Assembly: GCA_036405135.1 (NCBI GenBank)
Contig: DASWYF010000034.1
Coordinates: 62,001 to 126,000, forward strand
DNA length: 64,000 nt
Reading direction: 5' to 3'
Origin: Verrucomicrobiia bacterium
GTDB taxonomy: Bacteria > Verrucomicrobiota > Verrucomicrobiia > Limisphaerales > JAEYXS01
Below, one piece after another: positions 1 to 64,000 of this stretch. A program made the translations under genes and the position numbers. The notes below the pieces were generated by a model. The model was not told the origin of the DNA and did no database searches. It was given only the letters and a program-made list of their open reading frames with translations. How positions within the stretch are numbered: the first letter of the stretch is position 1; the number at the start of each line of letters is the position of its first letter.

Positions 1-693
1 TTGTTTCTGGTAATCCTCGAGCTTGATGAACTGCAAATTCTTGGGGGCGAAAAGCACATCAACCATCACCAACGCTACGACGATCGTCACCCCGCCTATC
101 AACCGTCGCAGAAACTGCACCGGAACGCCCGCCACAAACATCATGACGAAGCCCACCGGAATGAATACGAGCGCCGATCCCAGGTCTGGCTCCTTCAAAA
201 TCAACACAAACGGCAAAATCATCAATCCAAGCGATTTCAAAAATATCTTGGGCTGGCGCAATTCATCCACTGGCCGGCTGAGGAAATGCGCCATGAACAG
301 GATGAACGCCATTTTGGCGAATTCCGATGGCTGTATCTGGAAGAATGGGAATTTGATCCATCGCTTGGCACCCCAGCCGTTGTCCACTCCCACGCCCGGG
401 ATATAAAGCGCCAGCAGAAACAGGATGGATGCCCAATAAGCGATCAATGACCAACGCGTGAGAATCGGATAATCCACCAGACACACCACGGTTGCACAGA
501 ATGTGCCTGCGGCATACCAGATCATCTGCCGGAAATAGGGCTGATCCCAGAGGGCGAGCTGGGCGGCACCTTCACGATTCATCGTGGCACTGAAGATGAA
601 CAGCACTCCGAACACCATCAGGCCAAAGAGGCTCGCCACCATCAGCCAGTCCAGCCGTGGTTCGCGCGTGTTCAATGATGCTTTTCCAATCAT
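1..693 (-). CDS. rodA: Rod-shape peptidoglycan polymerase RodA (partial, C-terminus beyond window)
   Basis: This is the N-terminal 231 codons of a SEDS-family glycosyltransferase that polymerises lipid II in lateral-wall synthesis with PBP2. The frame is open to the window edge, so there is no stop. It begins MIGKASLNTREPRLDWLM and carries several hydrophobic segments. The family stretch GAKRWIKF, then QPSEFAK and LKEPDLGSALV, matches RodA/FtsW. The ATG overlaps the mrdA stop as ATGA, which fixes the start and indicates translational coupling. RodA rather than FtsW is inferred from its place directly after mrdA in the mre cluster. The catalytic Asp region is not covered by the visible part. 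Confidence 0.93.
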   Translation of the reverse strand, partial: MIGKASLNTREPRLDWLMVASLFGLMVFGVLFIFSATMNREGAAQLALWDQPYFRQMIWYAAGTFCATVVCLVDYPILTRWSLIAYWASILFLLALYIPGVGVDNGWGAKRWIKFPFFQIQPSEFAKMAFILFMAHFLSRPVDELRQPKIFLKSLGLMILPFVLILKEPDLGSALVFIPVGFVMMFVAGVPVQFLRRLIGGVTIVVALVMVDVLFAPKNLQFIKLEDYQKQ

Positions 694-2669
694 CCGTTAT
701 TTGGCGTCCAGTTTGCACCGGTCACCCGGTTGCTCTGTTCCAGCTTTTGCAGTGCTTCGTAAACCCATTTGGTCATCGGCGCACAGGTTCTGCCGCCAGA
801 AGCGCCGCTTTCCACCATCGCCACAACGGCATAACGCGGGGCGTCAAAGGGGGCGTAAGAGACAAACCAAGTCGTGCGCATGGTTTTTGCATCGGCAGTG
901 CCCGTCTTGCCGCACACTTGCCAGCCGCTGATCGCGGCACCCTTGCCCGTCCCTTCGGGATCGGCGACATCGTCGCGCATCGCTTCTTGCACCAGTTTCA
1001 GATGGGCAGGGTTGAACTTGATCTCATTGCGCACATGGCCTTTGGGAAATATTTCCGCCACTTTGCGAAACCCGTTTACCTCTGACTCCAGACGGTCGAC
1101 CAGGCGCGGCCAAAACACCTTGCCGCCATTGGCCACGGCGGCGGTCATCACGGCCATTTGCACGGGCGTCACCGCTATGTCACCCTGCCCGATGCTCAAA
1201 TTCGCCGTGTCACCGGCAGTCCACTGCCCGCCCATGTTCTTTCGGCGCGTCCCGACCTCAGGAAAATATCCGCCCACATCCTGCCGCGTGGGCAGTTCAG
1301 TCTTCTCACCCAGGCAGAATTGATGGCCCATCCGTAAAATATTATCCAGTCCCGCATCCAGTCCGTGATCAATGAAATAGCAGTTGCAAGATTTGATGAA
1401 GGCCCGGCGGAAATCGAAACTGCCTGCTCCAGCGGTGCAATTCTTCTTTTCCTTTCCAACAAAGTACAAGCCCCGGCTCTCAAACTGCGCATGGGGGTTC
1501 AATTTCCCCGCCTCCAAGGCGGCGAGCGCGACTACGATCTTGAACGCTGAACCGGGCTGGTAGATCGCAAAGGAGGCGCGATTAAGCATCGGCTTGAGCT
1601 CGGGATCATTTATTTTTGCATATTCTGCATGGGTGATGCTGGGCACGAAAGAATTTGGATCAAATGTCGGCGCCGAGGCCATCGCCAGGATATCGCCATT
1701 TCTCACATCCATGGCGACCAAGGCAGCACGGGCACCGAAACCCTGTGCTTTGAGCGCATCTTCCGCCGCCTTTTGCACCTGTGTATCAATCGTCAGAATC
1801 ACATCATCCCCTGGTATCGGCGGTTGCCACAAGTTCTCTGCCTGCCGATACTGCAGGTTGTTTACGAGCAGTGATTTCACGCCCGCCATACCGCGCAATT
1901 CCTCATCAAACGCTCCTTCGATACCTACCATCCCTTTGAAATCCGGCAGACGGTAGTCAAATTTGACATCCTCGATCTCTCCGGGCGCCTTCTCGGTTTT
2001 GCCCATGTAACCCAGCAGATGCGCCGCGCGGCTTTCATGCGGATAATAGCGCAAAGATTGCACCTGCAAGTCGACGCCCGGCAAAGTCGAAAGGCTCTCC
2101 GCAAACCGCGCGACTTGCTCCGGAGTCAGATTCTCCACCACCGGCAACGGCATGAATATCTTCGTCTCATAATGCCTCCGAAACTCTTTTTCAGTCAGGG
2201 TCAATGGCACGCCCAACACCTGCGATATCCGGCTCACCAGATTGTTGACCACGGCGAATCTCGCTTCGCGGCCCATGGCATCGATCTGCGTTTGAGTCAG
2301 GCGCAACCGTTTTTTCTTACCCTCAGGCAACACCCTGTTCTCCTGCTCGATCCGGGCAAGCTCATTACTCCGCACGAGCCTGTACTGGCTGCGAAAGTAC
2401 GGGCTTAACTCTTCCAGATACAGATTCACGTTGTACGAAGGACGGCTCTCGGCGAGTATTTCCCCATTGCGATCCAGTATCCGTCCGCGCACCGCTGGCA
2501 CACGCACTGTGCGATACGATTGCGTCACCAGACTCTGCTCATACTTCTTATAGTTGACCACTTGCAGGAACCACAGCCCGGTCGCGAGCGTAAGCATGCC
2601 CGCCAGCACGCCTATGGCTAGCCAGCGCAACTTCGCGTCACCCCGTTTCAATTGGTCCACGATCAGCAT
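690..2669 (-). CDS. mrdA: Penicillin-binding protein 2 (PBP2) transpeptidase
   Basis: Class B PBP of 659 aa, near the usual 600-650. It cross-links lateral-wall peptidoglycan together with RodA. One N-terminal transmembrane helix (about residues 16-37) is followed by the dimerisation region with RGRILDRNG (61-69). The transpeptidase domain holds the three active-site motifs: S374-x-x-K377 in QPGSAFK, S427-C-N429, and K588-T-G590. It starts two bases after mreD and overlaps rodA by four bases, so it is an internal gene of the mreBCD-mrdA-rodA operon. All catalytic residues are present, so it should be active. Confidence 0.95.
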   Translation of the reverse strand: MLIVDQLKRGDAKLRWLAIGVLAGMLTLATGLWFLQVVNYKKYEQSLVTQSYRTVRVPAVRGRILDRNGEILAESRPSYNVNLYLEELSPYFRSQYRLVRSNELARIEQENRVLPEGKKKRLRLTQTQIDAMGREARFAVVNNLVSRISQVLGVPLTLTEKEFRRHYETKIFMPLPVVENLTPEQVARFAESLSTLPGVDLQVQSLRYYPHESRAAHLLGYMGKTEKAPGEIEDVKFDYRLPDFKGMVGIEGAFDEELRGMAGVKSLLVNNLQYRQAENLWQPPIPGDDVILTIDTQVQKAAEDALKAQGFGARAALVAMDVRNGDILAMASAPTFDPNSFVPSITHAEYAKINDPELKPMLNRASFAIYQPGSAFKIVVALAALEAGKLNPHAQFESRGLYFVGKEKKNCTAGAGSFDFRRAFIKSCNCYFIDHGLDAGLDNILRMGHQFCLGEKTELPTRQDVGGYFPEVGTRRKNMGGQWTAGDTANLSIGQGDIAVTPVQMAVMTAAVANGGKVFWPRLVDRLESEVNGFRKVAEIFPKGHVRNEIKFNPAHLKLVQEAMRDDVADPEGTGKGAAISGWQVCGKTGTADAKTMRTTWFVSYAPFDAPRYAVVAMVESGASGGRTCAPMTKWVYEALQKLEQSNRVTGANWTPNNG

Positions 2670-2671
2670 CT

Positions 2672-3223
2672 TTAGTGGCGTCCTCTCTTCATCTCGCGAT
2701 TATGATTGAACGTCGTCTCCGGCAACGGCTGGTAGCTCAACCAATGATCCACCAGGTCGAACACGCGAAAGATCAGCGGCGTCGCCAAGCCGCATCCCAC
2801 ACTCATCACCAACCATTGCCAGAGTGAACCCCACCCGAGCAACGGCTGCTTGCCGAGCGTTATCGAGAGCAATACCACCAGCAGCGGCACTGCCGCTCCG
2901 GCCACCATTCCGATGATGATTTGCGCCGACAACTGCTCCCGTAGAACCAGTTCCCGGAAATGCATCAGCACCATGCCTGCGATCATCAACGGACCGATGG
3001 TGATGCCCAGCGGATTGAGCGACAGTGAATCCAGCCAAAGCCCGCCAAACACCGCGATCAAACTCGTCAGCAGCGGATTCCCCGTCAGGGCTGCATACAC
3101 GATCAACGCCGGCAACAGATCGATCTGCGCCCCCAGCCACACCCGGATGAAATCCACCGTGGATTGCGCGAAGACGATCCCGAAGGTCGCCGCCATGATG
3201 ACTGTGAGTGTGAGCGCGTTCAT
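2672..3223 (-). CDS. mreD: Rod shape-determining membrane protein MreD
   Basis: Hydrophobic protein of 183 aa with about five membrane segments, matching MreD in size and operon position. The conserved MreD-like stretch is GGLWLDSLSLNPLG. The frame is open ten codons further upstream, but the ATG at 3223 overlaps the mreC stop as ATGA and gives a normal MreD N-terminus (MNALTLTVIMAA), so I take that start. MreD belongs to the elongasome membrane complex. Sequence conservation in the family is low, so the assignment rests partly on synteny between mreC and mrdA. Confidence 0.9.
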   Translation of the reverse strand: MNALTLTVIMAATFGIVFAQSTVDFIRVWLGAQIDLLPALIVYAALTGNPLLTSLIAVFGGLWLDSLSLNPLGITIGPLMIAGMVLMHFRELVLREQLSAQIIIGMVAGAAVPLLVVLLSITLGKQPLLGWGSLWQWLVMSVGCGLATPLIFRVFDLVDHWLSYQPLPETTFNHNREMKRGRH

Positions 3224-4044
3224 GGCATTTGCTGAGGGGGCAGGAGCACCCACACTTCCTCCAGTTGGTTCACGTTCACTGCCAGCTTCACCCGTGCATC
3301 CACATACAACCCATGTTCGACCGTCTGGGTATCGACGATACTGCCGATCAATATGCCGGGAGGAAAAATACCGCCGTGACCGCTCGTATACACCGCCTGT
3401 CCCGGTTCCAGCTTGCTGTTACGCGTCAGATAAGTCATTTCCACCAGATTCGGGTCCAGCACCGCCGCAGAACTTGACGGGCCCACCACACCCTTCTCAC
3501 GCGACTTGTCCACCACCGCTGCCACTTTACAATCCTGGCTGCCGATAAGGACTACGAGCGCCCGGTGTTGCCCCACCGTGTGGACCCTACCTACCAATCC
3601 CTGTGAGGTCATCACGGGCAAGTTCGCCCTCACACCTTCTGCGCTGCCGATATCGATCTGGATCGTTCGCCACCAATTTGACGGATCGCGTCCGATCACC
3701 TTGGCCATTCTCGGCTTCCAGATTGTCTGCGGCTTCATCTGGATCATCTGGCGCAAACGGTCGTTCTCCATCTTGATGGAGTCCGCCTGCATCTTCACGA
3801 TGCGCAACTCCTCGTTCTCCCGCCGTATCTGTTCCATCTGGTTGATGAGAACTCCCTTGGGTAACGTCATGTCCGCAACTTTGCCCGTAGCGGTTTGTGT
3901 GGATTGCCCAATGCTGAAGAGCGGGAGGAACAGCGCCGAGACGGCCAGCTTCACCCGCGCGGCTGTCTGGTCCGGCAGGCTGAGCAGCAGCAGCACTAAA
4001 AGCAGTACTGCTGACATGGCCACATAGTGCGCCCGTTTAAACAT
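3220..4044 (-). CDS. mreC: Cell shape-determining protein MreC
   Basis: Protein of 274 aa with one N-terminal transmembrane helix (about residues 8-26), a short coiled coil (about 65-100, rich in Glu/Arg/Met) and the paired beta-barrel periplasmic domain of MreC. Typical motifs are VIGRDPSNWWRTIQID and GLVGRVHTVG. MreC forms periplasmic filaments that activate PBP2/RodA. It lies 76 bases after mreB and overlaps mreD by four bases. Confidence 0.94.
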   Translation of the reverse strand: MFKRAHYVAMSAVLLLVLLLLSLPDQTAARVKLAVSALFLPLFSIGQSTQTATGKVADMTLPKGVLINQMEQIRRENEELRIVKMQADSIKMENDRLRQMIQMKPQTIWKPRMAKVIGRDPSNWWRTIQIDIGSAEGVRANLPVMTSQGLVGRVHTVGQHRALVVLIGSQDCKVAAVVDKSREKGVVGPSSSAAVLDPNLVEMTYLTRNSKLEPGQAVYTSGHGGIFPPGILIGSIVDTQTVEHGLYVDARVKLAVNVNQLEEVWVLLPPQQMP

Positions 4045-4120
4045 CTGTTCTACCCGTCACAAAAACTGTTCGGGGCAAACGCAGAACTGAGTGGGATTTG
4101 TCTCCTTAACTATCGTGGTA

Positions 4121-5146
4121 TCAACTGCGGCTTGAGGCCACGCGCTTGAGGAACGAGAGTTCCTGCAAGACACGGCCAGTGCCTTCTGCGACAGCCGTTA
4201 GCGGGCTTTCGCCGATATGCACCGGCAGGCCGGTTTCCTGCGCCACCATGCGGTCAATGCCGCGCAGCAACGCCCCACCACCAGCCATCACGATACCCCG
4301 GTCCACCAGGTCGGCGGACAATTCTGGCGGGCAGCGTTCCAGCGTGATGCGGATTGATTCCAAAATACTGTTGAGAGGTTCCTTCAGTGCCTCGCGTATC
4401 TCCTCGGAGCGGATGGTCAGCGTTTTGGGCAGACCTGCGGCCAGATCACGGCCTTTGACTTCCAGCGTCAATTCCTGCTCCAGAGGAAAGGCCGATCCGA
4501 TCCGGATCTTGATCTCCTCCGCGGTGCGTTCACCGATCATCAAGTTATAGGCACGCTTCATGTGGGCGATGATGGTCTCGTCAAACTCATCTCCCCCTAC
4601 GCGCAAGCTGCGGCTGAACACGATACCTGCCAGCGAGATGATCGCTATCTCGCAAGTACCGCCGCCGATATCCACAATCATGTTGCCCGCCGGTTCGTGA
4701 ACCGGCAGACCTACGCCAATGGCCGAAGCCATCGGTTGTTCGATCAGATAGACCTCTCGCGCTCCGGCATGCGTGGCGGAATCTTTCACCGCCCGCTTTT
4801 CCACTTCAGTAATACCTGAAGGCACCGCCACCACCACCCGGGGGGCGATCAATTTCCTATGGTGAACCTTTTGGATGAAGTGCCGCAACATCGCCTCCGT
4901 GATCTCGAAATCCGCGATCACGCCGTCCTTCATTGGACGAATGGCGACAATATTACCCGGGGTGCGCCCAAGCATCCGCTTGGCTTCCTCACCCACGGCG
5001 AGCACATTGGTGGTCCCCGCCTCAATGGCGACGACCGAAGGCTCACGCAAGACTATGCCTTGGTCGCGAACATAAACGAGTGAGTTCGCTGTCCCAAGGT
5101 CAATGCCGATGTCGTTGGAGAACAGGCCTTTAATCTGCGCAAACAT
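4121..5146 (-). CDS. mreB: Rod shape-determining actin homologue MreB
   Basis: Actin-fold ATPase of 341 aa, the family length. It forms membrane-associated filaments that orient lateral-wall synthesis. Visible signatures are the phosphate-1 loop [31 protein letters not shown], the phosphate-2 loop [13 protein letters not shown], and the adenosine motif [15 protein letters not shown]. It is the first gene of the operon; a plausible promoter lies 23-52 bases upstream. The N-terminal [12 protein letters not shown] resembles the usual membrane-binding amphipathic start. Confidence 0.97.
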
Positions 5147-5168
5147 GAACTATGCCTAATTGGAATTT

Positions 5169-5198
5169 ATCGTAAGTCGGCTAATTCCTTGGGGTCAA
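5169..5198 (-). promoter_or_regulatory. Candidate sigma-70 promoter of the mre operon
   Basis: On the minus strand, TTGACC (5198-5193) is followed after 18 bases by TACGAT (5174-5169), about 23 bases upstream of the mreB ATG. A short inverted repeat, GGCAAA (5208-5213) and TTTGCC (5225-5230), lies just upstream of the -35 box and could be a regulator site. The rest of 5199-5382 is AT-rich with no supported gene. The match is by consensus only. Confidence 0.4.
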
Positions 5199-5382
5199 GC
5201 TATTTAAGGCAAACCGTGTATTATTTTGCCCAACCGTCACCAATAACACTAACAATTCAGCATCCAATATATCGGGCAGATCCTCCTAATCGCGTTACAC
5301 CAAGTGCTCGAATCATATTTAACCCAACTCACACCTTTTACGAACTGCTGGTAATCAGCGATGAACAGCGAAGATTTCCTCC

Positions 5383-6042
5383 CTAACGCCGACGATAGCG
5401 GATAAGGCTATGCATAGGATGGATGAAACGGAACTGGTCACGACGGTATTCCAAGGACGGATAAACAGGATTGTAGCTGGTGAGACGCACCATCTCGTTA
5501 TTCGGGCCGTAGGTGTGGTAGAGCTTGAAGAGGACATCGCCAGACTCTTCCAGACGCGCGACGACGACATCACCGTTACGCGGTTGTTCATTCGGGAGGA
5601 AGATGACGCGGTCACCAGACTTGAACTCAGGCGTCATGGAGTCGCCCTCCAAGATGAGCGCGTATGCGTTGGGGTCTTGGCAATCGCTGTTCAGGTATTC
5701 ATCGATCTGGGCGGACAAATCGGCAAAATCACCCCCCTGCCCCGCTGAGGCCCAACTGACTACGGGAACGCTATGGCTTTTACCTTCGGCCTGCCATTGC
5801 GCAGCCAAGGCGCGAGGTGCCGTGGAGTCATCACCATAAAACCATGGGATAGGACGATTGTAGGTTTCGGAAATCTTCTGGATCTTGGCGGGATGCGGCA
5901 AGGTCTGGGCCATCTCCCATGACTGCACGGAACGCAATGCAACATCCATGGCATCAGCAGCTTGACGTTGAGACCAACCTTTAGCGATGCGGCAATCCAA
6001 GAGGCGTTTTGCCAGCATCTGCTTCTTTTCTGCATTTTTCAT
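5383..6042 (-). CDS. XRE-family repressor with S24 (LexA/CI-like) autocleavage domain
   Basis: Protein of 219 aa. An N-terminal helix-turn-helix (about residues 12-65, WSQRQAADAMDVALRSVQSWE) binds DNA. A C-terminal S24 domain carries the catalytic dyad S135 (EGDSMTPEF) and K173 (VLFKLYH). A candidate Ala-Gly cleavage site is at A100-G101 (WASAGQGG). Such proteins (CI, LexA and relatives) repress genes until RecA-stimulated self-cleavage during DNA damage. AAGGGA lies about ten bases before its ATG. It diverges from a 40-codon ORF and metH, and no phage genes are nearby. LexA itself is less likely, because the DNA-binding domain is XRE-type rather than LexA winged helix. The targets are unknown. 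Confidence 0.85.
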   Translation of the reverse strand: MKNAEKKQMLAKRLLDCRIAKGWSQRQAADAMDVALRSVQSWEMAQTLPHPAKIQKISETYNRPIPWFYGDDSTAPRALAAQWQAEGKSHSVPVVSWASAGQGGDFADLSAQIDEYLNSDCQDPNAYALILEGDSMTPEFKSGDRVIFLPNEQPRNGDVVVARLEESGDVLFKLYHTYGPNNEMVRLTSYNPVYPSLEYRRDQFRFIHPMHSLIRYRRR

Positions 6043-6092
6043 TTGACGAAATCCCTTGATTACGACACTTTATATGCAGCAAGGAGGCCGAT

Positions 6093-6215
6093 ATGGCAAC
6101 AGAAAAAGAAGTAAAAGCAGTATCAGATGATTTTACCAACTCAAAATGGATAATTGCAGGTTATTTGTGCCATCGTCACGAAGAGTGTTCATATCTACAT
6201 ATCAAGATACGTTGA
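6093..6215 (+). CDS. Small ORF (40 aa) divergent from the S24 repressor
   Basis: ATG at 6093 follows a near-perfect ribosome binding site, AAGGAGG at 6081-6087, five bases before the start, one of the strongest in the window. The peptide begins MATEKEVKAVSDDF, then NSKWIIAGYLCHRHEE, and ends HIKIR before TGA. It is polar with two Cys and three His and has no signal peptide. The arrangement, a small gene read away from a CI/LexA-like repressor across a roughly 50-base gap, suggests the repressor controls it. I recognise no family, and it is shorter than Cro proteins. It could also be a leader ORF for metH, 62 bases downstream. Confidence 0.5.
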   Translation: MATEKEVKAVSDDFTNSKWIIAGYLCHRHEECSYLHIKIR

Positions 6216-6277
6216 TTTTTAATTTGATGAAGAATCATTTCGTGTTTAGATTCAGCAGACAAATGGGTGCCAGATAA

Positions 6278-10159
<3,882 letters not shown>

Positions 10160-10167
10160 ATGAAAAC

Positions 10168-10199
10168 GCCCGCCGCTGCGATTTGTGCAAACGGCGGGC
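10168..10199. terminator. Hairpin between convergent metH and kinase genes
   Basis: GCCCGCCG (10168-10175) pairs perfectly with CGGCGGGC (10192-10199) around a 16-base loop. It sits nine bases after the metH stop and eleven after the kinase stop on the other strand. The T-rich flank (GTTTTC) is on the minus-strand side, so it suits the kinase better. It may serve both genes. Confidence 0.6.
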
Positions 10200-10209
10200 A
10201 CTTGAAAAA

Positions 10210-12291
10210 TCACACCACCGTGCCGCTTTCCGTGATGATGCTGCGAACTTTCGCCAGCAACATTTCCGGAGTGTAGGGCTTTTGGATAAAGGCCGCCGGT
10301 GTTTTGCTCGTGAAACGGCTGATGACTTCGCTTTCACTGAAGCCACTCATCAACAGCACTTTTACGCCGGGCATGATCATGCGCATGGCATTGAAAGTTT
10401 GCTGACCATCCATCTTCGGCATGGTGAGATCGAGAATCACCGCCACAATCAAAGGCCGGTGTTCACGGAACACTTCGAGTCCTTCGGCACCGTCACTGGC
10501 GGTCAACACTTGGTAGCCCGCCTCCTGCAAAGCGCGGCGGCAGACGTCACGCACTGTTTCCTCGTCATCTACGACAAGCACTGTGCCGGTCGGTTTTTTA
10601 GTCGTAGTGGAATCCGCGTCCTTGCTGCGACGCGATATGGTCGTATCGTAACGTTCCTTGGCTGGCTTGAAGAAGACACGGAAAGTGCTGCCGACATCCT
10701 TGGTGCTTGAGACCGTGAGTATGCCACCCTGGCTGCGAACGATTCCCATAACTGCAGGGAGACCGAGTCCGCGACCGACGAATTTCGTGGTGAAGAAAGG
10801 ATCAAACATCCGTGATTTCGTCGCCTCATCCATCCCGCAACCATCATCCTTTACTTCGAACATCACATACTCATCCTGCAATTTATCAGGTTGAAGGATG
10901 ACACCGGCAAGCGCTGCTGGATCCGGCAAAACCTTGCGTGTAACAACTTTCACGATACCGGTCTTGCCGTCTAATGCTTCGATGGCATTCATCATGAGAT
11001 TCATGATCAACTGGCGCATCTGCATAGGATCCCCGAGGATCGGAGGCACGCCAGGTTCACATTCAAAGATTATCTCAGCGCGGCTGGAGTAAGTGGTGCG
11101 CAACAGCGTGATGGTGTCACGCGCTATCTCATTCATGTAAACCGGTCCAAGAATGAAACGGCCGCCACCGGCATAGGCAAGCAACTGGCGGCAAAGATCG
11201 GCAGCACGTTGAGCATCCTTCTCGATGTCAGTGAGGCAAACTGTCATCTCCGCACCAGCCGCGGAATCCTCCCGCACCATGGCCGCATTGCAGATGATGC
11301 CGGTGAGCAGGTTGTTGAAATCGTGCGCGATGCCGCCAGCGAGCACGCCGAGGCTTTCCAGGCGCTGCGTTTCCTGCAAGCGATTGCGCACAAGTTCACG
11401 GTCTCTCTCGGCACGCTTGCGTTCCGTGATGTCAACAAATGCGCCGACAGCACCGCGGACACGTCCATCGCGATCGTGCAATGGCGCTGCGAAAGCAATG
11501 ATGTGGCGGCGCTCGCCGTCTTGAAAAACAATGTCTTCTTCAAACTCCTCTATGTTCACGTCCTTGCTGGCAGCCACCTGAAGCGGGAGATCTTCCGGCT
11601 TCAGCCTTACCCCTTGATGCTCTATGTAAAAGTGATGCGGGGCCTCGCCAGCCGGTGCGCTGAGAGATGCGTTTTGCCCCTCCTCCACGCGCAACATCCT
11701 GGAAAGAGCGGCGTTGGATTTGATCGTTTTGCAGGCCGGGTCCTGGGCTATGCCGATGCCCACAGGCATCACTTTGAGCAAAGTCTCTAGTTCTTGTATA
11801 CGTTCTTGAAGGGCCTGATTCAGGCGGCGAACTTCACTTTCTGCTGTTTTCCGCTGCTCTATCTCCTGTTGCAATTCCGCATTCATCTTTGCCATGCCCG
11901 GCAACGCCATGGCTTCAGGAAGATGCCTCATCAGGAATAGAACTGTGGCCCAGGAGGCGACAGCGGTAACTACTTTCATCAAACCGGAGATATGATAGAT
12001 GGGTTTCCAGAAAATGATCGTCTCAATCAGATGCGTAAGTCCGCACGAAAGAATGAACGCCGCAAAGAGCCAGTACAGCTTCGGGTGAGTGATCTCGCTC
12101 TTTTTCTGCCGCACATAATAAGCGATCGAGAGTGGAATGGCCGCATAAGCGCCGAAAATAGCAGCGTCTGCCAAAATATGGATCCAACCATGCATCGACG
12201 TCCAGGCTCCGCACTCCCACCGTGGTGGAAAGCCCGTTGTGTCGAACAGATTGGCTATGGAAAGAAACATAAAAATAAATTTTATCACCAC
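10210..12291 (-). CDS. Hybrid histidine kinase with ethylene-receptor-like membrane domain
   Basis: Protein of 693 aa. Three hydrophobic helices (about residues 36-125) resemble the ethylene-binding domain of plant ETR1. D42 precedes AAIFGAYAAIPL, and CGLTHLIE holds C83 and H87 at the positions of the ETR1 Cu(I) ligands C65 and H69 (CGATHLI). A short coiled coil (about 135-170) and a PAS domain (about 168-290) follow. A kinase core has phosphoacceptor H323 in GGIAHDFNNLL and an ATPase domain with DDGCGM and GRGLGLPAV. A C-terminal receiver (about 574-690) starts VLVVDDEE and has its phospho-Asp in ILDLTMPKMDG. The start is GTG at 12291 or ATG at 12270; neither has a clear ribosome binding site. 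Function as a Cu/ethylene or volatile sensor is inferred from the ligand pair. Confidence 0.85.
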   Translation of the reverse strand: MVIKFIFMFLSIANLFDTTGFPPRWECGAWTSMHGWIHILADAAIFGAYAAIPLSIAYYVRQKKSEITHPKLYWLFAAFILSCGLTHLIETIIFWKPIYHISGLMKVVTAVASWATVLFLMRHLPEAMALPGMAKMNAELQQEIEQRKTAESEVRRLNQALQERIQELETLLKVMPVGIGIAQDPACKTIKSNAALSRMLRVEEGQNASLSAPAGEAPHHFYIEHQGVRLKPEDLPLQVAASKDVNIEEFEEDIVFQDGERRHIIAFAAPLHDRDGRVRGAVGAFVDITERKRAERDRELVRNRLQETQRLESLGVLAGGIAHDFNNLLTGIICNAAMVREDSAAGAEMTVCLTDIEKDAQRAADLCRQLLAYAGGGRFILGPVYMNEIARDTITLLRTTYSSRAEIIFECEPGVPPILGDPMQMRQLIMNLMMNAIEALDGKTGIVKVVTRKVLPDPAALAGVILQPDKLQDEYVMFEVKDDGCGMDEATKSRMFDPFFTTKFVGRGLGLPAVMGIVRSQGGILTVSSTKDVGSTFRVFFKPAKERYDTTISRRSKDADSTTTKKPTGTVLVVDDEETVRDVCRRALQEAGYQVLTASDGAEGLEVFREHRPLIVAVILDLTMPKMDGQQTFNAMRMIMPGVKVLLMSGFSESEVISRFTSKTPAAFIQKPYTPEMLLAKVRSIITESGTVV

Positions 12292-12493
12292 ACACTCTCA
12301 TCCTCTTGGCTGCGCATGCAGACAATACACCTCCCCCATGAAAACCACCAATCCCGGAAGGAATTTTCTATTCGTAATCCTCTCAAATGCAAGACATAGC
12401 GCACCTTTCGATATGCGCAGGAAAATACATGCTTTCGCTTAAATTCCTCCATTGTTTGTCATCTCTGATATAGTAGTCTTGGAGAAACACAAA

Positions 12494-15400
12494 ATGCGTA
12501 CTTTGATGACCGTGCTCCGGAGTCATAGGGCTTTTAACAGCTGCCATGCCTTGCTGTTAAGCTGGCCGCTGTTGTTCGTTCATTTCAACTTGCAAGCGGC
12601 TGACTCCAAGCTCGAATTCAACCGCGATATACGGCCAATTTTATCGGACAAATGTTTTTACTGCCACGGGCCGGACAAGAATCACCGCAAGGCCGACCTG
12701 CGTCTGGATGTCCGCGCTGATGCCATCGCGGCTAAAGCCATCATCCCGGGCAAACCGGACGAGAGCGAATTGATCGTCCGTGTCTTCACCACGAATGCAG
12801 ACGATCTCATGCCTCCGCCGGAGGCGCATAAGACTCTGACTGCCACCCAAAAGGAGATGCTGAAAAAATGGGTGGCACAAGGTGCAGAGTATCAGGAGCA
12901 CTGGGCATATCTTCCGCCCCAGCGCACGACTCCTCCAACTGTTGCCGATACCAAATGGACGCGCACGCCGGTGGATAATTTCATCGCGGCCAGATTGACC
13001 GAGAGCAAGCTAACGCCATCCGCCGAAGCTGATCGTCGCACCCTGCTCCGCCGTCTCAGTCTCGATCTCACCGGCTTGCCGCCCACAGTGGCGGAAGTGG
13101 AAGCGTTCCTGAGGGATAAAGACCCGAAGGCTTATGAGAAACAGGTGGAACGTCTCCTGCGCTCTCCACACTACGGCGAGCGCATGGCGGTGCCGTGGCT
13201 GGACGCCGTGCGTTTCACGGACACCGTCGGCTATCACGGTGACCAGAACCAGAACATCTTCCCCTATCGCGAATACGTCATCAATGCGTTCAATAACAAC
13301 AAGCGCTTCGACCAGTTCACAATCGAGCAGCTTGCCGGGGACCTGCTGCCGAATCCGACCACGGAGCAGATCATCGCCACCGGTTTTAACCGCCTGAACA
13401 TGATGACGCGCGAAGGCGGTGCCCAGGCCAAAGAGTATCTGGCCAAGTATGCGGCTGACCGTGTGCGCACCGTTGGCACGGCTTGGCTTGGTTCCACGCT
13501 GGGTTGCGCCGAATGCCATGACCACAAGTTTGACCCGTTCACGGCCAAAGATTTTTACGCCATGGCGGCTTACTTCTCGGATGTGAAACAATGGGGCGTT
13601 TACAGCGATTACAAATACACGCCTGAGCCGGAGCTTAAAGGCTTCAACAACGAGTTCCCCTTCCCGCCGGAGATGCAAGTGAGCAGCCCTTATCTGAAGG
13701 AACGCTCACAGGAACTGCGCTTCAAGCTGCAAGCCATCGCCGATGTCTCCGCTCGCGAAGTGGACAAGGATGCTTACAAGCAATGGCGCGAGCAAAGCCT
13801 GATCTGGTTGAAGAAAAATCCGAGCGGCTGGAACTCGCCCGCCGACATCGCCATCAGCACGGAAAACCTGACCAAGAAAAACGCCAAAGATAAGAAAGCC
13901 GTAGCCAAACAGGCGGATTTCTTGAGCGTGACAAATGCAAGGACGGAAGCGGATGGCAGCATTCTTTTTGCCGCGAAACGCAACGGCAGCGACCGTTACG
14001 AGATCACCCTGCCGGACATGGACCTGGCTGCTCTGCGGCTGGAATTGCTCCCTGCCTCTGCCGATAAGCCGGGCATCCTCCTTAAGGATGCCACTGCGGC
14101 CAACATCAAGTTCAAGGCCGCCTTGAAACGTGCGGGTGAAACCAAGACGGAGCCATTGACCATCGACCACGGCATGGCCAGCCAGTGGGATGAACGCTAT
14201 AAAGATGGAGCCGCCATCATCGGTGTGCGCGACATGTGGAAGGTATCCAGCAAACATCTGCAAGAGCCACAGACCGCTGTTTGGCAGTTCCAAGCGATCA
14301 AGCAGGTGAAAGCGGGCGATGTGCTCGAACTCACCTTGGATGAGAACCCGGCCGCTCGCGTGCGTTGGTCGGTAGCTCCTTTTGCCAATTTGAATCCGCT
14401 GGCACCTTTGACGGATGCAGCCGCATTGCTGAACAAGCACAAATCACTGGCGAAATCTGCGGATCTGGCAGAACTCTTCCTGCTGAGTACACAGTCAGAC
14501 ACGAATGCCTTAAAGGAATTCCGGCAAACGCGAACGGATTGGCTGGAATGCCGCGATGGTCAGGCGCAAACGCTTATCACCGTCGCCTGGCAGCCCAGAG
14601 ATGTCCGCGTTCTACCACGTGGCAACTGGCAGGACGACAGCGGCAAGGTCGTCTCCCCTTACCCGCCGGAGTTTTTGATCCAGAAGAAATCGGATGATTC
14701 CCGCCGCCTTAACCGGCTGGATCTCGCCCGCTGGATCGTTTCTCCAGAAAACCCTCTGACCGCCCGTGTCATCATGAACCGGTTGTGGAAACAGTTCTTC
14801 GGCAATGGCCTGTGCAACAGCATCGAAGACTTGGGCGCGCAAGGTGAATGGCCCTCGCATCCTGAGCTGTTGGACTGGCTGGCGGTCGAGTTCCGCGAGA
14901 GCGGCTGGGACTACCGGCACATGGTGCGCCTCATGGTCAATTCAGCAGCCTACCGCCAGAGCTCCAATCTGAAGAAGGAAGTGATCGAAGCTGATCCGGA
15001 GAACCGCTTGTTGGCGTCACAGAATCCGCGCCGTCTGGATGCGGAGTTCGTGCGGGATAACGCCCTCTTTGTCGCCGGTCTTCTGAATCTCGATATCGGT
15101 GGGCCCAGTGCCAAGCCCTATCAACCGCCGGGATACTACGAGAGCCTGCAATTTCCGGACCGCGATTACATCGCCCACTTGGATGATCGCCAGTATCGCC
15201 GCGGTCTCTACATGCACTGGCAGCGCACTTTCCTGCATCCCATGCTGGCAAATTTTGATGCGCCCTCTCGCGAGGAATGCACCGGTGTGCGCGTTGCCTC
15301 CAACACGCCACAACAGGCGTTGACCTTGCTGAACGATCCCTCCTTCGTGGAAGCCGCCCGGGTGCTCGCGCAGGAAGTGATGGAATCTTCCAAGAATGAC

Positions 15401-15649
15401 TCACGCCGTCTTGAAACAACTTTCAAGCGTACACTGGCTCGCGAACCGAAGGAGGCCGAGAAGAAATCGCTCCTCGCATTGCTGAAGCAACAGGAGTCCT
15501 TTTACCAAGGGGCCGCAGCCGAGGCGGAAAAGTTGCTGGAGGTCGGCAATTCACCCCGGAACACCGCGCTGCCCGCTCATGAACACGCGGCGTGGACCTC
15601 GGTCTGCCGTGTCATCCTGAACTTGCACGAAACCATCACCCGCTATTGA
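12494..15649 (+). CDS. PSCyt1-DUF1549-DUF1553 secreted cytochrome-like protein
   Basis: Large exported protein (1051 aa from ATG 12494) of the Planctomycetes-Verrucomicrobia family. A hydrophobic signal segment ends near LQAADSK. The PSCyt1 domain carries a c-type haem motif, CFYCH in DKCFYCHGPDK. DUF1549 follows, with LRRLSLDLTGLPPT and a second CxxCH (CAECHDHKFDP). A beta-rich insert leads to DUF1553 (LARWIVSPENPLTARV, NRLWKQFFG, SSNLKK). I prefer ATG 12494 to the in-frame TTG at 12452 because GGAG lies about ten bases upstream and it gives a clean signal peptide. It is paired three bases ahead of a DUF1501 gene, as is typical. The biochemical role is not established; periplasmic polysaccharide or sulfate-ester breakdown is often guessed from context. 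Confidence 0.9.
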   Translation: MRTLMTVLRSHRAFNSCHALLLSWPLLFVHFNLQAADSKLEFNRDIRPILSDKCFYCHGPDKNHRKADLRLDVRADAIAAKAIIPGKPDESELIVRVFTTNADDLMPPPEAHKTLTATQKEMLKKWVAQGAEYQEHWAYLPPQRTTPPTVADTKWTRTPVDNFIAARLTESKLTPSAEADRRTLLRRLSLDLTGLPPTVAEVEAFLRDKDPKAYEKQVERLLRSPHYGERMAVPWLDAVRFTDTVGYHGDQNQNIFPYREYVINAFNNNKRFDQFTIEQLAGDLLPNPTTEQIIATGFNRLNMMTREGGAQAKEYLAKYAADRVRTVGTAWLGSTLGCAECHDHKFDPFTAKDFYAMAAYFSDVKQWGVYSDYKYTPEPELKGFNNEFPFPPEMQVSSPYLKERSQELRFKLQAIADVSAREVDKDAYKQWREQSLIWLKKNPSGWNSPADIAISTENLTKKNAKDKKAVAKQADFLSVTNARTEADGSILFAAKRNGSDRYEITLPDMDLAALRLELLPASADKPGILLKDATAANIKFKAALKRAGETKTEPLTIDHGMASQWDERYKDGAAIIGVRDMWKVSSKHLQEPQTAVWQFQAIKQVKAGDVLELTLDENPAARVRWSVAPFANLNPLAPLTDAAALLNKHKSLAKSADLAELFLLSTQSDTNALKEFRQTRTDWLECRDGQAQTLITVAWQPRDVRVLPRGNWQDDSGKVVSPYPPEFLIQKKSDDSRRLNRLDLARWIVSPENPLTARVIMNRLWKQFFGNGLCNSIEDLGAQGEWPSHPELLDWLAVEFRESGWDYRHMVRLMVNSAAYRQSSNLKKEVIEADPENRLLASQNPRRLDAEFVRDNALFVAGLLNLDIGGPSAKPYQPPGYYESLQFPDRDYIAHLDDRQYRRGLYMHWQRTFLHPMLANFDAPSREECTGVRVASNTPQQALTLLNDPSFVEAARVLAQEVMESSKNDSRRLETTFKRTLAREPKEAEKKSLLALLKQQESFYQGAAAEAEKLLEVGNSPRNTALPAHEHAAWTSVCRVILNLHETITRY

Positions 15650-15652
15650 CGT

Positions 15653-17113
15653 ATGAACTGGCCCAACTTTTTCAGTTCCGAGTATCACGCCAGCTTGAAC
15701 CGCCGCACGTTCCTGACACGCAGCGGTCTTGGCCTTGGCTCGCTCGCCTTTGGTTCCCTGCTCTTTCGCAATGGTCAGCCGGTGATGGCGGCCGATGTCC
15801 CCCGCAGCTCAGGCAGCGGCGGCATCATCCATCCACCGCACTATCCGGTGAAAGCGAAGCGCGTCATCCACCTTTGCATGGCGGGCGGTCCTTCCCAGGT
15901 GGAGACGTTTGATCCCAAGCCCGAGCTGAAGAAGCTCGATGGCCAGCCATTTCCAGAATCGCTGACGAAAGGGCAGCAACTGGCGCAGTTGCAAGGCACC
16001 ACGCTGAAAGCGCGCGGTTCCTTCGTGGACTTCAAGAAACACGGCAAATCCGGCCAGGAAATCTCCGATCTGTTCCCGCACATCGCGGGGATCGCTGATG
16101 ACATCTGCATCGTGCGCTCCATGGTCACAGAGCAGATCAACCATGATCCGGCGCACGCGTTCATGAATTCCGGCTCAATCCTCAAGGGCCGTCCCAGCAT
16201 GGGTTCCTGGCTGCTCTATGGTCTGGGCGCGGAAACGGACAGCCTGCCGGGTTTTGTAGTGCTCGTTTCCCAAGGCAAGGGCGGCGGTGCGCAACCGGTC
16301 TCGGCCCGTCAATGGTCCAGCGGCTTTTTGCCCAGCCGCTTTCAAGGCATCCAATTTCAATCGAAGGGCGATGCGGTGCATTATGTCGGTAATCCCGATG
16401 GAGTTTGCCAGAGCACACAACGGCAGTTGGTCGAAGAGATCAACCGCCTGAACGGCCAGCTTGCGCAGGATCGCCTGGACCCGGAAATCCAGACGCGCAT
16501 GAGCCAGTATGAGATGGCCTTCCGCATGCAAACATCCGTGCCTGAATTGACGGACTTCAAGCAGGAGCCCAAGCACATCCTCGATCTCTACGGCGTGAAG
16601 GAACCGGGCGATGGCAGCTTTGCTTCAAACTGTCTCCTGGCGCGTCGTCTCGCAGAACGCGGTGTGCGCTTCATCCAGCTTTATCATCGGGCATGGGACC
16701 ACCATGGTGACATCGAGAAGAACATGCCCAAGGCGGCTTTGGAGACCGATCAAGCCAGCGCGGCGTTGGTGAACGATCTGAAGCAACGCGGCCTGCTGGA
16801 TAACACGTTCATCATCTGGGGCGGCGAATTCGGCCGTACGCCGATGGGCCAGGGTACGGGTCGCGATCATCACATCCTCTCCTTCTCACTGTGGATGGCC
16901 GGTGGCGGCATCAAGCCGGGCACTACTTACGGAGCCACCGATGAGTTCGGATATCGTGCGGTTGAGAATATCGTGCATGTGCGCGACCTGCACGCGACCA
17001 TGCTTCACCTTTGCGGCATTGATCACAACCGTTTCAGTGTGAAGTTCCAGGGGCTCGACGCCAAGCTCACAGGTGTGGAACAGGCCAAGGTTATCAAAGC
17101 GATCTTGGCCTGA
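15653..17113 (+). CDS. DUF1501 family Tat-exported protein (sulfatase-like fold)
   Basis: Protein of 486 aa with a twin-arginine type signal (NRRTFLTRSGLGLGSLAF). The DUF1501 core is clear: CMAGGPSQVETFDPKP near the start, SWLLYGLG, FIQLYHRAWDHHGD, and the C-terminal IWGGEFGRTPMGQG followed by GRDHH. DUF1501 proteins have an alkaline-phosphatase-like fold and may act as periplasmic hydrolases, but none of the usual functions is proven here. It begins three bases after the DUF1549/DUF1553 stop, so the two are co-transcribed. The next gene is convergent; 17114-17215 holds only a weak hairpin. Confidence 0.92.
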   Translation: MNWPNFFSSEYHASLNRRTFLTRSGLGLGSLAFGSLLFRNGQPVMAADVPRSSGSGGIIHPPHYPVKAKRVIHLCMAGGPSQVETFDPKPELKKLDGQPFPESLTKGQQLAQLQGTTLKARGSFVDFKKHGKSGQEISDLFPHIAGIADDICIVRSMVTEQINHDPAHAFMNSGSILKGRPSMGSWLLYGLGAETDSLPGFVVLVSQGKGGGAQPVSARQWSSGFLPSRFQGIQFQSKGDAVHYVGNPDGVCQSTQRQLVEEINRLNGQLAQDRLDPEIQTRMSQYEMAFRMQTSVPELTDFKQEPKHILDLYGVKEPGDGSFASNCLLARRLAERGVRFIQLYHRAWDHHGDIEKNMPKAALETDQASAALVNDLKQRGLLDNTFIIWGGEFGRTPMGQGTGRDHHILSFSLWMAGGGIKPGTTYGATDEFGYRAVENIVHVRDLHATMLHLCGIDHNRFSVKFQGLDAKLTGVEQAKVIKAILA

Positions 17114-17215
17114 GAAACAAAGAGCGGCACGATGCTGCCGGGTAAGCGCAAGCGGTCGTATGAAGCAGAAACCGTTTCGCCACAGCACCATGCCGCCAAT
17201 TGTTCGCCGTTGCTT

Positions 17216-18112
17216 TTACTTCAAAGCGGCAGCGACTGACTTCACGTTGTAATCCAACAGCTTGATATAGTCTCCGGCTTGATCGTTTCCACCAACGAGT
17301 ATCGGAAGATAAAGCACCTTCGCGCCTACATTAGTCGCGACATACTCGGAGGTTTTCTTAGACCGGTTCGGCTCCACGATCACCAATCGTACACCCGCTT
17401 CCTTCATCTTGGGAATGAGTGTGCTGATATACGTCGGTGAAGGCTCAATGCCGGGTTTAGGCTCAATTTGACCAGCAACCACCAATCCAAATCGCTTGGC
17501 GAAGTACTCGAATGATTTGTGATAGGTGACAACTTTGATGCCTTGGAATGATTGAAGCGATCCGCTCCATTCTTTTGTTTTGGCATCAAGCGCTGTTTCG
17601 AAATCGCTCAAGTTCTTGGAATAAACTCCCGCATTTGCTGGATCTACCTTGGAAAAATGCGCGGCCAGATGCTTGGCTACAATCTTTCCATTGTCCGGGT
17701 TCAGAAGGTAATGGGGATTGCCGGCAGCATGGACATCCCCTTGAGAACGATCCACCTTGCCTTCCGGCATTTCCAACATAGCCACACCTTCCGAGGCATC
17801 CACCCTGCCCTCTCCGCCGCGGATGATCTTTCGATTGCGCGCTCCATCAACCAAGGGAGGCAGCCAGCCGATCTCAAGATCCGCTCCTCCTTCGATCAAC
17901 ACGTCTGCCTTGTTCAGGATGCGCGCGAAGCTCGGCTTTGCATCCACGAAATGCGGATCTTCAGTGCCGCGTGCCAGATTTGTCACATGCACTTTGTCTC
18001 CACCAACGGCAATTGCGATGGAGCCGAGGTCTGGGGTGGTGGCCACGACTTCCAGCGCAGCCTGTGCATTCAGTGCGATAAGCAAGCAAAGAAACACGAA
18101 CAATTTTTTCAT
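17216..18112 (-). CDS. TroA/ZnuA-like metal ABC transporter substrate-binding protein
   Basis: Periplasmic protein of 298 aa with a clear signal peptide (MKKLFVFLCLLIALNAQAA). It belongs to cluster A-I solute-binding proteins for Zn(II)/Mn(II). Candidate metal ligands are H54 (EDPHFVD), H134 (GNPHYLLNP), H198 (TYHKSFEYF) and an Asp near the end (GGNDQAGDY). There is no long His-rich loop of the ZnuA type. It lies 13 bases downstream of the outer-membrane protein gene and is the last gene of a three-gene cluster. No permease or ATPase gene of the same system is nearby, so those must be encoded elsewhere. Zinc is inferred from the His-rich neighbour. Confidence 0.88.
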   Translation of the reverse strand: MKKLFVFLCLLIALNAQAALEVVATTPDLGSIAIAVGGDKVHVTNLARGTEDPHFVDAKPSFARILNKADVLIEGGADLEIGWLPPLVDGARNRKIIRGGEGRVDASEGVAMLEMPEGKVDRSQGDVHAAGNPHYLLNPDNGKIVAKHLAAHFSKVDPANAGVYSKNLSDFETALDAKTKEWSGSLQSFQGIKVVTYHKSFEYFAKRFGLVVAGQIEPKPGIEPSPTYISTLIPKMKEAGVRLVIVEPNRSKKTSEYVATNVGAKVLYLPILVGGNDQAGDYIKLLDYNVKSVAAALK

Positions 18113-18125
18113 ACGAGTTCAGGTT

Positions 18126-19748
18126 TTAGAATTTATGCGCTGCATGAGCACCAAGCACGAACTCGAATTGCAACCAGACGGAGTGATCGATGCCGATGTC
18201 CGTGCGGTCGTCGTAATTATACTGCAACCGGACCTTGGAGAACTCGGTCGGGAACCAGGTCAGATTCGGTGAGACACGATAACGCGTCGCACGGAACTTG
18301 TCGAAGACACCGTTGAAACCGCCGGTGCCGTCCGGTTCCAGCAAGCCCATCGTCTGATACGAGGCCACATCGCCGGTCACATAGTCGAAGCGCAACCCCG
18401 CCACCCAGCCTTTGCGGAAGCCATAGGTCAACTGGCTGTAGAGACCGTAATCCGTCAATTTTTCCGCCGGCAAGATGGCCGGCAAACCGGTGACCGGATC
18501 AAACAACTGGCCCACATCAGGATTGCCATCGCCATCCTCATCCGCGAGCAGGCCGTCCGCGTCTTCATCCCAATCGAACGAGCCGGTGCCGTACTTGCGC
18601 ATCATGGCCTCGGTCTGGAATTGCACGAACGGGAAACCGCCGGAGTGATTCTCCGGTTTCCATTTCCAGGTGAGATCCACTCCATAGATCTCCGTGCGCG
18701 TGTTCTCACCGCCGCCGCCATTGGCATTGGGACCGAAGGCGCCGGACACACCAAGCAACAATGTCTGGTTGTCCGTCAGGTTGAACGAAGTCGCCAGACG
18801 CGGCGTAATGAGCAAGTCATCGAAACGTTTCATGCCTCGATTGTTGTCCGCATGGCGGAAAGTGAAGGGAATGCCCTCAGCCTCTTCACCGCCATGGGAA
18901 TGCCCGCCATCACTGCGGAAGCCCGTGGCTGTGGCTCCCTGGCTGTTCTGCAAGCCAAGGAAGAATTCCGTGTACCAAGGTGTCGGCGCGAGCCAGGAAA
19001 GACGCGCACCGGGATTGCGCAAGCCATCCGCCCCGAGGAAACGGGCATTCACCAGCGGCGCATCCACAAAGGACCACGAATGCGGGTGCTGCGTATTGAT
19101 GCGACCGAACTCCGACAGATATTGACCCGCACGAATCTGAAAATTGCCCGGCAGAGCGATGGATTCCAGCCAGGCTTCCTCCAGCTCCACAAAGGTTTCC
19201 CCTTCCCCGTCGATGGCGAAGAGCACATTCGCATTCCCCCGAAAGTATGGGTCCACGGCACCGGTGAAATTCGCTTCCAACCCCTGGAACGTGAAGCCGC
19301 GCTGGTTCGGGTCGTGACCGCCGATCTGCAAATCATCCAGGTCATTGGCGGTGGAACTGCCCGCGGCAAAAGTGCCGACCAGACCGATGTCCATAAAGGC
19401 AGCGCCCTTACGAAGACGGATGGGATCCGTGATACGCCAGGGCTGATCCATCACGGCATCCCCGGTCTTGGCAGTGCCTTCAGCAGGCATGGTGGCGACC
19501 TGCTGCTTGATGGTCTGTTGTTCCTGGGTGATGACCGTCTGGTTCTGCTTCAACATCTGAAGCTGCTGTTCCAGCGATTGGATCTGCTGACGTTGCAATT
19601 CCTGCTGCTTGCGGAACTCCTCCTGCATCTGCTGGAGCTGCTTTTGCAGTTGCTCCACGGACGGCGCGTTGTTCTGGGCATGGGTCTGGCCACACAGGAC
19701 CGAGAGCATCAAAGCGGACGATACGGCTACGAGAGATTTCTTGTTCAT
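18126..19748 (-). CDS. Outer-membrane beta-barrel protein with N-terminal coiled coil
   Basis: Protein of 540 aa with a signal peptide (to about residue 24, ALMLSVLCGQTHAQ). A Gln-rich coiled coil follows (about 28-88). A long alternating beta-strand region ends in Phe (AAHKF), typical of outer-membrane barrels. A short His/Glu patch (GGHSHGGEEAEG) and an Asp-rich loop (DEDADGLLADEDGDGNPDVG) may bind metal ions. It lies between the His-rich protein and the metal-binding protein, on the same strand with short gaps. I infer an outer-membrane channel or receptor for zinc uptake. No TonB box or plug domain is visible, so it is more likely a porin than a TonB-dependent receptor. Confidence 0.75.
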   Translation of the reverse strand: MNKKSLVAVSSALMLSVLCGQTHAQNNAPSVEQLQKQLQQMQEEFRKQQELQRQQIQSLEQQLQMLKQNQTVITQEQQTIKQQVATMPAEGTAKTGDAVMDQPWRITDPIRLRKGAAFMDIGLVGTFAAGSSTANDLDDLQIGGHDPNQRGFTFQGLEANFTGAVDPYFRGNANVLFAIDGEGETFVELEEAWLESIALPGNFQIRAGQYLSEFGRINTQHPHSWSFVDAPLVNARFLGADGLRNPGARLSWLAPTPWYTEFFLGLQNSQGATATGFRSDGGHSHGGEEAEGIPFTFRHADNNRGMKRFDDLLITPRLATSFNLTDNQTLLLGVSGAFGPNANGGGGENTRTEIYGVDLTWKWKPENHSGGFPFVQFQTEAMMRKYGTGSFDWDEDADGLLADEDGDGNPDVGQLFDPVTGLPAILPAEKLTDYGLYSQLTYGFRKGWVAGLRFDYVTGDVASYQTMGLLEPDGTGGFNGVFDKFRATRYRVSPNLTWFPTEFSKVRLQYNYDDRTDIGIDHSVWLQFEFVLGAHAAHKF

Positions 19749-19855
19749 ATTTCCTGACTGCGCGGGCAGCGAACACTGCCAGCGTCTGGGTTCATCATTC
19801 GGTTTTTTGCTGACGTGAAGAGGACATCTCCCGGCGTCAGCAAGCCGAGGGATGC

Positions 19856-20242
19856 TCAGGAAACAGAAGCGATGGGCGGGGCCCGGCCGGACCAGAGGGT
19901 CATGATGACCACGGCATAGTCCACACTGTGCGGGCAGTCGATCTCGGCCACCGGCACGAACTCAGGCGGCGGCAAAGGTGCAAAAAAGAAATCGAACGCT
20001 ACGGAAGCCGAACGGTAGAAGCAGATCGCGCAATGCTCGCTGCTCTGGGACTCATCACTGTCATGGTGGTGATGCGCATCCCCCGCGTGATAATGATGGT
20101 CGTGATGGTGATGAGCATCATGATGCTCATGCGCCCCATGCACGCCGTTCAAGCTGAGCACACCGGCCACCAGCAGCCAAAACGCCAGCAGGGCTCCGAA
20201 GCCCGGACGACGCAGCAGCCAGTTGATACGGCGTAAACTCAT
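19856..20242 (-). CDS. Histidine-rich membrane-anchored small protein (putative zinc handling)
   Basis: Protein of 128 aa from ATG 20242. A single hydrophobic segment (about residues 14-32) is followed by a strikingly His-rich stretch (about 36-62: HEHHDAHHHHDHHYH, then DAHHHHDSDE) and a HCAICFYRS motif, similar in pattern to DUF2946-type proteins. The His cluster should chelate zinc or a similar metal in the periplasm. An in-frame TTG at 20248 is a possible alternative start. It is first in a cluster with the porin-like and TroA-like genes. A palindromic site abuts its start codon. Confidence 0.78.
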   Translation of the reverse strand: MSLRRINWLLRRPGFGALLAFWLLVAGVLSLNGVHGAHEHHDAHHHHDHHYHAGDAHHHHDSDESQSSEHCAICFYRSASVAFDFFFAPLPPPEFVPVAEIDCPHSVDYAVVIMTLWSGRAPPIASVS

Positions 20243-20259
20243 TTGCAATTCGTTTGCAA
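20243..20259. promoter_or_regulatory. Candidate operator TTGCAA-N5-TTGCAA
   Basis: Two self-complementary TTGCAA hexamers (20243-20248 and 20254-20259) are spaced 11 bases centre to centre, one helical turn, within a direct repeat of TTTGCAATT. The site ends immediately before the ATG of the His-rich gene, so a bound protein would block transcription or translation start. A Zur/Fur-like regulator is my inference from the metal-related genes downstream. Confidence 0.45.
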
Positions 20260-20274
20260 TTAAACCACAAAACC

Positions 20275-20301
20275 CCGGACACGCAAGTTCTTTGTGTCCG
20301 G
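20275..20301 (-). terminator. Intrinsic terminator after secA
   Basis: CCGGACAC (20275-20282) and GTGTCCGG (20294-20301) form a perfect 8-bp stem with an 11-base loop. On the minus strand the stem is followed by GGTTTTG. It lies 17 bases past the secA stop and separates secA from the zinc cluster. Confidence 0.7.
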
Positions 20302-20317
20302 ATGAAATAGGAACGGC

Positions 20318-23300
20318 TTAGCCGTTCTTGCCGCAGCAATGCTTGAACTTCTTGCCGCTGCCGCAAGGGCATGGATCGTTGCGGCCCACTTTGGGACCGG
20401 TGCGCACGGGCTTGACCTTGGACATCGCCTCCGTCGCCTCATTGACCATCTCACTGCCCTCGCCCGCCTGCTGTTTCGATTCCGCAAAGGCACTGGAGGG
20501 CTGTTGGTGCAGCGTCTGCTTCGGCAGGTTCAGCATGAACTGCTCAAACGCCATGAAGCTGGACGCACTGCGGAAGATGTTGTGGCAGGCTTCCGTCTTG
20601 ATGCTGTCCATCAACTCCTCGAACAGCTTGAATGCCTCCGCCTTGTACTCGATCAACGGATCGCGCTGGCCGAATTGACGCAGGCCGATCGCGGTGCGCA
20701 AGCCATCCATCGTGTAGAGATGCTCCTGCCACAGCTTGTCGATGGCGCTCAGAATCGTGTAACGCTCGATCGCCTTCAGCGCATTCTTGTCCTGCTCGTA
20801 CTGGACTTTGATCATGTAGGCGTCACGGACGGCCTTGATGATGAAAGTGCAGACGGAAAGCTGCTCGGCGCTCAAACCATCAAAGACCGAGCCCGCCACG
20901 GGTTGCTGATCCCCGGCATTAGCCGCTTTGAGGATCTCTTCTTCGGGGATGCCGACCGGGAAATTCAGGTTCGCCCATTCGGCCAGCGCGCGGATGTTCC
21001 ACATGTCCGGCCCTTCCTCATGCGAGGTGTTTTGCTGCACCTTGGAGATGACCACTTCCTCCATGATGTCCAGCAAACGGTCCTGCACATCGTCCGACTG
21101 GATGATCTCATTGCGGAAGCCGTAGAGGACTTCACGCTGCTTGTTCATCACGTCGTCATACTCCAGCGTGCGTTTGCGCTGCTGGAAGTTGTGCTGTTCG
21201 ACGCGTTTCTGGGCCGTCTCGATGGAGCGGTTCAGCAATGGATGTTCCAACTCCTGCCCTTCTTCCAGGCCCACCCGTTCCATCAGCTTGCTGATGCGGT
21301 CAGAACCGAAGAGACGCATGAGATCGTCTTCCAACGAGATGAAAAAGTGCGAGGAACCCGGATCGCCCTGGCGCGCACAACGGCCGCGCAACTGGCGGTC
21401 GATACGGCGGGACTCATGACGCTCCGTGGCGATGACGTGCAAACCGCCCAATTCGGAAACACCCGGCCCCAATTTGATGTCCGTACCACGACCGGCCATG
21501 TTCGTGGCGATGGTCACAGCGCCGCGCTGCCCGGCACGGGAAACGATCTCAGCCTCCTGCTCGTGATACTTGGCGTTCAACACCGCGTGCACGATGCCTT
21601 CCTTCTTGAGGATACGAGAAAGGAACTCGCTGACCTCGACGGAGATCGTACCGACCAGAATCGGGCGACCAATCTTGTGGATTTCCTGGATCTCCTTTAG
21701 GACGGCGGCGAATTTCTCGCGACGTGTCTTATACACCGTGTCGTGCTTGTCATTGCGCAGGCACGGACGGTTGGTCGGAATGACCAGCACACCCAGCTTG
21801 TAGATGTCGAAAAATTCCTGCGCTTCCGTCTCCGCCGTACCGGTCATGCCGGCCAGCTTGTGATACAGGCGGAAGTAATTCTGGATCGTGATGGTCGCGT
21901 AGGTCTGCGTCTCTTCCTCGATGGTGACGCCTTCCTTCGCTTCCACGGCCTGATGCAAGCCCTCGCTCCAACGGCGGCCCGTCATCTTGCGGCCCGTGTT
22001 CTCATCCACGATAACCACCTTGTTGTCCTCCACGACGTACTGAACATCCTTCTCGTAGAGGCAGTAGGCTTTCAGCAACTGGGCGATGCTGTGGATGCGT
22101 TCGGCCTTGGCCTCGAACTCGCCCTGAATCTTCGTCTTCAGTTCAGCCCGCTTGCGGACATCCTGCTCGGGGCCGTTGTCGATCTCATGATACGCGCTCA
22201 CGATGTCAGGCATCATGAACGCATCCGGATCTTGCGGACTCAGGAATTCACGGCCTTTTTCCGTCAAATCTGCTTCATGGCTCTTCTCCTCGATGGCAAA
22301 GAACAACTCTTCCTTCTGCGCGTAGAGCTCTTTCTTCGTCTGGTCGGAGTGCAGTTCCAAGTCTACCTTGTTCAGCATCCGCAGATTTTCGGCATCCTCC
22401 AGTAGACGCGCCAGACCTTCAGCCTTGGGCTGGCCTAAGCGCACGCGATACAGCAAGACGCCGATCTCTCTTTCTAAATTCCCTTTATCGCCTTCGATGC
22501 CTCCGCCCTTGAGCTTTTTGACGAGTTGTTCGGCCTCATCGATATAGCGGCTGCACAAACGGCGTTGCGATTGCACCAGTGCTTCGATCCCCGGTTTAAG
22601 CACCTCGTAAATCTTATTGTCGCGGGCCACGACCGCAGGACCGCTGATGATGAGCGGCACGCGCGCTTCATCGATCAAGATGGAGTCCACTTCATCCACG
22701 ATGGCGAAGTAATGTCCGCGCTGCACCTGGTCTTCCTTGCGCGTGGCCATGCCATTATCGCGCAAATAATCGAAACCGAACTCAGCATTGGTGCCGTAAG
22801 TGATGTCGCAATTGTATTGCTCGCGACGCACGCCAGGCGGCTGGTCATGGAGGATGCAACCGACAGTCAAACCGAGAAAGCGATACACCGCCCCCATCCA
22901 GTCACTGTCACGGGCCGCGAGATAATCATTCACCGTCACTACGTGCACACCACGACCGGACAAAGCATTCAGATACGTCGGCAACGTACCGACGAGCGTC
23001 TTACCTTCGCCCGTGGCCATTTCCGCGATCATCCCGTTGTGCAGGCCCATACCACCGATCAACTGTACATCGAACGGCACCATCTCCCAGCGCAAGGCAT
23101 GGTCACGCACCATGATGTCCTTGCCGCAAAGACGGCGGCAGGCATTCTTCACCACGGCAAAAGCCTCAGGCAGAATGGCTTCAAGCTCGCGCTTGAGCTG
23201 GCCGTTATCCTGTATCTGGGATAACTTTTGCTTCCAGAAAGCGGTCTTTTCGCGCAGAACTTCGTCCGGCTTGGACTGCAACTCCTTCTCCAGCTCGTTA

Positions 23301-23383
23301 ATCTTGGCGACTATCGGCTGCATGCGCTTGATCTCGCGCTCGTTTTTGGAGCCAAAAATTTTCTTAAGTACTAACCCTATCAT
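20318..23383 (-). CDS. secA: Preprotein translocase ATPase SecA
   Basis: Motor ATPase of the Sec pathway, 1021 aa, longer than the usual 840-900. Walker A is ATGEGKTLVGTLP, and Walker B lies in DEVDSILIDEARVPLI. The preprotein cross-linking region and the second nucleotide-binding fold (TNMAGRGTDIKLGPGV) are present. The C-terminus ends in a zinc-binding SEC-C motif, CPCGSGKKFKHCCG, which binds SecB or ribosomes. An insert of about 100 residues lies in the first half (around LEREIGVLLYRVRLGQPKAE), accounting for much of the extra length; similar inserts occur in Planctomycetes-Verrucomicrobia SecA. It follows ccsA by 92 bases on the same strand. Confidence 0.97.
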   Translation of the reverse strand: MIGLVLKKIFGSKNEREIKRMQPIVAKINELEKELQSKPDEVLREKTAFWKQKLSQIQDNGQLKRELEAILPEAFAVVKNACRRLCGKDIMVRDHALRWEMVPFDVQLIGGMGLHNGMIAEMATGEGKTLVGTLPTYLNALSGRGVHVVTVNDYLAARDSDWMGAVYRFLGLTVGCILHDQPPGVRREQYNCDITYGTNAEFGFDYLRDNGMATRKEDQVQRGHYFAIVDEVDSILIDEARVPLIISGPAVVARDNKIYEVLKPGIEALVQSQRRLCSRYIDEAEQLVKKLKGGGIEGDKGNLEREIGVLLYRVRLGQPKAEGLARLLEDAENLRMLNKVDLELHSDQTKKELYAQKEELFFAIEEKSHEADLTEKGREFLSPQDPDAFMMPDIVSAYHEIDNGPEQDVRKRAELKTKIQGEFEAKAERIHSIAQLLKAYCLYEKDVQYVVEDNKVVIVDENTGRKMTGRRWSEGLHQAVEAKEGVTIEEETQTYATITIQNYFRLYHKLAGMTGTAETEAQEFFDIYKLGVLVIPTNRPCLRNDKHDTVYKTRREKFAAVLKEIQEIHKIGRPILVGTISVEVSEFLSRILKKEGIVHAVLNAKYHEQEAEIVSRAGQRGAVTIATNMAGRGTDIKLGPGVSELGGLHVIATERHESRRIDRQLRGRCARQGDPGSSHFFISLEDDLMRLFGSDRISKLMERVGLEEGQELEHPLLNRSIETAQKRVEQHNFQQRKRTLEYDDVMNKQREVLYGFRNEIIQSDDVQDRLLDIMEEVVISKVQQNTSHEEGPDMWNIRALAEWANLNFPVGIPEEEILKAANAGDQQPVAGSVFDGLSAEQLSVCTFIIKAVRDAYMIKVQYEQDKNALKAIERYTILSAIDKLWQEHLYTMDGLRTAIGLRQFGQRDPLIEYKAEAFKLFEELMDSIKTEACHNIFRSASSFMAFEQFMLNLPKQTLHQQPSSAFAESKQQAGEGSEMVNEATEAMSKVKPVRTGPKVGRNDPCPCGSGKKFKHCCGKNG

Positions 23384-23475
23384 GTGTCTTACGTCCGGTT
23401 ATATCGGAAGGCAAACGCTACGGGAACGCACCCACAGCGTCAAAGCATTAAAGGCCACTCAAATTAGCACTGCTC

Positions 23476-25419
23476 TCAGGCAGTCGCCAATCGGTCTTCT
23501 TGCTTCTTGCCCGCTTTACCGCCTTTCCCGTCTGGTTTGACAGGAGGCTCTCCATCTCCTTTGTGCAAATTCTTCGCACTGCCCCAAAACTTGATGGGCA
23601 ACAGTCCTAATCCGATCAACGCCAACTGGCTGACCATGAACACCATAAGCCATTTGAAGGCCGAATCCATAAAGCCGTAGCTGTGCAGGCCGATGCCTAG
23701 CATGTTCGTGCCGAACCATGACCAGGCGGTCACAATATTGCCGAAGATGGCCATGTTCATGATTCCCCGCTCTTTCACCATGCCACCCCAGCGGGCATGG
23801 AGGATAAGCGCATTCCACAGCACGATAATCAGGGCACCGTTTTCTTTCGGATCCCAGCCCCAGAAACGGCCCCAGGATTGGTCTGCCCAGATGCCACCCA
23901 ATACCGTTCCCACGAAACTGAACAACGTGGCGAAACAAACGATGCCATACACCATGCGGGATAGCGCCTTGCTGATCTGGTCAGTCAATCCCGGCGTGAA
24001 CACACCGCGAGCCAGATATACGATCGCTAAGAAACCAGCCACAAAGGTGGACGCGTATCCCAAGGTGATGATCACGACATGTGTCGCCAGCCAGAAATTT
24101 GTGTCCAGCACAGCTTGCAACATCTGCAAAGTATCGCCCCCCAAGGAGAGATTGTGCGCCACCACGAGCGTGATAAAGCCGATCATGGAGCCTACGACAG
24201 ATCCGATGCCATCCCTGTAAAACCGTTCCAAAATCAGCCCTAAAATGACAGAACCCCAACCGATGAAAATGGCGGATGAATAAAGGTTCGTCACCGGCGG
24301 ACGTCCCTCCAGCCACATGCGGAAAATCAAACCCGTAGTGTGGATGATTAAACCCACCACGATCAGCCAGAAGGCTGAAACTCGCAGCCATTTGCTCATG
24401 TTGAACCATGAGAAGCACGCCAGCAGGAAAGCGATCACATAAAGAGTCATCGCGCGGTAGAATGCTTGCATACTATTGTAGAGATGCTCTGCATTCGCTT
24501 TTTTGAGCTGTTTGGTGAACTCGGGCTGCAAACTGGCCACATACTCGTTGATCTTGCTGTTGAACGTTGCCACATTGCCGCTCTTGTAGGCGGATACGAT
24601 GGCACCGTAATACTCCACCGAATTGTGCAATTTCTCACCACGGGCCGCTTCCAGCAACGCATCGCCTATCCGCATCCATTCATCTTTTGGAATCTCAGGA
24701 TGGTGTGGAGGCACGATCAAGGGGGCTTCGAAACGGCTCATCGCATCAAATCTCTGCGCGTAATCTACAAACTTGTCGAAAACGGCTTCGTCATATTGCT
24801 GGCCTGCTTGCTGAGCCCGCACGGCGGCCACGCCCGGACTGATCAATGACTTATATTCCGCTATCTCTGCCGCCCAATCCTTGGCGTTGGGCGGTTGCAA
24901 CGTGCTCTTGAGACGCATATACAGCACCAGCCGTTCATGCAGTTTCATCACGGCCTGCTCGAAGGGATTGCGATGCTCCGCTTTGATTTTTGCCACGCGG
25001 CCCTGCTCGTTGGTGAACGTGCTCATCGCGTTTTGGTCAGGCAGGATCTCATTCCATGAATAATGCTTTCCATCCTGCCCGGCCGCCTCGTTCTTCTCAG
25101 GCAGCTTGAGCATTGAAACCAGATCCGGATGGTCAATCCGGAACACTTTGCGGGCATCCGCGATTTCCGGCTTGATCATCACCTCGGCCAGCCACTCGAT
25201 GGCAGGCATGGTGCGTTTCTCCTCTTTCAGATAAAGGCTCTGTTTTTCACGTATTTGCAGCAGTGAATTGCGCGCCAGAGAATCCATGGGCTGGAAACGG
25301 CCATTGAATGACGCCGGCAGCTTGCCGAACGCGTTATAATCAAAGCCGTCGGCAGAGATGGCTTTGCCCGTTAGCAAAACCATGAATGCGGCGAGATACA
25401 GAGTTAAAAAACTTCTCAT
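23476..25419 (-). CDS. ccsA: Cytochrome c synthase subunit CcsA/ResC with large extracytoplasmic domain
   Basis: System II haem handling protein, 647 aa from the ATG that overlaps the resB stop as ATGA; 26 further in-frame codons upstream are not needed. A signal-like helix (MRSFLTLYLAAFMVLLTGKA) precedes about 300 residues outside the membrane with the motif RFQPMDSLARNSLLQI. Roughly eight membrane helices follow. The haem-binding tryptophan-rich motif WGRFWGWDPKEN is intact, and His residues flank it (AHNLSLGG, THVVII, LHARW, LHSYG). Classical CcsA is about 300-350 aa; the N-terminal domain resembles that of CcsBA-type synthases. Confidence 0.9.
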   Translation of the reverse strand: MRSFLTLYLAAFMVLLTGKAISADGFDYNAFGKLPASFNGRFQPMDSLARNSLLQIREKQSLYLKEEKRTMPAIEWLAEVMIKPEIADARKVFRIDHPDLVSMLKLPEKNEAAGQDGKHYSWNEILPDQNAMSTFTNEQGRVAKIKAEHRNPFEQAVMKLHERLVLYMRLKSTLQPPNAKDWAAEIAEYKSLISPGVAAVRAQQAGQQYDEAVFDKFVDYAQRFDAMSRFEAPLIVPPHHPEIPKDEWMRIGDALLEAARGEKLHNSVEYYGAIVSAYKSGNVATFNSKINEYVASLQPEFTKQLKKANAEHLYNSMQAFYRAMTLYVIAFLLACFSWFNMSKWLRVSAFWLIVVGLIIHTTGLIFRMWLEGRPPVTNLYSSAIFIGWGSVILGLILERFYRDGIGSVVGSMIGFITLVVAHNLSLGGDTLQMLQAVLDTNFWLATHVVIITLGYASTFVAGFLAIVYLARGVFTPGLTDQISKALSRMVYGIVCFATLFSFVGTVLGGIWADQSWGRFWGWDPKENGALIIVLWNALILHARWGGMVKERGIMNMAIFGNIVTAWSWFGTNMLGIGLHSYGFMDSAFKWLMVFMVSQLALIGLGLLPIKFWGSAKNLHKGDGEPPVKPDGKGGKAGKKQEDRLATA

Positions 25420-26663
25420 GCGGTCCTCCGTTTCGAGACAAATGCGACGAGGTGGATCATGAATTGAACGGTCAGTCCAAGCCCCACGACCAAGCACCCG
25501 ACATAAGGTGTAAGCCAGCTTGGATTGCGTACCACCTGCAGCACGCTGGTCCCGCGGTTGCGGTCCAGCTCGTCCTTGCCCATCTGGCTCTGAAAAAACG
25601 TCAGCCCGGAATAACGCAACGGGTTGTTCATAAAGATATCCACCTCCCGTTTCTCCTGGGTGGCTGGATTCTCGATGAGCACACGGCTGCGGAAATCCTT
25701 CGGTATTTCCGTGCCGGGATAAACTGCATGTGTTGTCTTCAGCAAAGTCATGCCGAACGGCTCGTAGTTTCGGACGGGACGCAATGCCAGGGAATACTTT
25801 TTGTCCCCGAACTCCAAAATTTGCGGCGGACTTAACGCCCTGACTACGGAATCAGCGATCTGAGGGCCAAATTTCTTTGTGTAAGAGAAATGCACACCGC
25901 CGATCAATCCCCCATCCGAAGACCATCCGGGCAACACCCACAGGCCGTGATTCACATTATCCGAGACGACCTCCACCAATGCCGTGGGCACATTTTTCTC
26001 ATCCATTTTTTTCGTCAGTGGCTCGCTCACGAAATCAAATCGCTGCGCTACACCATTCGTGGTCAACGGCGCATTGGTCGCCATCATCGGAGCACGGAAT
26101 TCAAAATTTGAATTGTTCCACAATTCTTTGATTCTCAGTGTGAACGGCAACTTCTCATGCTTGATCTCTCCGCCTGATTTTAGCAGTGACAAAGGAACCA
26201 CCACGGCCTCTTCATTGTCTGCATCCACATCGGAAACCACAGCAAGTTCATAAGCCATCGAGCTTTCGGAATAGAATTTCTTCTCCCCTTCAGCGAAACG
26301 CAGTTGCGTCTCCCGAGAAAACAGATCCGTGGCCAATTGCCCCACCAATAACATGATGATGCCGACGTGCGTCAAAAAGATGCCGGACTTCTTCCAACCC
26401 CATTTGAAACGCGTGAAATGGGCAGCCAGCAGGTTGATGAGCAAGGCCGTTCCCAGCAGATAACCACCCGGCAACGGAATCGGCACCTTGCTGCCAAAGA
26501 AACTGAACCACGGCACGAACCAGTGTTTGAAGTAACGCTCCTGCGCGTTGTAGAGACCTTCATCCGCCTGCGCCACTGTCCCCACAAACACGAGCACCAC
26601 GCTGAACGCGAGCAAGATCACCGTCAGCTTGAGCGATGAGATTGTTTTCCAAATTTTTTCCAT
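25416..26663 (-). CDS. resB: Cytochrome c biogenesis protein ResB/Ccs1
   Basis: Protein of 415 aa that partners CcsA in exporting haem and attaching it to CxxCH apocytochromes. It has membrane helices near the N-terminus (about residues 10-32, 65-85 and 95-115), a long extracytoplasmic beta-rich domain, and a last helix near the C-terminus (YVGCLVVGLGLTVQFMI). The ResB pattern GIFLTHVGIIMLLVG is present. It sits 12 bases after the lipoprotein gene and overlaps ccsA by four bases. The PSCyt1 protein with CxxCH at 12494 is a possible local client. Confidence 0.9.
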   Translation of the reverse strand: MEKIWKTISSLKLTVILLAFSVVLVFVGTVAQADEGLYNAQERYFKHWFVPWFSFFGSKVPIPLPGGYLLGTALLINLLAAHFTRFKWGWKKSGIFLTHVGIIMLLVGQLATDLFSRETQLRFAEGEKKFYSESSMAYELAVVSDVDADNEEAVVVPLSLLKSGGEIKHEKLPFTLRIKELWNNSNFEFRAPMMATNAPLTTNGVAQRFDFVSEPLTKKMDEKNVPTALVEVVSDNVNHGLWVLPGWSSDGGLIGGVHFSYTKKFGPQIADSVVRALSPPQILEFGDKKYSLALRPVRNYEPFGMTLLKTTHAVYPGTEIPKDFRSRVLIENPATQEKREVDIFMNNPLRYSGLTFFQSQMGKDELDRNRGTSVLQVVRNPSWLTPYVGCLVVGLGLTVQFMIHLVAFVSKRRTA

Positions 26664-26675
26664 GCGAGCTAACTG

Positions 26676-27755
26676 CTAAAATTGAGGCTCTGTTTTGGCG
26701 AAAGCTATGAACGAAGCTTTATGTGTTTCCACTAATGCCGTGTTGCCACGCAACTTGTAAAAGAACCATTGGCCACCGCGTGGCACGATCGCACCCAGCA
26801 TCCGATCACCTTTGTTATCCATGTCCACTAACACTGCTTTAGGATTCGTCGGATCAAGCGGTTGCAACATCTTCGCCAATCCCGCTTCATCCACTGGAGG
26901 CAGCTTCACCTGGCCCAGCCAACGGTTCACATTCGCCAGGTTGCCGCCGGTATCACTAGGAAAGACGCTCACAGTCACCTCTCCGGTTGCATCTTTTTCT
27001 CCAGTCACCTGATATTTGGCGACCTGCATGGCACCAGGCGCCACCACTTTCCAACCCGTTGGTAATTTCAAATCGCCATCCGCCGACGCTGGCGAAGAAA
27101 CTGCTGAGGTTGTGGTCGGCATGGCAGAAGGCGTGCCGAACTTCACCGATTTGATGAACGCCAAAAAGTTGTCCTTCTCTTTCGCGACCAACTCATCATC
27201 ACCGGATATTTTGTAAAACCAGCTGGTATCCGCGGTGTGTTGCATGGCGGTGACGATGCGTGTCTTCTCCTCACCAGTGCCCACCAGATCAAAAAGTTTG
27301 CCTTTGGTGCCCGCCACTTCCACCTCTGACAAAACACCCACCGTCTCCTCCCGGGAAATCTCAGCGAGCCCGAGTTGCTGACGCCACATATTCACCACTT
27401 CGGTTTCGCGATTGGCCAAAGGCGGCAAAGGCGCGATGGAGACATTGGCTTTCTGACCATTGCCGCCATCAATATTGAAATTCGCCACGCTGACTTGGTT
27501 AGCCGGAATCTCCGTCCAACCGGCGGGAACCTGATAAGTCAATGAAGGACGGGCTGGGCGTTCTGATGCCACAGCGGGAGTTTCGCCATGGTCATGCCCA
27601 TCACCGGGAAAGTGTTCAGGCCCGGCTACTTCCACCGTCTTTTCCTTGGGCACTTGATAAACCCGGATTGTTTCCGGCTCACTGCATCCGGCCAAAAACA
27701 AGCTGCCGGACGCGATCGCCGAAGACCAAACTTTATGTGTTAAACGTTTTGCCAC
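26676..27755 (-). CDS. Lipoprotein with two tandem homologous domains
   Basis: Protein of 359 aa from GTG 27755. That start gives a textbook lipoprotein signal (MAKRLTHKVWSSAI, lipobox LAGCS). The open frame extends 19 codons further to an ATG at 27812, but those residues would spoil the signal. Two related domains follow, each starting with a Pro-x-Gly-Trp motif (YQVPAGWTEIPAN and LKLPTGWKVVAPG) and each including a WFYK/WFFYK stretch (SWFYKISGDD, QWFFYKLRGN). They look like an internal duplication. I do not know the function. As first gene before resB-ccsA it may be an accessory of cytochrome c maturation or respiration. Confidence 0.75.
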   Translation of the reverse strand: MAKRLTHKVWSSAIASGSLFLAGCSEPETIRVYQVPKEKTVEVAGPEHFPGDGHDHGETPAVASERPARPSLTYQVPAGWTEIPANQVSVANFNIDGGNGQKANVSIAPLPPLANRETEVVNMWRQQLGLAEISREETVGVLSEVEVAGTKGKLFDLVGTGEEKTRIVTAMQHTADTSWFYKISGDDELVAKEKDNFLAFIKSVKFGTPSAMPTTTSAVSSPASADGDLKLPTGWKVVAPGAMQVAKYQVTGEKDATGEVTVSVFPSDTGGNLANVNRWLGQVKLPPVDEAGLAKMLQPLDPTNPKAVLVDMDNKGDRMLGAIVPRGGQWFFYKLRGNTALVETHKASFIAFAKTEPQF

Positions 27756-28111
27756 AGAACTTTCTAAACTAGCTTTTGCCCTTATCAGGAGGCAACAAAA
27801 TACCCATTCCAAAACCGGTTACCTGCCCTAAAACGGTTTAATTCGCCGTATTCGACAAACGAAGTTGAAAAACTATTCAAACACCGTTGAAGAAATAAGC
27901 CCGGCTTACGGATGGCATTGACGCCACCCTTTGCAACGGTTCGTTTGACGGTCCTTATTACGATCATCTTCATGAATGAAATTTACCACTTTTGGGTGAT
28001 ACGATAAGCCCTCGGTGCGGCCGGTGAGTTCCATGAAACAAAATCACAGAAAATATCTCTCAAAAGCTTCCAGTTGGATTTCCTCTGCTCCTGCGTTAGA
28101 ATGCAGATGTC
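27756..28111. other. Intergenic region upstream of two divergent units
   Basis: The 356 bases between the lipoprotein gene and the small gene at 28112 hold no supported gene. They contain the forward promoter at 28074-28102 and should hold the start of the lipoprotein-resB-ccsA unit on the other strand, which I could not pinpoint. Confidence 0.5.
28074..28102 (+). promoter_or_regulatory. Candidate sigma-70 promoter, nearly leaderless
   Basis: TTGGAT (28074-28079) and TAGAAT (28097-28102) are separated by exactly 17 bases. Transcription would begin near 28108-28110, only two to four bases before the ATG at 28112. Confidence 0.55.
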
Positions 28112-28312
28112 ATGGCTGAGCCACTTTCGAAACCACAATCTCCTGCTCCCGATGATTTACCATCTCTAGCCAGTGCCGTTGCGACCACCATTCCTGCAGC
28201 AGAAGCCAATGCAGTTGAGCCTTCTCCGGTAAAACAGCTTTCTAAAGAAGAACAGATGGCTGCTTTTGAAGAAGATCTGAAATATAACGACTGGGGCCAC
28301 CAACCCTGCTAG
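28112..28312 (+). CDS. Small Pro/Ala-rich protein with acidic C-terminus ending in Cys
   Basis: ORF of 66 aa. The N-terminal half is Pro/Ala/Ser-rich and probably disordered. The C-terminal half is a charged helix (KQLSKEEQMAAFEEDLKY) ending NDWGHQPC, with the Cys as the last residue. No signal peptide or domain is recognised. No Shine-Dalgarno precedes the ATG, but the good promoter just upstream would give a leaderless mRNA, which supports real expression. Its 3' side runs into a structured segment and a strong terminator. The tail composition looks selected rather than random, but I cannot name a family. Confidence 0.6.
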   Translation: MAEPLSKPQSPAPDDLPSLASAVATTIPAAEANAVEPSPVKQLSKEEQMAAFEEDLKYNDWGHQPC

Positions 28313-28324
28313 CCTGTGAACCAT

Positions 28325-28442
28325 GGCTGTGTTCCTCGGAGGAACCAGCCGCAGCGAACGGTCTTGTATTCGAGCGTTCGAACTAAAACAGCTTTCTCCC
28401 GTTTCCCACGCTGCGACTGATCCCTAAGCGGGATACAGTCGC
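28325..28442 (+). ncRNA. Multi-hairpin structured segment (possible sRNA or 3' UTR)
   Basis: Three hairpins lie in a row. GGCTG-T-GTTCC with GGAACCAGCC (28325-28350) gives 10 bp with one bulge. CGAACG with CGTTCG (28355-28380) is enclosed by GCAGCG/CGCTGC (28351-28356 with 28409-28414). GCGACTGATCCC with GGGATACAGTCGC (28413-28442) gives 12 bp with one bulged A. A strong terminator follows 14 bases later. The segment does not fit tmRNA, RNase P or SRP RNA. The strand is uncertain; plus is assumed because of the upstream promoter. Confidence 0.4.
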
Positions 28443-28455
28443 GATCCAAAAAAGA

Positions 28456-28486
28456 AAAAGCCTCCGGTGATGACCCGGAGGCTTTT
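28456..28486. terminator. Bidirectional intrinsic terminator between small gene and rho
   Basis: AAAAGCCTCCGG (28456-28467) pairs perfectly with CCGGAGGCTTTT (28475-28486) around a 7-base loop. The stem ends in A/T runs on both sides, so it works in both directions. It serves the forward unit from 28074 and rho, whose stop is at 28512. Confidence 0.9.
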
Positions 28487-28511
28487 GCATTTCTTAGATC
28501 CTTGAAACCGA

Positions 28512-30107
28512 TCAGTTGATCGCCATCGTCAGCAGGAATTCGATGTTGCTGCGCGTCTTCTTCAGCTTGTTCAGCATCAATTCCATCGCCTCGACCGGCG
28601 GCACGCCCGTGAGCGCACGACGCAGCATGACCACGCGGCCGTATTCGTCCGGATGATACAGCAGCTCTTCTTTGCGAGTGCCGGACAATTCGATGTTGAT
28701 CGAAGGGAATATGCGCCGGTCCACCAAATGGCGGTCCAAGTGAACTTCCATGTTACCTGTGCCCTTGAACTCTTCGAAGATCACTTCATCCATGCGGGAG
28801 CCGGTATCCACCAGCGCCGTGGCGATGATCGTCAACGAGCCGCCCTCTTCGATGTTACGGGCTGCACCGAAGAAGCGCTTCGGCTTGTGCAACGCGTTCG
28901 CATCCACACCGCCGGACAGGATCTTGCCGGAGTGCGGTTGCACCGTGTTGTAAGCGCGTGCGAGACGCGTGATGGAGTCGAGCAGGATGACGACATCCTT
29001 CTTGTGCTCGATCATGCGCTTGGCCTTCTCGATCACCATCTCAGCCACTTGCACGTGACGCTCAGGCGGTTCGTCGAACGTAGAAGCGATCACTTCCGCC
29101 TCACGGCAGGTGCGCTCCATGTCCGTCACTTCCTCAGGACGTTCGTCGATGAGGAGAATGAAGAGGTAGCACTCAGGATTGTTCTTGATGATGGCGTTCG
29201 CCAGCTTCTGCATCAGCACCGTTTTACCCGTGCGAGGCGGAGCGACGATCAGACCGCGGCTGCCTTTACCGATCGGACAGACCAAGTCCAGCACGCGTGT
29301 GGAGTATTCTTCCGAACCGGTTTCCAAGAGGAAACGCTTGTTCGGGAACAACGGCGTGAGGTTGTCGAAATGCGTCTTGTCCTTCGCCTTGTCCGGCTCT
29401 TCGTGGCCGACAGATTCCACTTTCAACAGAGCGAAGAAACGTTCCTTTTCTTTCGGCGGACGGATCTGACCGGCGATGATATCACCGGTCTGCAAATCAA
29501 AACGGCGGATCTGCGAGGGCGACACGTAGATGTCTTCCGGGCAAGGCAGGTAATTGAAGCTCTGCGAGCGCAGGAAGCCGAAGCCTTCCGGCAAGATTTC
29601 CAGCACACCTTCGCCGAAGAGGATGCCGTTACGTTCGGCATTCTTCTGCAGGATCTGGAAGATCACTTCGTGCTTCTTCATCGTGCCGAAGTTCTCGATC
29701 CCCATCTCCTTAGCCATCTTGTTCAGCTCACCGATGGCCATCGCCTGGAGCTGACTGATGTTGATGCGGATCTGCGGCTGTCCCGGGTTGGTATTACGCG
29801 GAGCCTCTTCTTCGTAATGCTCTTCCACCGCATGCTTCGGCGGTTCCAATTCATCAGAAGAAGAAATCTTCCGCGAAACTGGTGCAGGAGCAGGTGCGAC
29901 TGCTCTGGGAGCCGGAGCCGGCGCTGCGGGCTTCACCGGAGCGGGTGCGGGCGGAGCTGTGGGGACAACTTTGACGGGTTCTGGCTCCGGAGCAGGTGCT
30001 GGGGTTTCCACTGCTTCCGGTGCTTCAATCAATGACGGCTGTTCCGCTTCAGGTGCGGACGCTTTCTTTGCTGCTTTCTTAGCAGCCTTTTTGGGTACTC
30101 GTGCCAT
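28512..30107 (-). CDS. rho: Transcription termination factor Rho with low-complexity N-terminal extension
   Basis: Hexameric RNA helicase of 531 aa; the E. coli protein is about 419. The first 110 residues are Ala/Lys/Pro-rich ([16 protein letters not shown], then Glu/Pro repeats), followed by the Rho N-terminal helical domain ([18 protein letters not shown]). Next come the RNA-binding cold-shock-like domain ([15 protein letters not shown]) and the ATPase with P-loop [25 protein letters not shown] and the arginine finger region [22 protein letters not shown] 30107 is chosen because it begins the Lys/Ala extension. A further in-frame ATG at 30155 with AGGG upstream would add 16 residues encoded by a hairpin. 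The order downstream of the fusion gene raises the question of attenuation. Confidence 0.95.
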
Positions 30108-30119
30108 ATGTCTAAATGC

Positions 30120-30155
30120 AAAAAATGCGCCAGTGCTTAACCGCGGCTGGCGCAT
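30120..30155 (-). terminator. Terminator-like hairpin with U-run just before rho (possible attenuator)
   Basis: On the minus strand, ATGCGCCAG (30155-30147) and CTGGCGCAT (30133-30125) form a 9-bp perfect stem with a 13-base loop, directly followed by TTTTTT (to 30120). The rho ATG is 12 bases further on. It either ends the operon coming from the fusion gene or acts inside the rho leader. A second hairpin with a GNRA loop (CGGTA-GCAA-TACCG, around 30220-30245) lies upstream. Confidence 0.7.
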
Positions 30156-30268
30156 ATATTGACCCTAATGCCGAGAATCTGTTCGAGATCCGCGTATTCG
30201 GGGATTTGTTGGTGACTGAACGGTATTGCTACCGGGGGTTCAGTGCGGGGTTCCTTAATACCACACGT

Positions 30269-32458
30269 TTAGTATGGCAGTGGGAACTTGGCGGTTAAGC
30301 GCTTCACACGTTCGCGCACAGAGTGTGCTGCGTCAATGTTTTTTATGTCTTTAAGCACTTCGCTGATCATGTCGGCGATCTCCGCCATTTCAGCCTCTTT
30401 CATGCCGCGAGTAGTCACGGCCGGTGTGCCCAAACGGACGCCGCTGGCCTGGAACGGCGAGCGTGTCTCAAAAGGAATCGTGTTCTTGTTCGTCGTGATG
30501 CCCGCTTCATCGAGCGCGATCTGGGAGTCCTTGCCCGTGATGCCCTTGGCACCCACGTCCACCAGCATGAGGTGGTTTTCCGTGCCACCGCTCACGAGGC
30601 GGTAGCCGTTCTTGATCATGCCCTGTGCGAGCGCAGCGGCATTCTGCACGATCTGCTGCTGGTAAGATTTGAACGTCGGCTGCAGAGCTTCCTGGAAGCA
30701 AACTGCTTTCGCGGCGATGACGTGCATGAGCGGCCCGCCTTGAATGCCCGGAAACGCCTGCGAATCAATCTCTTTCTGATACTTCGCCTTGCACATGATC
30801 AGGCCGCCGCGAGGTCCGCGAAGGGTCTTGTGCGTGGTCGTCGTCACGAAATCCGCATACGGAACCGGACTCGGGTGAATGCCTGCAGCGACGAGACCCG
30901 CAATGTGTGCGATGTCTGCCAGCATGAGCGCGCCCACCTCTTGCGCGATCTCGCTCATGCGCTTGAAATCAATGATGCGCGGGTAAGCGCTCGCACCCAC
31001 CGTGATCATCTTCGGCTTGTGCTCACGGGCCATCTGCGCAAGTTGATCGTAATCGATGCGCTCGTCTTCCTTGCGCACACCGTAGTGCACGATCTCGAAG
31101 AACTTGCCGGAGAAATTCGCCTTGTTGCCATGGGTCAAGTGACCGCCGTGGCTCAAGTCCATGGTCAGCATCTTGTCACCGGGCTTCAGCATGGCGAAGT
31201 AAACGGCCATGTTTGCACCGGAGCCGGAGTGCGGTTGCACGTTCGCGTGTTCAGCCCCGAAGAGTTGTTTGGCGCGATCGATGGCCAACTGCTCCACCAA
31301 GTCCACATTCTCGCAACCACCGTACCAGCGCTTCGCCGGATAACCCTCGGCGTACTTGTTCGTCAACACCGAGCCTTGCGCTTCCATCACGGCGGGGCTG
31401 GTGAAGTTTTCGCTCGCGATGAGCTCGATGTTTTCCTGTTGGCGTTGGCGTTCCTGACCGATCAATTTGGCGATCTCAGGGTCCACTTGGGCGAGGGTCT
31501 GGGCCGTAGGGCCGCAGCACGTAGAAGCAGTTTTCTCCATCTTATTTACTCGTCTTTCATGCCGTCCGCCTTCAAAGCGGGCGTTCAAAAATGTATCCAC
31601 GATGCGCTTGGCCAGCTCGGTGGTCACCAGCTTCTCACCGAGACAAAGCACGTTCGCGTTATTATGCTGGCGGCTGAGCGCAGCCATCTCTTCATTGAAA
31701 ACCAAAGCGGCACGGATACCGGGCACCTTATTCGCTGTGATGCTCATGCCCACACCGGTTGTGCAGACCAGAATGCCTTCATCCGCCTGATTCCTCACGA
31801 CGCATTGTGCGACTGCATGCGCGAAGTCCGGATAATCCGTGGATTCAGTGGACAGTGTACCTAAATCTTCCACCGTCATCCCCTGCTCTTGCAGATGATT
31901 CTTGAGCGCTTCCTTCAACTTGAAACCACCGTGATCAGAACCGATTGCTACTGTCTTCTTCATGGATGCGTGAACCGGAGCCGCTGCGGCTTCCGTCTGT
32001 TCAATAAATTTTACTGCGGACTTCACGCCCGCTTCGATCTCGTCACGGCACATCGCGTAGACGTGATAGGGCGAGCCGATGGGGTCGGAGATTTCTTTAT
32101 CGTAACCTTCCACTGAATCATCAAACTCGCGGAGCAGGAACGCCTTCTCTGCCGCATGTGGATACATGTAGATCAGGCTATCCAGATGGCTCTGGGTCAT
32201 GCCGAAGATGTAATCCGCCTGATCTACCAACTGGCCCGTCACCATGCGGCTTGTCTGCCGGGAGATATCGATGCCCTTCTCGCGCATCGCGGTCACGGAA
32301 TGCGTGCTGGGTACCTGGCCGTTCATCGCCCCGACACCCGCGGAGATGATGCGAAAACCCTTCCGGTTTTTCACCGCGTCACGGAAGAAACCTTCCGCCA
32401 TGGGACTGCGGCAAATGTTCCCGGTGCAAATCACCAAAATTGTAATCTCGCCAGCCAT
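30269..32458 (-). CDS. Tripartite fusion: YwlE/LMW phosphatase, RpiB isomerase, serine hydroxymethyltransferase GlyA
   Basis: One uninterrupted frame of 729 aa joins three complete enzymes (residues counted from the TTG at 32461). Residues about 7-155 are a low-molecular-weight phosphatase with P-loop CTGNICRS (C12, R18) and acid D126 in SDPIGSP, as in YwlE arginine phosphatases, but with Ile where YwlE has Thr. Residues 167-305 are RpiB ([26 protein letters not shown] with C233, [10 protein letters not shown], ending FEGGRHERR). Residues 308-730 are GlyA ([16 protein letters not shown] lysine K545 in [10 protein letters not shown]). The joins have no extra linker; GlyA keeps its own Met (codon at 31540), so internal initiation is possible. 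It lies on the same strand as the purine genes. Confidence 0.9.
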
Positions 32459-32556
32459 CAAAGTCGTTAAAAGTGGGATGCTAACGCCGAATCGTCAACG
32501 GCGAAATCCCGTTGTCGTGAGAATGTTTAAATTGACTCTACCGCCCCGGGGCAACC

Positions 32557-33585
32557 CTATTTCTTGCTTTTATAATCCCGCACCATCGAGAGACCTTTTA
32601 CCAAGTCCAAAGCCCGCGCCAAAGCGGGATCGCGAACCACCTTGCCCGGCGCTTCACCTGGCTTGACTGGAACCACTTCCACATCAGGATTCAACCCCTC
32701 TTTATGACGGCGCACCAGTTCGGCCTCATTAATAAGACGGGTCGGCGTACTGGCAACGGGCGGCTTGTTTGTGGAGGATTCGCCAATGACTTTGTAAGCG
32801 TCCGCCAGATACATCTGTTCATCCAGCAGACTGACGTCCACCTTGATATCCGGCTTTACGCCATCAAATGGCATCGCAGAACCATCATCAAATTTGATTT
32901 CTCCCGTCGCCACCCGCAATGTCTGTCCGGTAGACAAAGGGATATCGCGATACAAGCTCAACTGTCCGGCTGTTTGCGAGCCTAGCAACAATCCAACTTT
33001 TGCCGCCCGCAAAGAAGCCGCTAATACTTCCACCGCATCTTGTGATTTACGATTCACCAAGATGACTACGGGAATTTGATTCAATGCACTGCGCCCCGTG
33101 GATTGCTCCGCCTTGCCGCCGACTGTCGCGATCGTTTTGCCCTCCGGAAAGAAACAATCGGCGACTTTATAGATATTCTGGTAATCACTGCCCTTGGCAA
33201 AACGCAGATCCAACACGAAACCTTTTAGCTTATTCGTGCTGGCGAGCTGATGCATCGCTTCACCGACAGGCTTGTCCGCAGCGGCATCCAGATCGCCAAG
33301 CCGCACATAACCATACGCCGCATCAAAGACTGAGGACACCGCCACCGCTGGTCTTGGCTTGGTATCGACATCATCCGCTTTCGCGACATTGGTTACCAAC
33401 ACGGCACGGTTGCCCAACTTGCTTAACAAGCCTTCCACGGCTGCCCCTTGCAAATCCTTCTCGCTTAGTCCCGTCAGGTTAGTCTTCAGGATGGAATAGA
33501 CTTCCTCAAAACTCGGCGAGGCGGCGTGACTGGTGAGCGTCACCAGCGACAAAGCCACAGATAGAATCAACCGTTTCATGCTCAT
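32557..33585 (-). CDS. Exported S41-like protein with degenerate catalytic residues
   Basis: Protein of 342 aa with a signal peptide (MKRLILSVALSLVTLTSHA). The middle resembles the S41/C-terminal processing protease core: LKGFVLDLRFAKGSDY for the usual DLRNNPGG strand, PVVILVNRKSQDAVEVLA for the nucleophile strand, and LLGSQTAGQ for the lysine strand. The catalytic Ser (normally in ASAS) is replaced by Asp and the Lys (normally GxKTxGK) by Gln, so it should not be an active Ser-Lys protease. No PDZ domain is evident. It starts six bases after purD, so it is translated from the purine operon. Its role is unknown, possibly a scaffold. Confidence 0.7.
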   Translation of the reverse strand: MSMKRLILSVALSLVTLTSHAASPSFEEVYSILKTNLTGLSEKDLQGAAVEGLLSKLGNRAVLVTNVAKADDVDTKPRPAVAVSSVFDAAYGYVRLGDLDAAADKPVGEAMHQLASTNKLKGFVLDLRFAKGSDYQNIYKVADCFFPEGKTIATVGGKAEQSTGRSALNQIPVVILVNRKSQDAVEVLAASLRAAKVGLLLGSQTAGQLSLYRDIPLSTGQTLRVATGEIKFDDGSAMPFDGVKPDIKVDVSLLDEQMYLADAYKVIGESSTNKPPVASTPTRLINEAELVRRHKEGLNPDVEVVPVKPGEAPGKVVRDPALARALDLVKGLSMVRDYKSKK

Positions 33586-33591
33586 ACTATC

Positions 33592-34884
33592 TCAGCGAAG
33601 TGCCTTGGATGCAATGTCCCGTCTGAAATGAGCGCCTTCGAAATGGATCAAGGCCACGGCCTTGTACGCCGTCTCCCGCGCCTCCTTAAGTGTTGGCGCC
33701 CAAGAAGTCACACCAAGAACACGTCCGCCATTCGTCACTACCTGACCGTCTTTCAAGGCTGTTCCCGCATGGAATACTTTCGTGTTCGGCAGTGCATTCG
33801 CCTTGTCCAACCCGGTGATGATTTTCCCTTTCGGATAACTGCCCGGATAACCGCCCGAGGCCATCACCACACAGACGGAAGCCATCGCACTCCAATACAT
33901 CGCCGTTTTATCCAAGGTGCCATCCACGCTGGCATTCAGGATTTTCACCAGATCGCTCTCCAAACGCGTCAGATACACCTGCGTTTCTGGATCGCCAAAA
34001 CGCGCATTGAACTCGATCACCTTCGGACCGCTCTTCGTCAGCATGACGCCGGGATAAATGATGCCGTGATAATCAATCCCCTCCGCCTGGCAGCCCTTCA
34101 ACCACGGGTCCAAAATCGCTTTACCAACTGCTTGCAACTCGGCATCGGTCAGAAATGGCGCCGGCGAATACGTGCCCATGCCGCCTGTATTCAGACCTTG
34201 GTCGTTATCGCCAATACGTTTGTGATCCTGCGAAGTTGGAAAAAGTTTCGCCGTCTTGCCATCAACGATCGCGTGCAAAGAAAGCTCCATGCCTTCTAGC
34301 AATTCCTGAATGACGACATTATTTCCAGCCGCACCAAACGCCTTGCCCACCATGATCTCATCGATGGCTGCATCCGCCTCCGCAACGGAAGTCGTCAGCA
34401 ACACACCTTTGCCCAACGCAAGACCATCGGCCTTCACCGCGCAACGCCCATCCAGGCTGCGCGCGAATTCTTTCGCCTTCGCCGCATCCGAGAAGGTCGC
34501 GGCTTTCATCGTTGGGATGCCGTGACGTTCCATAAAGTGCTGCGTAAAAACCTTGGAAGCCTCAAATTCCGCGCCCTTCTTATTCGGCCCCCAGATGCGC
34601 AAGCCTTTGCTCTGGAACAGATCCACAATGCCCATGCCGAGCGGATTGTCCGGCCCCACGACCGTCAGATCTGGCTTATGCTCCAACGCAAACGACAACA
34701 GCTTGGGCAAATCCTCCGCACTGATGGCCACCAACTCCACGAGGCTGCCATTGCTAGCCAAGCGTTCCTCCGCGATACCCGCATTGCCCGGCGCGCACCA
34801 CATCTTCGTCGGTTGGGGCGACTGCGCCAGCTTCCACACCAACGTGTGTTCCCGACCACCCGAACCGATGACCAATAACTTCAT
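33592..34884 (-). CDS. purD: Phosphoribosylamine-glycine ligase PurD
   Basis: ATP-grasp enzyme of 430 aa, the normal length, catalysing the second step of purine synthesis (phosphoribosylamine plus glycine to GAR). It has the N-terminal GSGGREHTLVWKLA, WCAPGNAGIAEERLA, and GPDNPLGMGIVD. The ATP-grasp core includes GRCAVKADGLALGKGVLL, and EFNARFGDPETQV holds the Mg-binding residues. The glycine substrate could come from the GlyA part of the fusion gene one gene downstream. The esterase gene lies 65 bases upstream. Confidence 0.97.
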   Translation of the reverse strand: MKLLVIGSGGREHTLVWKLAQSPQPTKMWCAPGNAGIAEERLASNGSLVELVAISAEDLPKLLSFALEHKPDLTVVGPDNPLGMGIVDLFQSKGLRIWGPNKKGAEFEASKVFTQHFMERHGIPTMKAATFSDAAKAKEFARSLDGRCAVKADGLALGKGVLLTTSVAEADAAIDEIMVGKAFGAAGNNVVIQELLEGMELSLHAIVDGKTAKLFPTSQDHKRIGDNDQGLNTGGMGTYSPAPFLTDAELQAVGKAILDPWLKGCQAEGIDYHGIIYPGVMLTKSGPKVIEFNARFGDPETQVYLTRLESDLVKILNASVDGTLDKTAMYWSAMASVCVVMASGGYPGSYPKGKIITGLDKANALPNTKVFHAGTALKDGQVVTNGGRVLGVTSWAPTLKEARETAYKAVALIHFEGAHFRRDIASKALR

Positions 34885-34949
34885 GCGCCCCGATTCAATC
34901 GCTTAAGCCACATCTGGGAAAGCACATTTAACAACATCTATACCGCTTC

Positions 34950-35831
34950 CTATTTTTCCTCACCCTTCAAATGCCGGTTGAAGAATGCCGTGATCTGCTG
35001 GTGAGCTTCCCGAGGCGCACCGATGGCGTGTCCTTTGTTCGGCACAATGTAGAGGGTCGATTCCACACCGGCCTTTAGCAACGCTTCATGCAACCACTTG
35101 CTGTGCTCCACGGGCACCATGTCGTCTTTATCGCCGTGAAGAATATAGAAAGGTGCATCATCGGGCGTGATGTATCGCATGGGACTCGCCTTGGCCGCCT
35201 TGTCCAAATTCTTTTCCAACGATCCTCCGAGCAATCGACCGATATCACTGGTAGGCGAACGTCGCTCGTCCTTATTTGTGATCAAGCGATCCAAATCGGT
35301 TGGCGGATAAAACGCACAGACTGCCTGCACGCGGCTGGACTGATCAAGGTTGCCGCCTACATCCCCTTCCAATTCCTTCACCTCCGGCGTGGTCCCGATC
35401 AGCGCGGCCAGGTGCCCACCTGCCGAGGCCCCAAACACTGCCACGTGCTCAGGATCAAGATTGAACCGGTTGGCATTCGCACGCAGCCAACGGATGGCAC
35501 CTTTGCAATCATATAACTGGGCGGGAAACGGAGCGTCATCCATGAGCCGGTATTCAATACTGACGACGGCCATCCCATCTTTCGCCAGAAACGCCAGCGG
35601 ACAAGGATAGCGGCTCCCTGATTTCCAGGAGCCACCATGAATCCAGATTATGACTGGCAACCGATTCGTCGCGTGCTTTGGCAAATAAATATCCAGATCC
35701 AAAACCTTCCCCTCTGGACGTCCATACTCTAAATCCCGCTGCACAGCGACATAGCGCGCAGGATAGCTTTGGCACCCTGCACCAATCAGGATCAATAGTA
35801 AAAGCAGCCAACAAGCTTTTGGTTTTCTCAC
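34950..35831 (-). CDS. Alpha/beta-hydrolase (esterase) lipoprotein
   Basis: Protein of 293 aa with a lipoprotein signal (ACWLLLLLILIGAGC). The hydrolase fold of the BD-FAE/hormone-sensitive-lipase-like group shows the oxyanion motif IWIHGGSWKSG, the nucleophile Ser in VFGASAGGHLAA, the acid Asp in ILHGDKDDMVPVEHS and the His in NKGHAIG. All three catalytic residues are present. The substrate is probably an acetyl or feruloyl ester of a carbohydrate, inferred from relatives. It lies between purM and purD but behind the purM terminator, so it may start a new transcript with purD. Confidence 0.88.
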   Translation of the reverse strand: MRKPKACWLLLLLILIGAGCQSYPARYVAVQRDLEYGRPEGKVLDLDIYLPKHATNRLPVIIWIHGGSWKSGSRYPCPLAFLAKDGMAVVSIEYRLMDDAPFPAQLYDCKGAIRWLRANANRFNLDPEHVAVFGASAGGHLAALIGTTPEVKELEGDVGGNLDQSSRVQAVCAFYPPTDLDRLITNKDERRSPTSDIGRLLGGSLEKNLDKAAKASPMRYITPDDAPFYILHGDKDDMVPVEHSKWLHEALLKAGVESTLYIVPNKGHAIGAPREAHQQITAFFNRHLKGEEK

Positions 35832-35936
35832 AAGATCAATATTCTCTCAAAAGACCGATCGCACAATTCCTCTCCTGCCATGTTCTACACTTCTATTGAA
35901 CCAATGAGGACATTCCAGTGAATCGTGACAAAAAAC

Positions 35937-35976
35937 AAAAAGGGCGGAACTGGATGGCCCAGGCCCGCCCGTTTTT
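35937..35976 (-). terminator. Intrinsic terminator after purM
   Basis: GGGCGG (35942-35947) pairs with CCGCCC (35965-35970), with an inner CTGG/CCAG stem. On the minus strand the hairpin runs into TTTTTGTTTTTT, starting about 23 bases past the purM stop. It splits the purine genes into a purS-purM transcript and a following unit. Confidence 0.88.
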
Positions 35977-35992
35977 AAAAGAATAAAAACTA

Positions 35993-37048
35993 TCAGACCA
36001 CTTGCGAGATGCCGGTGCCCTTGGCGATATCACCGATGATCCACGCCTTGTGGTTCGCGGCTTTGATCGTCTTCAAGGCCGCATCCGCTTTATCCGCGGA
36101 AACGATGGTCACCATGCCGATGCCCATGTTGAAGACCTGATACAGTTCGGCCTCGTCCACGCCGCCCTTTTCCTTGATCATCTTGAAGATCGGCAGCATG
36201 TCCCATGTGCCCTTGCGGATGATGACATCGCAATTCTTCGGCAGCACGCGCGGGATGTTGTCGATGAAACCGCCGCCCGTAATGTGCGCGAACGCTTTCA
36301 CTGCATTCGGTTTGCCGTCCTTGTTGAACTTCTTCAACAGAGTTTGCACCGCCACATTGTAGCTCACGTGAACTTTCAGCAATTCATCACCGATCGTATT
36401 GCCCAGTTCCGCGACCTTGCTCTTCGGCTTCAACTTCAGCGTCTCGAAGAAAATCTTGCGGGCCAGTGAGTAACCATTCGTGTGCAGGCCGCTCGATTCG
36501 ATGCCGATGACAACGTCGCCTTTCTTGATGGATTTTTGCCCATCCAGCATGCGGGACTTCTCGACCACGCCGACAATAGTGCCGCTGACATCATACTCGC
36601 CGGGTTGATAAAAGCCCGGCATCTGCGCCGTTTCACCACCGATGAGCGAGCAGTTATTGTAAGCGCAAGCACGTGCGAAGCCTTTGATGACATCTGTGAA
36701 AACGTGAGGTTCCAGTTTGCCAGTACCGAGGTAATCGAGGAAGAACAGCGGCTCCGCACCGAGCACCGCGATGTCATCCACGCAGTGATTCACGAGGTCC
36801 TCACCGATGGTGTCGTGCTTGTCCATCGCGAAGGCCAGCTTGAGCTTCGTGCCCACGCCGTCCACTGAGGACACGAGAATCGGCTGCTTATATTTCTTCA
36901 CGTCGAGCGCGAAGAGACCACCGAAGCCACCCACTTTACCGAGAACTTCCTTACGGTGCGTGGAGGCGAGTAATTGCGGCAAGGTCGCTTTCACGCGATT
37001 GCCCAGATCGATATCTACACCAGCGGCGGCGTATGCTTTCTTCTTCAT
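35993..37048 (-). CDS. purM: Phosphoribosylformylglycinamidine cyclo-ligase PurM (AIR synthetase)
   Basis: Enzyme of 351 aa for step five of purine synthesis (FGAM to AIR). Family motifs are YAAAGVDIDLGNRV, GGFGGLFALDVKKYKQPILVS (written here in two parts: GGFGGLFALD and KQPILVSSVDGVGTKLK), DDIAVLGAEPLFFLDY, GGETAQMPGFY and GSGLHTNGYSL-like ESSGLHTNGYSL. It ends with a GTGISQVV tail. It is the last gene of the purS-purQ-purL-purF-purM run, 23 bases after purF, and is followed by an intrinsic terminator. Confidence 0.97.
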   Translation of the reverse strand: MKKKAYAAAGVDIDLGNRVKATLPQLLASTHRKEVLGKVGGFGGLFALDVKKYKQPILVSSVDGVGTKLKLAFAMDKHDTIGEDLVNHCVDDIAVLGAEPLFFLDYLGTGKLEPHVFTDVIKGFARACAYNNCSLIGGETAQMPGFYQPGEYDVSGTIVGVVEKSRMLDGQKSIKKGDVVIGIESSGLHTNGYSLARKIFFETLKLKPKSKVAELGNTIGDELLKVHVSYNVAVQTLLKKFNKDGKPNAVKAFAHITGGGFIDNIPRVLPKNCDVIIRKGTWDMLPIFKMIKEKGGVDEAELYQVFNMGIGMVTIVSADKADAALKTIKAANHKAWIIGDIAKGTGISQVV

Positions 37049-37071
37049 TTCAAATCAGATCAAAATTTCTC

Positions 37072-38532
37072 TTACAGCAATTTCGGCTGCTGCTCATCCT
37101 TGAACAACGAATCTCCCAGACTTTCGGCGCGTTGACGACGTATCTCAATGATGTGCTTGTCCACATTCGCATCATACGGCACGGGATAATCCCCATCGTA
37201 GCAAGCCATGCAGAAGCTGCTCTTCGGCAACTTCGTAGCGGCCACCATGCCATCTTGCGACAGATAGCCGAGCGAATCCGCATTTAGATAATCGCGGATC
37301 TCATCGATCGTATAATTCGCTGCCATCAGCTTCTTGCGATCCGGGAAGTCGATGCCATACACGCACGGATTCTTGTGCGGCGGGCAAGAGACGAGCACGT
37401 GCACTTCTGTAGCACCTGCTTCCTTCAAACTATTCACACGCGTGCGGCAGGTCGTGCCGCGAACGATGGAATCATCCACGATCACCACGCGTTTGCCCTT
37501 CACGAGTTCGCCTACGAGGTTCAGCTTCACGCGTACGTTGAAGTCGCGGATCAATTGCGACGGCTGGAGAAAGCTTCGTCCGACGTAGTGATTACGCACG
37601 AAGGCCATCTCATACGGGATGCCGGATTCGAGCGAGTAACCGAGCGCAGCGCAGTTACCGCTATCCGGTACCGGCACAATCACATCAGCCTGGATCGGAA
37701 ATTCACGCGCCAGTTGGCGACCCATCTCCACACGAGTGCGATAGACATTGCGCCCGTTGATATTGCTGTCCGGGCGCGCGAAGTAAACATACTCGAACAC
37801 GCAGAACGCGCGCCGTTGATGATCCGGGAACGCCTGGATGCTCTTCAGCCCGTTCTTGTTGATGATAACGATCTCGCCCGGCTCCACATCGCGAACGAAC
37901 TTCGCCTGGATCAGATCGAACGCGCAAGTCTCGCTGGCGAGCACATAGGCATCCCCTACCCGACCGATAGACAGCGGACGGAAACCATGCGGATCGCGCA
38001 CGCCAATGAGCTCCTGCTCAGTCATGATGACGAGCGAGTAGGAACCCTCGATGCGACGCAAGGTCTGCACGAGATTGTTATCCACGCCGCCCAAAGTCGG
38101 CTGGGCCATCAGGTGCAGGATGATCTCGCTATCAACCGTCGTCTGGAAAATCTGGCCCTTCGCTTCCAGTTCATCACGCAAGACACTGGCGTTCGTCAGA
38201 TTGCCGTTGTGCGCGATCGCGATACGTCCGCGCCAGCAATCGATCGTGAGCGGCTGGGCGTTCCGCAGATGCGAAGAACCCGTGGTGGAATACCGCGTGT
38301 GCCCGACCGCCATGGAACCCGAGAGGTTCTTCAGCGCATCGTTTTGGAAGATCTGCGGCACTAATCCCATGCCCTTGTGTTCGCGAAACTGCTCGCCGTC
38401 ACAAGTGACGATGCCCGCGCTTTCTTGTCCGCGGTGCTGGAGGGCATAGAGGCCGTAGTACGTCAGTTCGGCTGCATTAGGATGCCCGTAAATGCCGAAT
38501 ACGCCGCAATAATGTTTCGGGTAGTGCTGCAT
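37072..38532 (-). CDS. purF: Amidophosphoribosyltransferase PurF (B. subtilis-type, Fe-S)
   Basis: First committed purine enzyme (PRPP plus Gln to phosphoribosylamine), 486 aa. The nucleophile C9 in CGVFGIYG is preceded by an eight-residue propeptide that must be removed. The PRPP-binding loop is VVIVDDSIVRGTTCRT. Cys residues at the positions of the B. subtilis [4Fe-4S] ligands are visible in FCVFEYVYFARPDS, HKNPCVYGIDFPD and SSFCMACYDGDYP, so an oxygen-sensitive cluster is expected. It lies between purL (102 bases upstream) and purM. RpiB in the linked fusion would supply the ribose-5-phosphate for its PRPP. Confidence 0.97.
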   Translation of the reverse strand: MQHYPKHYCGVFGIYGHPNAAELTYYGLYALQHRGQESAGIVTCDGEQFREHKGMGLVPQIFQNDALKNLSGSMAVGHTRYSTTGSSHLRNAQPLTIDCWRGRIAIAHNGNLTNASVLRDELEAKGQIFQTTVDSEIILHLMAQPTLGGVDNNLVQTLRRIEGSYSLVIMTEQELIGVRDPHGFRPLSIGRVGDAYVLASETCAFDLIQAKFVRDVEPGEIVIINKNGLKSIQAFPDHQRRAFCVFEYVYFARPDSNINGRNVYRTRVEMGRQLAREFPIQADVIVPVPDSGNCAALGYSLESGIPYEMAFVRNHYVGRSFLQPSQLIRDFNVRVKLNLVGELVKGKRVVIVDDSIVRGTTCRTRVNSLKEAGATEVHVLVSCPPHKNPCVYGIDFPDRKKLMAANYTIDEIRDYLNADSLGYLSQDGMVAATKLPKSSFCMACYDGDYPVPYDANVDKHIIEIRRQRAESLGDSLFKDEQQPKLL

Positions 38533-38634
38533 CAGTTACCTCCCCTTGAATCTCAGGACGTTGCGCCTGAGTCAAGGTGGAGAAAAATTCTCAGTGAAAA
38601 CACTTATGTGCCGTCACCAGTTAGCTCCGAACCG

Positions 38635-40950
38635 TTATTTCATAGCCCGCGCGATGCTGTTCCACCAGCCATCGTGCAGGTCGCTCAACGCCCACTTCAG
38701 ATCCTGCCCGCCCGCCTTGATGGCCAGGTCCGAACCGCCCACACTGCCGATGACCGTCGCGGACACACCCAGCAATTTAGCACGTTCCACGACTTTCACC
38801 GCATTGATCTTCGCCACGCTGATCACGATACGACCTTGCGCTTCGCCGAAGAGAATCGCATCAAGACGCGCTTTGTCAAAGGCGCTCAAATCAACCGTCG
38901 CACCACGGAAGCGCGGTGTATTGCGCGCTTCATAGCCCGAGATGCAGGACTCCGCGATCGCCACGGCCAAGCCGCCTTCGCTGCAATCATGCGCGCTCTT
39001 CACATCGCCCGTGTAGATCAGCGCCCGGATCGTATCGTGCAACACCTTCTCCTTCTGGAGATCGCACTTCGGCGGCGTGCCGGTCTTCTGACCATGCACG
39101 ACCTTCAAGTATGCTGAACCACCCAAGCCTTGCAGCGGGTCCGTGCCGTCCACGAGGTCGCCGAGCAGGATGATCGCATCGCCCTCGTCCTTGAACCACT
39201 GCGTCGTGATATGTTCCGCCTTCTCGATGATGCCCACCATCGCCACCGTCGGCGTCGGATCGATCGCACCTTGCGGATTCTGGTTGTAGAGACTGACGTT
39301 GCCGCCCGTCACCGGTGCATTGAACACCGTGCAACCTTCCGCGATACCGCGCACTGATTCCTTCAACTGATAGAACAGTTCCGGATTGTGCGGGTTGCCG
39401 AAATTCAGATTGTCCGTGGAACCCAGCGGGATCGCACCCGAGCAAGCGAGGTTACGCGCCGCTTCCGCCGTGGCGATCTTGCCGCCTTCATACGGATCGA
39501 GATAAACGTAAGTGGCGTTGCAATCCACCGTCATCGCGATGAATTTATCCGGCACGTTATCGTTGTTCTTTGTGGAAGACGCCGGCAACACCGGGAGCGA
39601 ATCACCCTTGATGCGGATCACCGCTGCATCAGATCCCGGGCAAACCACGGAACCATCGCGCACCATGTGATCGTATTGACGATACACCCAGTTCTTCGAT
39701 GCGATCGAAGGCCAGGAGAGCAGTGACTTCAGATTCTCCGTCGGATTAGAGATCGTCGGGATCTTGTCGAGCGTGAACGCTCGCACCGCTTGCAGGTAAG
39801 CCGGCTCACGCGATTCGCGCTGATACACTGGCGCGTCATCCGCCAATTTCTTAGCCGGAATGTCCGCCACGATCTTGCCCCCGTGACGCACCACCATGCG
39901 GCCCGTGTCCGTCACCACACCGACTTCCGCCCACGGCAAATCCCACTTGTCGAAAATACGCTGCACTTCGGACTCGCGACCCTTCTTCACGATCACGAGC
40001 ATGCGCTCTTGCGATTCCGAAAGCATGATCTCGTAGGAGCTCATGTTCGGTCCACGCTGCGGCACCTTGTTGAGTTCGATCTCGATACCCGTTCCCGCAC
40101 GAGCCGCCGTCTCACACGTCGAGCAGGTCAAGCCCGCTGCGCCCATGTCTTGGATACCCGTCACCGCATCCGTCGCGAGCAATTCCAGCACGGCTTCCAG
40201 CACGAGCTTCTCCATGAACGGATCGCCCACCTGCACCGCACCGCGCTGTTGCTCAGCGGATTCATCCGTTAAATCTTGTGAAGCGAACGCCGCACCCGCC
40301 AGACCATCACGGCCCGTCGCCGGTCCCACGTAGAACACCGGATTACCGATACCCTTCGCCGCACCACGCGCGATCTGCTCGTGACGCAACACGCCGAGGC
40401 AGAATGCGTTCACCAGCGGATTGCCCGCGTAGCAATCATCGAAATAAACTTCGCCACCGATGGTCGGGATGCCGAAGCAGTTGCCGTAATGCGCGATGCC
40501 TTCCACCACACCGCTGAACAGATGCCTCACTTCCGGCGATTCCAGATTACCGAAGCGCAACGAGTTCAGTCCGCACACCGGACGCGCACCCATTGTGAAA
40601 ATATCGCGAATGATGCCGCCCACACCCGTCGCCGCGCCTTGGAAAGGCTCCACCGCACTCGGATGGTTGTGTGATTCGATCTTGAACGCGATCGCCAGCC
40701 CGTCACCGATGTCGATGATGCCTGCGTTCTCCTCACCGGCACCCACGAGGATCTTCGGCGACTTCGTCGGAAAACCTTTCAGCACCGGACGTGTGTTCTT
40801 GTAAGAGCAGTGCTCGCTCCACATCACCGAGAAGATGCCCAGCTCGGTATAGCTCGGTTCACGCCCGAGGATTTCGACGGCGCGGGCGTACTCGTCCGGC
40901 GTCAGGTTATGCTTCTTGACCAACTCTGGAGTGATGGCGGGTTCCGTCAT
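38635..40950 (-). CDS. purL: Phosphoribosylformylglycinamidine synthase subunit PurL (small type)
   Basis: ATP-dependent FGAM synthase subunit II, 771 aa, of the PurLQS complex rather than the 1300-aa single-chain form. It starts [21 protein letters not shown]; 18 further in-frame codons to 41004 are unlikely. Motifs include [65 protein letters not shown] and [14 protein letters not shown]. PurQ and PurS lie just upstream, as expected. The 166 bases between purQ and purL carry an intergenic repeat. Confidence 0.97.
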
Positions 40951-41077
40951 TTGAAAACTATTTTCTAATCGGCACTCGAAACAACTGCACCCTCGAATGC
41001 CCAAACACTTGTCATCAATTCATTCCACATCCGTCTCACACTTTCCACAGCGGTATCGGCTTTCTTCGCCTTTTCCC

Positions 41078-41113
41078 ATCTGTGTCTATCTGTGTCCATC
41101 TGTGGTTAAAAAT
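41078..41113. repeat. Low-complexity intergenic repeat, TCTGTG type
   Basis: The segment repeats (A/T)TCTGTG three times at 10-11 base steps (CATCTGTGTCTATCTGTGTC then CATCTGTGGTTAAAA) in the purQ-purL gap. A looser relative with AATCTGTGT, AATCCGTGA and CTCTGTGGCTAAAA lies at 61371-61406. Confidence 0.6.
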
Positions 41114-41116
41114 TCC

Positions 41117-41830
41117 TCACGCTGCCTTCGCAGCACCCTTGTTCTGCAACGCTTGGATCAGGCTCTCAAAGATCGCCTTGCCGTCCTCGCAACCCAAAAT
41201 CGACTCGCTCGCGCGTTCTGGATGCGGCATCAGTCCGGCCACATTCTTCGCCTCGTTGCACACACCCGCGATGTTTTGCAGGGACCCATTCGGATTCGAA
41301 TCATCCGTCAGATTCCCGTTCACGTCGCAATACTGCCAGAGCACCTGCCCGTTCGCATTCATCTTCACTAACGTCTCTTCGTCCGCGAAGTAGCACCCCT
41401 CACCGTGGGCGATCGGCACACGCATGATCTTGCCGTCCGCGATCTTGTTCGTGAACGCCGAGTTCTTCGTCACCGTCTTCAGATAGACTGGCTCACAACG
41501 GAACTGCAATGAACGGTTACGCACCAGCGCGCCCGGCAACATCCCGGCTTCGCACAAGATCTGGAAACCATTGCAGATACCCAGCACATGACCGCCGTTC
41601 GCGGCGAATTGTTGCACGGCCTGCATCACCGGGCTGAAACGCGCGATGGCGCCCGTGCGCAGATAATCGCCGTAGCTGAAACCGCCCGGCACCAGCACCG
41701 CATCCACGTCGCCGAGTGTGGTGTCCTTGTGCCAGACCAGCTTGGCCGAGTGGCCCAGCACGTTCTTCAAGACGTGCACGCAGTCTTGATCACAGTTCGA
41801 ACCCGGAAATTGTAGGACCGCAAAATTCAT
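41117..41830 (-). CDS. purQ: FGAM synthase glutaminase subunit PurQ
   Basis: Class I glutamine amidotransferase of 237 aa that feeds ammonia to PurL. It has the N-terminal [30 protein letters not shown], the nucleophile Cys in [11 protein letters not shown], and the catalytic His/Glu in MPHPERASE. It lies 37 bases after purS, and the length is typical. A C-terminal Ala/Lys tail (NKGAAKAA) is dispensable-looking. Confidence 0.97.
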
Positions 41831-41867
41831 GTCTATTTGAGATAAGCCAGCGTTGGCCTTCGTTCAA

Positions 41868-42116
41868 TTAGTCAACGATCTCCAGCTTGTAATCCTCGAT
41901 GACCGGATTGCTCAGAAACTTGTGGCACGCCTCGTCGAGCTGGCGACGGATCGTCTCCTTGTCGCCCGTTACCTCGATCTCGAGATACTTGCCCACGTGA
42001 ACCCGTCCTACGCCCGTGTAACCCATATGGGCCAACGCACGCTCAACGGTTTGACCTTGAGGGTCGAGAACTGCCTTCTTCGGAGTGATGATGATCTTAG
42101 CTTTCATTGTCAGCAC
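41868..42116 (-). CDS. purS: FGAM synthase subunit PurS
   Basis: Protein of 82 aa forming the bridge between PurL and PurQ. Characteristic segments are ITPKKAVLDPQGQTVERAL, HMGYTGVGRVHVGKYLEI and CHKFLSNPVIEDYKLEI. It is the first gene of the purine run, so the promoter should lie in 42117-42250. I see no purine riboswitch or clear PurR box there. Confidence 0.95.
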   Translation of the reverse strand: MLTMKAKIIITPKKAVLDPQGQTVERALAHMGYTGVGRVHVGKYLEIEVTGDKETIRRQLDEACHKFLSNPVIEDYKLEIVD

Positions 42117-42214
42117 GGCCGCAACCGCGGAATCGAAGGGCGCATGTTGCGTAAACCCCCTCTTTCACGCGAGAACTTTTTTTGCATCTATTTTCGCCCC
42201 TTTTTTCCCTTCAA

Positions 42215-42251
42215 TCGATGTTCGATGTTGGGCGTTCGATGTTCGATGTTT
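42215..42251. repeat. Intergenic repeat, TTCGATG type, copy 1
   Basis: A 37-base segment is built from TTCGATG units around a central TTGGGCG. It matches 59901-59937 with only two differences, 17.7 kb away. Neither copy lies in a supported gene. Confidence 0.75.
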
Positions 42252-42609
42252 TCCCCGCAATTTTCCGCTTCTTTAATCCTCATATTTCCTCCTTTTCACC
42301 ATCTCCGCACACGGCACTCCTTCATTTAGTCTTTTCAGGGACTTTTGAGGTGCCTTGGTCCTCATTAGGTCAAGCTTTTGACCTGCCAAGAGTATCCTCC
42401 TGCAGCCGTCATTCGTCAAATTACTTTTATCAATTATTTCTCCTGATCGGAACCCCTTGAGCATCAACATCAAGCAACTGTCCATTTGCCCCTTCACCGG
42501 AAAAACCCCCTCTTTCCTCCAGCCTCAATCCCATCCTAAAGCGAATCGCTGACACCCTTTCCGGTTCCTTCTAAAACTTGAATCCTCCCGTCTCCCCACC
42601 TTTTCCTCA

Positions 42610-42637
42610 CCTCGGCACTTGTACATAAGTGCCGAGG
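42610..42637. repeat. Perfect 11-bp inverted repeat
   Basis: CCTCGGCACTT (42610-42620) and AAGTGCCGAGG (42627-42637) are perfect complements around GTACAT. It lies 88 bases past the stop of the minus-strand hypothetical gene. Neither side has a T-run, so it is either a Rho-assisted terminator stem, an RNA element or a protein site. Confidence 0.7.
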
Positions 42638-42724
42638 AATTCGACCGTCTGCCTCTCCATCTACGTTCCAACCTTGATGTCACATAATCCACCCTCCACC
42701 ACGACCTGCCTCCATTCCCTCCCC

Positions 42725-43246
42725 TTATAACCCCGCCGTCACCTCCCGCGCAAAGCTCCCCGCCCGCTCGATCCACCCGATCGCCCCGCCGCCATGAAAC
42801 AAACTCGCCAGCACGATCCGGTAGCGGAACGCATGCTCCACCCCATCCGCCACTTCCAACCCTGGCACATGCAAGGGCAGCAAAACCTCCGCCGTTGTCT
42901 GTTTGCTTCCCGGCAACACCTTGAGCATCTCCAGCACAAACACCCGCACCCGCACCGAGTCCGACTGCCGGGCATACGCCGCCATATCCCGGCGCAACTC
43001 CTCGCCGCGGGCGCGACTCATCCGTTGCCATTGCTTGATCATAAATCCCCGCCCTAGATCCCCTCGGGTCACCAGCCCGCTGGAAACCCGACACCAAAAC
43101 GCCACCGCAGTCGAATGTTGATACCGGTCCACCGGCCGCCCTTTCACCCGCTCCAGTTCCTCCTGTTGCAGCACGTCCTCAGCTTCGGCGATAAGCCGTT
43201 CCATATCCGCCTTCAACAACCCGTTTTCCGCCTCTGTATCATTCAT
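42725..43246 (-). CDS. Hypothetical protein
   Basis: ORF of 173 aa from ATG 43246; an upstream in-frame start at 43282 adds 12 residues. The N-terminal part is acidic and helical (LLKADMERLIAEAEDVLQQ) and is followed by basic stretches (SRARGEELRRDMAAYAR) and a Val/Leu-rich half (VRVRVFVLEMLKVLP). No signal peptide or known domain is seen. The balanced amino acid composition, with amphipathic helices, favours it over competing frames on both strands. It diverges from the metallophosphoesterase gene. The function is unknown. Confidence 0.5.
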   Translation of the reverse strand: MNDTEAENGLLKADMERLIAEAEDVLQQEELERVKGRPVDRYQHSTAVAFWCRVSSGLVTRGDLGRGFMIKQWQRMSRARGEELRRDMAAYARQSDSVRVRVFVLEMLKVLPGSKQTTAEVLLPLHVPGLEVADGVEHAFRYRIVLASLFHGGGAIGWIERAGSFAREVTAGL

Positions 43247-43403
43247 ATGCTGACAAGGTAGGGATCCGTCCTTTCCTATCACACCTTTCCATTTAGTGGA
43301 ACAACAATGAAGAGCACCAACGACCTCGGCTGCTTAGATTCTTAGCATCCACATATTCTACAGTTCCCCCATCCCCGTGCTTTTGCTATAACACCATCAG
43401 CCC

Positions 43404-44552
43404 ATGAACACGCCCCTCACCCGACGTCGTTTTCTCCAACTCTCCACCGCCAGCACCCTTGCTCTTTCCCATTCGCTGCAATCAGCCGAGCCTGCGAAAT
43501 CCTTCGCCTTCGTCCTCCTAGGCGACCTCCACTTCGACCGCCTGGAACACCATGACATGGCCTGGCTGGAGAAACACAAAGGCGGCGACCTCGGTCAGAT
43601 CAAGAACTACTCCCGCATCACTGCGGACCTCATGCCCCGCCTCTTCGCCACCGTGCGTGAAAGCATCAAGGAGCTGAACACCACATCCTCGCCTGTTCCT
43701 TTCGTCCTGCAAGTCGGTGATCTCGTCGAAGGCCTGTGCGGCACCGAAGAACTCGCCGCGCGCCAAAATCGCGAAGCCCTCGACTTCATCAAAGAATCCA
43801 AACTCGGCGCACCCTTCCTCTTCACCAAAGGCAATCACGATGTCACCGGCGATGGTGCCCTGCCCGCTTTCCAACAAATCTTCCATCCCTACCTCGCCGA
43901 ACAAGCCAGGCCGTTTCAAGGCCCGGCGAAACTGGATTCCGGCAACTACACGTTCGCCCATCAAAACGCGCAATTCTTCTGCTTCGATGCTTACGATAAA
44001 CTAAGCCTCGATTGGTTGGAAGCCGCCCTTGCCAAACGCCACTCACAACACTGCTTCATCGCCATCCATCCCCCTGTCGTTCCTTACGGTGCCCGCTCCA
44101 CCTGGAATCTCTATTCCAGTGCCAAAGATCAGTCGCGCCGGGAAAAACTCCTCGAACTACTCGGCAAACAAAACGCCTATGTCCTCGGCGGTCACATCCA
44201 CAAATTCAACACCCTCACCCGCACCACCCGCGGCGGCGGCAAGTTCGTCCAGCTCGCCGTCAGCAGCGTCGTCGGTTCTGCCGAAACCAAACCCAAGGAC
44301 ATCCTCTCTGGATTGAAGGAATACACCGGCGACCAGATCCGCGTGGAACCCAAGCACGCCCCTGAAACAGAGCAGACCCGCCGCGCCGTCTATGATACGG
44401 AACGCGAATTCGTGAAATCCTTCGAGTATGCCGACCTCCCCGGCCACACCGTCATCAGCATCAACGGCCCGCAAGTCACCGCCAAGATCCACACCGGCCT
44501 CACCCGCGAAGTCTGGCGCACCGTGGATTTGACAGAGTTGCTAAAAGCCTGA
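43404..44552 (+). CDS. Tat-exported metallophosphoesterase
   Basis: Protein of 382 aa with a twin-arginine signal (LTRRRFLQLSTASTLALS). Calcineurin-type metal motifs appear in order: LLGDLHFDR, LQVGDLVEG, TKGNHDVTG, AIHPPVVP and LGGHIHKFNT, supporting an intact dimetal centre. It should hydrolyse phosphomonoesters or diesters in the periplasm. The three cysteine-module genes follow on the same strand, the first 17 bases downstream, suggesting one transcript. The upstream gene is divergent. Confidence 0.9.
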   Translation: MNTPLTRRRFLQLSTASTLALSHSLQSAEPAKSFAFVLLGDLHFDRLEHHDMAWLEKHKGGDLGQIKNYSRITADLMPRLFATVRESIKELNTTSSPVPFVLQVGDLVEGLCGTEELAARQNREALDFIKESKLGAPFLFTKGNHDVTGDGALPAFQQIFHPYLAEQARPFQGPAKLDSGNYTFAHQNAQFFCFDAYDKLSLDWLEAALAKRHSQHCFIAIHPPVVPYGARSTWNLYSSAKDQSRREKLLELLGKQNAYVLGGHIHKFNTLTRTTRGGGKFVQLAVSSVVGSAETKPKDILSGLKEYTGDQIRVEPKHAPETEQTRRAVYDTEREFVKSFEYADLPGHTVISINGPQVTAKIHTGLTREVWRTVDLTELLKA

Positions 44553-44569
44553 TGTCTTGAAAACCATTT

Positions 44570-45262
44570 ATGGCCTCCAGCCCACAGCCTGAATCACCAC
44601 CGCATCGCTCCCGTCGAAAACGGCTTCTTGGATTCATGCTCGTATCCTTGGCTGTTACTTTCCTGTTGTTGGGCCTCCGCTACCGTGATCTCTCTGCGAT
44701 GCCTATACAACCCACGCTTTGCCAGTCGAACCTCTTTCTCCTGGATGAGGCCATCTCGAACTGGGCCGCTACCACTCAGCCAGTCATTCTTACCAACTCC
44801 ACCGATATCGCCGGCAGCCCACCAGATCGGCTCATCAAGCGATACTTCCCAGATGGCATCATCCCCACGTGTCCGGCTGGAGCCACTTACCAGCGCGGTT
44901 CCTTCGCCATGGCCTCCACTTGCCCCTTGCATGGCGTAGCCCAACGCCATCCCTCCGGCAGCAAACTCCTCTCTGCTTTCCACAGGCGCGAGGCGCGTGC
45001 GCGCTACCTGTTAAACGCTTCTAAAATCGGCACCAACGCTACCATCCAATGCCGCAACAACTTGTTTAAGCTTTGGGGTGGACTCGAACAATGGGCTTTG
45101 GAATTCAACCAAGCCGGAGGTGATCCCGTTTCAATCCCTCTGGTTTTGGAGCGTGCCCATAACGGTGGGCGAGCTCCCATCTGCCCCTCCGGCGGCAAAT
45201 ACTATTTCACCGTCGCCTCCAACTTCCCCTGCTGCACCATCACCGGCCACACCATCCAATAA
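44570..45262 (+). CDS. Membrane-anchored protein with two pseudopilin-type Cys modules (paralogue 1)
   Basis: Protein of 230 aa. One N-terminal transmembrane helix (about residues 19-36, LLGFMLVSLAVTFLLLGL) is followed by two copies of a module of about 75 residues. Module 1 runs from CQSNLFLLDEAISNWA to PTCPAGATY and ends CPLHG. Module 2 runs from CRNNLFKLWGGLEQWALE to PICPSGGKY and ends CCTITGHT. The pattern (C-x2-N-L ... W-A ... CP-x-GG-x-Y ... C-x-x-x-GH) matches the C-terminal domain of Verrucomicrobia pseudopilins, but there is no prepilin leader. Conserved Cys suggest disulfides outside the cytoplasm. The role is unknown. Confidence 0.75.
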   Translation: MASSPQPESPPHRSRRKRLLGFMLVSLAVTFLLLGLRYRDLSAMPIQPTLCQSNLFLLDEAISNWAATTQPVILTNSTDIAGSPPDRLIKRYFPDGIIPTCPAGATYQRGSFAMASTCPLHGVAQRHPSGSKLLSAFHRREARARYLLNASKIGTNATIQCRNNLFKLWGGLEQWALEFNQAGGDPVSIPLVLERAHNGGRAPICPSGGKYYFTVASNFPCCTITGHTIQ

Positions 45263-45325
45263 ATACCGGACACCAGCTTGCCTAAATACTCCAGTGCTGT
45301 TCTCATGCCTTGGTTCAACCAAGGC

Positions 45326-45976
45326 ATGAAACCCATCCTCCATCACCGCCAGAAAACCATACTGCTCGCCGTTCTTGTTTTGTTAGTGTTCATCTTCAAT
45401 CTCTATCGTAGCCATGCACGCATCTCAGCCCTGCGAGCCATACCTACACCGCCACAACCATCCGCTTGCCAGAGCAACCTCTTCATCATCGATACGGCCA
45501 CCACTTTCTGGGCACAGGCGAACCACGAAAGCACCACCAATTACCCTGCTGAAAAAGATCTGAAAGCATGGTTTTCTCGTGGAGCATTCCCGCGCTGTCC
45601 GGATGGAGGCACTTACTCTTACGGCACTCTTTCCCTGGCTACCTCTTGCTCACGACACGGCCACACAGTTTTACCATCGGGCTACACCAAGCCTCCCGCA
45701 AAACCTTCCTTCATGGAAAGAATCCGGATTGCGTTGGGAACCAATTCTCGTGCATCAGTCAACGCCTGCATCGCCGAAATGAAACAGCTTGATGGAGCTG
45801 CTCAGCAATGGGCTGTTGAAAACAACCGTCCTGATGATGCGCCGCTGAATCCGATGGATTTTGTTCACTTGTTGAAAGGAGCACAGTTCCCTCTTTGCCC
45901 TGCTGGCGGCAAATACTCCTTCACCATCGTCTCCAATCCTCCTTGCTGCACCTTTACGGCTCATAGCTTGCCTTAA
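45326..45976 (+). CDS. Membrane-anchored protein with two pseudopilin-type Cys modules (paralogue 2)
   Basis: Protein of 216 aa from ATG 45326, chosen because CCAAGGC precedes it exactly as in the next paralogue; the frame is open 16 codons further upstream. The transmembrane helix is TILLAVLVLLVFIFNLY. Module 1 starts CQSNLFIIDTATTFWA and contains PRCPDGGTYSYGT and CSRHGH. Module 2 contains CIAEMKQLDGAAQQWAVEN, PLCPAGGKYSFT and CCTFTAHSLP. It is homologous throughout to its neighbours, so the cluster arose by tandem duplication. DGAAQQWA is the closest match to canonical pseudopilin C-terminal domains. Confidence 0.75.
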   Translation: MKPILHHRQKTILLAVLVLLVFIFNLYRSHARISALRAIPTPPQPSACQSNLFIIDTATTFWAQANHESTTNYPAEKDLKAWFSRGAFPRCPDGGTYSYGTLSLATSCSRHGHTVLPSGYTKPPAKPSFMERIRIALGTNSRASVNACIAEMKQLDGAAQQWAVENNRPDDAPLNPMDFVHLLKGAQFPLCPAGGKYSFTIVSNPPCCTFTAHSLP

Positions 45977-46014
45977 CTGGGGCACATTGCTTTATTACCA
46001 CAAGAAACCAAGGC

Positions 46015-46713
46015 ATGAAGTCCACCTTCCAACGCCGCGAGAAAATCATCCTGATCTCCGTTTTGCTTCTTTCTACCCTCACTTGGGCAACACTCGATTT
46101 CTACCGTGACTATCGGGATCGGAAAGAAGTCGCCGCCAGACATGCCGCTGCGATGGCATTTCAACCCTCCAATTGCCAGCGCCTGCTCTACTTCCTTGAT
46201 GTCGCCACCACTAAATGGGCTACCAACACTCATCAATTCACCACCAATTATCCTACCGCGGAGAACCTTCAAGCCTACTTGGAACCGGCTGCAATAGATC
46301 TTGCGATAGCCTTGCCCATTCGAAACTTTCCAAGTTGCCCGGATGGCGGAAACTACACCTACGGTACACTCGCCCTCGCCACCATCTGCTCAAAACACGG
46401 CCATGCCATTTTACCTCATGCAGGCCCTTTCAAGGGGCCTCCTTATTCAATCATTGATAGGATTTGTGACAAGCTCGGCCTGCGTCGTCATCGCCAATAC
46501 GATTGCTACAGTAACCTGCGAATCATGGATGGAGCTGCTCAGCAATGGGGCTTGGAAAATAAGAAGATAGATAGTGATCTGGTATCTCCAGTTGATGCTG
46601 CGCAGTATATGCGGGCGGGCCAATTCGGTCTTTGTCCTCAAGGGGGAAAATACATTTACACGACACTCTACAACGCACCCTGCTGCACCATCACCGGGCA
46701 CACGCTCCCCTAG
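46015..46713 (+). CDS. Membrane-anchored protein with two pseudopilin-type Cys modules (paralogue 3)
   Basis: Protein of 232 aa with the same plan: a transmembrane helix (IILISVLLLSTLTWATL), module 1 (CQRLLYFLDVATTKWATN, PSCPDGGNYTYGT, CSKHGH) and module 2 (CYSNLRIMDGAAQQWGLEN, LCPQGGKYIYTT, CCTITGHTLP). Linkers between modules are variable and Pro-rich, while the Cys, Trp and Gly positions are kept. It starts 38 bases after paralogue 2 with the same CCAAGGC before ATG. It may form extracellular assemblies or bind a partner pilin; this is inference only. Confidence 0.75.
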   Translation: MKSTFQRREKIILISVLLLSTLTWATLDFYRDYRDRKEVAARHAAAMAFQPSNCQRLLYFLDVATTKWATNTHQFTTNYPTAENLQAYLEPAAIDLAIALPIRNFPSCPDGGNYTYGTLALATICSKHGHAILPHAGPFKGPPYSIIDRICDKLGLRRHRQYDCYSNLRIMDGAAQQWGLENKKIDSDLVSPVDAAQYMRAGQFGLCPQGGKYIYTTLYNAPCCTITGHTLP

Positions 46714-46776
46714 ATCCCCTCGCTGGAAAACCATGAAATCTCCCCAGCACTTTGATACGTCATCCAGTTCGCCAAC

Positions 46777-47166
46777 ATGATTACGAACCCTTACGACGAG
46801 GCCATCACGCTCCTCAACGTCCGCGGCTTCTACGCCAAAAGAAAAGATAGCGATACGGAATCCATGATCACCGTCTCACGCGGCACTCTTAAAGTTGGTT
46901 TTCTCGAAGCAATGGATGGCGTGGTGTACTTGCATTGGCAAGATGGCACATGGGATGTCGAAGCTCCTTTTGTTTCACCCGAAGGCGGTGTCACGACTCC
47001 AGGTGGATGCGTCATAGAACACGGTTATCCGACCACAGCCGCCTGCGAACGCGCCATCAAATACCTGCAATCCCCGGTTCAGTTCAGTCAAGCCATCAAA
47101 CATCAACATGGCAGATGTTTGGAGTATATGTATCCCGACTGCCTGCCACTTGAAACTGAACGCTGA
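46777..47166 (+). CDS. Hypothetical protein
   Basis: Protein of 129 aa with no signal peptide. A beta-rich middle (GVVYLHWQDGTWDVEAPF) suggests a small barrel or sandwich, then CVIEHGYPTTAACERAIKYL. It contains three Cys. The last residues (PLETER) are encoded by an ACTTGAAACTGAA-type repeat that continues past the stop. It follows paralogue 3 by 63 bases, possibly in the same unit. I do not recognise the family. Confidence 0.55.
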   Translation: MITNPYDEAITLLNVRGFYAKRKDSDTESMITVSRGTLKVGFLEAMDGVVYLHWQDGTWDVEAPFVSPEGGVTTPGGCVIEHGYPTTAACERAIKYLQSPVQFSQAIKHQHGRCLEYMYPDCLPLETER

Positions 47167-47181
47167 AAACTTGAAACTCTC
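47149..47181. repeat. Low-complexity repeat, ACTTGAAACT type
   Basis: Two ACTTGAAACT units (47149-47158 and 47170-47179) flank GAACGCTGAAA. The segment overlaps the 3' end of the hypothetical gene and ends 19 bases from the tRNA. Confidence 0.55.
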
Positions 47182-47199
47182 TCAAAGATAAGAAGAAAG

Positions 47200-47274
47200 T
47201 GGTGCCAGAGGCGGGAATTGAACCTGCGACCAAGGGCTTATGAGTCCCCTGCTCTACCTCTGAGCTACTCTGGC
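47200..47274 (-). tRNA. tRNA-Met (CAU anticodon), CCA encoded
   Basis: A 75-base cloverleaf reads on the minus strand. The acceptor GCCAGAG pairs with CTCTGGC, followed by discriminator A and encoded CCA. The D-arm is GCTC...GAGC, the anticodon loop CTCATAA (CAU) and the T-loop TTCAATT. The T-stem has one A-C mismatch (GCAGG/CCCGC) and the anticodon stem ends in an A-G mismatch. Elongator Met is most likely. Parts (GACTCATAA, TTGGTCGC) also resemble tRNA-Ile2, whose CAU is modified to read AUA, so that remains possible. It is not the initiator, because the acceptor has a paired first base. Confidence 0.92.
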
Positions 47275-47438
47275 ACAATCACTTGTTTGCCTCACTCGCT
47301 GGGAGTGAAGCGGGTCGATACTATGCAAACCGTCTTTTCCCCTCGCAAGCAGTTTTCTAACTTTTTTCATCTCGTCCAAAACCACCCTTTTTGAACAGAT
47401 TTGCCCCGAATTCTTCTTTACGTTACTATCAAAACAAC

Positions 47439-47846
47439 ATGAAAGCCACATTGCACCTTTTCCTAGCCAGCCTTTGCCTCAGCCTGTTTCTCTCTGCAGT
47501 CCACGCCGCCGACACCACCGCTCCGAAACCCAAACACGTGGATGTCACCGGCGCCACCCAGCTCCTTGAGACCAATAAATCCGTCATCATCCTCGACATC
47601 CGCACCGAAGAAGAATTCAAAGACGGCCACATCCCCAAGGCTGTAAACATTGATTACCTCGACAGAACCTTCGGTGAAAAACTCGACAAGCTCGACAAGT
47701 CCAAACCCTACCTCGTTCACTGCGCTGCTGGCGGCCGCAGCACCAAATCTCTCGAACAATTCAAAGCCAAAGGCTTCACTAATATATATCACCTCGATGG
47801 CGGCCTAAACGCATGGCAATCCTCCCAAAAGCCCGTCACCAAGTAA
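47439..47846 (+). CDS. Exported single-domain rhodanese
   Basis: Protein of 135 aa from ATG 47439; an in-frame ATG 48 bases upstream would hide the signal peptide. The signal peptide is LFLASLCLSLFLSAVHAAD. The rhodanese domain has ILDIRTEEEFKDGHI, the active-site loop HCAAGGRS with its catalytic Cys, and YHLDGGLNAW. It would transfer sulfane sulfur or act in persulfide handling in the periplasm. It stands alone between a divergent tRNA and a convergent gene. Confidence 0.9.
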   Translation: MKATLHLFLASLCLSLFLSAVHAADTTAPKPKHVDVTGATQLLETNKSVIILDIRTEEEFKDGHIPKAVNIDYLDRTFGEKLDKLDKSKPYLVHCAAGGRSTKSLEQFKAKGFTNIYHLDGGLNAWQSSQKPVTK

Positions 47847-47892
47847 ATGGAGCGTGATGTACCTGTCACTTCAACCCCTCATTGAGTCCTTC

Positions 47893-47925
47893 CTTCGTCA
47901 TTCGAGCTTGGTCATTGGACATTCT
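47893..47925. repeat. Low-complexity repeat, GTCATT type
   Basis: The segment CTTCGTCATTCGAGCTTGG followed by TCATTGGACATTC alternates GTCATT-like hexamers. A related run lies at 61285-61332. It overlaps the last codons of the minus-strand TPR gene, whose stop is at 47912. Confidence 0.45.
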
Positions 47926-49693
47926 TCTTCTGCTTCGCCAAAATCTCTAAATTCTTTCGCGCTACCTCATTCTGCGGATCATATTTCAACACCGCCTCCC
48001 AATGCCCCTGCGCCTTGGAGAGCTGTCCTGTCGTTGCTGCCAGCACACCCGCTGAAAGTCTTGCCTCCACATAAGCCGGCCGCACCGTCGCGATACGGTC
48101 GTACAACTCCATCGCTTCTACATTCCTCTTTTGCCGCTCCAGCAGATCCGCCAGCAAAAACAACCATCGTGCCTCCTCAGGCGAACTCACCAGCGCCTTC
48201 CTATACTCCGCCTCAGCCTCAGCCACTTTGCCTAACATCGACAAGCTGTATCCCTTGATCACCCACCCTTCTGGATACTCCGGCTTGATCGCCAGCGATT
48301 GCTCGATCAACTGCAAACCGTTCTGCGGCCGCCCCGCATTATTCTCGATGGCCGCCAGATTTGCGAATCCACGATAAGAATTCTCATTCACCGCGATCAC
48401 CTGCTCCCACAACACCCGATCATTCAGAAACGTCTTGGAATAATCCCATGACCGCCAACCAAACCACCCCAGCGTCATCACCATAAACGTAAGGGCAACC
48501 ATCCGTAACCTCCGCTGCTTCACCGCCCAATCCCATACCCACGCCACGCAAAACGCCGCCGCCACACTCGGCAGATACAGAAACCGATCCGCCCGCGGTT
48601 GATTGATCGGTATGATCCCCATCACCGGCACCAGCGTGATGAAGAAAAACCCGATCGCGAATTGCCACTGCGCCCACGCTTTCCGCCTCATCATCAGCAC
48701 CCCCGCCAAAATCACCAGCACAGCCACCGAGAGCCAAAATGCAAAACCAAAACCCTCATCATAATCCACCGGCTGATCGATGCACATCGGATCCGGCCAG
48801 ACCAGTTGCTGCAGATAAGTCGTCAAGATCACCGGCAAAGTCGCGAGCCAGCCGGAGAAACCGGCCTCCCACCCTCCCTGCTTCAACCCCGTGAGCATCG
48901 ACTGCCGCAACCCCACATAAACCACCGCCACCATCCCCAACAAAATTACCGGCACCAAAAACGCCCGTTGCTTCAGCAACTCCAGCAAGGTGAAAATGAC
49001 ATTGCGCTCTCCACCCTCGTCCCTTGCAGCGGAGAAGGCCGGGCTTAGGGGAGCCCCCTTAGTGCTTAAATCTCTCCGATAAATAAAAAACTCCACCAAC
49101 ACTAAAACCGGAAATACCATCAACGCATCCTCCTTGCTAAAAAAACCGATAAACCCCGCCAACAATAACCCCGCCAAATCCCCCTTTTTCTCCCCCTGCC
49201 GCCACCGGTCATAAAAGAACAACATCAACAACACGCCCAACGTCGATTGCAGCGACGCCCGCGAACTGATCCACACCACCGCCTCCGCATGCACCGGATG
49301 CAGCGCAAACCACAACCCACCCAACATCGCCGCGATCACCGAAGCCCCCCAACGCTTCGCCAACGCAAACACCAGCACCCCATTCAGCGCATGCCAGATA
49401 AAACTCTGCCAATGCCACCCCTCCGGCTTCCACCCGAACAACACATTATCCAAGTAGTAAGAAAGATACTTCACCGGCCGATACAACTGCGCCGACGCCG
49501 TCTTGAAAAGATCCACCCAAGCCCCCGGCGTGAACACATTATCTACGTTCCGGATATCCACGTGATCGTCGTAGATAAACTCCCCCTTCACCCCCGGCCA
49601 GAAGATCAACAACCCCGCCAAGAACACGACTACCCCCAGCAACCATGGCTTAGCGTTGCTCTTTGTCGCTGAATTTTCCGGCGCGTTGTCCAT
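47912..49693 (-). CDS. TMTC-like GT-C membrane glycosyltransferase with TPR domain
   Basis: Protein of 593 aa from ATG 49693, which overlaps the methyltransferase stop by one base (TGATG). About ten membrane helices (residues 15-400) follow a short cytoplasmic start. The first periplasmic loop has an acidic motif, GEFIYDDHVDIRN, similar to the DD motif of eukaryotic TMTC mannosyltransferases, and later LHPVHAEAVVWISSRASL, also TMTC-like. About four tetratricopeptide repeats form the C-terminal 190 residues (NNAGRPQNGLQLIEQSLAIK, then similar units). I infer transfer of a polyprenyl-phosphate-linked sugar to an exported protein or glycan; the upstream GT2 would make the donor. Acceptors are unknown. 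Confidence 0.75.
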   Translation of the reverse strand: MDNAPENSATKSNAKPWLLGVVVFLAGLLIFWPGVKGEFIYDDHVDIRNVDNVFTPGAWVDLFKTASAQLYRPVKYLSYYLDNVLFGWKPEGWHWQSFIWHALNGVLVFALAKRWGASVIAAMLGGLWFALHPVHAEAVVWISSRASLQSTLGVLLMLFFYDRWRQGEKKGDLAGLLLAGFIGFFSKEDALMVFPVLVLVEFFIYRRDLSTKGAPLSPAFSAARDEGGERNVIFTLLELLKQRAFLVPVILLGMVAVVYVGLRQSMLTGLKQGGWEAGFSGWLATLPVILTTYLQQLVWPDPMCIDQPVDYDEGFGFAFWLSVAVLVILAGVLMMRRKAWAQWQFAIGFFFITLVPVMGIIPINQPRADRFLYLPSVAAAFCVAWVWDWAVKQRRLRMVALTFMVMTLGWFGWRSWDYSKTFLNDRVLWEQVIAVNENSYRGFANLAAIENNAGRPQNGLQLIEQSLAIKPEYPEGWVIKGYSLSMLGKVAEAEAEYRKALVSSPEEARWLFLLADLLERQKRNVEAMELYDRIATVRPAYVEARLSAGVLAATTGQLSKAQGHWEAVLKYDPQNEVARKNLEILAKQKKNVQ

Positions 49694-50445
49694 CACGACT
49701 TCGGCCTCCTCGCCACCGCAAAGACCGATACCCCGCACGGAAACGCGAATCTCTCCAGCCACCCCGCCTCCGCCTTGAAGATGTGATACAACACCTCATT
49801 CAACCCACCCGTGCTATACTCAAAATCCGACTTCGCCGGTTTATCTTTTGAACTGAACAACCTCGCCAGCAAACGCACCGCCGCAATCGGTGGAAACAAA
49901 AGTGAATTGAAATACGTCGCCCGCTGAATCTCGAAACCCGCCTCGCGCAAACGCACCACCAATTGCCCCTCCGTGTAACGCCGGAAATGCAGATTCACCA
50001 TATCCTGCTGGCCCCACATCCATTGATACGCCGGCACCGTCATCACCAGATACCCGCCCGGCACCAACCGCTCCATCACGATCTTCAATGCACCCGCATC
50101 ATCCTGGATGTGCTCCAGCACATCGAACATCGTGATGACCTCAAACCGCTTCTCCCTCAGCTCCCCTGCAATCGACTCCACGGTCCCCACTGATACCGGC
50201 ACCTTGCCGCGTTTGCCAGCAATGCCTGCATTATCCGCATCCGGCTCCATGCCATACAATTCACAATCCTTCGGATACAGTGAGTAAAGATTCAGCCCCG
50301 GTCCGCATCCGATCTCCAAAACCTTCATACGTGGACGCCACACCACTTCCTTTGCCAACAACCGCTGCAAGATCACGCGCCGGGCACGAAACCACCAGTG
50401 GTGCTCCTCGTAGTTCGAATACTGCTCGGCGTAGGCGCGTTCCAT
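49693..50445 (-). CDS. Class I SAM-dependent methyltransferase
   Basis: Protein of 250 aa. The SAM-binding motif I is VLEIGCGPGLNLYSL, with the acidic residue of motif II in YGMEPDADN and motif IV in VITMFDVLEHIQDD. The N-terminal NYEEHHWWFRARR is common in methyltransferases of cell-envelope glycan clusters. The order GT2, methyltransferase, GT-C, with gaps of four bases or less, suggests it methylates a sugar or lipid intermediate of the same pathway, though this is inference from context. Confidence 0.85.
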   Translation of the reverse strand: MERAYAEQYSNYEEHHWWFRARRVILQRLLAKEVVWRPRMKVLEIGCGPGLNLYSLYPKDCELYGMEPDADNAGIAGKRGKVPVSVGTVESIAGELREKRFEVITMFDVLEHIQDDAGALKIVMERLVPGGYLVMTVPAYQWMWGQQDMVNLHFRRYTEGQLVVRLREAGFEIQRATYFNSLLFPPIAAVRLLARLFSSKDKPAKSDFEYSTGGLNEVLYHIFKAEAGWLERFAFPCGVSVFAVARRPKS

Positions 50446-50449
50446 GATG

Positions 50450-51433
50450 CTAGAGCTTCACATCCGGTTTCACCACCCAGCCCACGGAGGAATCGATGAT
50501 GAAATGCGGCCGGTTCTTCACCTCATCGAAGATGCGCCCCACATACTCGCCGATGATCCCCATCACCAGCAGTTGCACCCCGCCGAAGAACAGCACCATC
50601 ACCGCCAGCGAGGCCCACCCTGGCGGCACCTTGTCCAGCACCAGCGCACTCACCAGCGCCCATATCATCAGACAGAAACCCACTGCCGAGGCGAACAAGC
50701 CAAACCACGTCGCCAAGCGCAACGGCACTGAGGAAAATGAGACCAGCCCCTGCACCGCCAGATTCAATAGCTTGGAAAAACCATACTTTGATTCCCCTCC
50801 CGCCCTCGCCGCCCGGTCATACGGAAAACCCGTTTGCTTGAATCCCACCCACCCACGCAATCCCCTTATGAACGCCGCATGCTCCGGCATCCGCTTCAGG
50901 CAATCCACCACCCGCCGGTCCATCACACAGAAGTCGCCCGCATCCAACGGCAGCTCCACATTCGCCACTCTTTTCAACAAACGATAAAACAGCGCATACG
51001 CCCCGCGCAGCATCACACCTTCTTTCCGGTTCTGCCGCACCCCGTAAACCACATCGAAACCCTCCGCCCATTTATCCACCATCTTGAGCATCACTTCTGG
51101 CGGATCTTGCAGGTCTGCATCCAGCACGCCGATCACATCTCCCTCCACATAACGCAACCCCGCGGCCACTGCCACTTGATGTCCGAAATTCCGCGAGAAC
51201 CGCAGACACGCTATCGACCGGTTCTTCAACGCCGCTTCAGAGATCAACTCAAACGTCCGATCCTTGCTCCCGTCATCAATGAAAAGTATGTTGAGGTGCA
51301 TATCCGTCCCCTCCTGCATCTTCTCCAGGCCAGCCAAAAGTTTTGGCAAGACCTCCTCCTCGTTGTAACAAGGAATGATCAACCCCAGCTTGGCTTGCTT
51401 TTCACACTGCATGTCGCGCACATCATTAGCCAA
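50450..51433 (-). CDS. GT2 polyprenyl-phosphate glycosyltransferase (DPM1/GtrB/ArnC-like)
   Basis: Protein of 327 aa. The GT2 domain has LIIPCYNEEEVLPKLL, LFIDDGSKD, LRFSRNFGHQVA and the metal/nucleotide motif DADLQDPPEV. Two C-terminal membrane helices (WFGLFASAVGFCLMIWAL and AVMVLFFGGVQLLVMGII) match GtrB/ArnC-type enzymes that load a sugar onto undecaprenyl phosphate. It is first of three overlapping minus-strand genes; the TMTC-like protein downstream is the probable user of its product. The start could also be the Met at residue 8. Confidence 0.9.
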   Translation of the reverse strand: MANDVRDMQCEKQAKLGLIIPCYNEEEVLPKLLAGLEKMQEGTDMHLNILFIDDGSKDRTFELISEAALKNRSIACLRFSRNFGHQVAVAAGLRYVEGDVIGVLDADLQDPPEVMLKMVDKWAEGFDVVYGVRQNRKEGVMLRGAYALFYRLLKRVANVELPLDAGDFCVMDRRVVDCLKRMPEHAAFIRGLRGWVGFKQTGFPYDRAARAGGESKYGFSKLLNLAVQGLVSFSSVPLRLATWFGLFASAVGFCLMIWALVSALVLDKVPPGWASLAVMVLFFGGVQLLVMGIIGEYVGRIFDEVKNRPHFIIDSSVGWVVKPDVKL

Positions 51434-51643
51434 TCAGCCTCATAAGACAACCATTCAAGAGGCTTGAAAAAATGTCGCTATTAGATAAGCGAAAGAGTCT
51501 GTATCGGTTAAGATTACACCTCGCTTTAATGTTTTTTTACAGTTTTCACAGGCACGCCTTCGTCGTGAACTTTTTTTGGCAATCGCTTTGCCACTTTCGC
51601 TGCGACCTTGCCAAAAGCCCGGCCAAAGCGTAAAAAAACAAGC

Positions 51644-52015
51644 ATGAGTCAACGCCTCCTTGTAGTAGATGACGAAGCCCCCATCCGTGAATTGCTTTCC
51701 AGCTATTTCCAAAAACGCGGCTACGCCGTCACCGCGGCCTCCAGTGCCGCCGAAGCCATCCGCGCCCTCGATGAGATTTCAGTGGATGTGATGATTCTCG
51801 ACATCGCTCTCGCAGATGCCGACGGCCTGGAACTCCTCGAAAGTGTAAAAAAAGACCATCCCAAACTTCCCGTCATCATCCTTACCGGCATGGGTTTCGA
51901 TGACGAACTTCTAAAAGAGGCCCTCGCCAAGAAGGCCTCCGGCTATGTGAGCAAGACGTTGCCGCTCGACCAGTTGCTGATGGAAGTCCGCCGTGTTAGC
52001 GCACAGCCCGCCTGA
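51644..52015 (+). CDS. Single-domain response regulator
   Basis: Receiver-only protein of 123 aa from ATG 51644; an in-frame start 36 bases upstream adds a basic tail. It starts MSQRLLVVDDEAPIRELL, has its phospho-Asp in VMILDIALADADGLEL, the Thr switch in IILTGMG, and the conserved Lys in GYVSKTLPLDQ. No output domain is present, so it would work by phosphotransfer or protein binding. A kinase gene follows 27 bases later on the same strand and is the natural partner. Confidence 0.9.
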   Translation: MSQRLLVVDDEAPIRELLSSYFQKRGYAVTAASSAAEAIRALDEISVDVMILDIALADADGLELLESVKKDHPKLPVIILTGMGFDDELLKEALAKKASGYVSKTLPLDQLLMEVRRVSAQPA

Positions 52016-52042
52016 ACCCTCGCACTGAATTTTCATCACCTC

Positions 52043-53230
52043 ATGTCTTCTATTGCCAGACCTCATCGGGTCCCGCTCCGAAGCGATCTCTGCGCGCGCG
52101 ATGAAAGGCTCGTTTCCCTCGGTCTGCTCGCTGGACATCTGGCACATGATTTCAACAACCTCCTGGCTCCCATCCTCGGCTACTCCACTCTGATCAAAGA
52201 GGAGTTTCCTGCGGACTCCAGCGGCCAACAATTTACCATCTCCCTCGAGAACTCCGCCCGTCGCGCAGAAAAGATACTTGATCAGACCTTGCTCGCCACC
52301 CGTCCGCAGCGCCGTTTTTCCCCGCAGGACATCGTATTTGACGAGTTGATAGCAGATGAGGTGAACAAGTGGACGTCATCCCTGCCCACGACCTCTGGTG
52401 TGAGTATCCAATCAAACCTCGCTCCTTGTGCCCTTGTCGGTGATGCCGAGCAATTTCGTCACGTCCTCCGCAATCTGCTGAATAATGCACGTTTCGGCTG
52501 CTCCACCGGCGGTCGCATCAAGGTCGAAACTGCCGTGATCCAACTTTCACCCTCTGAATGCGCCAATCTCGGCCTGCCGGAAGACGACATCATCCGGCTG
52601 CGTATTACAGACGACGGCTTCGGCATGACTGCGGAGTCCGTCGTTCGCGCATTCGAACCATTCTTCACCACGCGCCCTAAAGGTGCCGCCCAAGGGTTGG
52701 GGTTGACCGCCTGCCACAGCATCATCTACCTCCACGGCGGTCAGATAGATATCGCCTCCGCGCCCGAGCAAGGCACCCAGGTCACGGCATGGCTGCCCAT
52801 GCACTTTCTATCCGCAAATGCAACAGACGACGCCAATGCAACCGCCGAAGTCAAAGCCATGCCGGCACAACGCAAACGCGTGCTGATGGTGGATGATGAC
52901 CCGCTCGTGCGGGAAACCGTCAAAACATCCCTTATCAAAGTCGGCTACGAAGTCCTTACCGCCGACGATGGACAGTCCGCCTGGAAGATGTTCACCCGCT
53001 TCCAACGCGACATCAGCCTGGTCCTGACCGATTTCCGGATGCCAGTCGTGGATGGAGTGCAACTCCTTCGCCAGATGCGTGAACTGAACCCATCCGTCCC
53101 CGTAATCCTCATCACTGGCGATATCTCCGGCGAACTGGAGAAAAAACTCGCCGAACACAACCTTTCAGTGGAGATCGTTCGCAAGCCGTTCCCACTGGGC
53201 AACCTGGTCTCCCGCATACGCCAGTTTTAA
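52043..53230 (+). CDS. Soluble hybrid histidine kinase (no sensor domain)
   Basis: Protein of 395 aa with no membrane helix and no PAS or GAF domain. It begins directly with the phosphoacceptor region (ERLVSLGLLAGHLAHDFNN, His in LAHDF). The ATPase domain has the N box HVLRNLLNNA, G1 ITDDGFGM and G2 GLGLTACHS. A receiver (about residues 285-395) has VLMVDDDPLVRE, its phospho-Asp in VLTDFRMPVVDG and the Lys in VRKPFPLG. The signal must come through another protein, perhaps the single receiver encoded just upstream. Confidence 0.9.
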   Translation: MSSIARPHRVPLRSDLCARDERLVSLGLLAGHLAHDFNNLLAPILGYSTLIKEEFPADSSGQQFTISLENSARRAEKILDQTLLATRPQRRFSPQDIVFDELIADEVNKWTSSLPTTSGVSIQSNLAPCALVGDAEQFRHVLRNLLNNARFGCSTGGRIKVETAVIQLSPSECANLGLPEDDIIRLRITDDGFGMTAESVVRAFEPFFTTRPKGAAQGLGLTACHSIIYLHGGQIDIASAPEQGTQVTAWLPMHFLSANATDDANATAEVKAMPAQRKRVLMVDDDPLVRETVKTSLIKVGYEVLTADDGQSAWKMFTRFQRDISLVLTDFRMPVVDGVQLLRQMRELNPSVPVILITGDISGELEKKLAEHNLSVEIVRKPFPLGNLVSRIRQF

Positions 53231-53246
53231 ACGGTCTGCCCGCTGG

Positions 53247-55199
53247 TTACAGCTGAAGCCCCTGCGCCTCGATGAATCCCTGCAATTGCCTGATCCGCGT
53301 CGGGTGCCGCATCTTCCTGAGTGCCTTCGCCTCGATCTGACGGATACGTTCGCGCGTCACTTTAAATTGTTTGCCTACCTCTTCCAGTGTGCGTGCATAG
53401 CCGTCTCCCAGACCAAAGCGCAACTCCAATACCTTGCGTTCCCGCTCTGTAAGACTGTCGAGCACATTGCCCATGCGATCTTTCAAGAGGCTGTAGCTCG
53501 TCACGTCCGAAGGATTCTGCGCTGACTTGTCCTCGATGAAATCTCCGAAGCTCGTATCTTCACTATCCCCCACAGGTGCCTGCAATGAGATCGGTTGCTG
53601 CGCCATTTTTAGGATGGCCCGCACACGTTCCACCGGCAGATTCATATCATCTGCCACTTCCTCCGGTGTTGGCTCGCGACCAAAATCCTGCACGAGTTGC
53701 TTCTGCACCCGCATCAGCTTGTTGATCGTCTCGATCATGTGTACGGGGATGCGGATGGTGCGCGCCTGATCCGCGATGGATCGCGTGATCGCCTGTCGTA
53801 TCCACCACGTGGCATACGTGGAGAATTTGTATCCGCGTCGATACTCGAACTTCTCCACCGCCTTCATCAGCCCCATGTTGCCTTCCTGAATCAGGTCCAG
53901 GAAGGATAGCCCTCGATTCGTATATTTCTTCGCGATGGAGATCACCAACCGCAGGTTCGCCTCCACCATCTCCGTTTTAGCCTGCAATGCCTTCGCCGAC
54001 CAATCGAGCAGGCTGCGATACTGTTTCAGGTAAACATCCACCGACATGCGGACAAAATCTTCCAGTGCCTGAATTTTCCTTTCTTCACCCTGCAAGATCA
54101 TCTGCACCTGCGCAGATTTCCGTTGCTTCTGCAGATCCGCGATGACCTGTCTGCTCGCGAGGAACTTGTCATGGATGTTCTCTGCCACCACTGACATCTC
54201 CTCCATGACCTTCTGCTTGTAAAAGAATTTCACAAACGTCCGTTGCAGCTTGGCATCCAGCCGCTGGAACTCTGCCTCCAATTTCGCCAGCTTCTTCTGA
54301 CCTGCTTTGCCTTCCGCCGCACGCCACTCTGAATAAGCATCATCCACCTGCTGATCCAGAGCGCGCACATCCTTCACTAGTTTGCGCAAGCCCTTGGTGT
54401 GCTTCTCGCGTCCTTCAATTTTCTTGTCTTGGATGACGCGATCGAAACGTTCCTTGGGCGGCTCACAAATCAGTTTTTCTGCCAGCGCGATGTGCTCCTT
54501 GCCCGTGAATCCAAAACTATAAAGGCTGCGTGCCACCCCGGCTTCCGCATCTTCGATACGCTTGGAAATCTCCACCTCCTGCTCGCGCGTCAGCAACGCC
54601 ACCTGCCCCATCTGCTTGAGATACATCCGGACCGGATCGTCCAGGATGTCCATCTTGCCCTTCTCATAATCCTCTTCCGGCTCAGCCTGCTTGACGCGAT
54701 CCACCTCCGCCTGATCGACGATATCGACCTCCAAATTCCGCAAGCGCAGGCAAAGTTCATCTAAGTCTTCCGGCGTCACCGACTTGTCCGGCAAGGCATC
54801 GCTGATATCTCCGTGTGTGAGGTATCCCTGCTCTTGGGCCAGGCGCAGCAACTCCTTCAACTTCTCCGTGAGATCGATGCCCGATTGGCTGCGGAATGTT
54901 TCGGAAATCGTGATGCCATCACCACCCGCGTTCACTGCTGTGGCAGAAGACGCTGGCTGGATCATCACCACTAGCGCAGTTGCCTCCATCGGCTCCATAG
55001 GCGCTCTACGCGCCGTCGGCACGGCGATCTTCGCTGCGAGCACAGGCGCCGCTTTCACCGGTGCTGGCGGGGGTGATGCCTTCGCCTTGAGCGGCTTCTT
55101 GGCAGCCACCGGCTTGGACTTTGGTTTGGGCACCGCTTTCGCGGGCTTCTTGGACGGCGCTGCTTTCCGAACGACCTTTTTGGCTTTGGTTTTGGCCAT
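53247..55199 (-). CDS. rpoD: Primary sigma factor RpoD/SigA with low-complexity N-terminal extension
   Basis: Housekeeping sigma-70 of 650 aa from ATG 55199 ([16 protein letters not shown]); 31 further in-frame codons are unlikely. The first 85 residues are Ala/Lys/Pro-rich. A region 1.1-like helical part follows ([20 protein letters not shown]), then region 1.2 ([21 protein letters not shown]), a long non-conserved region, region 2 ([40 protein letters not shown]), region 3 and region 4 ([34 protein letters not shown]). It ends [13 protein letters not shown] basic extension of similar style is on Rho. Confidence 0.96.
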
Positions 55200-55316
55200 A
55201 GTTACTCCAGTTGATAACGGGTCTGCTCGCACTCCCCACCGAGGGGAAATATCCGTGGTGCTGCCACTTAAATCAAGTGGCACACCCCACATTATTTTCA
55301 GCCGCCGATACGTCCT

Positions 55317-56528
55317 TTAGCGGCTCACATCCACACAGGCCAGGTCACCCTTGGCATTGCGGACAAAAATCTTCCCATTCGCCAGCACCGGAGCCGTCCA
55401 GCACTTGCCGCCCAACACCTGCGCCCGGGCCAATGGCTTAAATCCCTCTGGTGTAGCCTTTACCACCAGCAACTCACCCTTTTCGCTCAGCACGATCAAT
55501 TTGCCATTCGCCGCCGCACTGAGCGCCCCGACACCCAATCCGTCTTGCTTCCACTTCACCTGGCCGTCTCGCAGGTCTAGGCACCGCAAGTCGCCAGGTT
55601 TCCCCGCCGAACCATGGAACACATACATATAGTCCTGAAAAAGCACTCCCGCGTTCATATGAATCCGCGTATCTTCCGAACGCCACATCACTTCCGGCCG
55701 CCCATCCAATATTTTCAGCATCAATCCCGGCTGACTATGAGAGGAAATAAAAACGCGACCGCCATAAATTAGCGGATCTGTGGCATTCGTGTCGTAATCC
55801 GTCTGGAACGGAAACTGCCACAATTCCTTGCCGCTTTTCATATCCACCGCTGTCAATTCACGATGCGAAAGGATAAGCACGGGCCTTTGCTGCGTGGCAC
55901 TGAACGGAATCGGCGAGGCATAACCTGCCGGACCATTCGTGGAAGCCCATTGCACCTTGCCGTTCATTTTATTGATGGCCACACCTGCGCTGCCCACGTT
56001 CAGGATCAAAGTTTTGCCCTCCACCAAAGGCGCTCCCGCAAAACCCCATTCCGGCACCTTCGCTCCCGTCTCCTGCGCCACATTCCGCTGCCACTGGATC
56101 TTTCCCGTGGCAGCATGAAAGGCGAAAAGGTCTCCCTGCCGTCCGAGCACATAAACCATATCTCCATCCACTGTGGGCGTAGTGCTGGTGCCACCCTCGT
56201 AGTAGTGTGCGTTCAGCGGCTCGGGATAACTATGCTTCCAGATTTCCTTGCCCGTATTCACGTCCAGGCAACAAACCGTCGCCGTATCTCCTTCACTGCC
56301 GAGAGTGAATACCCGCCCACTTGCCACAGCCACATTGGAGAAGCCTTGCCCCACCGAAGCCTTCCACAAACGCTTGGGTCCATTGGCTGGCCAGTTCCAG
56401 CTCCAGTTCGTTTCTTGGGAGATGCCATTGAAGTGTGGCCCGCGAAATCTCGGCCAGTCATCCGCCCGCACCATGCCCGCGAGAAGCAGGCAAAGCACGG
56501 CTGCAAGGAAACAGCAGCGGTGTGACAT
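55317..56528 (-). CDS. Exported PQQ-like beta-propeller protein
   Basis: Protein of 403 aa from ATG 56528, which gives a signal peptide (CCFLAAVLCLLLAGMVRA). Mature start DDWPRFRGPHFNGIS and repeated blades such as VYVLGRQGDLFAFHAATG, LDVNTGKEIWKH and IWGR-like WQFPFQTDYD belong to the PQQ_2/outer-membrane-assembly-like propellers common in Planctomycetes-Verrucomicrobia. The quinone ligands of true PQQ dehydrogenases cannot be confirmed, so it may only bind proteins or sugars. It lies between rpoD and the PPC gene. Confidence 0.88.
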   Translation of the reverse strand: MSHRCCFLAAVLCLLLAGMVRADDWPRFRGPHFNGISQETNWSWNWPANGPKRLWKASVGQGFSNVAVASGRVFTLGSEGDTATVCCLDVNTGKEIWKHSYPEPLNAHYYEGGTSTTPTVDGDMVYVLGRQGDLFAFHAATGKIQWQRNVAQETGAKVPEWGFAGAPLVEGKTLILNVGSAGVAINKMNGKVQWASTNGPAGYASPIPFSATQQRPVLILSHRELTAVDMKSGKELWQFPFQTDYDTNATDPLIYGGRVFISSHSQPGLMLKILDGRPEVMWRSEDTRIHMNAGVLFQDYMYVFHGSAGKPGDLRCLDLRDGQVKWKQDGLGVGALSAAANGKLIVLSEKGELLVVKATPEGFKPLARAQVLGGKCWTAPVLANGKIFVRNAKGDLACVDVSR

Positions 56529-56662
56529 GCCGGTGAGGTAGCCAGCACAGGCAACCTTGTCAATGGTAAGGTGGGAAACGCACGGAATTGCAATCTTCCT
56601 TCTCCCCTCGGAGGGGAGAAGGATTGAGGATGAGGGGTGCCCCCATTGTTGTTTTTCCGTTC

Positions 56663-58291
56663 TCACGGCGTTTTCCCTTTCTCCTCCTGCTTCGCCTTGA
56701 TCGCTACCGTAATCCACCCATCCAACACACTCGCCATGGTGGAAGACGGCCCATACTGGTTCGTCAGTGCCGAATAGCTTCGCACGTACCCGGCCGCAGC
56801 CGGATTCACCGATTGCACCCGCACCTGAAAAACACTTCCCGGCGAGAGACTCTCTTCCGCCTTCACTTGAAACGTCACTTCGCCCTTCTTCTTCGCCTCT
56901 ACCGAACTCTTCGCCAGCGATAAACCCTCCACCTTCGGCTGCAGATTGAATTGTATTTCCCCGTCATAACCCAACCGGTCCACCGTCAGCTTCAGATCCG
57001 CCGTGCCACCCGCTGCCACCACCAAACTATTCGTCTCCATCCTAGCATCAAACCCGGTCTTCGCCGCACGTATGTTCAACCGATACCCCTGCTCCGGCCC
57101 GGCCATACCCGCGATATGATTCACGCGCAGAAACATTCTCCCATCTGCATTCGCCGTCATATCCAGCACGCCTTCATCTTCTGCTGCGACCTTGCTCACA
57201 CCCGTCGATTTCCCATCCGCACCATGCGCGCTCAACCGCACATCTGTCGGCAACCCGATACTCCGCGTCTGCGCCCGCACTAAAAATTTCTCTCCCTTCT
57301 TCGCTTCCCATGAATACCAGTCCGTGTCGCCGTTTTTCACAAAAGTGCCATAGACGCTTATCGGCAGCTTATTCAGCAGCGTCGCCCTGTCCTGCTGATC
57401 ATTCGGCTCGGCTTCACTTTGCGTTTCACCGGTCTTGGCCGCCATGGTCATGAAACCCGCCGGTTTGCCCTCGGCGGTCCAAGCTGTGAACCACTGCGCC
57501 ATGCCGATGTCCTTTCCAATGCTGAGAGGCGCGTGATCAAGCCCAAACACCGAAGTCTCCCAAGCCGCATTCACCCGTGGAAAATCCCCGATGCGCAACA
57601 CATACGTATGCTTATCACTGCCCTGATAATAGCTATCCCGCACCTCGATGATGATCGCTTGCTCCACCTTCGCCGTGTAACGCAACCGGCTATCCTTGCC
57701 CAAGCCCGGCTCGTCATCATTGAACGCCAGTTGCCGCCCTTGCTCATCCGATAACCGCAAAAACGGATCCAAGCTCGTCAGCAATCGCTGTCCTAAAACC
57801 TCGATCGTGACGCTCTCCCCTTTCGCCAGTTTCAAGCGATAGAACTCCGCCCTCTTCTCCTGAATCGTTCCCGTCAACACAGCTGCATTCTTCAGTTCCA
57901 GCGCATTCTTCAGTGAATTATTGTTCCGATCCTTCCGTGCGATTAACGGCAAATCATCCAGCACCACTGCTTGCCACGGCGATAGATTATTTCCTCCAAA
58001 AGCTCGTAAGAAATGAATGCCCAGCGGACTCTCTTTGGCTGGACGGAAGCGTATTTCCGATTCCTTATTCTCAATGTCCAAAGGAAAACTCGTCCAGAAC
58101 TTCGCCTTCTCCAGCAACTTCACCTCTGGTCCCTTGCTTACCGTCCACTCGCCCGGCTTCAGCACCATCGGTTCATTCGGTAAACGCTCTTGGGCCTGTG
58201 AGCATAAAGTGCCAGCACCTAGGACTCCGCTGAATAAAACCGCCCATGCTCCTCTTTTTACCCGTTTGAAACTGTCGCTCAATCCCGCCAT
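56663..58291 (-). CDS. Exported protein with bacterial pre-peptidase C-terminal (PPC) domains
   Basis: Protein of 542 aa from ATG 58291 (an in-frame GTG lies 15 bases upstream), with a signal peptide (AWAVLFSGVLGAGTLCSQA). Two PPC-type beta domains are visible: one around GTIQEKRAEFYRLKLAKG and LDPFLRLSDEQGRQLAFNDD, the second around SEAEPNDQQDRATLLN and GDTDWYSWEAKKGEK. The C-terminal part is another beta region. No protease domain is attached. It follows the DUF1501 gene by 24 bases, a pairing seen in Planctomycetes and Verrucomicrobia. The function is unknown; carbohydrate or partner binding is likely. Confidence 0.8.
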   Translation of the reverse strand: MAGLSDSFKRVKRGAWAVLFSGVLGAGTLCSQAQERLPNEPMVLKPGEWTVSKGPEVKLLEKAKFWTSFPLDIENKESEIRFRPAKESPLGIHFLRAFGGNNLSPWQAVVLDDLPLIARKDRNNNSLKNALELKNAAVLTGTIQEKRAEFYRLKLAKGESVTIEVLGQRLLTSLDPFLRLSDEQGRQLAFNDDEPGLGKDSRLRYTAKVEQAIIIEVRDSYYQGSDKHTYVLRIGDFPRVNAAWETSVFGLDHAPLSIGKDIGMAQWFTAWTAEGKPAGFMTMAAKTGETQSEAEPNDQQDRATLLNKLPISVYGTFVKNGDTDWYSWEAKKGEKFLVRAQTRSIGLPTDVRLSAHGADGKSTGVSKVAAEDEGVLDMTANADGRMFLRVNHIAGMAGPEQGYRLNIRAAKTGFDARMETNSLVVAAGGTADLKLTVDRLGYDGEIQFNLQPKVEGLSLAKSSVEAKKKGEVTFQVKAEESLSPGSVFQVRVQSVNPAAAGYVRSYSALTNQYGPSSTMASVLDGWITVAIKAKQEEKGKTP

Positions 58292-58315
58292 CACATCCCT
58301 TAACACTTCTGTTCC

Positions 58316-59749
58316 TTACGCCATGATATCCATGATCGGTTTGCCATCCGTGATCGCGAGCGGGCGGCCCGCTGCGTCATGCACTTCCGTATGCGGATCG
58401 ATACCCAGCAGATAATACATTGTCGCCGCGATGTCATCCGGCCGCACCGGATTCTCCGTCGGATACGCACCGTTCTTGTCGGACGCACCGTAGATATGAC
58501 CGCGCTTGATGCCACCGCCCGCCAACAACACCGAGTAGCATTGCGGCCAGTGATCACGGCTCACATCTTTGTTAATGAACGGAGTGCGACCGAACTCGCC
58601 CATCCACACCACCAAGGTCGAATCCAGCATGCCGCGCTCTTCCAAATCGATGAGCAATGTTGGCAATGTCTGGTCCGTCAACGGCAGATGATACTTCTGG
58701 ATGATCGGGAACATGCGCGTGTTATCAAACCCATGCGTATCCCAACCGCCCGACGTATCACTCCGCCCGCCGATGCTCGATGAAAAATAAACCGTCGCAA
58801 ACTTCGCTCCCGCTTCTACCAAACGCCGCGCCAGCAAGCAGCTCTGCCCGTAAGTGGAGCGTCCATACGAGTCTCGCACCTTCTGCGATTCCGCACTGAT
58901 GTTGAACGCATCGCGCAACTGCGTGGAGTCCAGCATCCCGAACGCCTTCTCGTAATAAGAATCTAAGCCCTTCGCCGTCGCGGAGATCTCATTCAGGCGC
59001 GATTGCTTGTCGATGATCTGCTGCAACTGCCGCCGATCACGCAACCGGTCCATCGATAGATTCGCAGGCAGGCTCAATTCCGGCAGCGCAAAGTTCGAGG
59101 CATTTGGATCCTGTGTGAAGAGATAGGGATCATGCTCCTTACCAAGGAAGCTCGCATGCTGACCCGGCGTCACCGATCCATCCGAGATCACATACGGATA
59201 AGCGATTGAAGTGGGCATCTCACCACGATTCGGCGCCAAGGCATCCACCACTGAACCATACGCCGGAAACAATTCGATCGAATCCCGCAAACGCTGGTCA
59301 TCCACCCCAGGCGTGCGCCCCGTCAGCGCATAATACCCGGCGGAATTGTGGTTCTTCATGTTGTGATAGACCGACCGCACCACCGTCACCTTGTCCATCA
59401 CCTTCGCCAATCGTTCCAACCCCTCACACAAATGCAGACCGGGTACAGACGACTTGATCGCTGAAAGTGGCCCACGCACGCCCTCCGGAGCATTGGGCTT
59501 CCGATCGAACATATCCACGTGACTCGGACCACCCCATTGAAAAAGAAAAATGACCGATTTCGCCTTCGATTTGAGCGTCTTTTTGACCGCCTCCGCGCGC
59601 AAAAGCCCCGGCAACGTCATGCCCAGCATGCCCAAACCGCCTACCTTAAGTATTTGGCGGCGAGACATCTGCGTTTGCAGGTAGCTGTTACAAGCTGATG
59701 TGCGTGGTCGATTTTCGCTCATGTCGCTCTTACTAAGACGTTTACCCAT
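58316..59749 (-). CDS. DUF1501 family Tat-exported protein (second copy)
   Basis: Protein of 477 aa, distantly homologous to the one at 15653. It has a twin-arginine type signal after a 27-residue lead (MSRRQILKVGGLGMLGMT). Core motifs are FLFQWGGPSHVDMFDRKP, GYYALTGRTPGVDD, SCLLARRLVEAGAKFATVYF, GGWDTHGFDN, VWMGEFGRTPF and RDHWPQC. Starts at 59749 and 59722 are both possible; 59722 has AAGAG upstream. No DUF1549/DUF1553 partner is next to it; its companion is the PPC protein instead. Confidence 0.9.
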   Translation of the reverse strand: MGKRLSKSDMSENRPRTSACNSYLQTQMSRRQILKVGGLGMLGMTLPGLLRAEAVKKTLKSKAKSVIFLFQWGGPSHVDMFDRKPNAPEGVRGPLSAIKSSVPGLHLCEGLERLAKVMDKVTVVRSVYHNMKNHNSAGYYALTGRTPGVDDQRLRDSIELFPAYGSVVDALAPNRGEMPTSIAYPYVISDGSVTPGQHASFLGKEHDPYLFTQDPNASNFALPELSLPANLSMDRLRDRRQLQQIIDKQSRLNEISATAKGLDSYYEKAFGMLDSTQLRDAFNISAESQKVRDSYGRSTYGQSCLLARRLVEAGAKFATVYFSSSIGGRSDTSGGWDTHGFDNTRMFPIIQKYHLPLTDQTLPTLLIDLEERGMLDSTLVVWMGEFGRTPFINKDVSRDHWPQCYSVLLAGGGIKRGHIYGASDKNGAYPTENPVRPDDIAATMYYLLGIDPHTEVHDAAGRPLAITDGKPIMDIMA

Positions 59750-59900
59750 CGGAATTTCTTCAAAAGAAATTCTTCACTCATAGGGCTTTCCAAAACGGGT
59801 AACTCGCTAACCCCTATCATAATAAGACGCCCACCCGCAAGCCATGGTTACACCCCCGTAGCTGCCGAGGTTACGAGGCAGAACTAACCTTTCTAACTAT

Positions 59901-59937
59901 CGATGTTCGATGTCGGGCGTTCGTTGTTCGATGTTTC
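59901..59937. repeat. Intergenic repeat, TTCGATG type, copy 2
   Basis: A 37-base segment of TTCGATG units with a central GTCGGGCG, differing from 42215-42251 at two positions. It lies between the DUF1501 gene and the membrane protein gene and would be mis-translated if the next gene were started too far upstream. Confidence 0.75.
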
Positions 59938-60005
59938 CCAATTCACCCATTCCCCTTGCCTTGCTGCTTCCCCTTTGCTCCGCTGTCCCTCGCGAGATTT
60001 ATAAA

Positions 60006-60767
60006 ATGAACCTCCCCACAAACCCTTACGTCCGCGCTTTCCTGATTGGCTTCGGCTGGTTGATCGCCGCTATTATTGTTTCCCTCGCCCATCACCCCGG
60101 CACGTGGGCGGACTTCCCGAAGCAACGTGTCCTCATCCTTGCACTCATCTCCGCAGTAACCGCCGCCCAGCTCGGTGTCATCGCCACCCATGTGGAGAAG
60201 ATGCGCAGCTGGACCAAGCTCTTCATCGGAACCATGATCGGTTGGTTCGCCGTCGTCGGTCTTATCTTTCTCGTCACCAAAAACTTCGTTTCACCCGCTC
60301 CGCCTAATGAGCAACCCGCCAAGCAGTTCGCCACCACAGATACCATGATGGCACATTTCTCCGGTGAAGCTGTGAAATGGGTGAAACAAGACCGCAGCCT
60401 CACGCTCAATTTCTCGCCCGACTCCATCAAGATCATCGAAGAAGAACTCGGCCGCCTTCACAAAACCCGCCAGATCAAGGATGGTGATAAAGGACTGCTC
60501 GGTCTCGCCATCGGCTACGGCGCCTACGTCGGCGAAGTCATTCGCCGCGAGCACGGCGGCACTTGGGCAACCGACCATCCCGAAGCCGGCCTCAAGAGCT
60601 ACCCGCTCACGCTTAGCAATCCCCTCGTCACTATCTTCCCCGTAAACTGGTGCTACAAACGGCTCGTGAATGGCGAGAATGACAACGTCTATTTCAAAGC
60701 CACCGCTTGGAAACTGAACCTCACTAACGTGACGGCGCAAACTAACGCCGCACCGTCTTCTCGCTAG
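60006..60767 (+). CDS. Membrane protein with DUF3806-like C-terminal domain
   Basis: Protein of 253 aa from ATG 60006; an open frame 32 codons further upstream is only the intergenic repeat. Three hydrophobic segments (about residues 9-26, 40-58 and 72-92) precede a soluble domain of about 140 residues with GLAIGYGAYVGEVIRREHGG, TWATDHPEAGLKSYPLTL and NPVTIFPV-like LVTIFPVNWCYKRL. The GxYVGEVIRR pattern recalls DUF3806 or related immunity-like domains. The function is unknown. No secretion system or toxin is nearby. Confidence 0.65.
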   Translation: MNLPTNPYVRAFLIGFGWLIAAIIVSLAHHPGTWADFPKQRVLILALISAVTAAQLGVIATHVEKMRSWTKLFIGTMIGWFAVVGLIFLVTKNFVSPAPPNEQPAKQFATTDTMMAHFSGEAVKWVKQDRSLTLNFSPDSIKIIEEELGRLHKTRQIKDGDKGLLGLAIGYGAYVGEVIRREHGGTWATDHPEAGLKSYPLTLSNPLVTIFPVNWCYKRLVNGENDNVYFKATAWKLNLTNVTAQTNAAPSSR

Positions 60768-60935
60768 AGTGATGTTACTTTTGAATGGTTGGTAGCTGGA
60801 GAAAATGCTTCACCGCTTCGTTCTCCTTGCATTTCGCATATCAGCATTTCCACGTATTTTTTAGCCCTTCCCAAATCTCCGTTGCCAATCGCACCCGCCT
60901 CCTATTCTACTCTGGATGATAAATTTTAGTTTTTT

Positions 60936-61199
60936 GTGCGAAACTTGAAGATCATCCGCCGCTCTGCAGGCACCGCTCTCGGCATTCTCGCCGCGCTGTC
61001 CTTGGTCTGCCTGGTGATATGGCCGGATTGGGCAGAGCAAGCGTTCAGCTCACGCACCGCCATGGCCATCTTCAACATGTGGTGCATCCTCATGACCGCC
61101 GTCGTCCATCCGACTATCCAACAAGGTCTCGCCAATGGCTGGCGCAACTTCCTCGAATACTGCGACAACCTCGGCGGCGACAACGATCACTGGTGGTGA
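60936..61199 (+). CDS. Small two-helix membrane protein
   Basis: ORF of 87 aa starting at GTG 60936. Two hydrophobic segments (about residues 12-30, AGTALGILAALSLVCLVI, and 43-62, MAIFNMWCILMTAVVHP) are followed by a polar tail ending DNDHWW. No ribosome binding site is clear. The hydrophobic periodicity suggests a real protein, but I recognise no family. Confidence 0.45.
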   Translation: MRNLKIIRRSAGTALGILAALSLVCLVIWPDWAEQAFSSRTAMAIFNMWCILMTAVVHPTIQQGLANGWRNFLEYCDNLGGDNDHWW

Positions 61200-61284
61200 T
61201 TTGGATCGTGCTCCTTGTCGTCCTCAAATTACCCGTTTAGATCGTTGAATCGTTACATCGTCTCCAATTTTAACGAATCCCCAT

Positions 61285-61332
61285 TGGTCATTGCTCATTC
61301 CTTCGGCATTGGGATTTAGTCATTCGTCATTA
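61285..61332. repeat. Low-complexity repeat, GGTCATT type, second copy
   Basis: TTGGTCATTGCTCATTCCTT is followed by GGCATTGGG and TAGTCATTCGTCATT. It resembles 47893-47925 and lies between a small membrane protein gene and a terminator. Confidence 0.45.
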
Positions 61333-61338
61333 AAAGAA

Positions 61339-61367
61339 AAGGCCCGGCGAACAACTCGCCAGGCCTT
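61339..61367 (-). terminator. Intrinsic terminator of the UxaC-like gene
   Basis: AAGGCC-C-GGCGA (61339-61350) and TCGCC-A-GGCCTT (61356-61367) form an 11-bp stem with one C-A mismatch and a 5-base loop. On the minus strand it ends in TTCTTTTA, about 45 bases after the stop at 61412. Confidence 0.8.
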
Positions 61368-61370
61368 CTC

Positions 61371-61406
61371 TAATCTGTGTTTAATCCGTGAAACTCTGTG
61401 GCTAAA
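61371..61406. repeat. Low-complexity repeat, TCTGTG type, second copy
   Basis: TAATCTGTGTTTAATCCGTG and AAACTCTGTGGCTAAAA follow the same plan as 41078-41113, including the final CTAAAA/TTAAAA. It lies just beyond the stop of the UxaC-like gene. Confidence 0.5.
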
Positions 61407-61411
61407 AGAAA

Positions 61412-62671
61412 CTACTTCTTCCCACAGAACCGCATAAACTCACCGCCGAAAATCGCCTTCACATCGCGCTCGATCTCTTCCGGCGTCGGTTCCCAGCCCG
61501 TCTCCACCAGGTCTGCATACTTGTCCGTCAGCACCTTCGCGATGACCTTCCGCGAGTGTTCCCACTTGTAAAGGATTTGATCCAGCACACGCGCATCGGA
61601 GTGCTGAGGCGTAACGCTCAGGCCCACCAGTTCCATGCGCATGCGTGTCATCTCTTCAATGATGAAAGGCACATTCGTGAACCACCAGCAGCCGAAGATG
61701 TGCAAGTTGCGGAACTTCCGCGCCATCACACACACCTCATGCTGGTTCTCACGCGAGAGCACCGTGGCGAGGAACTTATTATCCGGATGCGTCGCGAACA
61801 GCTTCTCGTAAGAAGCCATGTTCGCCTTCGCCATACCATCACCGGCCAGGTGCAACTGCGGATTCACCGCGCGTTTCACACCCGGCATCACTGCGAACGG
61901 CAGGTTGAACTCACGGCAATGCGGCAGCACCGCCTTCTCGATCAACGTCGCGCACGGACCGTCATCCGGGTATTTGAAATCAGGAGGCAGCGACACCATC
62001 ACGTATTGCGCGTCGATACGTTTGCTCCAATCCGCCAAGAACCGGCGCACACCTGCGATCGTCGCCTCGTTCAAGTTCGCACTGTCGATATAGCCCCACT
62101 CAATCAGGTGCTCGTGGGAATCCGCCCAGGAAAGCAACAGCGGATCAATACGCAGCGCCGCCGTGAACCGGGGATCACGCTCAAAACCACGTTCCCAAAC
62201 CGGACGCTCCAGCACATCGAACGGCGAGTTCGTCATGCAGATGCGGTTCACCTTCGCTAACCCCATCACCTTCGTCACATAATCCGCCGGCTTCTGTGCC
62301 GCGAACCACTTGCGGATGCTGCCCAAGTCCCGCTGCTTCACGTCCAGCCCCAAGCGGTTTAAAGTCGTCAGCACGCCACGGCAGGATTCAGAGATCGGCG
62401 AGTGCTCGATGAACAAAGCCTTCCAGATATGGTCCGCCTGCTCCGTCTTCGACATCGACCAGAACTTCTGATACGGCATGTCAAAATAGCGAAATGCCTC
62501 AGCCACCAGATAGTGATACACCAACAAGTCATCAATGCCCCACAACAACAGGTCACCGAAAGCCGCATCATACAGATGCGTGTGGATGTCATATACCGGC
62601 GTGGTCTGGACCAACTGCTCCACCTTCGCCGCCAAGGCAGCACGATTCTGGGATGTCAAATGAACGCTCAT
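61412..62671 (-). CDS. UxaC-like metal-dependent isomerase/amidohydrolase
   Basis: Protein of 419 aa from ATG 62671, related to glucuronate isomerase and the amidohydrolase superfamily. The N-terminal metal motif is PVYDIHTHLYDAAFG. FSMSK-like KFWSMSKTEQADHIW and TNSPFDVLERPVWER are also visible. The second metal region may involve HIFGCWWFTN and LSVTPQHSDARVLDQIL. The sequence is shorter than E. coli UxaC (470 aa), and the family also covers enzymes of other uronate-like substrates, so I do not give a symbol. It is a lone minus-strand gene; 62672-62962 upstream holds no supported gene. Confidence 0.8.
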   Translation of the reverse strand: MSVHLTSQNRAALAAKVEQLVQTTPVYDIHTHLYDAAFGDLLLWGIDDLLVYHYLVAEAFRYFDMPYQKFWSMSKTEQADHIWKALFIEHSPISESCRGVLTTLNRLGLDVKQRDLGSIRKWFAAQKPADYVTKVMGLAKVNRICMTNSPFDVLERPVWERGFERDPRFTAALRIDPLLLSWADSHEHLIEWGYIDSANLNEATIAGVRRFLADWSKRIDAQYVMVSLPPDFKYPDDGPCATLIEKAVLPHCREFNLPFAVMPGVKRAVNPQLHLAGDGMAKANMASYEKLFATHPDNKFLATVLSRENQHEVCVMARKFRNLHIFGCWWFTNVPFIIEEMTRMRMELVGLSVTPQHSDARVLDQILYKWEHSRKVIAKVLTDKYADLVETGWEPTPEEIERDVKAIFGGEFMRFCGKK

Positions 62672-62962
62672 CAATAGATTTTGACCTTAACAAACCATTC
62701 CCACTGGTGCGATAAGAATCTTTTAGCCAGATAGCCCGTGGGCGCCTTCGGGCACCGTCCCAACATGCTGTTCGGCATCTTGCCGATAGTCGAAGGCGGT
62801 TCGCTTGGTGGCGCTCTTTCCAATCAATACCCAATGGTTCGCTCTCGCCAGGCAGGGACTCTCCTTGCTGCTTTCACTGCCTGCATCTCGAGGCACTGGC
62901 AAATTGCACTCATAGCCCTTTTACCCCAAATTCAAGACGGCGCGAATAACATATCCTCGCAG

Positions 62963-63733
62963 TCACAACATATCCAACCGCCTCACCACCCCATCCTTCT
63001 CCATCCCCGCCACCACCGGCACCGCATTCCGCCGCAAACAAAACGCCACGTCCTCCTTTAAATCCGGCATGCCCAACAATCTCGCCCCATTACTCGCCCG
63101 CTGCATCGCGCCTAGCAAATCATCTTTCTCCTGCAAATAAACCGCTTTCGTGATCTGCGCCGAATCAATCACCTGCCCCGCAAAGCCCGACGACAACAAC
63201 ACCTCGCACAAAGCCCCTGCCGCTAACGTATCCTCAAACGCCGCCTCTTCCCCCGTCCCACTGCACACGATGATGACCGACCGTTCCTGCTCCTTCATCA
63301 ACCGATCCGCCACCACATCTAAATTCAAGAACGCCCCCACCAACACCTCACTCGCTCCTCGACATGCCTGCAACGCCCGCGTCCCATTCGTCGTTGTTGT
63401 CACGATCGTCCGCCCCTTCACCTTCTCCGCCGTGAACTCACGCGGCGAATTGCCCAAAATAAAATCCACCCCGCCACTCTGCGCTGCCGTGATCCGCAAT
63501 CCATGCCGCTCCCCGGCCAACAAGAATTCCGGCTTCATCCGGTATTGCCCCACCGCCTCCTCGATCGTGCTGACTGGAATAAGCCCCGTCGCCCCTTCAC
63601 TCAAAGCAGTCACCATCACGCTCGTCGCGCGCAACACATCGAACACCACGCACACTGTTTGGCTCAGATCACGCGCAGGCAGCGCATTGAACTCCGCCGG
63701 AGTGAATAAAACTTCAAGCGTCCGTTGTTTCAT
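62963..63733 (-). CDS. 2-phosphosulfolactate phosphatase family protein (ComB-like)
   Basis: Protein of 256 aa from ATG 63733. That start overlaps the DNA glycosylase stop as ATGA; the frame is open 73 codons further upstream only because it shadows that gene. ComB signatures are CVVFDVLRATSVMVTAL, LLAGERHGLRI, FILGNSPREFT, TTTTNGTRAL and IIVCSGTGEEAAFEDTLAAG. ComB is a Mg-dependent phosphatase of coenzyme M synthesis, but homologues are common in bacteria that make no coenzyme M, where the substrate is uncertain. Confidence 0.88.
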   Translation of the reverse strand: MKQRTLEVLFTPAEFNALPARDLSQTVCVVFDVLRATSVMVTALSEGATGLIPVSTIEEAVGQYRMKPEFLLAGERHGLRITAAQSGGVDFILGNSPREFTAEKVKGRTIVTTTTNGTRALQACRGASEVLVGAFLNLDVVADRLMKEQERSVIIVCSGTGEEAAFEDTLAAGALCEVLLSSGFAGQVIDSAQITKAVYLQEKDDLLGAMQRASNGARLLGMPDLKEDVAFCLRRNAVPVVAGMEKDGVVRRLDML

Positions 63734-64000
63734 TTCGCTTTCTTTCCCGTGCGACCTATTTGCGTGCGCATGTAGTGAAAAAGATACTGCTGCGCGTAAC
63801 CGCTGTATGGCCCGAAATACGTCGCCGTGAATTTCGCCAACCGCTTTGCCGAAGCGCGACGTTTTGGAAAATAAAGCTGCTGCAGCGCCTTCAACACCCA
63901 CACATCCACCGGGAACGCCTCTTGAAATCCATACGCGAAGAGCAGCACGCAATCCGCGATTTTCCGTCCCACACCCGGCAACTCCATCAACTTCTCCCGC
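63730..64000 (-). CDS. OGG-type HhH-GPD DNA glycosylase (partial, N-terminus beyond window)
   Basis: Only the last 89 codons are visible. The helix-hairpin-helix LPGVGRKIADCVLLFAYG and the catalytic Asp in AFPVDVWVLKAL match 8-oxoguanine DNA glycosylases of the OGG1/AlkA group, which excise oxidised guanine. The catalytic Lys of OGG1 lies just inside or beyond the visible part and cannot be checked. It overlaps the ComB-like gene by four bases. It ends RTGKKAK. Confidence 0.88.
   Translation of the reverse strand, partial: REKLMELPGVGRKIADCVLLFAYGFQEAFPVDVWVLKALQQLYFPKRRASAKRLAKFTATYFGPYSGYAQQYLFHYMRTQIGRTGKKAK

Follow-up and report, generated by a model that had tools for sequence, protein, structure and literature searches.

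The locus and its gene neighbourhood

The window is a stretch of 64,000 nucleotides from a bacterium of the class Verrucomicrobiia. Its minus strand carries a gene for a hybrid histidine kinase, in which an ethylene-binding domain (EBD) is followed by a PAS domain, a histidine kinase core and a receiver domain (Table 1). The reading frame starts at a GTG. A likely alternative start is the ATG at 12270, which gives 686 aa. The N-terminus of the homologue L061, MLDFFKHLFDTSGF, lines up with MFLSIANLFDTTGF of the kinase, which begins at this ATG, so the shorter form may be the true length.

Table 1. Features of the hybrid kinase gene, with positions in the window
Feature	Position	Strand	Residues (aa)	Details	Basis
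EBD-PAS-HK-REC hybrid histidine kinase gene	10210..12291	minus	693 aa from GTG	complete and open	ORF
Type-B N-terminal signature FPPRWECGAW	12202..12231	minus	21-30	sole N-terminal Cys, C27	alignment
Ethylene-binding domain (EBD), PF25487	11902..12192	minus	34-130	three TM helices	Pfam + AlphaFold2
PAS domain	11413..11763	minus	177-293		PAS_4 32.4 bits, PAS_9
HisKA dimerisation/phosphoacceptor region	11170..11343	minus	317-374	H323 in GGIAHDFNN	Pfam + motif
HATPase_c	10663..11034	minus	420-543	N (431), G1 (482), F (496) and G2 (506) boxes	Pfam + motifs
Receiver domain	10243..10581	minus	571-683	D575/D576, phospho-acceptor D621, S649, K671	Response_reg + motifs

The metH gene (6278-10159, plus strand) is the convergent neighbour of the kinase gene. 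On the other side, a PSCyt1/PSCyt2/PSD1 gene and a DUF1501 gene lie at 12452-17113 and are divergent. These neighbours give no functional hint for the kinase. Near the gene, an Rfam scan found zero RNA elements and no genes for ethylene synthesis or use were identified. No partner response regulator gene adjoins it, and no recurrent operon partner was found for this kinase. Copper P-type ATPases occur in the source genome; such ATPases are near-universal. With the PAS-kinase-receiver part as query, the source genome gives 111 matches; it abounds in two-component proteins. The closest paralogue of this part (G000:C3:21100-22659) has 41% identity and lies in a frame of 1050 aa.

Domain architecture and catalytic motifs

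The sequence-only reading had proposed an ethylene-receptor-like domain at the head of a bacterial hybrid kinase. The profile search bears this out. The Pfam model ETR1_N (PF25487) matches from position 2 to 97 of its 97 positions, with E=1.6e-29 and 102.5 bits against a curated cut-off of 27 bits, and PAS, HATPase_c and Response_reg follow. No profile places this region in an unrelated sensor family; it falls in the ETR1 N-terminal family alone. The profile hits exactly one place in the source genome (5.8 Mb, 97.8% complete) and has zero matches in 14 control genomes, which argues that the match is not due to chance. The identity of the sensor domain as that of an ethylene receptor is thus a well supported prediction.

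The HisKA profile scores 24.7 bits, slightly under its cut-off of 26.9 bits. The boxes of the kinase read NLMMNAIE, DDGCGM, FDPFFTTK and GRGLGLP. Judged by motif, the core is catalytically complete, with the phospho-acceptor His, the N, G1, F and G2 boxes and the receiver Asp all in place.

Putative residues for copper and ethylene binding

Seven residues are needed for ethylene binding in Arabidopsis ETR1: D25, Y32, I35, P36, I62, C65 and H69. All of them are present in the aligned EBD of the kinase, as D42, Y49, I52, P53, I80, C83 and H87, and K106 corresponds to ETR1 K91. The copper motif FILSCGLTHL spans aa 79-88. The Cys and His previously assigned to the Cu(I) positions of ETR1 are therefore confirmed under the same numbers, the upstream Asp is D42, and the set of binding residues, as aligned, is complete beyond these three. 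For ETR1, the alignment uses what we take to be its sequence, with AzoEtr1 of Azospirillum as independent anchor; the EBD has only about 32% identity to this ETR1 sequence, a point against the ethylene reading.

The alignment was anchored on the numbering of AzoEtr1 (PMC11819568). The AzoEtr1 gene on the Azospirillum plasmid ABSP7_p1 (L009) encodes 525 aa, the published length, and its D35, C75, H79 and K98 are at the positions given in that work. These four residues pair with D42, C83, H87 and K106 of the kinase, and the two EBDs have 34% identity over 129 aa. The fragment AzoEtr1(1-130), made in Pichia, shows saturable ethylene binding (PMC11819568). In ETR1, each monomer holds a single Cu(I) close to C65 and H69 (PMC6586836).

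C27 is invariant in an alignment of 35 rows. Cyanobacterial receptors have one N-terminal Cys, which has been suggested to replace the dimer disulfide of ETR1 (PMC6682694). C27 could take this role in the kinase.

Predicted structure of the sensor domain

The AlphaFold2 model of the EBD region (35 sequences) has a mean pLDDT of 91.4 and a pTM of 0.75. It predicts a confident bundle of three membrane helices (aa 32-62, 70-93 and 99-129), in agreement with the three-helix N-terminus already read from the sequence, and three hydropathy peaks coincide with these helices. A long linker helix follows at aa 133-157. In the model, C83 and H87 lie one turn apart on helix 2. D42, Y49, I52 and P53 sit on helix 1, and K106 on helix 3.

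The comparison with solved structures leaves room for a chance or convergent CxxxH motif in an unrelated sensor with three membrane helices. A sequence search of the PDB with the EBD gave zero matches, so no solved ETR1 membrane domain turned up in this way. Foldseek and VIA-align comparisons of the model with the PDB returned generic helix bundles (best Foldseek E 0.74; best Z 8.8, a GPCR). For a three-helix bundle, such fold matches are uninformative. Against a chance motif stand the profile match over the full domain, its absence from the control genomes and the 129-aa alignment with AzoEtr1. We consider the chance explanation effectively refuted.

Homologues in the same order and in congeners

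The nearest full-length homologues in the same order are L022 (G095:C85) and L023 (G154:C60). As far as their sequences can be read, they have the same architecture, with 46% and 45% identity over 628 aa, and are the top matches to the PAS-HK-REC part in their own genomes. Both retain D25, I62, C65 and K91 (ETR1 numbering). However, H69 and Y32 are replaced by Phe, I35-P36 by MA, and the N-terminal Cys (C27) is absent. The loss of the copper His and other residues indicates that kinases of this lineage can do without the site, which the 12291-10210 copy retains.

These losses might suggest that the EBD is a mere membrane anchor or dimerisation module in this lineage, with the PAS domain reading the real signal. 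The scarcity of type-B sequences (defined below) in the same order, 3 among 293 genomes, points the same way. Nevertheless, the kinase retains every binding residue at an overall identity of about 45-46% to L022 and L023, a pattern that one would not expect of a relaxed anchor. We find this explanation very improbable. For the kinase EBD, the two H-less homologues offer a natural negative control.

An absence of the gene from the congeners was considered and is wrong for G001. In this genome an orthologue lies next to metH, with a receiver 86% identical. Its contig C464 (L141; 16,315 bp) ends within the gene, and the sensor half is unassembled. The orthologue shows that the kinase gene was not recently gained by the source genome alone. 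An orthologue cut by a contig end also means that EBD counts obtained by profile from draft genomes are too low. The genome of congener G002 is 76% complete and uninformative on absence of the gene.

Distribution of EBDs and the type-A/type-B split

The EBD profile has matches in 18 of the 293 genomes surveyed from the same order and in 25 of 246 from Planctomycetota. With the protein as query, 22 of 388 genomes across the phylum match. The occurrence of such a domain in a non-photosynthetic lineage is real, as had been pointed out. However, it is less surprising than was implied. EBDs outside cyanobacteria and plants are already recognised in proteobacteria, where AzoEtr1 is functional (PMC11819568), and our survey finds them common in the PVC group. 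The setting is therefore not exceptional.

A scan confirmed 209 relatives of the kinase's EBD type. The best 80 of the 209 (L049-L128) come from Verrucomicrobiota, Planctomycetota, Lentisphaerota, Hydrogenedentota, Myxococcota and Bacteroidota, and have up to 68% identity to the kinase EBD. They include a relative of the same class, Verrucomicrobium sp. BvORR034 (L050), with its match at 22357-22746 of its contig. The type-B kinases of Verrucomicrobium, Prosthecobacter, Rhodopirellula and Gemmataceae in this set have in common with our kinase the signature FPxRWxCGxW..HGWxHI.SD and the binding residues. They differ from it in kinase cores and domain order. Of 74 type-B members scanned from the best 80, 19 have a receiver domain. 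An adjacent co-directional gene resembling a response regulator accompanies 12 of 71 type-B EBD genes by a crude motif test.

Two types of EBD were distinguished. Type A carries the signature MPHGHCYLW...LHVxSD and holds the Azospirillum receptor and a cyanobacterial plasmid copy. Type B carries FPxRWxCGxW..HGWxHIxSD. Type B comes out as a single group (SH-aLRT 100, stem 0.63) when 126 EBDs are placed in a tree, although this tree rests on 117 alignment columns and has many open forks, and AtETR1 is on a long branch with its own place unsure. The kinase sits inside the type-B clade, not in type A.

Conservation counts on L049-L128 are biased, as these sequences were fetched by patterns containing CGxTHL or RWxCGxW. 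We therefore rely on the profile/HMMER-found samples. In these, all seven binding residues are kept in 12 of 14 type-B sequences from Verrucomicrobiota and in 15 of 16 from Planctomycetota. The N-terminal Cys is kept in 13 of 14 and 16 of 16, respectively.

In the open-access literature on ethylene receptors in these phyla, we found no experimental work on type-B EBDs and no ethylene test of any of them. This search covers open-access papers, so a prior listing of type-B sequences is likely.

The type-B Cu(I) site could be intact and serve a different natural ligand, such as copper status, CO, redox state or another small alkene or alkyne. The separate clade and its distinctive conserved N-terminus (RWxCGxW and HGWxH) are consistent with this. 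So are the hosts, which include marine planctomycetes and groundwater bacteria without an obvious plant partner, and the literature result given above. Nevertheless, 27 of the 30 type-B sequences that were sampled independently of the motif also have Y32, I35, P36 and I62. ETR1 requires these residues for ethylene binding, and their conservation counts against a pure copper sensor, which need not keep them. On balance, a ligand other than ethylene, the main alternative, seems unlikely for this kinase. For type B in general, we offer as a doubtful idea that its EBDs may be gas receptors that depend on copper, evolved as a separate branch and differ from the plant type in ligand or affinity (for example CO, acetylene or very low ethylene). 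If true, the use of olefins or small gases as signals would be widespread among non-photosynthetic bacteria.

Comparison with known receptors

AzoEtr1 of Azospirillum brasilense Sp7 likewise begins with an EBD that contains these seven residues and K98, followed by PAS and histidine kinase domains (PMC11819568). In contrast to our kinase, it belongs to type A (N-terminus LPHGVCLFW) and lacks a receiver domain; a separate response regulator gene lies next door. SynEtr1 (slr1212) of Synechocystis PCC 6803, compared by its description, is also a histidine kinase headed by an EBD, but it has an additional cyanobacteriochrome (light) module (PMC6682694).

Arabidopsis ETR1 is, like our protein, a hybrid kinase with a receiver domain behind an EBD with the binding residues listed above. 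It has a GAF domain after the EBD, where the kinase has PAS, and two N-terminal Cys (C4 and C6) instead of one. ETR1 resides in the ER membrane and signals through CTR1/EIN2.

Proposed sensing mechanism

From the family, residues, predicted topology and catalytic motifs observed here, we infer a copper site and its ligand. The hybrid kinase probably sits in the membrane and uses this site to sense ethylene, or a small gas or alkene that likewise binds Cu(I). The kinase would work as a dimer. Cu(I) would be held between C83 and H87 of TM2 in each three-helix unit, with D42 (TM1) positioning H87 and contacting K106 (TM3). Binding of the ligand would shift the helix bundle, and the signal would pass via the linker helix and the PAS domain. 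The end effect would be a change in how H323 is autophosphorylated and in phosphotransfer to D621. This output path, like the sign of the response, we infer. Ethylene is reported as a negative regulator of SynEtr1 (PMC7700396). For the present kinase, it is the more likely case that ethylene lowers, rather than raises, kinase activity.

By its sequence, the kinase is a clear added member of the known ethylene-receptor family, in a large and little-tested type-B branch. Few bacterial ethylene receptors are proven to work (Synechocystis, Azospirillum), and that of Azospirillum is on the type-A side. A cleanly conserved type-B kinase, together with its H-less homologues from the same order, allows a direct test of ethylene sensing in PVC bacteria. 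The pair could also tell which residues define the ligand. If the ethylene reading is true, abundant decomposers of soils and the sea would take ethylene from plants, algae or photochemistry as a cue.

Other arrangements of the EBD

A further EBD clade in the same class (SH-aLRT 99) consists of L019, L020, L021, L024, L042 and L043. In it, P36 is Ser (LSISxTLAYLVYKA), and the Cys and His are retained.

Some type-B EBDs of about 200 aa stand alone as proteins, in the regions L067 4991-8448, L080 4976-7147, L081 4943-7659 and L095 about 4973-7229. Several of them share a similar tail, EVNELLxELGxxxxY. A gene resembling a histidine kinase, apparently with its own hydrophobic N-terminus, directly follows or overlaps the EBD gene. 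This arrangement resembles a receptor divided between two genes, in which the EBD forms a subunit by itself.

Follow-up and report, generated by a model that had tools for sequence, protein, structure and literature searches.

A structured rho leader in a Limisphaerales bacterium whose last hairpin may act as an intrinsic attenuator

The rho gene found in a 64,000-nt stretch of contig DASWYF010000034.1 (hereafter the window), from a Verrucomicrobiia bacterium of the order Limisphaerales, is preceded by a structured leader whose last helix, H3, may double in the window as a leaky intrinsic attenuator. We consider this reading about evenly balanced between being right and wrong. Under it, rho would be transcribed from its own promoter, P1, which comparison with related genomes places within the 3' end of glyA, and the leader is predicted from sequence to fold into helices H0 to H3 within the genus. 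The conserved role of H3, the last of these helices, would be structural. Its six-T tail suggests that H3 most likely also stops a fraction of the rho transcripts before the gene in the window, though not clearly in its congeners. Before the 3' arm of H3 exists, its loop could already be paired with the 5' end of the leader, so that the terminator may be delayed or competed with.

How much factor-dependent termination takes place in a cell is set by Rho, yet few phyla have been studied for how rho itself is controlled. If H3 works as proposed, intrinsic termination would feed into the Rho level in this lineage, for which we found no published map of either.

A terminator-like hairpin directly upstream of rho

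The rho gene (28512-30107, minus strand) encodes a protein of 531 aa with the Pfam domains Rho_N, Rho_RNA_bind and ATP-synt_ab and starts with the ATG at 30107. H3 (30125-30155, minus strand) was identified by folding, terminator score and consensus fold, and consists of a 9-bp perfect stem with the 5' arm ATGCGCCAG (30155-30147), a 13-nt loop CCGCGGTTAAGCA (30146-30134) and the 3' arm CTGGCGCAT (30133-30125). A run of six T can be read from the sequence after the hairpin (30120-30125, minus strand), and five of them are unpaired because one T closes the stem. The T-run stops twelve bases (30119-30108) short of the rho ATG and the distance from the end of H3 to the start codon is 17 nt. The first-pass annotation, which had described a perfect 9-bp stem and six T lying 12 bases before rho, was therefore accurate, with five of the T free to form the tail. 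The folding energy of H3 alone is -18 kcal/mol; together with its flanks it gives a folding z of -3.2 against shuffles, with an equally good fold obtained in 1 of 200 shuffles.

Sites with a perfect stem of at least 7 pairs followed by five T were observed three times on both strands of the 64 kb, where shuffles average 0.6. They include H3 and the ordinary intrinsic terminator 3' of rho (28486-28456, minus strand), which has a 12-bp stem, was detected by both a consensus scan and the score, and is used here as a yardstick. A d'Aubenton-Carafa-type score d reached +12 to +21 for H3 and +6 for the terminator after rho. The G+C-rich stem and U-run of H3 are thus above chance in the window, the only genome where this was observed, and together with the score they argue for an attenuator. 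The consensus scan itself missed H3 because it permits loops of 8 nt at most. Covariance models of Rfam gave no match to the leader at gathering score, the weak sub-threshold matches being to eukaryotic families only. A search of the 5.8 Mb genome found the rho leader/H3 element in single copy, and a dispersed repeat was thereby ruled out.

Conservation of the hairpin and of its tail

Two other genomes of the family, G001 and G002, were compared and both belong to the genus of the window. H3 was found in the same place in both, so that it is kept in 3/3 genomes of the genus while the flanking leader sequence has diverged, and in G002 an A-U pair is replaced by a compensatory G-C pair (CCAG/CTGG to CCGG/CCGG). 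This conservation also favors the attenuator, with the covariation amounting to one double change because only three genomes carry H3. The tail behaves differently from the hairpin. The TTTTTT of the window becomes TAATTTTTG in G001 and TATTTTAC in G002, and is interrupted in both; the d score of H3 falls to about -20 in the two congeners and fails there. The hairpin and U-run are therefore not conserved together in close relatives. Across the order, the best terminator of each rho leader scored above 0 in 1/86 leaders, as compared with 2% of shuffles, and an order-wide terminator before rho was rejected since the leaders are at chance level without enrichment.

Both the interrupted U-tract of the congeners and the lack of terminator enrichment in the order count against the attenuator. 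Since the T-run is broken in the congeners and the order-wide scores equal those of shuffles, the terminator is at most a property of the lineage of the window. The proposal that H3 terminates transcription in the rho leader consequently holds by score in the window, whereas both T-run and score are lost in the congeners; likewise, the comparison with relatives that had been suggested for hairpin and T-run recovered the former within the genus but not the latter. H3 as a control point on rho is plausible but lineage-specific.

A hairpin that is conserved next to a T-run that is not would also be expected if H3 were purely a structural element of the 5' UTR, with the six T having arisen by chance within a U-rich tract and terminating inefficiently. 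It might, for example, keep an AU-rich, SD-less start region open or stabilize the mRNA, and the 20 nt 5' of the rho ATG were indeed observed to be A/T-rich throughout the order (72% A+T). However, the hairpin and tail of the window score at least as high as the terminator after rho. We regard a solely structural role as a real but less probable possibility than attenuation, and the best of the alternatives.

Structure of the leader and possible Rho-dependent termination

Folding showed the rho leader of the window to be strongly structured. RNAalifold applied to the three genus members gave 48 pairs, 4 of which have a kept double change, and the helices H0, H1, H2 and H3 are common to all three. 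H0 (30250-30287, minus strand) extends across the glyA stop codon and its changed pairs are kept in the three-genome consensus fold. H1 (ACTGAACCCCCGGTAGCRATACCGTTCAGT; 30215-30244, minus strand) is near-invariant within the genus with every pair kept, and H2 (CCC..GGAT..ATYC..GGG; 30163-30202, minus strand) is also part of the consensus fold. The order-wide consensus structure of 34 leaders retained only a short 5' helix (GCAAG..CTTGC). Leaders of the order share the sequence boxes CTCCCGGT, TTTGAAC and CGTCCAAT. Boxes CTCCCGGT, CATTCCAATTTGAAC and CGTCCAAT were observed at about -140 to -70 from the rho ATG across the order.

E. coli and B. subtilis are established cases in which Rho attenuates its own gene by Rho-dependent termination (PMC6582626, PMC12350095), and the arrangement proposed here resembles it in that premature termination in the 5' leader would limit rho expression. 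The appeal of the first-pass annotation to autoregulation of rho in other bacteria is correct as to its existence, but the known cases act via Rho-dependent termination rather than an intrinsic hairpin (PMC6582626, PMC12350095), whereas the signal seen in the window consists of an intrinsic hairpin and its T-run. The same precedent suggests that Rho-dependent termination in the leader might autoregulate rho here as well, with H3 only pausing or protecting. Such a mechanism could use a moderate C-over-G stretch of the leader (30 C and 13 G in 78 nt) with the conserved ACCAAC..TCCCC, which is unpaired between H1 and H2. The C-over-G bubble is nevertheless ordinary, being reached by 16% of segments drawn at random from the window; at this 84th percentile no strong rut signature was found in the rho leader. 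The strong structure of the leader also speaks against this mechanism, which we consider less likely than not.

A conserved predicted promoter within the end of glyA

Rho proteins were located in 58 relatives and then in 187 genomes of the order, and the promoter analysis was made on 86 non-redundant readable rho upstream regions of the order. A sigma-70-like motif, TTGAC-N17-nAnnnT, was observed 180-250 nt 5' of the rho ATG in 78/86 leaders, while the flanking control windows gave 0-1 matches, one in total. In the window the motif is found at -229. Its predicted -35 element (TTGACG; 30336-30331, minus strand) lies inside the 3' coding end of glyA and is separated by a 17-nt spacer from the predicted -10 element (GAACGT, with the order consensus CAnnGT; 30313-30308, minus strand). 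These positions would place the rho transcription start near 30301 and give a leader of about 194 nt.

As judged by tblastn, glyA is present directly upstream in 70 leaders and absent in 16, and the P1 motif occurs in 64/70 and 14/16 of them, respectively. Conservation of P1 even without glyA upstream is a further argument for the attenuator. In leaders without glyA upstream, the roughly 40 bases after the P1 motif often still resemble the glyA end (GAACTGACTGCAAGATTTCCC). Since this stretch resembles glyA where glyA is absent, it seems that its function at the promoter and the start of the leader, and not coding, has kept it in place. Loci that lack glyA and keep P1, often with the glyA-like sequence of about 40 nt, include L018, L023, L030, L168, L174, L199 and others. 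Upstream of rho, 20 genomes of the class that fall outside the order lacked both glyA and a P1 between -180 and -250, with one stray match at -292. The order-wide presence of P1 inside the glyA 3' end, and its persistence without glyA, provides a handle on rho expression in this group.

The upstream gene is the last part of a single 730-aa open frame (30269-32461, minus strand) in which low-molecular-weight phosphatase, RpiB and GlyA (SHMT) domains were recognized, and P1 is within its 3' end. The frame linking the end of RpiB to GlyA was observed to be open in G001 and G002 too. H3 begins 114 nt past the glyA stop codon and is the sole terminator-like site found in the gap between glyA and rho by the consensus scan and the stem/T-run score. 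H3 might then simply terminate the phosphatase-RpiB-GlyA unit, with partial read-through into rho and no regulation. We think this improbable, as the conserved P1 lies upstream of H3 and a terminator of the glyA unit would stop the transcripts of rho's own promoter too. As in an attenuator, the predicted promoter is 5' of the terminator in one leader, and the earlier claim that rho transcripts starting upstream must cross H3 is supported because the conserved predicted P1 sits upstream of the hairpin.

Possible pairing between the leader 5' end and the H3 loop

The predicted leader opens with GCTTAACCGC (30291-30300, minus strand), and a segment of the H3 loop (GCGGTTAAGC; 30135-30144, minus strand, kept in G001) is its exact complement over 10 nt; we refer to this potential pairing as P0. 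When leader 5' ends were compared with the last 75 nt, 10 matched bases were reached only in the window and G001 among 78 leaders, and a cross-species control of 6000 pairings gave P(>=10) = 3.3e-4. The complement is hence an outlier, which adds to the case for attenuation. The H3 and P0 states were calculated at -59.8 and -57.6 kcal/mol in the window (difference 2.2), -57.4 and -54.9 in G001 (2.5) and -64.8 and -60.5 in G002 (4.3). Folding of the growing transcript forms P0 first and H3 once the 3' arm is made. That the two states are 2-4 kcal/mol apart in three genomes, with P0 available first, is in line with an attenuator, and the models suggest P0 as a possible kinetic antiterminator or pseudoknot.

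The evidence against this pairing, and against the attenuator with it, is that the loop complement is weakened in G002, where one additional U in the loop reduces it to 6 contiguous pairs with one bulge, and that order-wide the leader 5' end shows no significant pairing with the sequence preceding the ATG (p = 0.14). A switch based on P0 is put forward tentatively because its 5' site doubles as coding sequence of glyA and H3 is present in just three genomes. We find it doubtful that the 5' end of the leader, by pairing with the loop of a terminator directly before rho, forms an in-cis RNA switch setting Rho levels. If it did, intrinsic termination would tune Rho, the factor of the other termination system. 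The motif CTCCCGG, able to pair with the leader 5' end, was noted in L025, L148, L167 and L172.

Riboswitch and T-box style attenuators combine an intrinsic terminator with a competing antiterminator. The window leader resembles them in that two near-isoenergetic, mutually exclusive folds are predicted near its 3' end, but it is without a ligand domain, an Rfam family, a leader peptide or a conserved terminator tail. In Salmonella the SraL sRNA is reported to protect the leader of rho (Silva et al. 2019, reviewed in PMC6582626). By base pairing with this leader 5' of the ribosome site it keeps transcription from terminating prematurely, as might happen here; SraL is a trans-acting sRNA, whereas the possible pairing here is in cis, between the leader 5' end and the hairpin loop.

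The in-stem ATG

Translation from an ATG within the stem (30155), using AGGG as ribosome site, had been proposed to open the hairpin and so control folding; an open frame does run from 30155 to rho in the window, but G001 and G002 have TTG or CTG in place of this codon, a 2-nt insertion shifts the frame in G001 and AGGG forms the 3' arm of H2, so that with the ATG absent in both congeners and AGGG belonging to another helix this proposal is unsupported and very improbable. No other leader ORF was conserved in the comparison of the window, G001 and G002, nor was a conserved ORF found to overlap the hairpin as in leader-peptide attenuators. An alternative start or leader peptide was rejected for lack of conservation of the in-stem ATG and the frames.

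A second Rho and the scarcity of terminators

Canonical hairpin-plus-T5 terminators are scarce in the window, at three in 64 kb, and this scarcity may reflect a heavy reliance on Rho. The genome also encodes a second Rho of 375 aa (L033:1471-2598; G000:C22:92976-94058), which is 52% identical to the first over residues 164-526. It starts approximately where the RNA-binding domain begins and is without the N-terminal stretch that carries Rho_N in the first protein. Of the 58 relatives searched, most had a comparable second copy.
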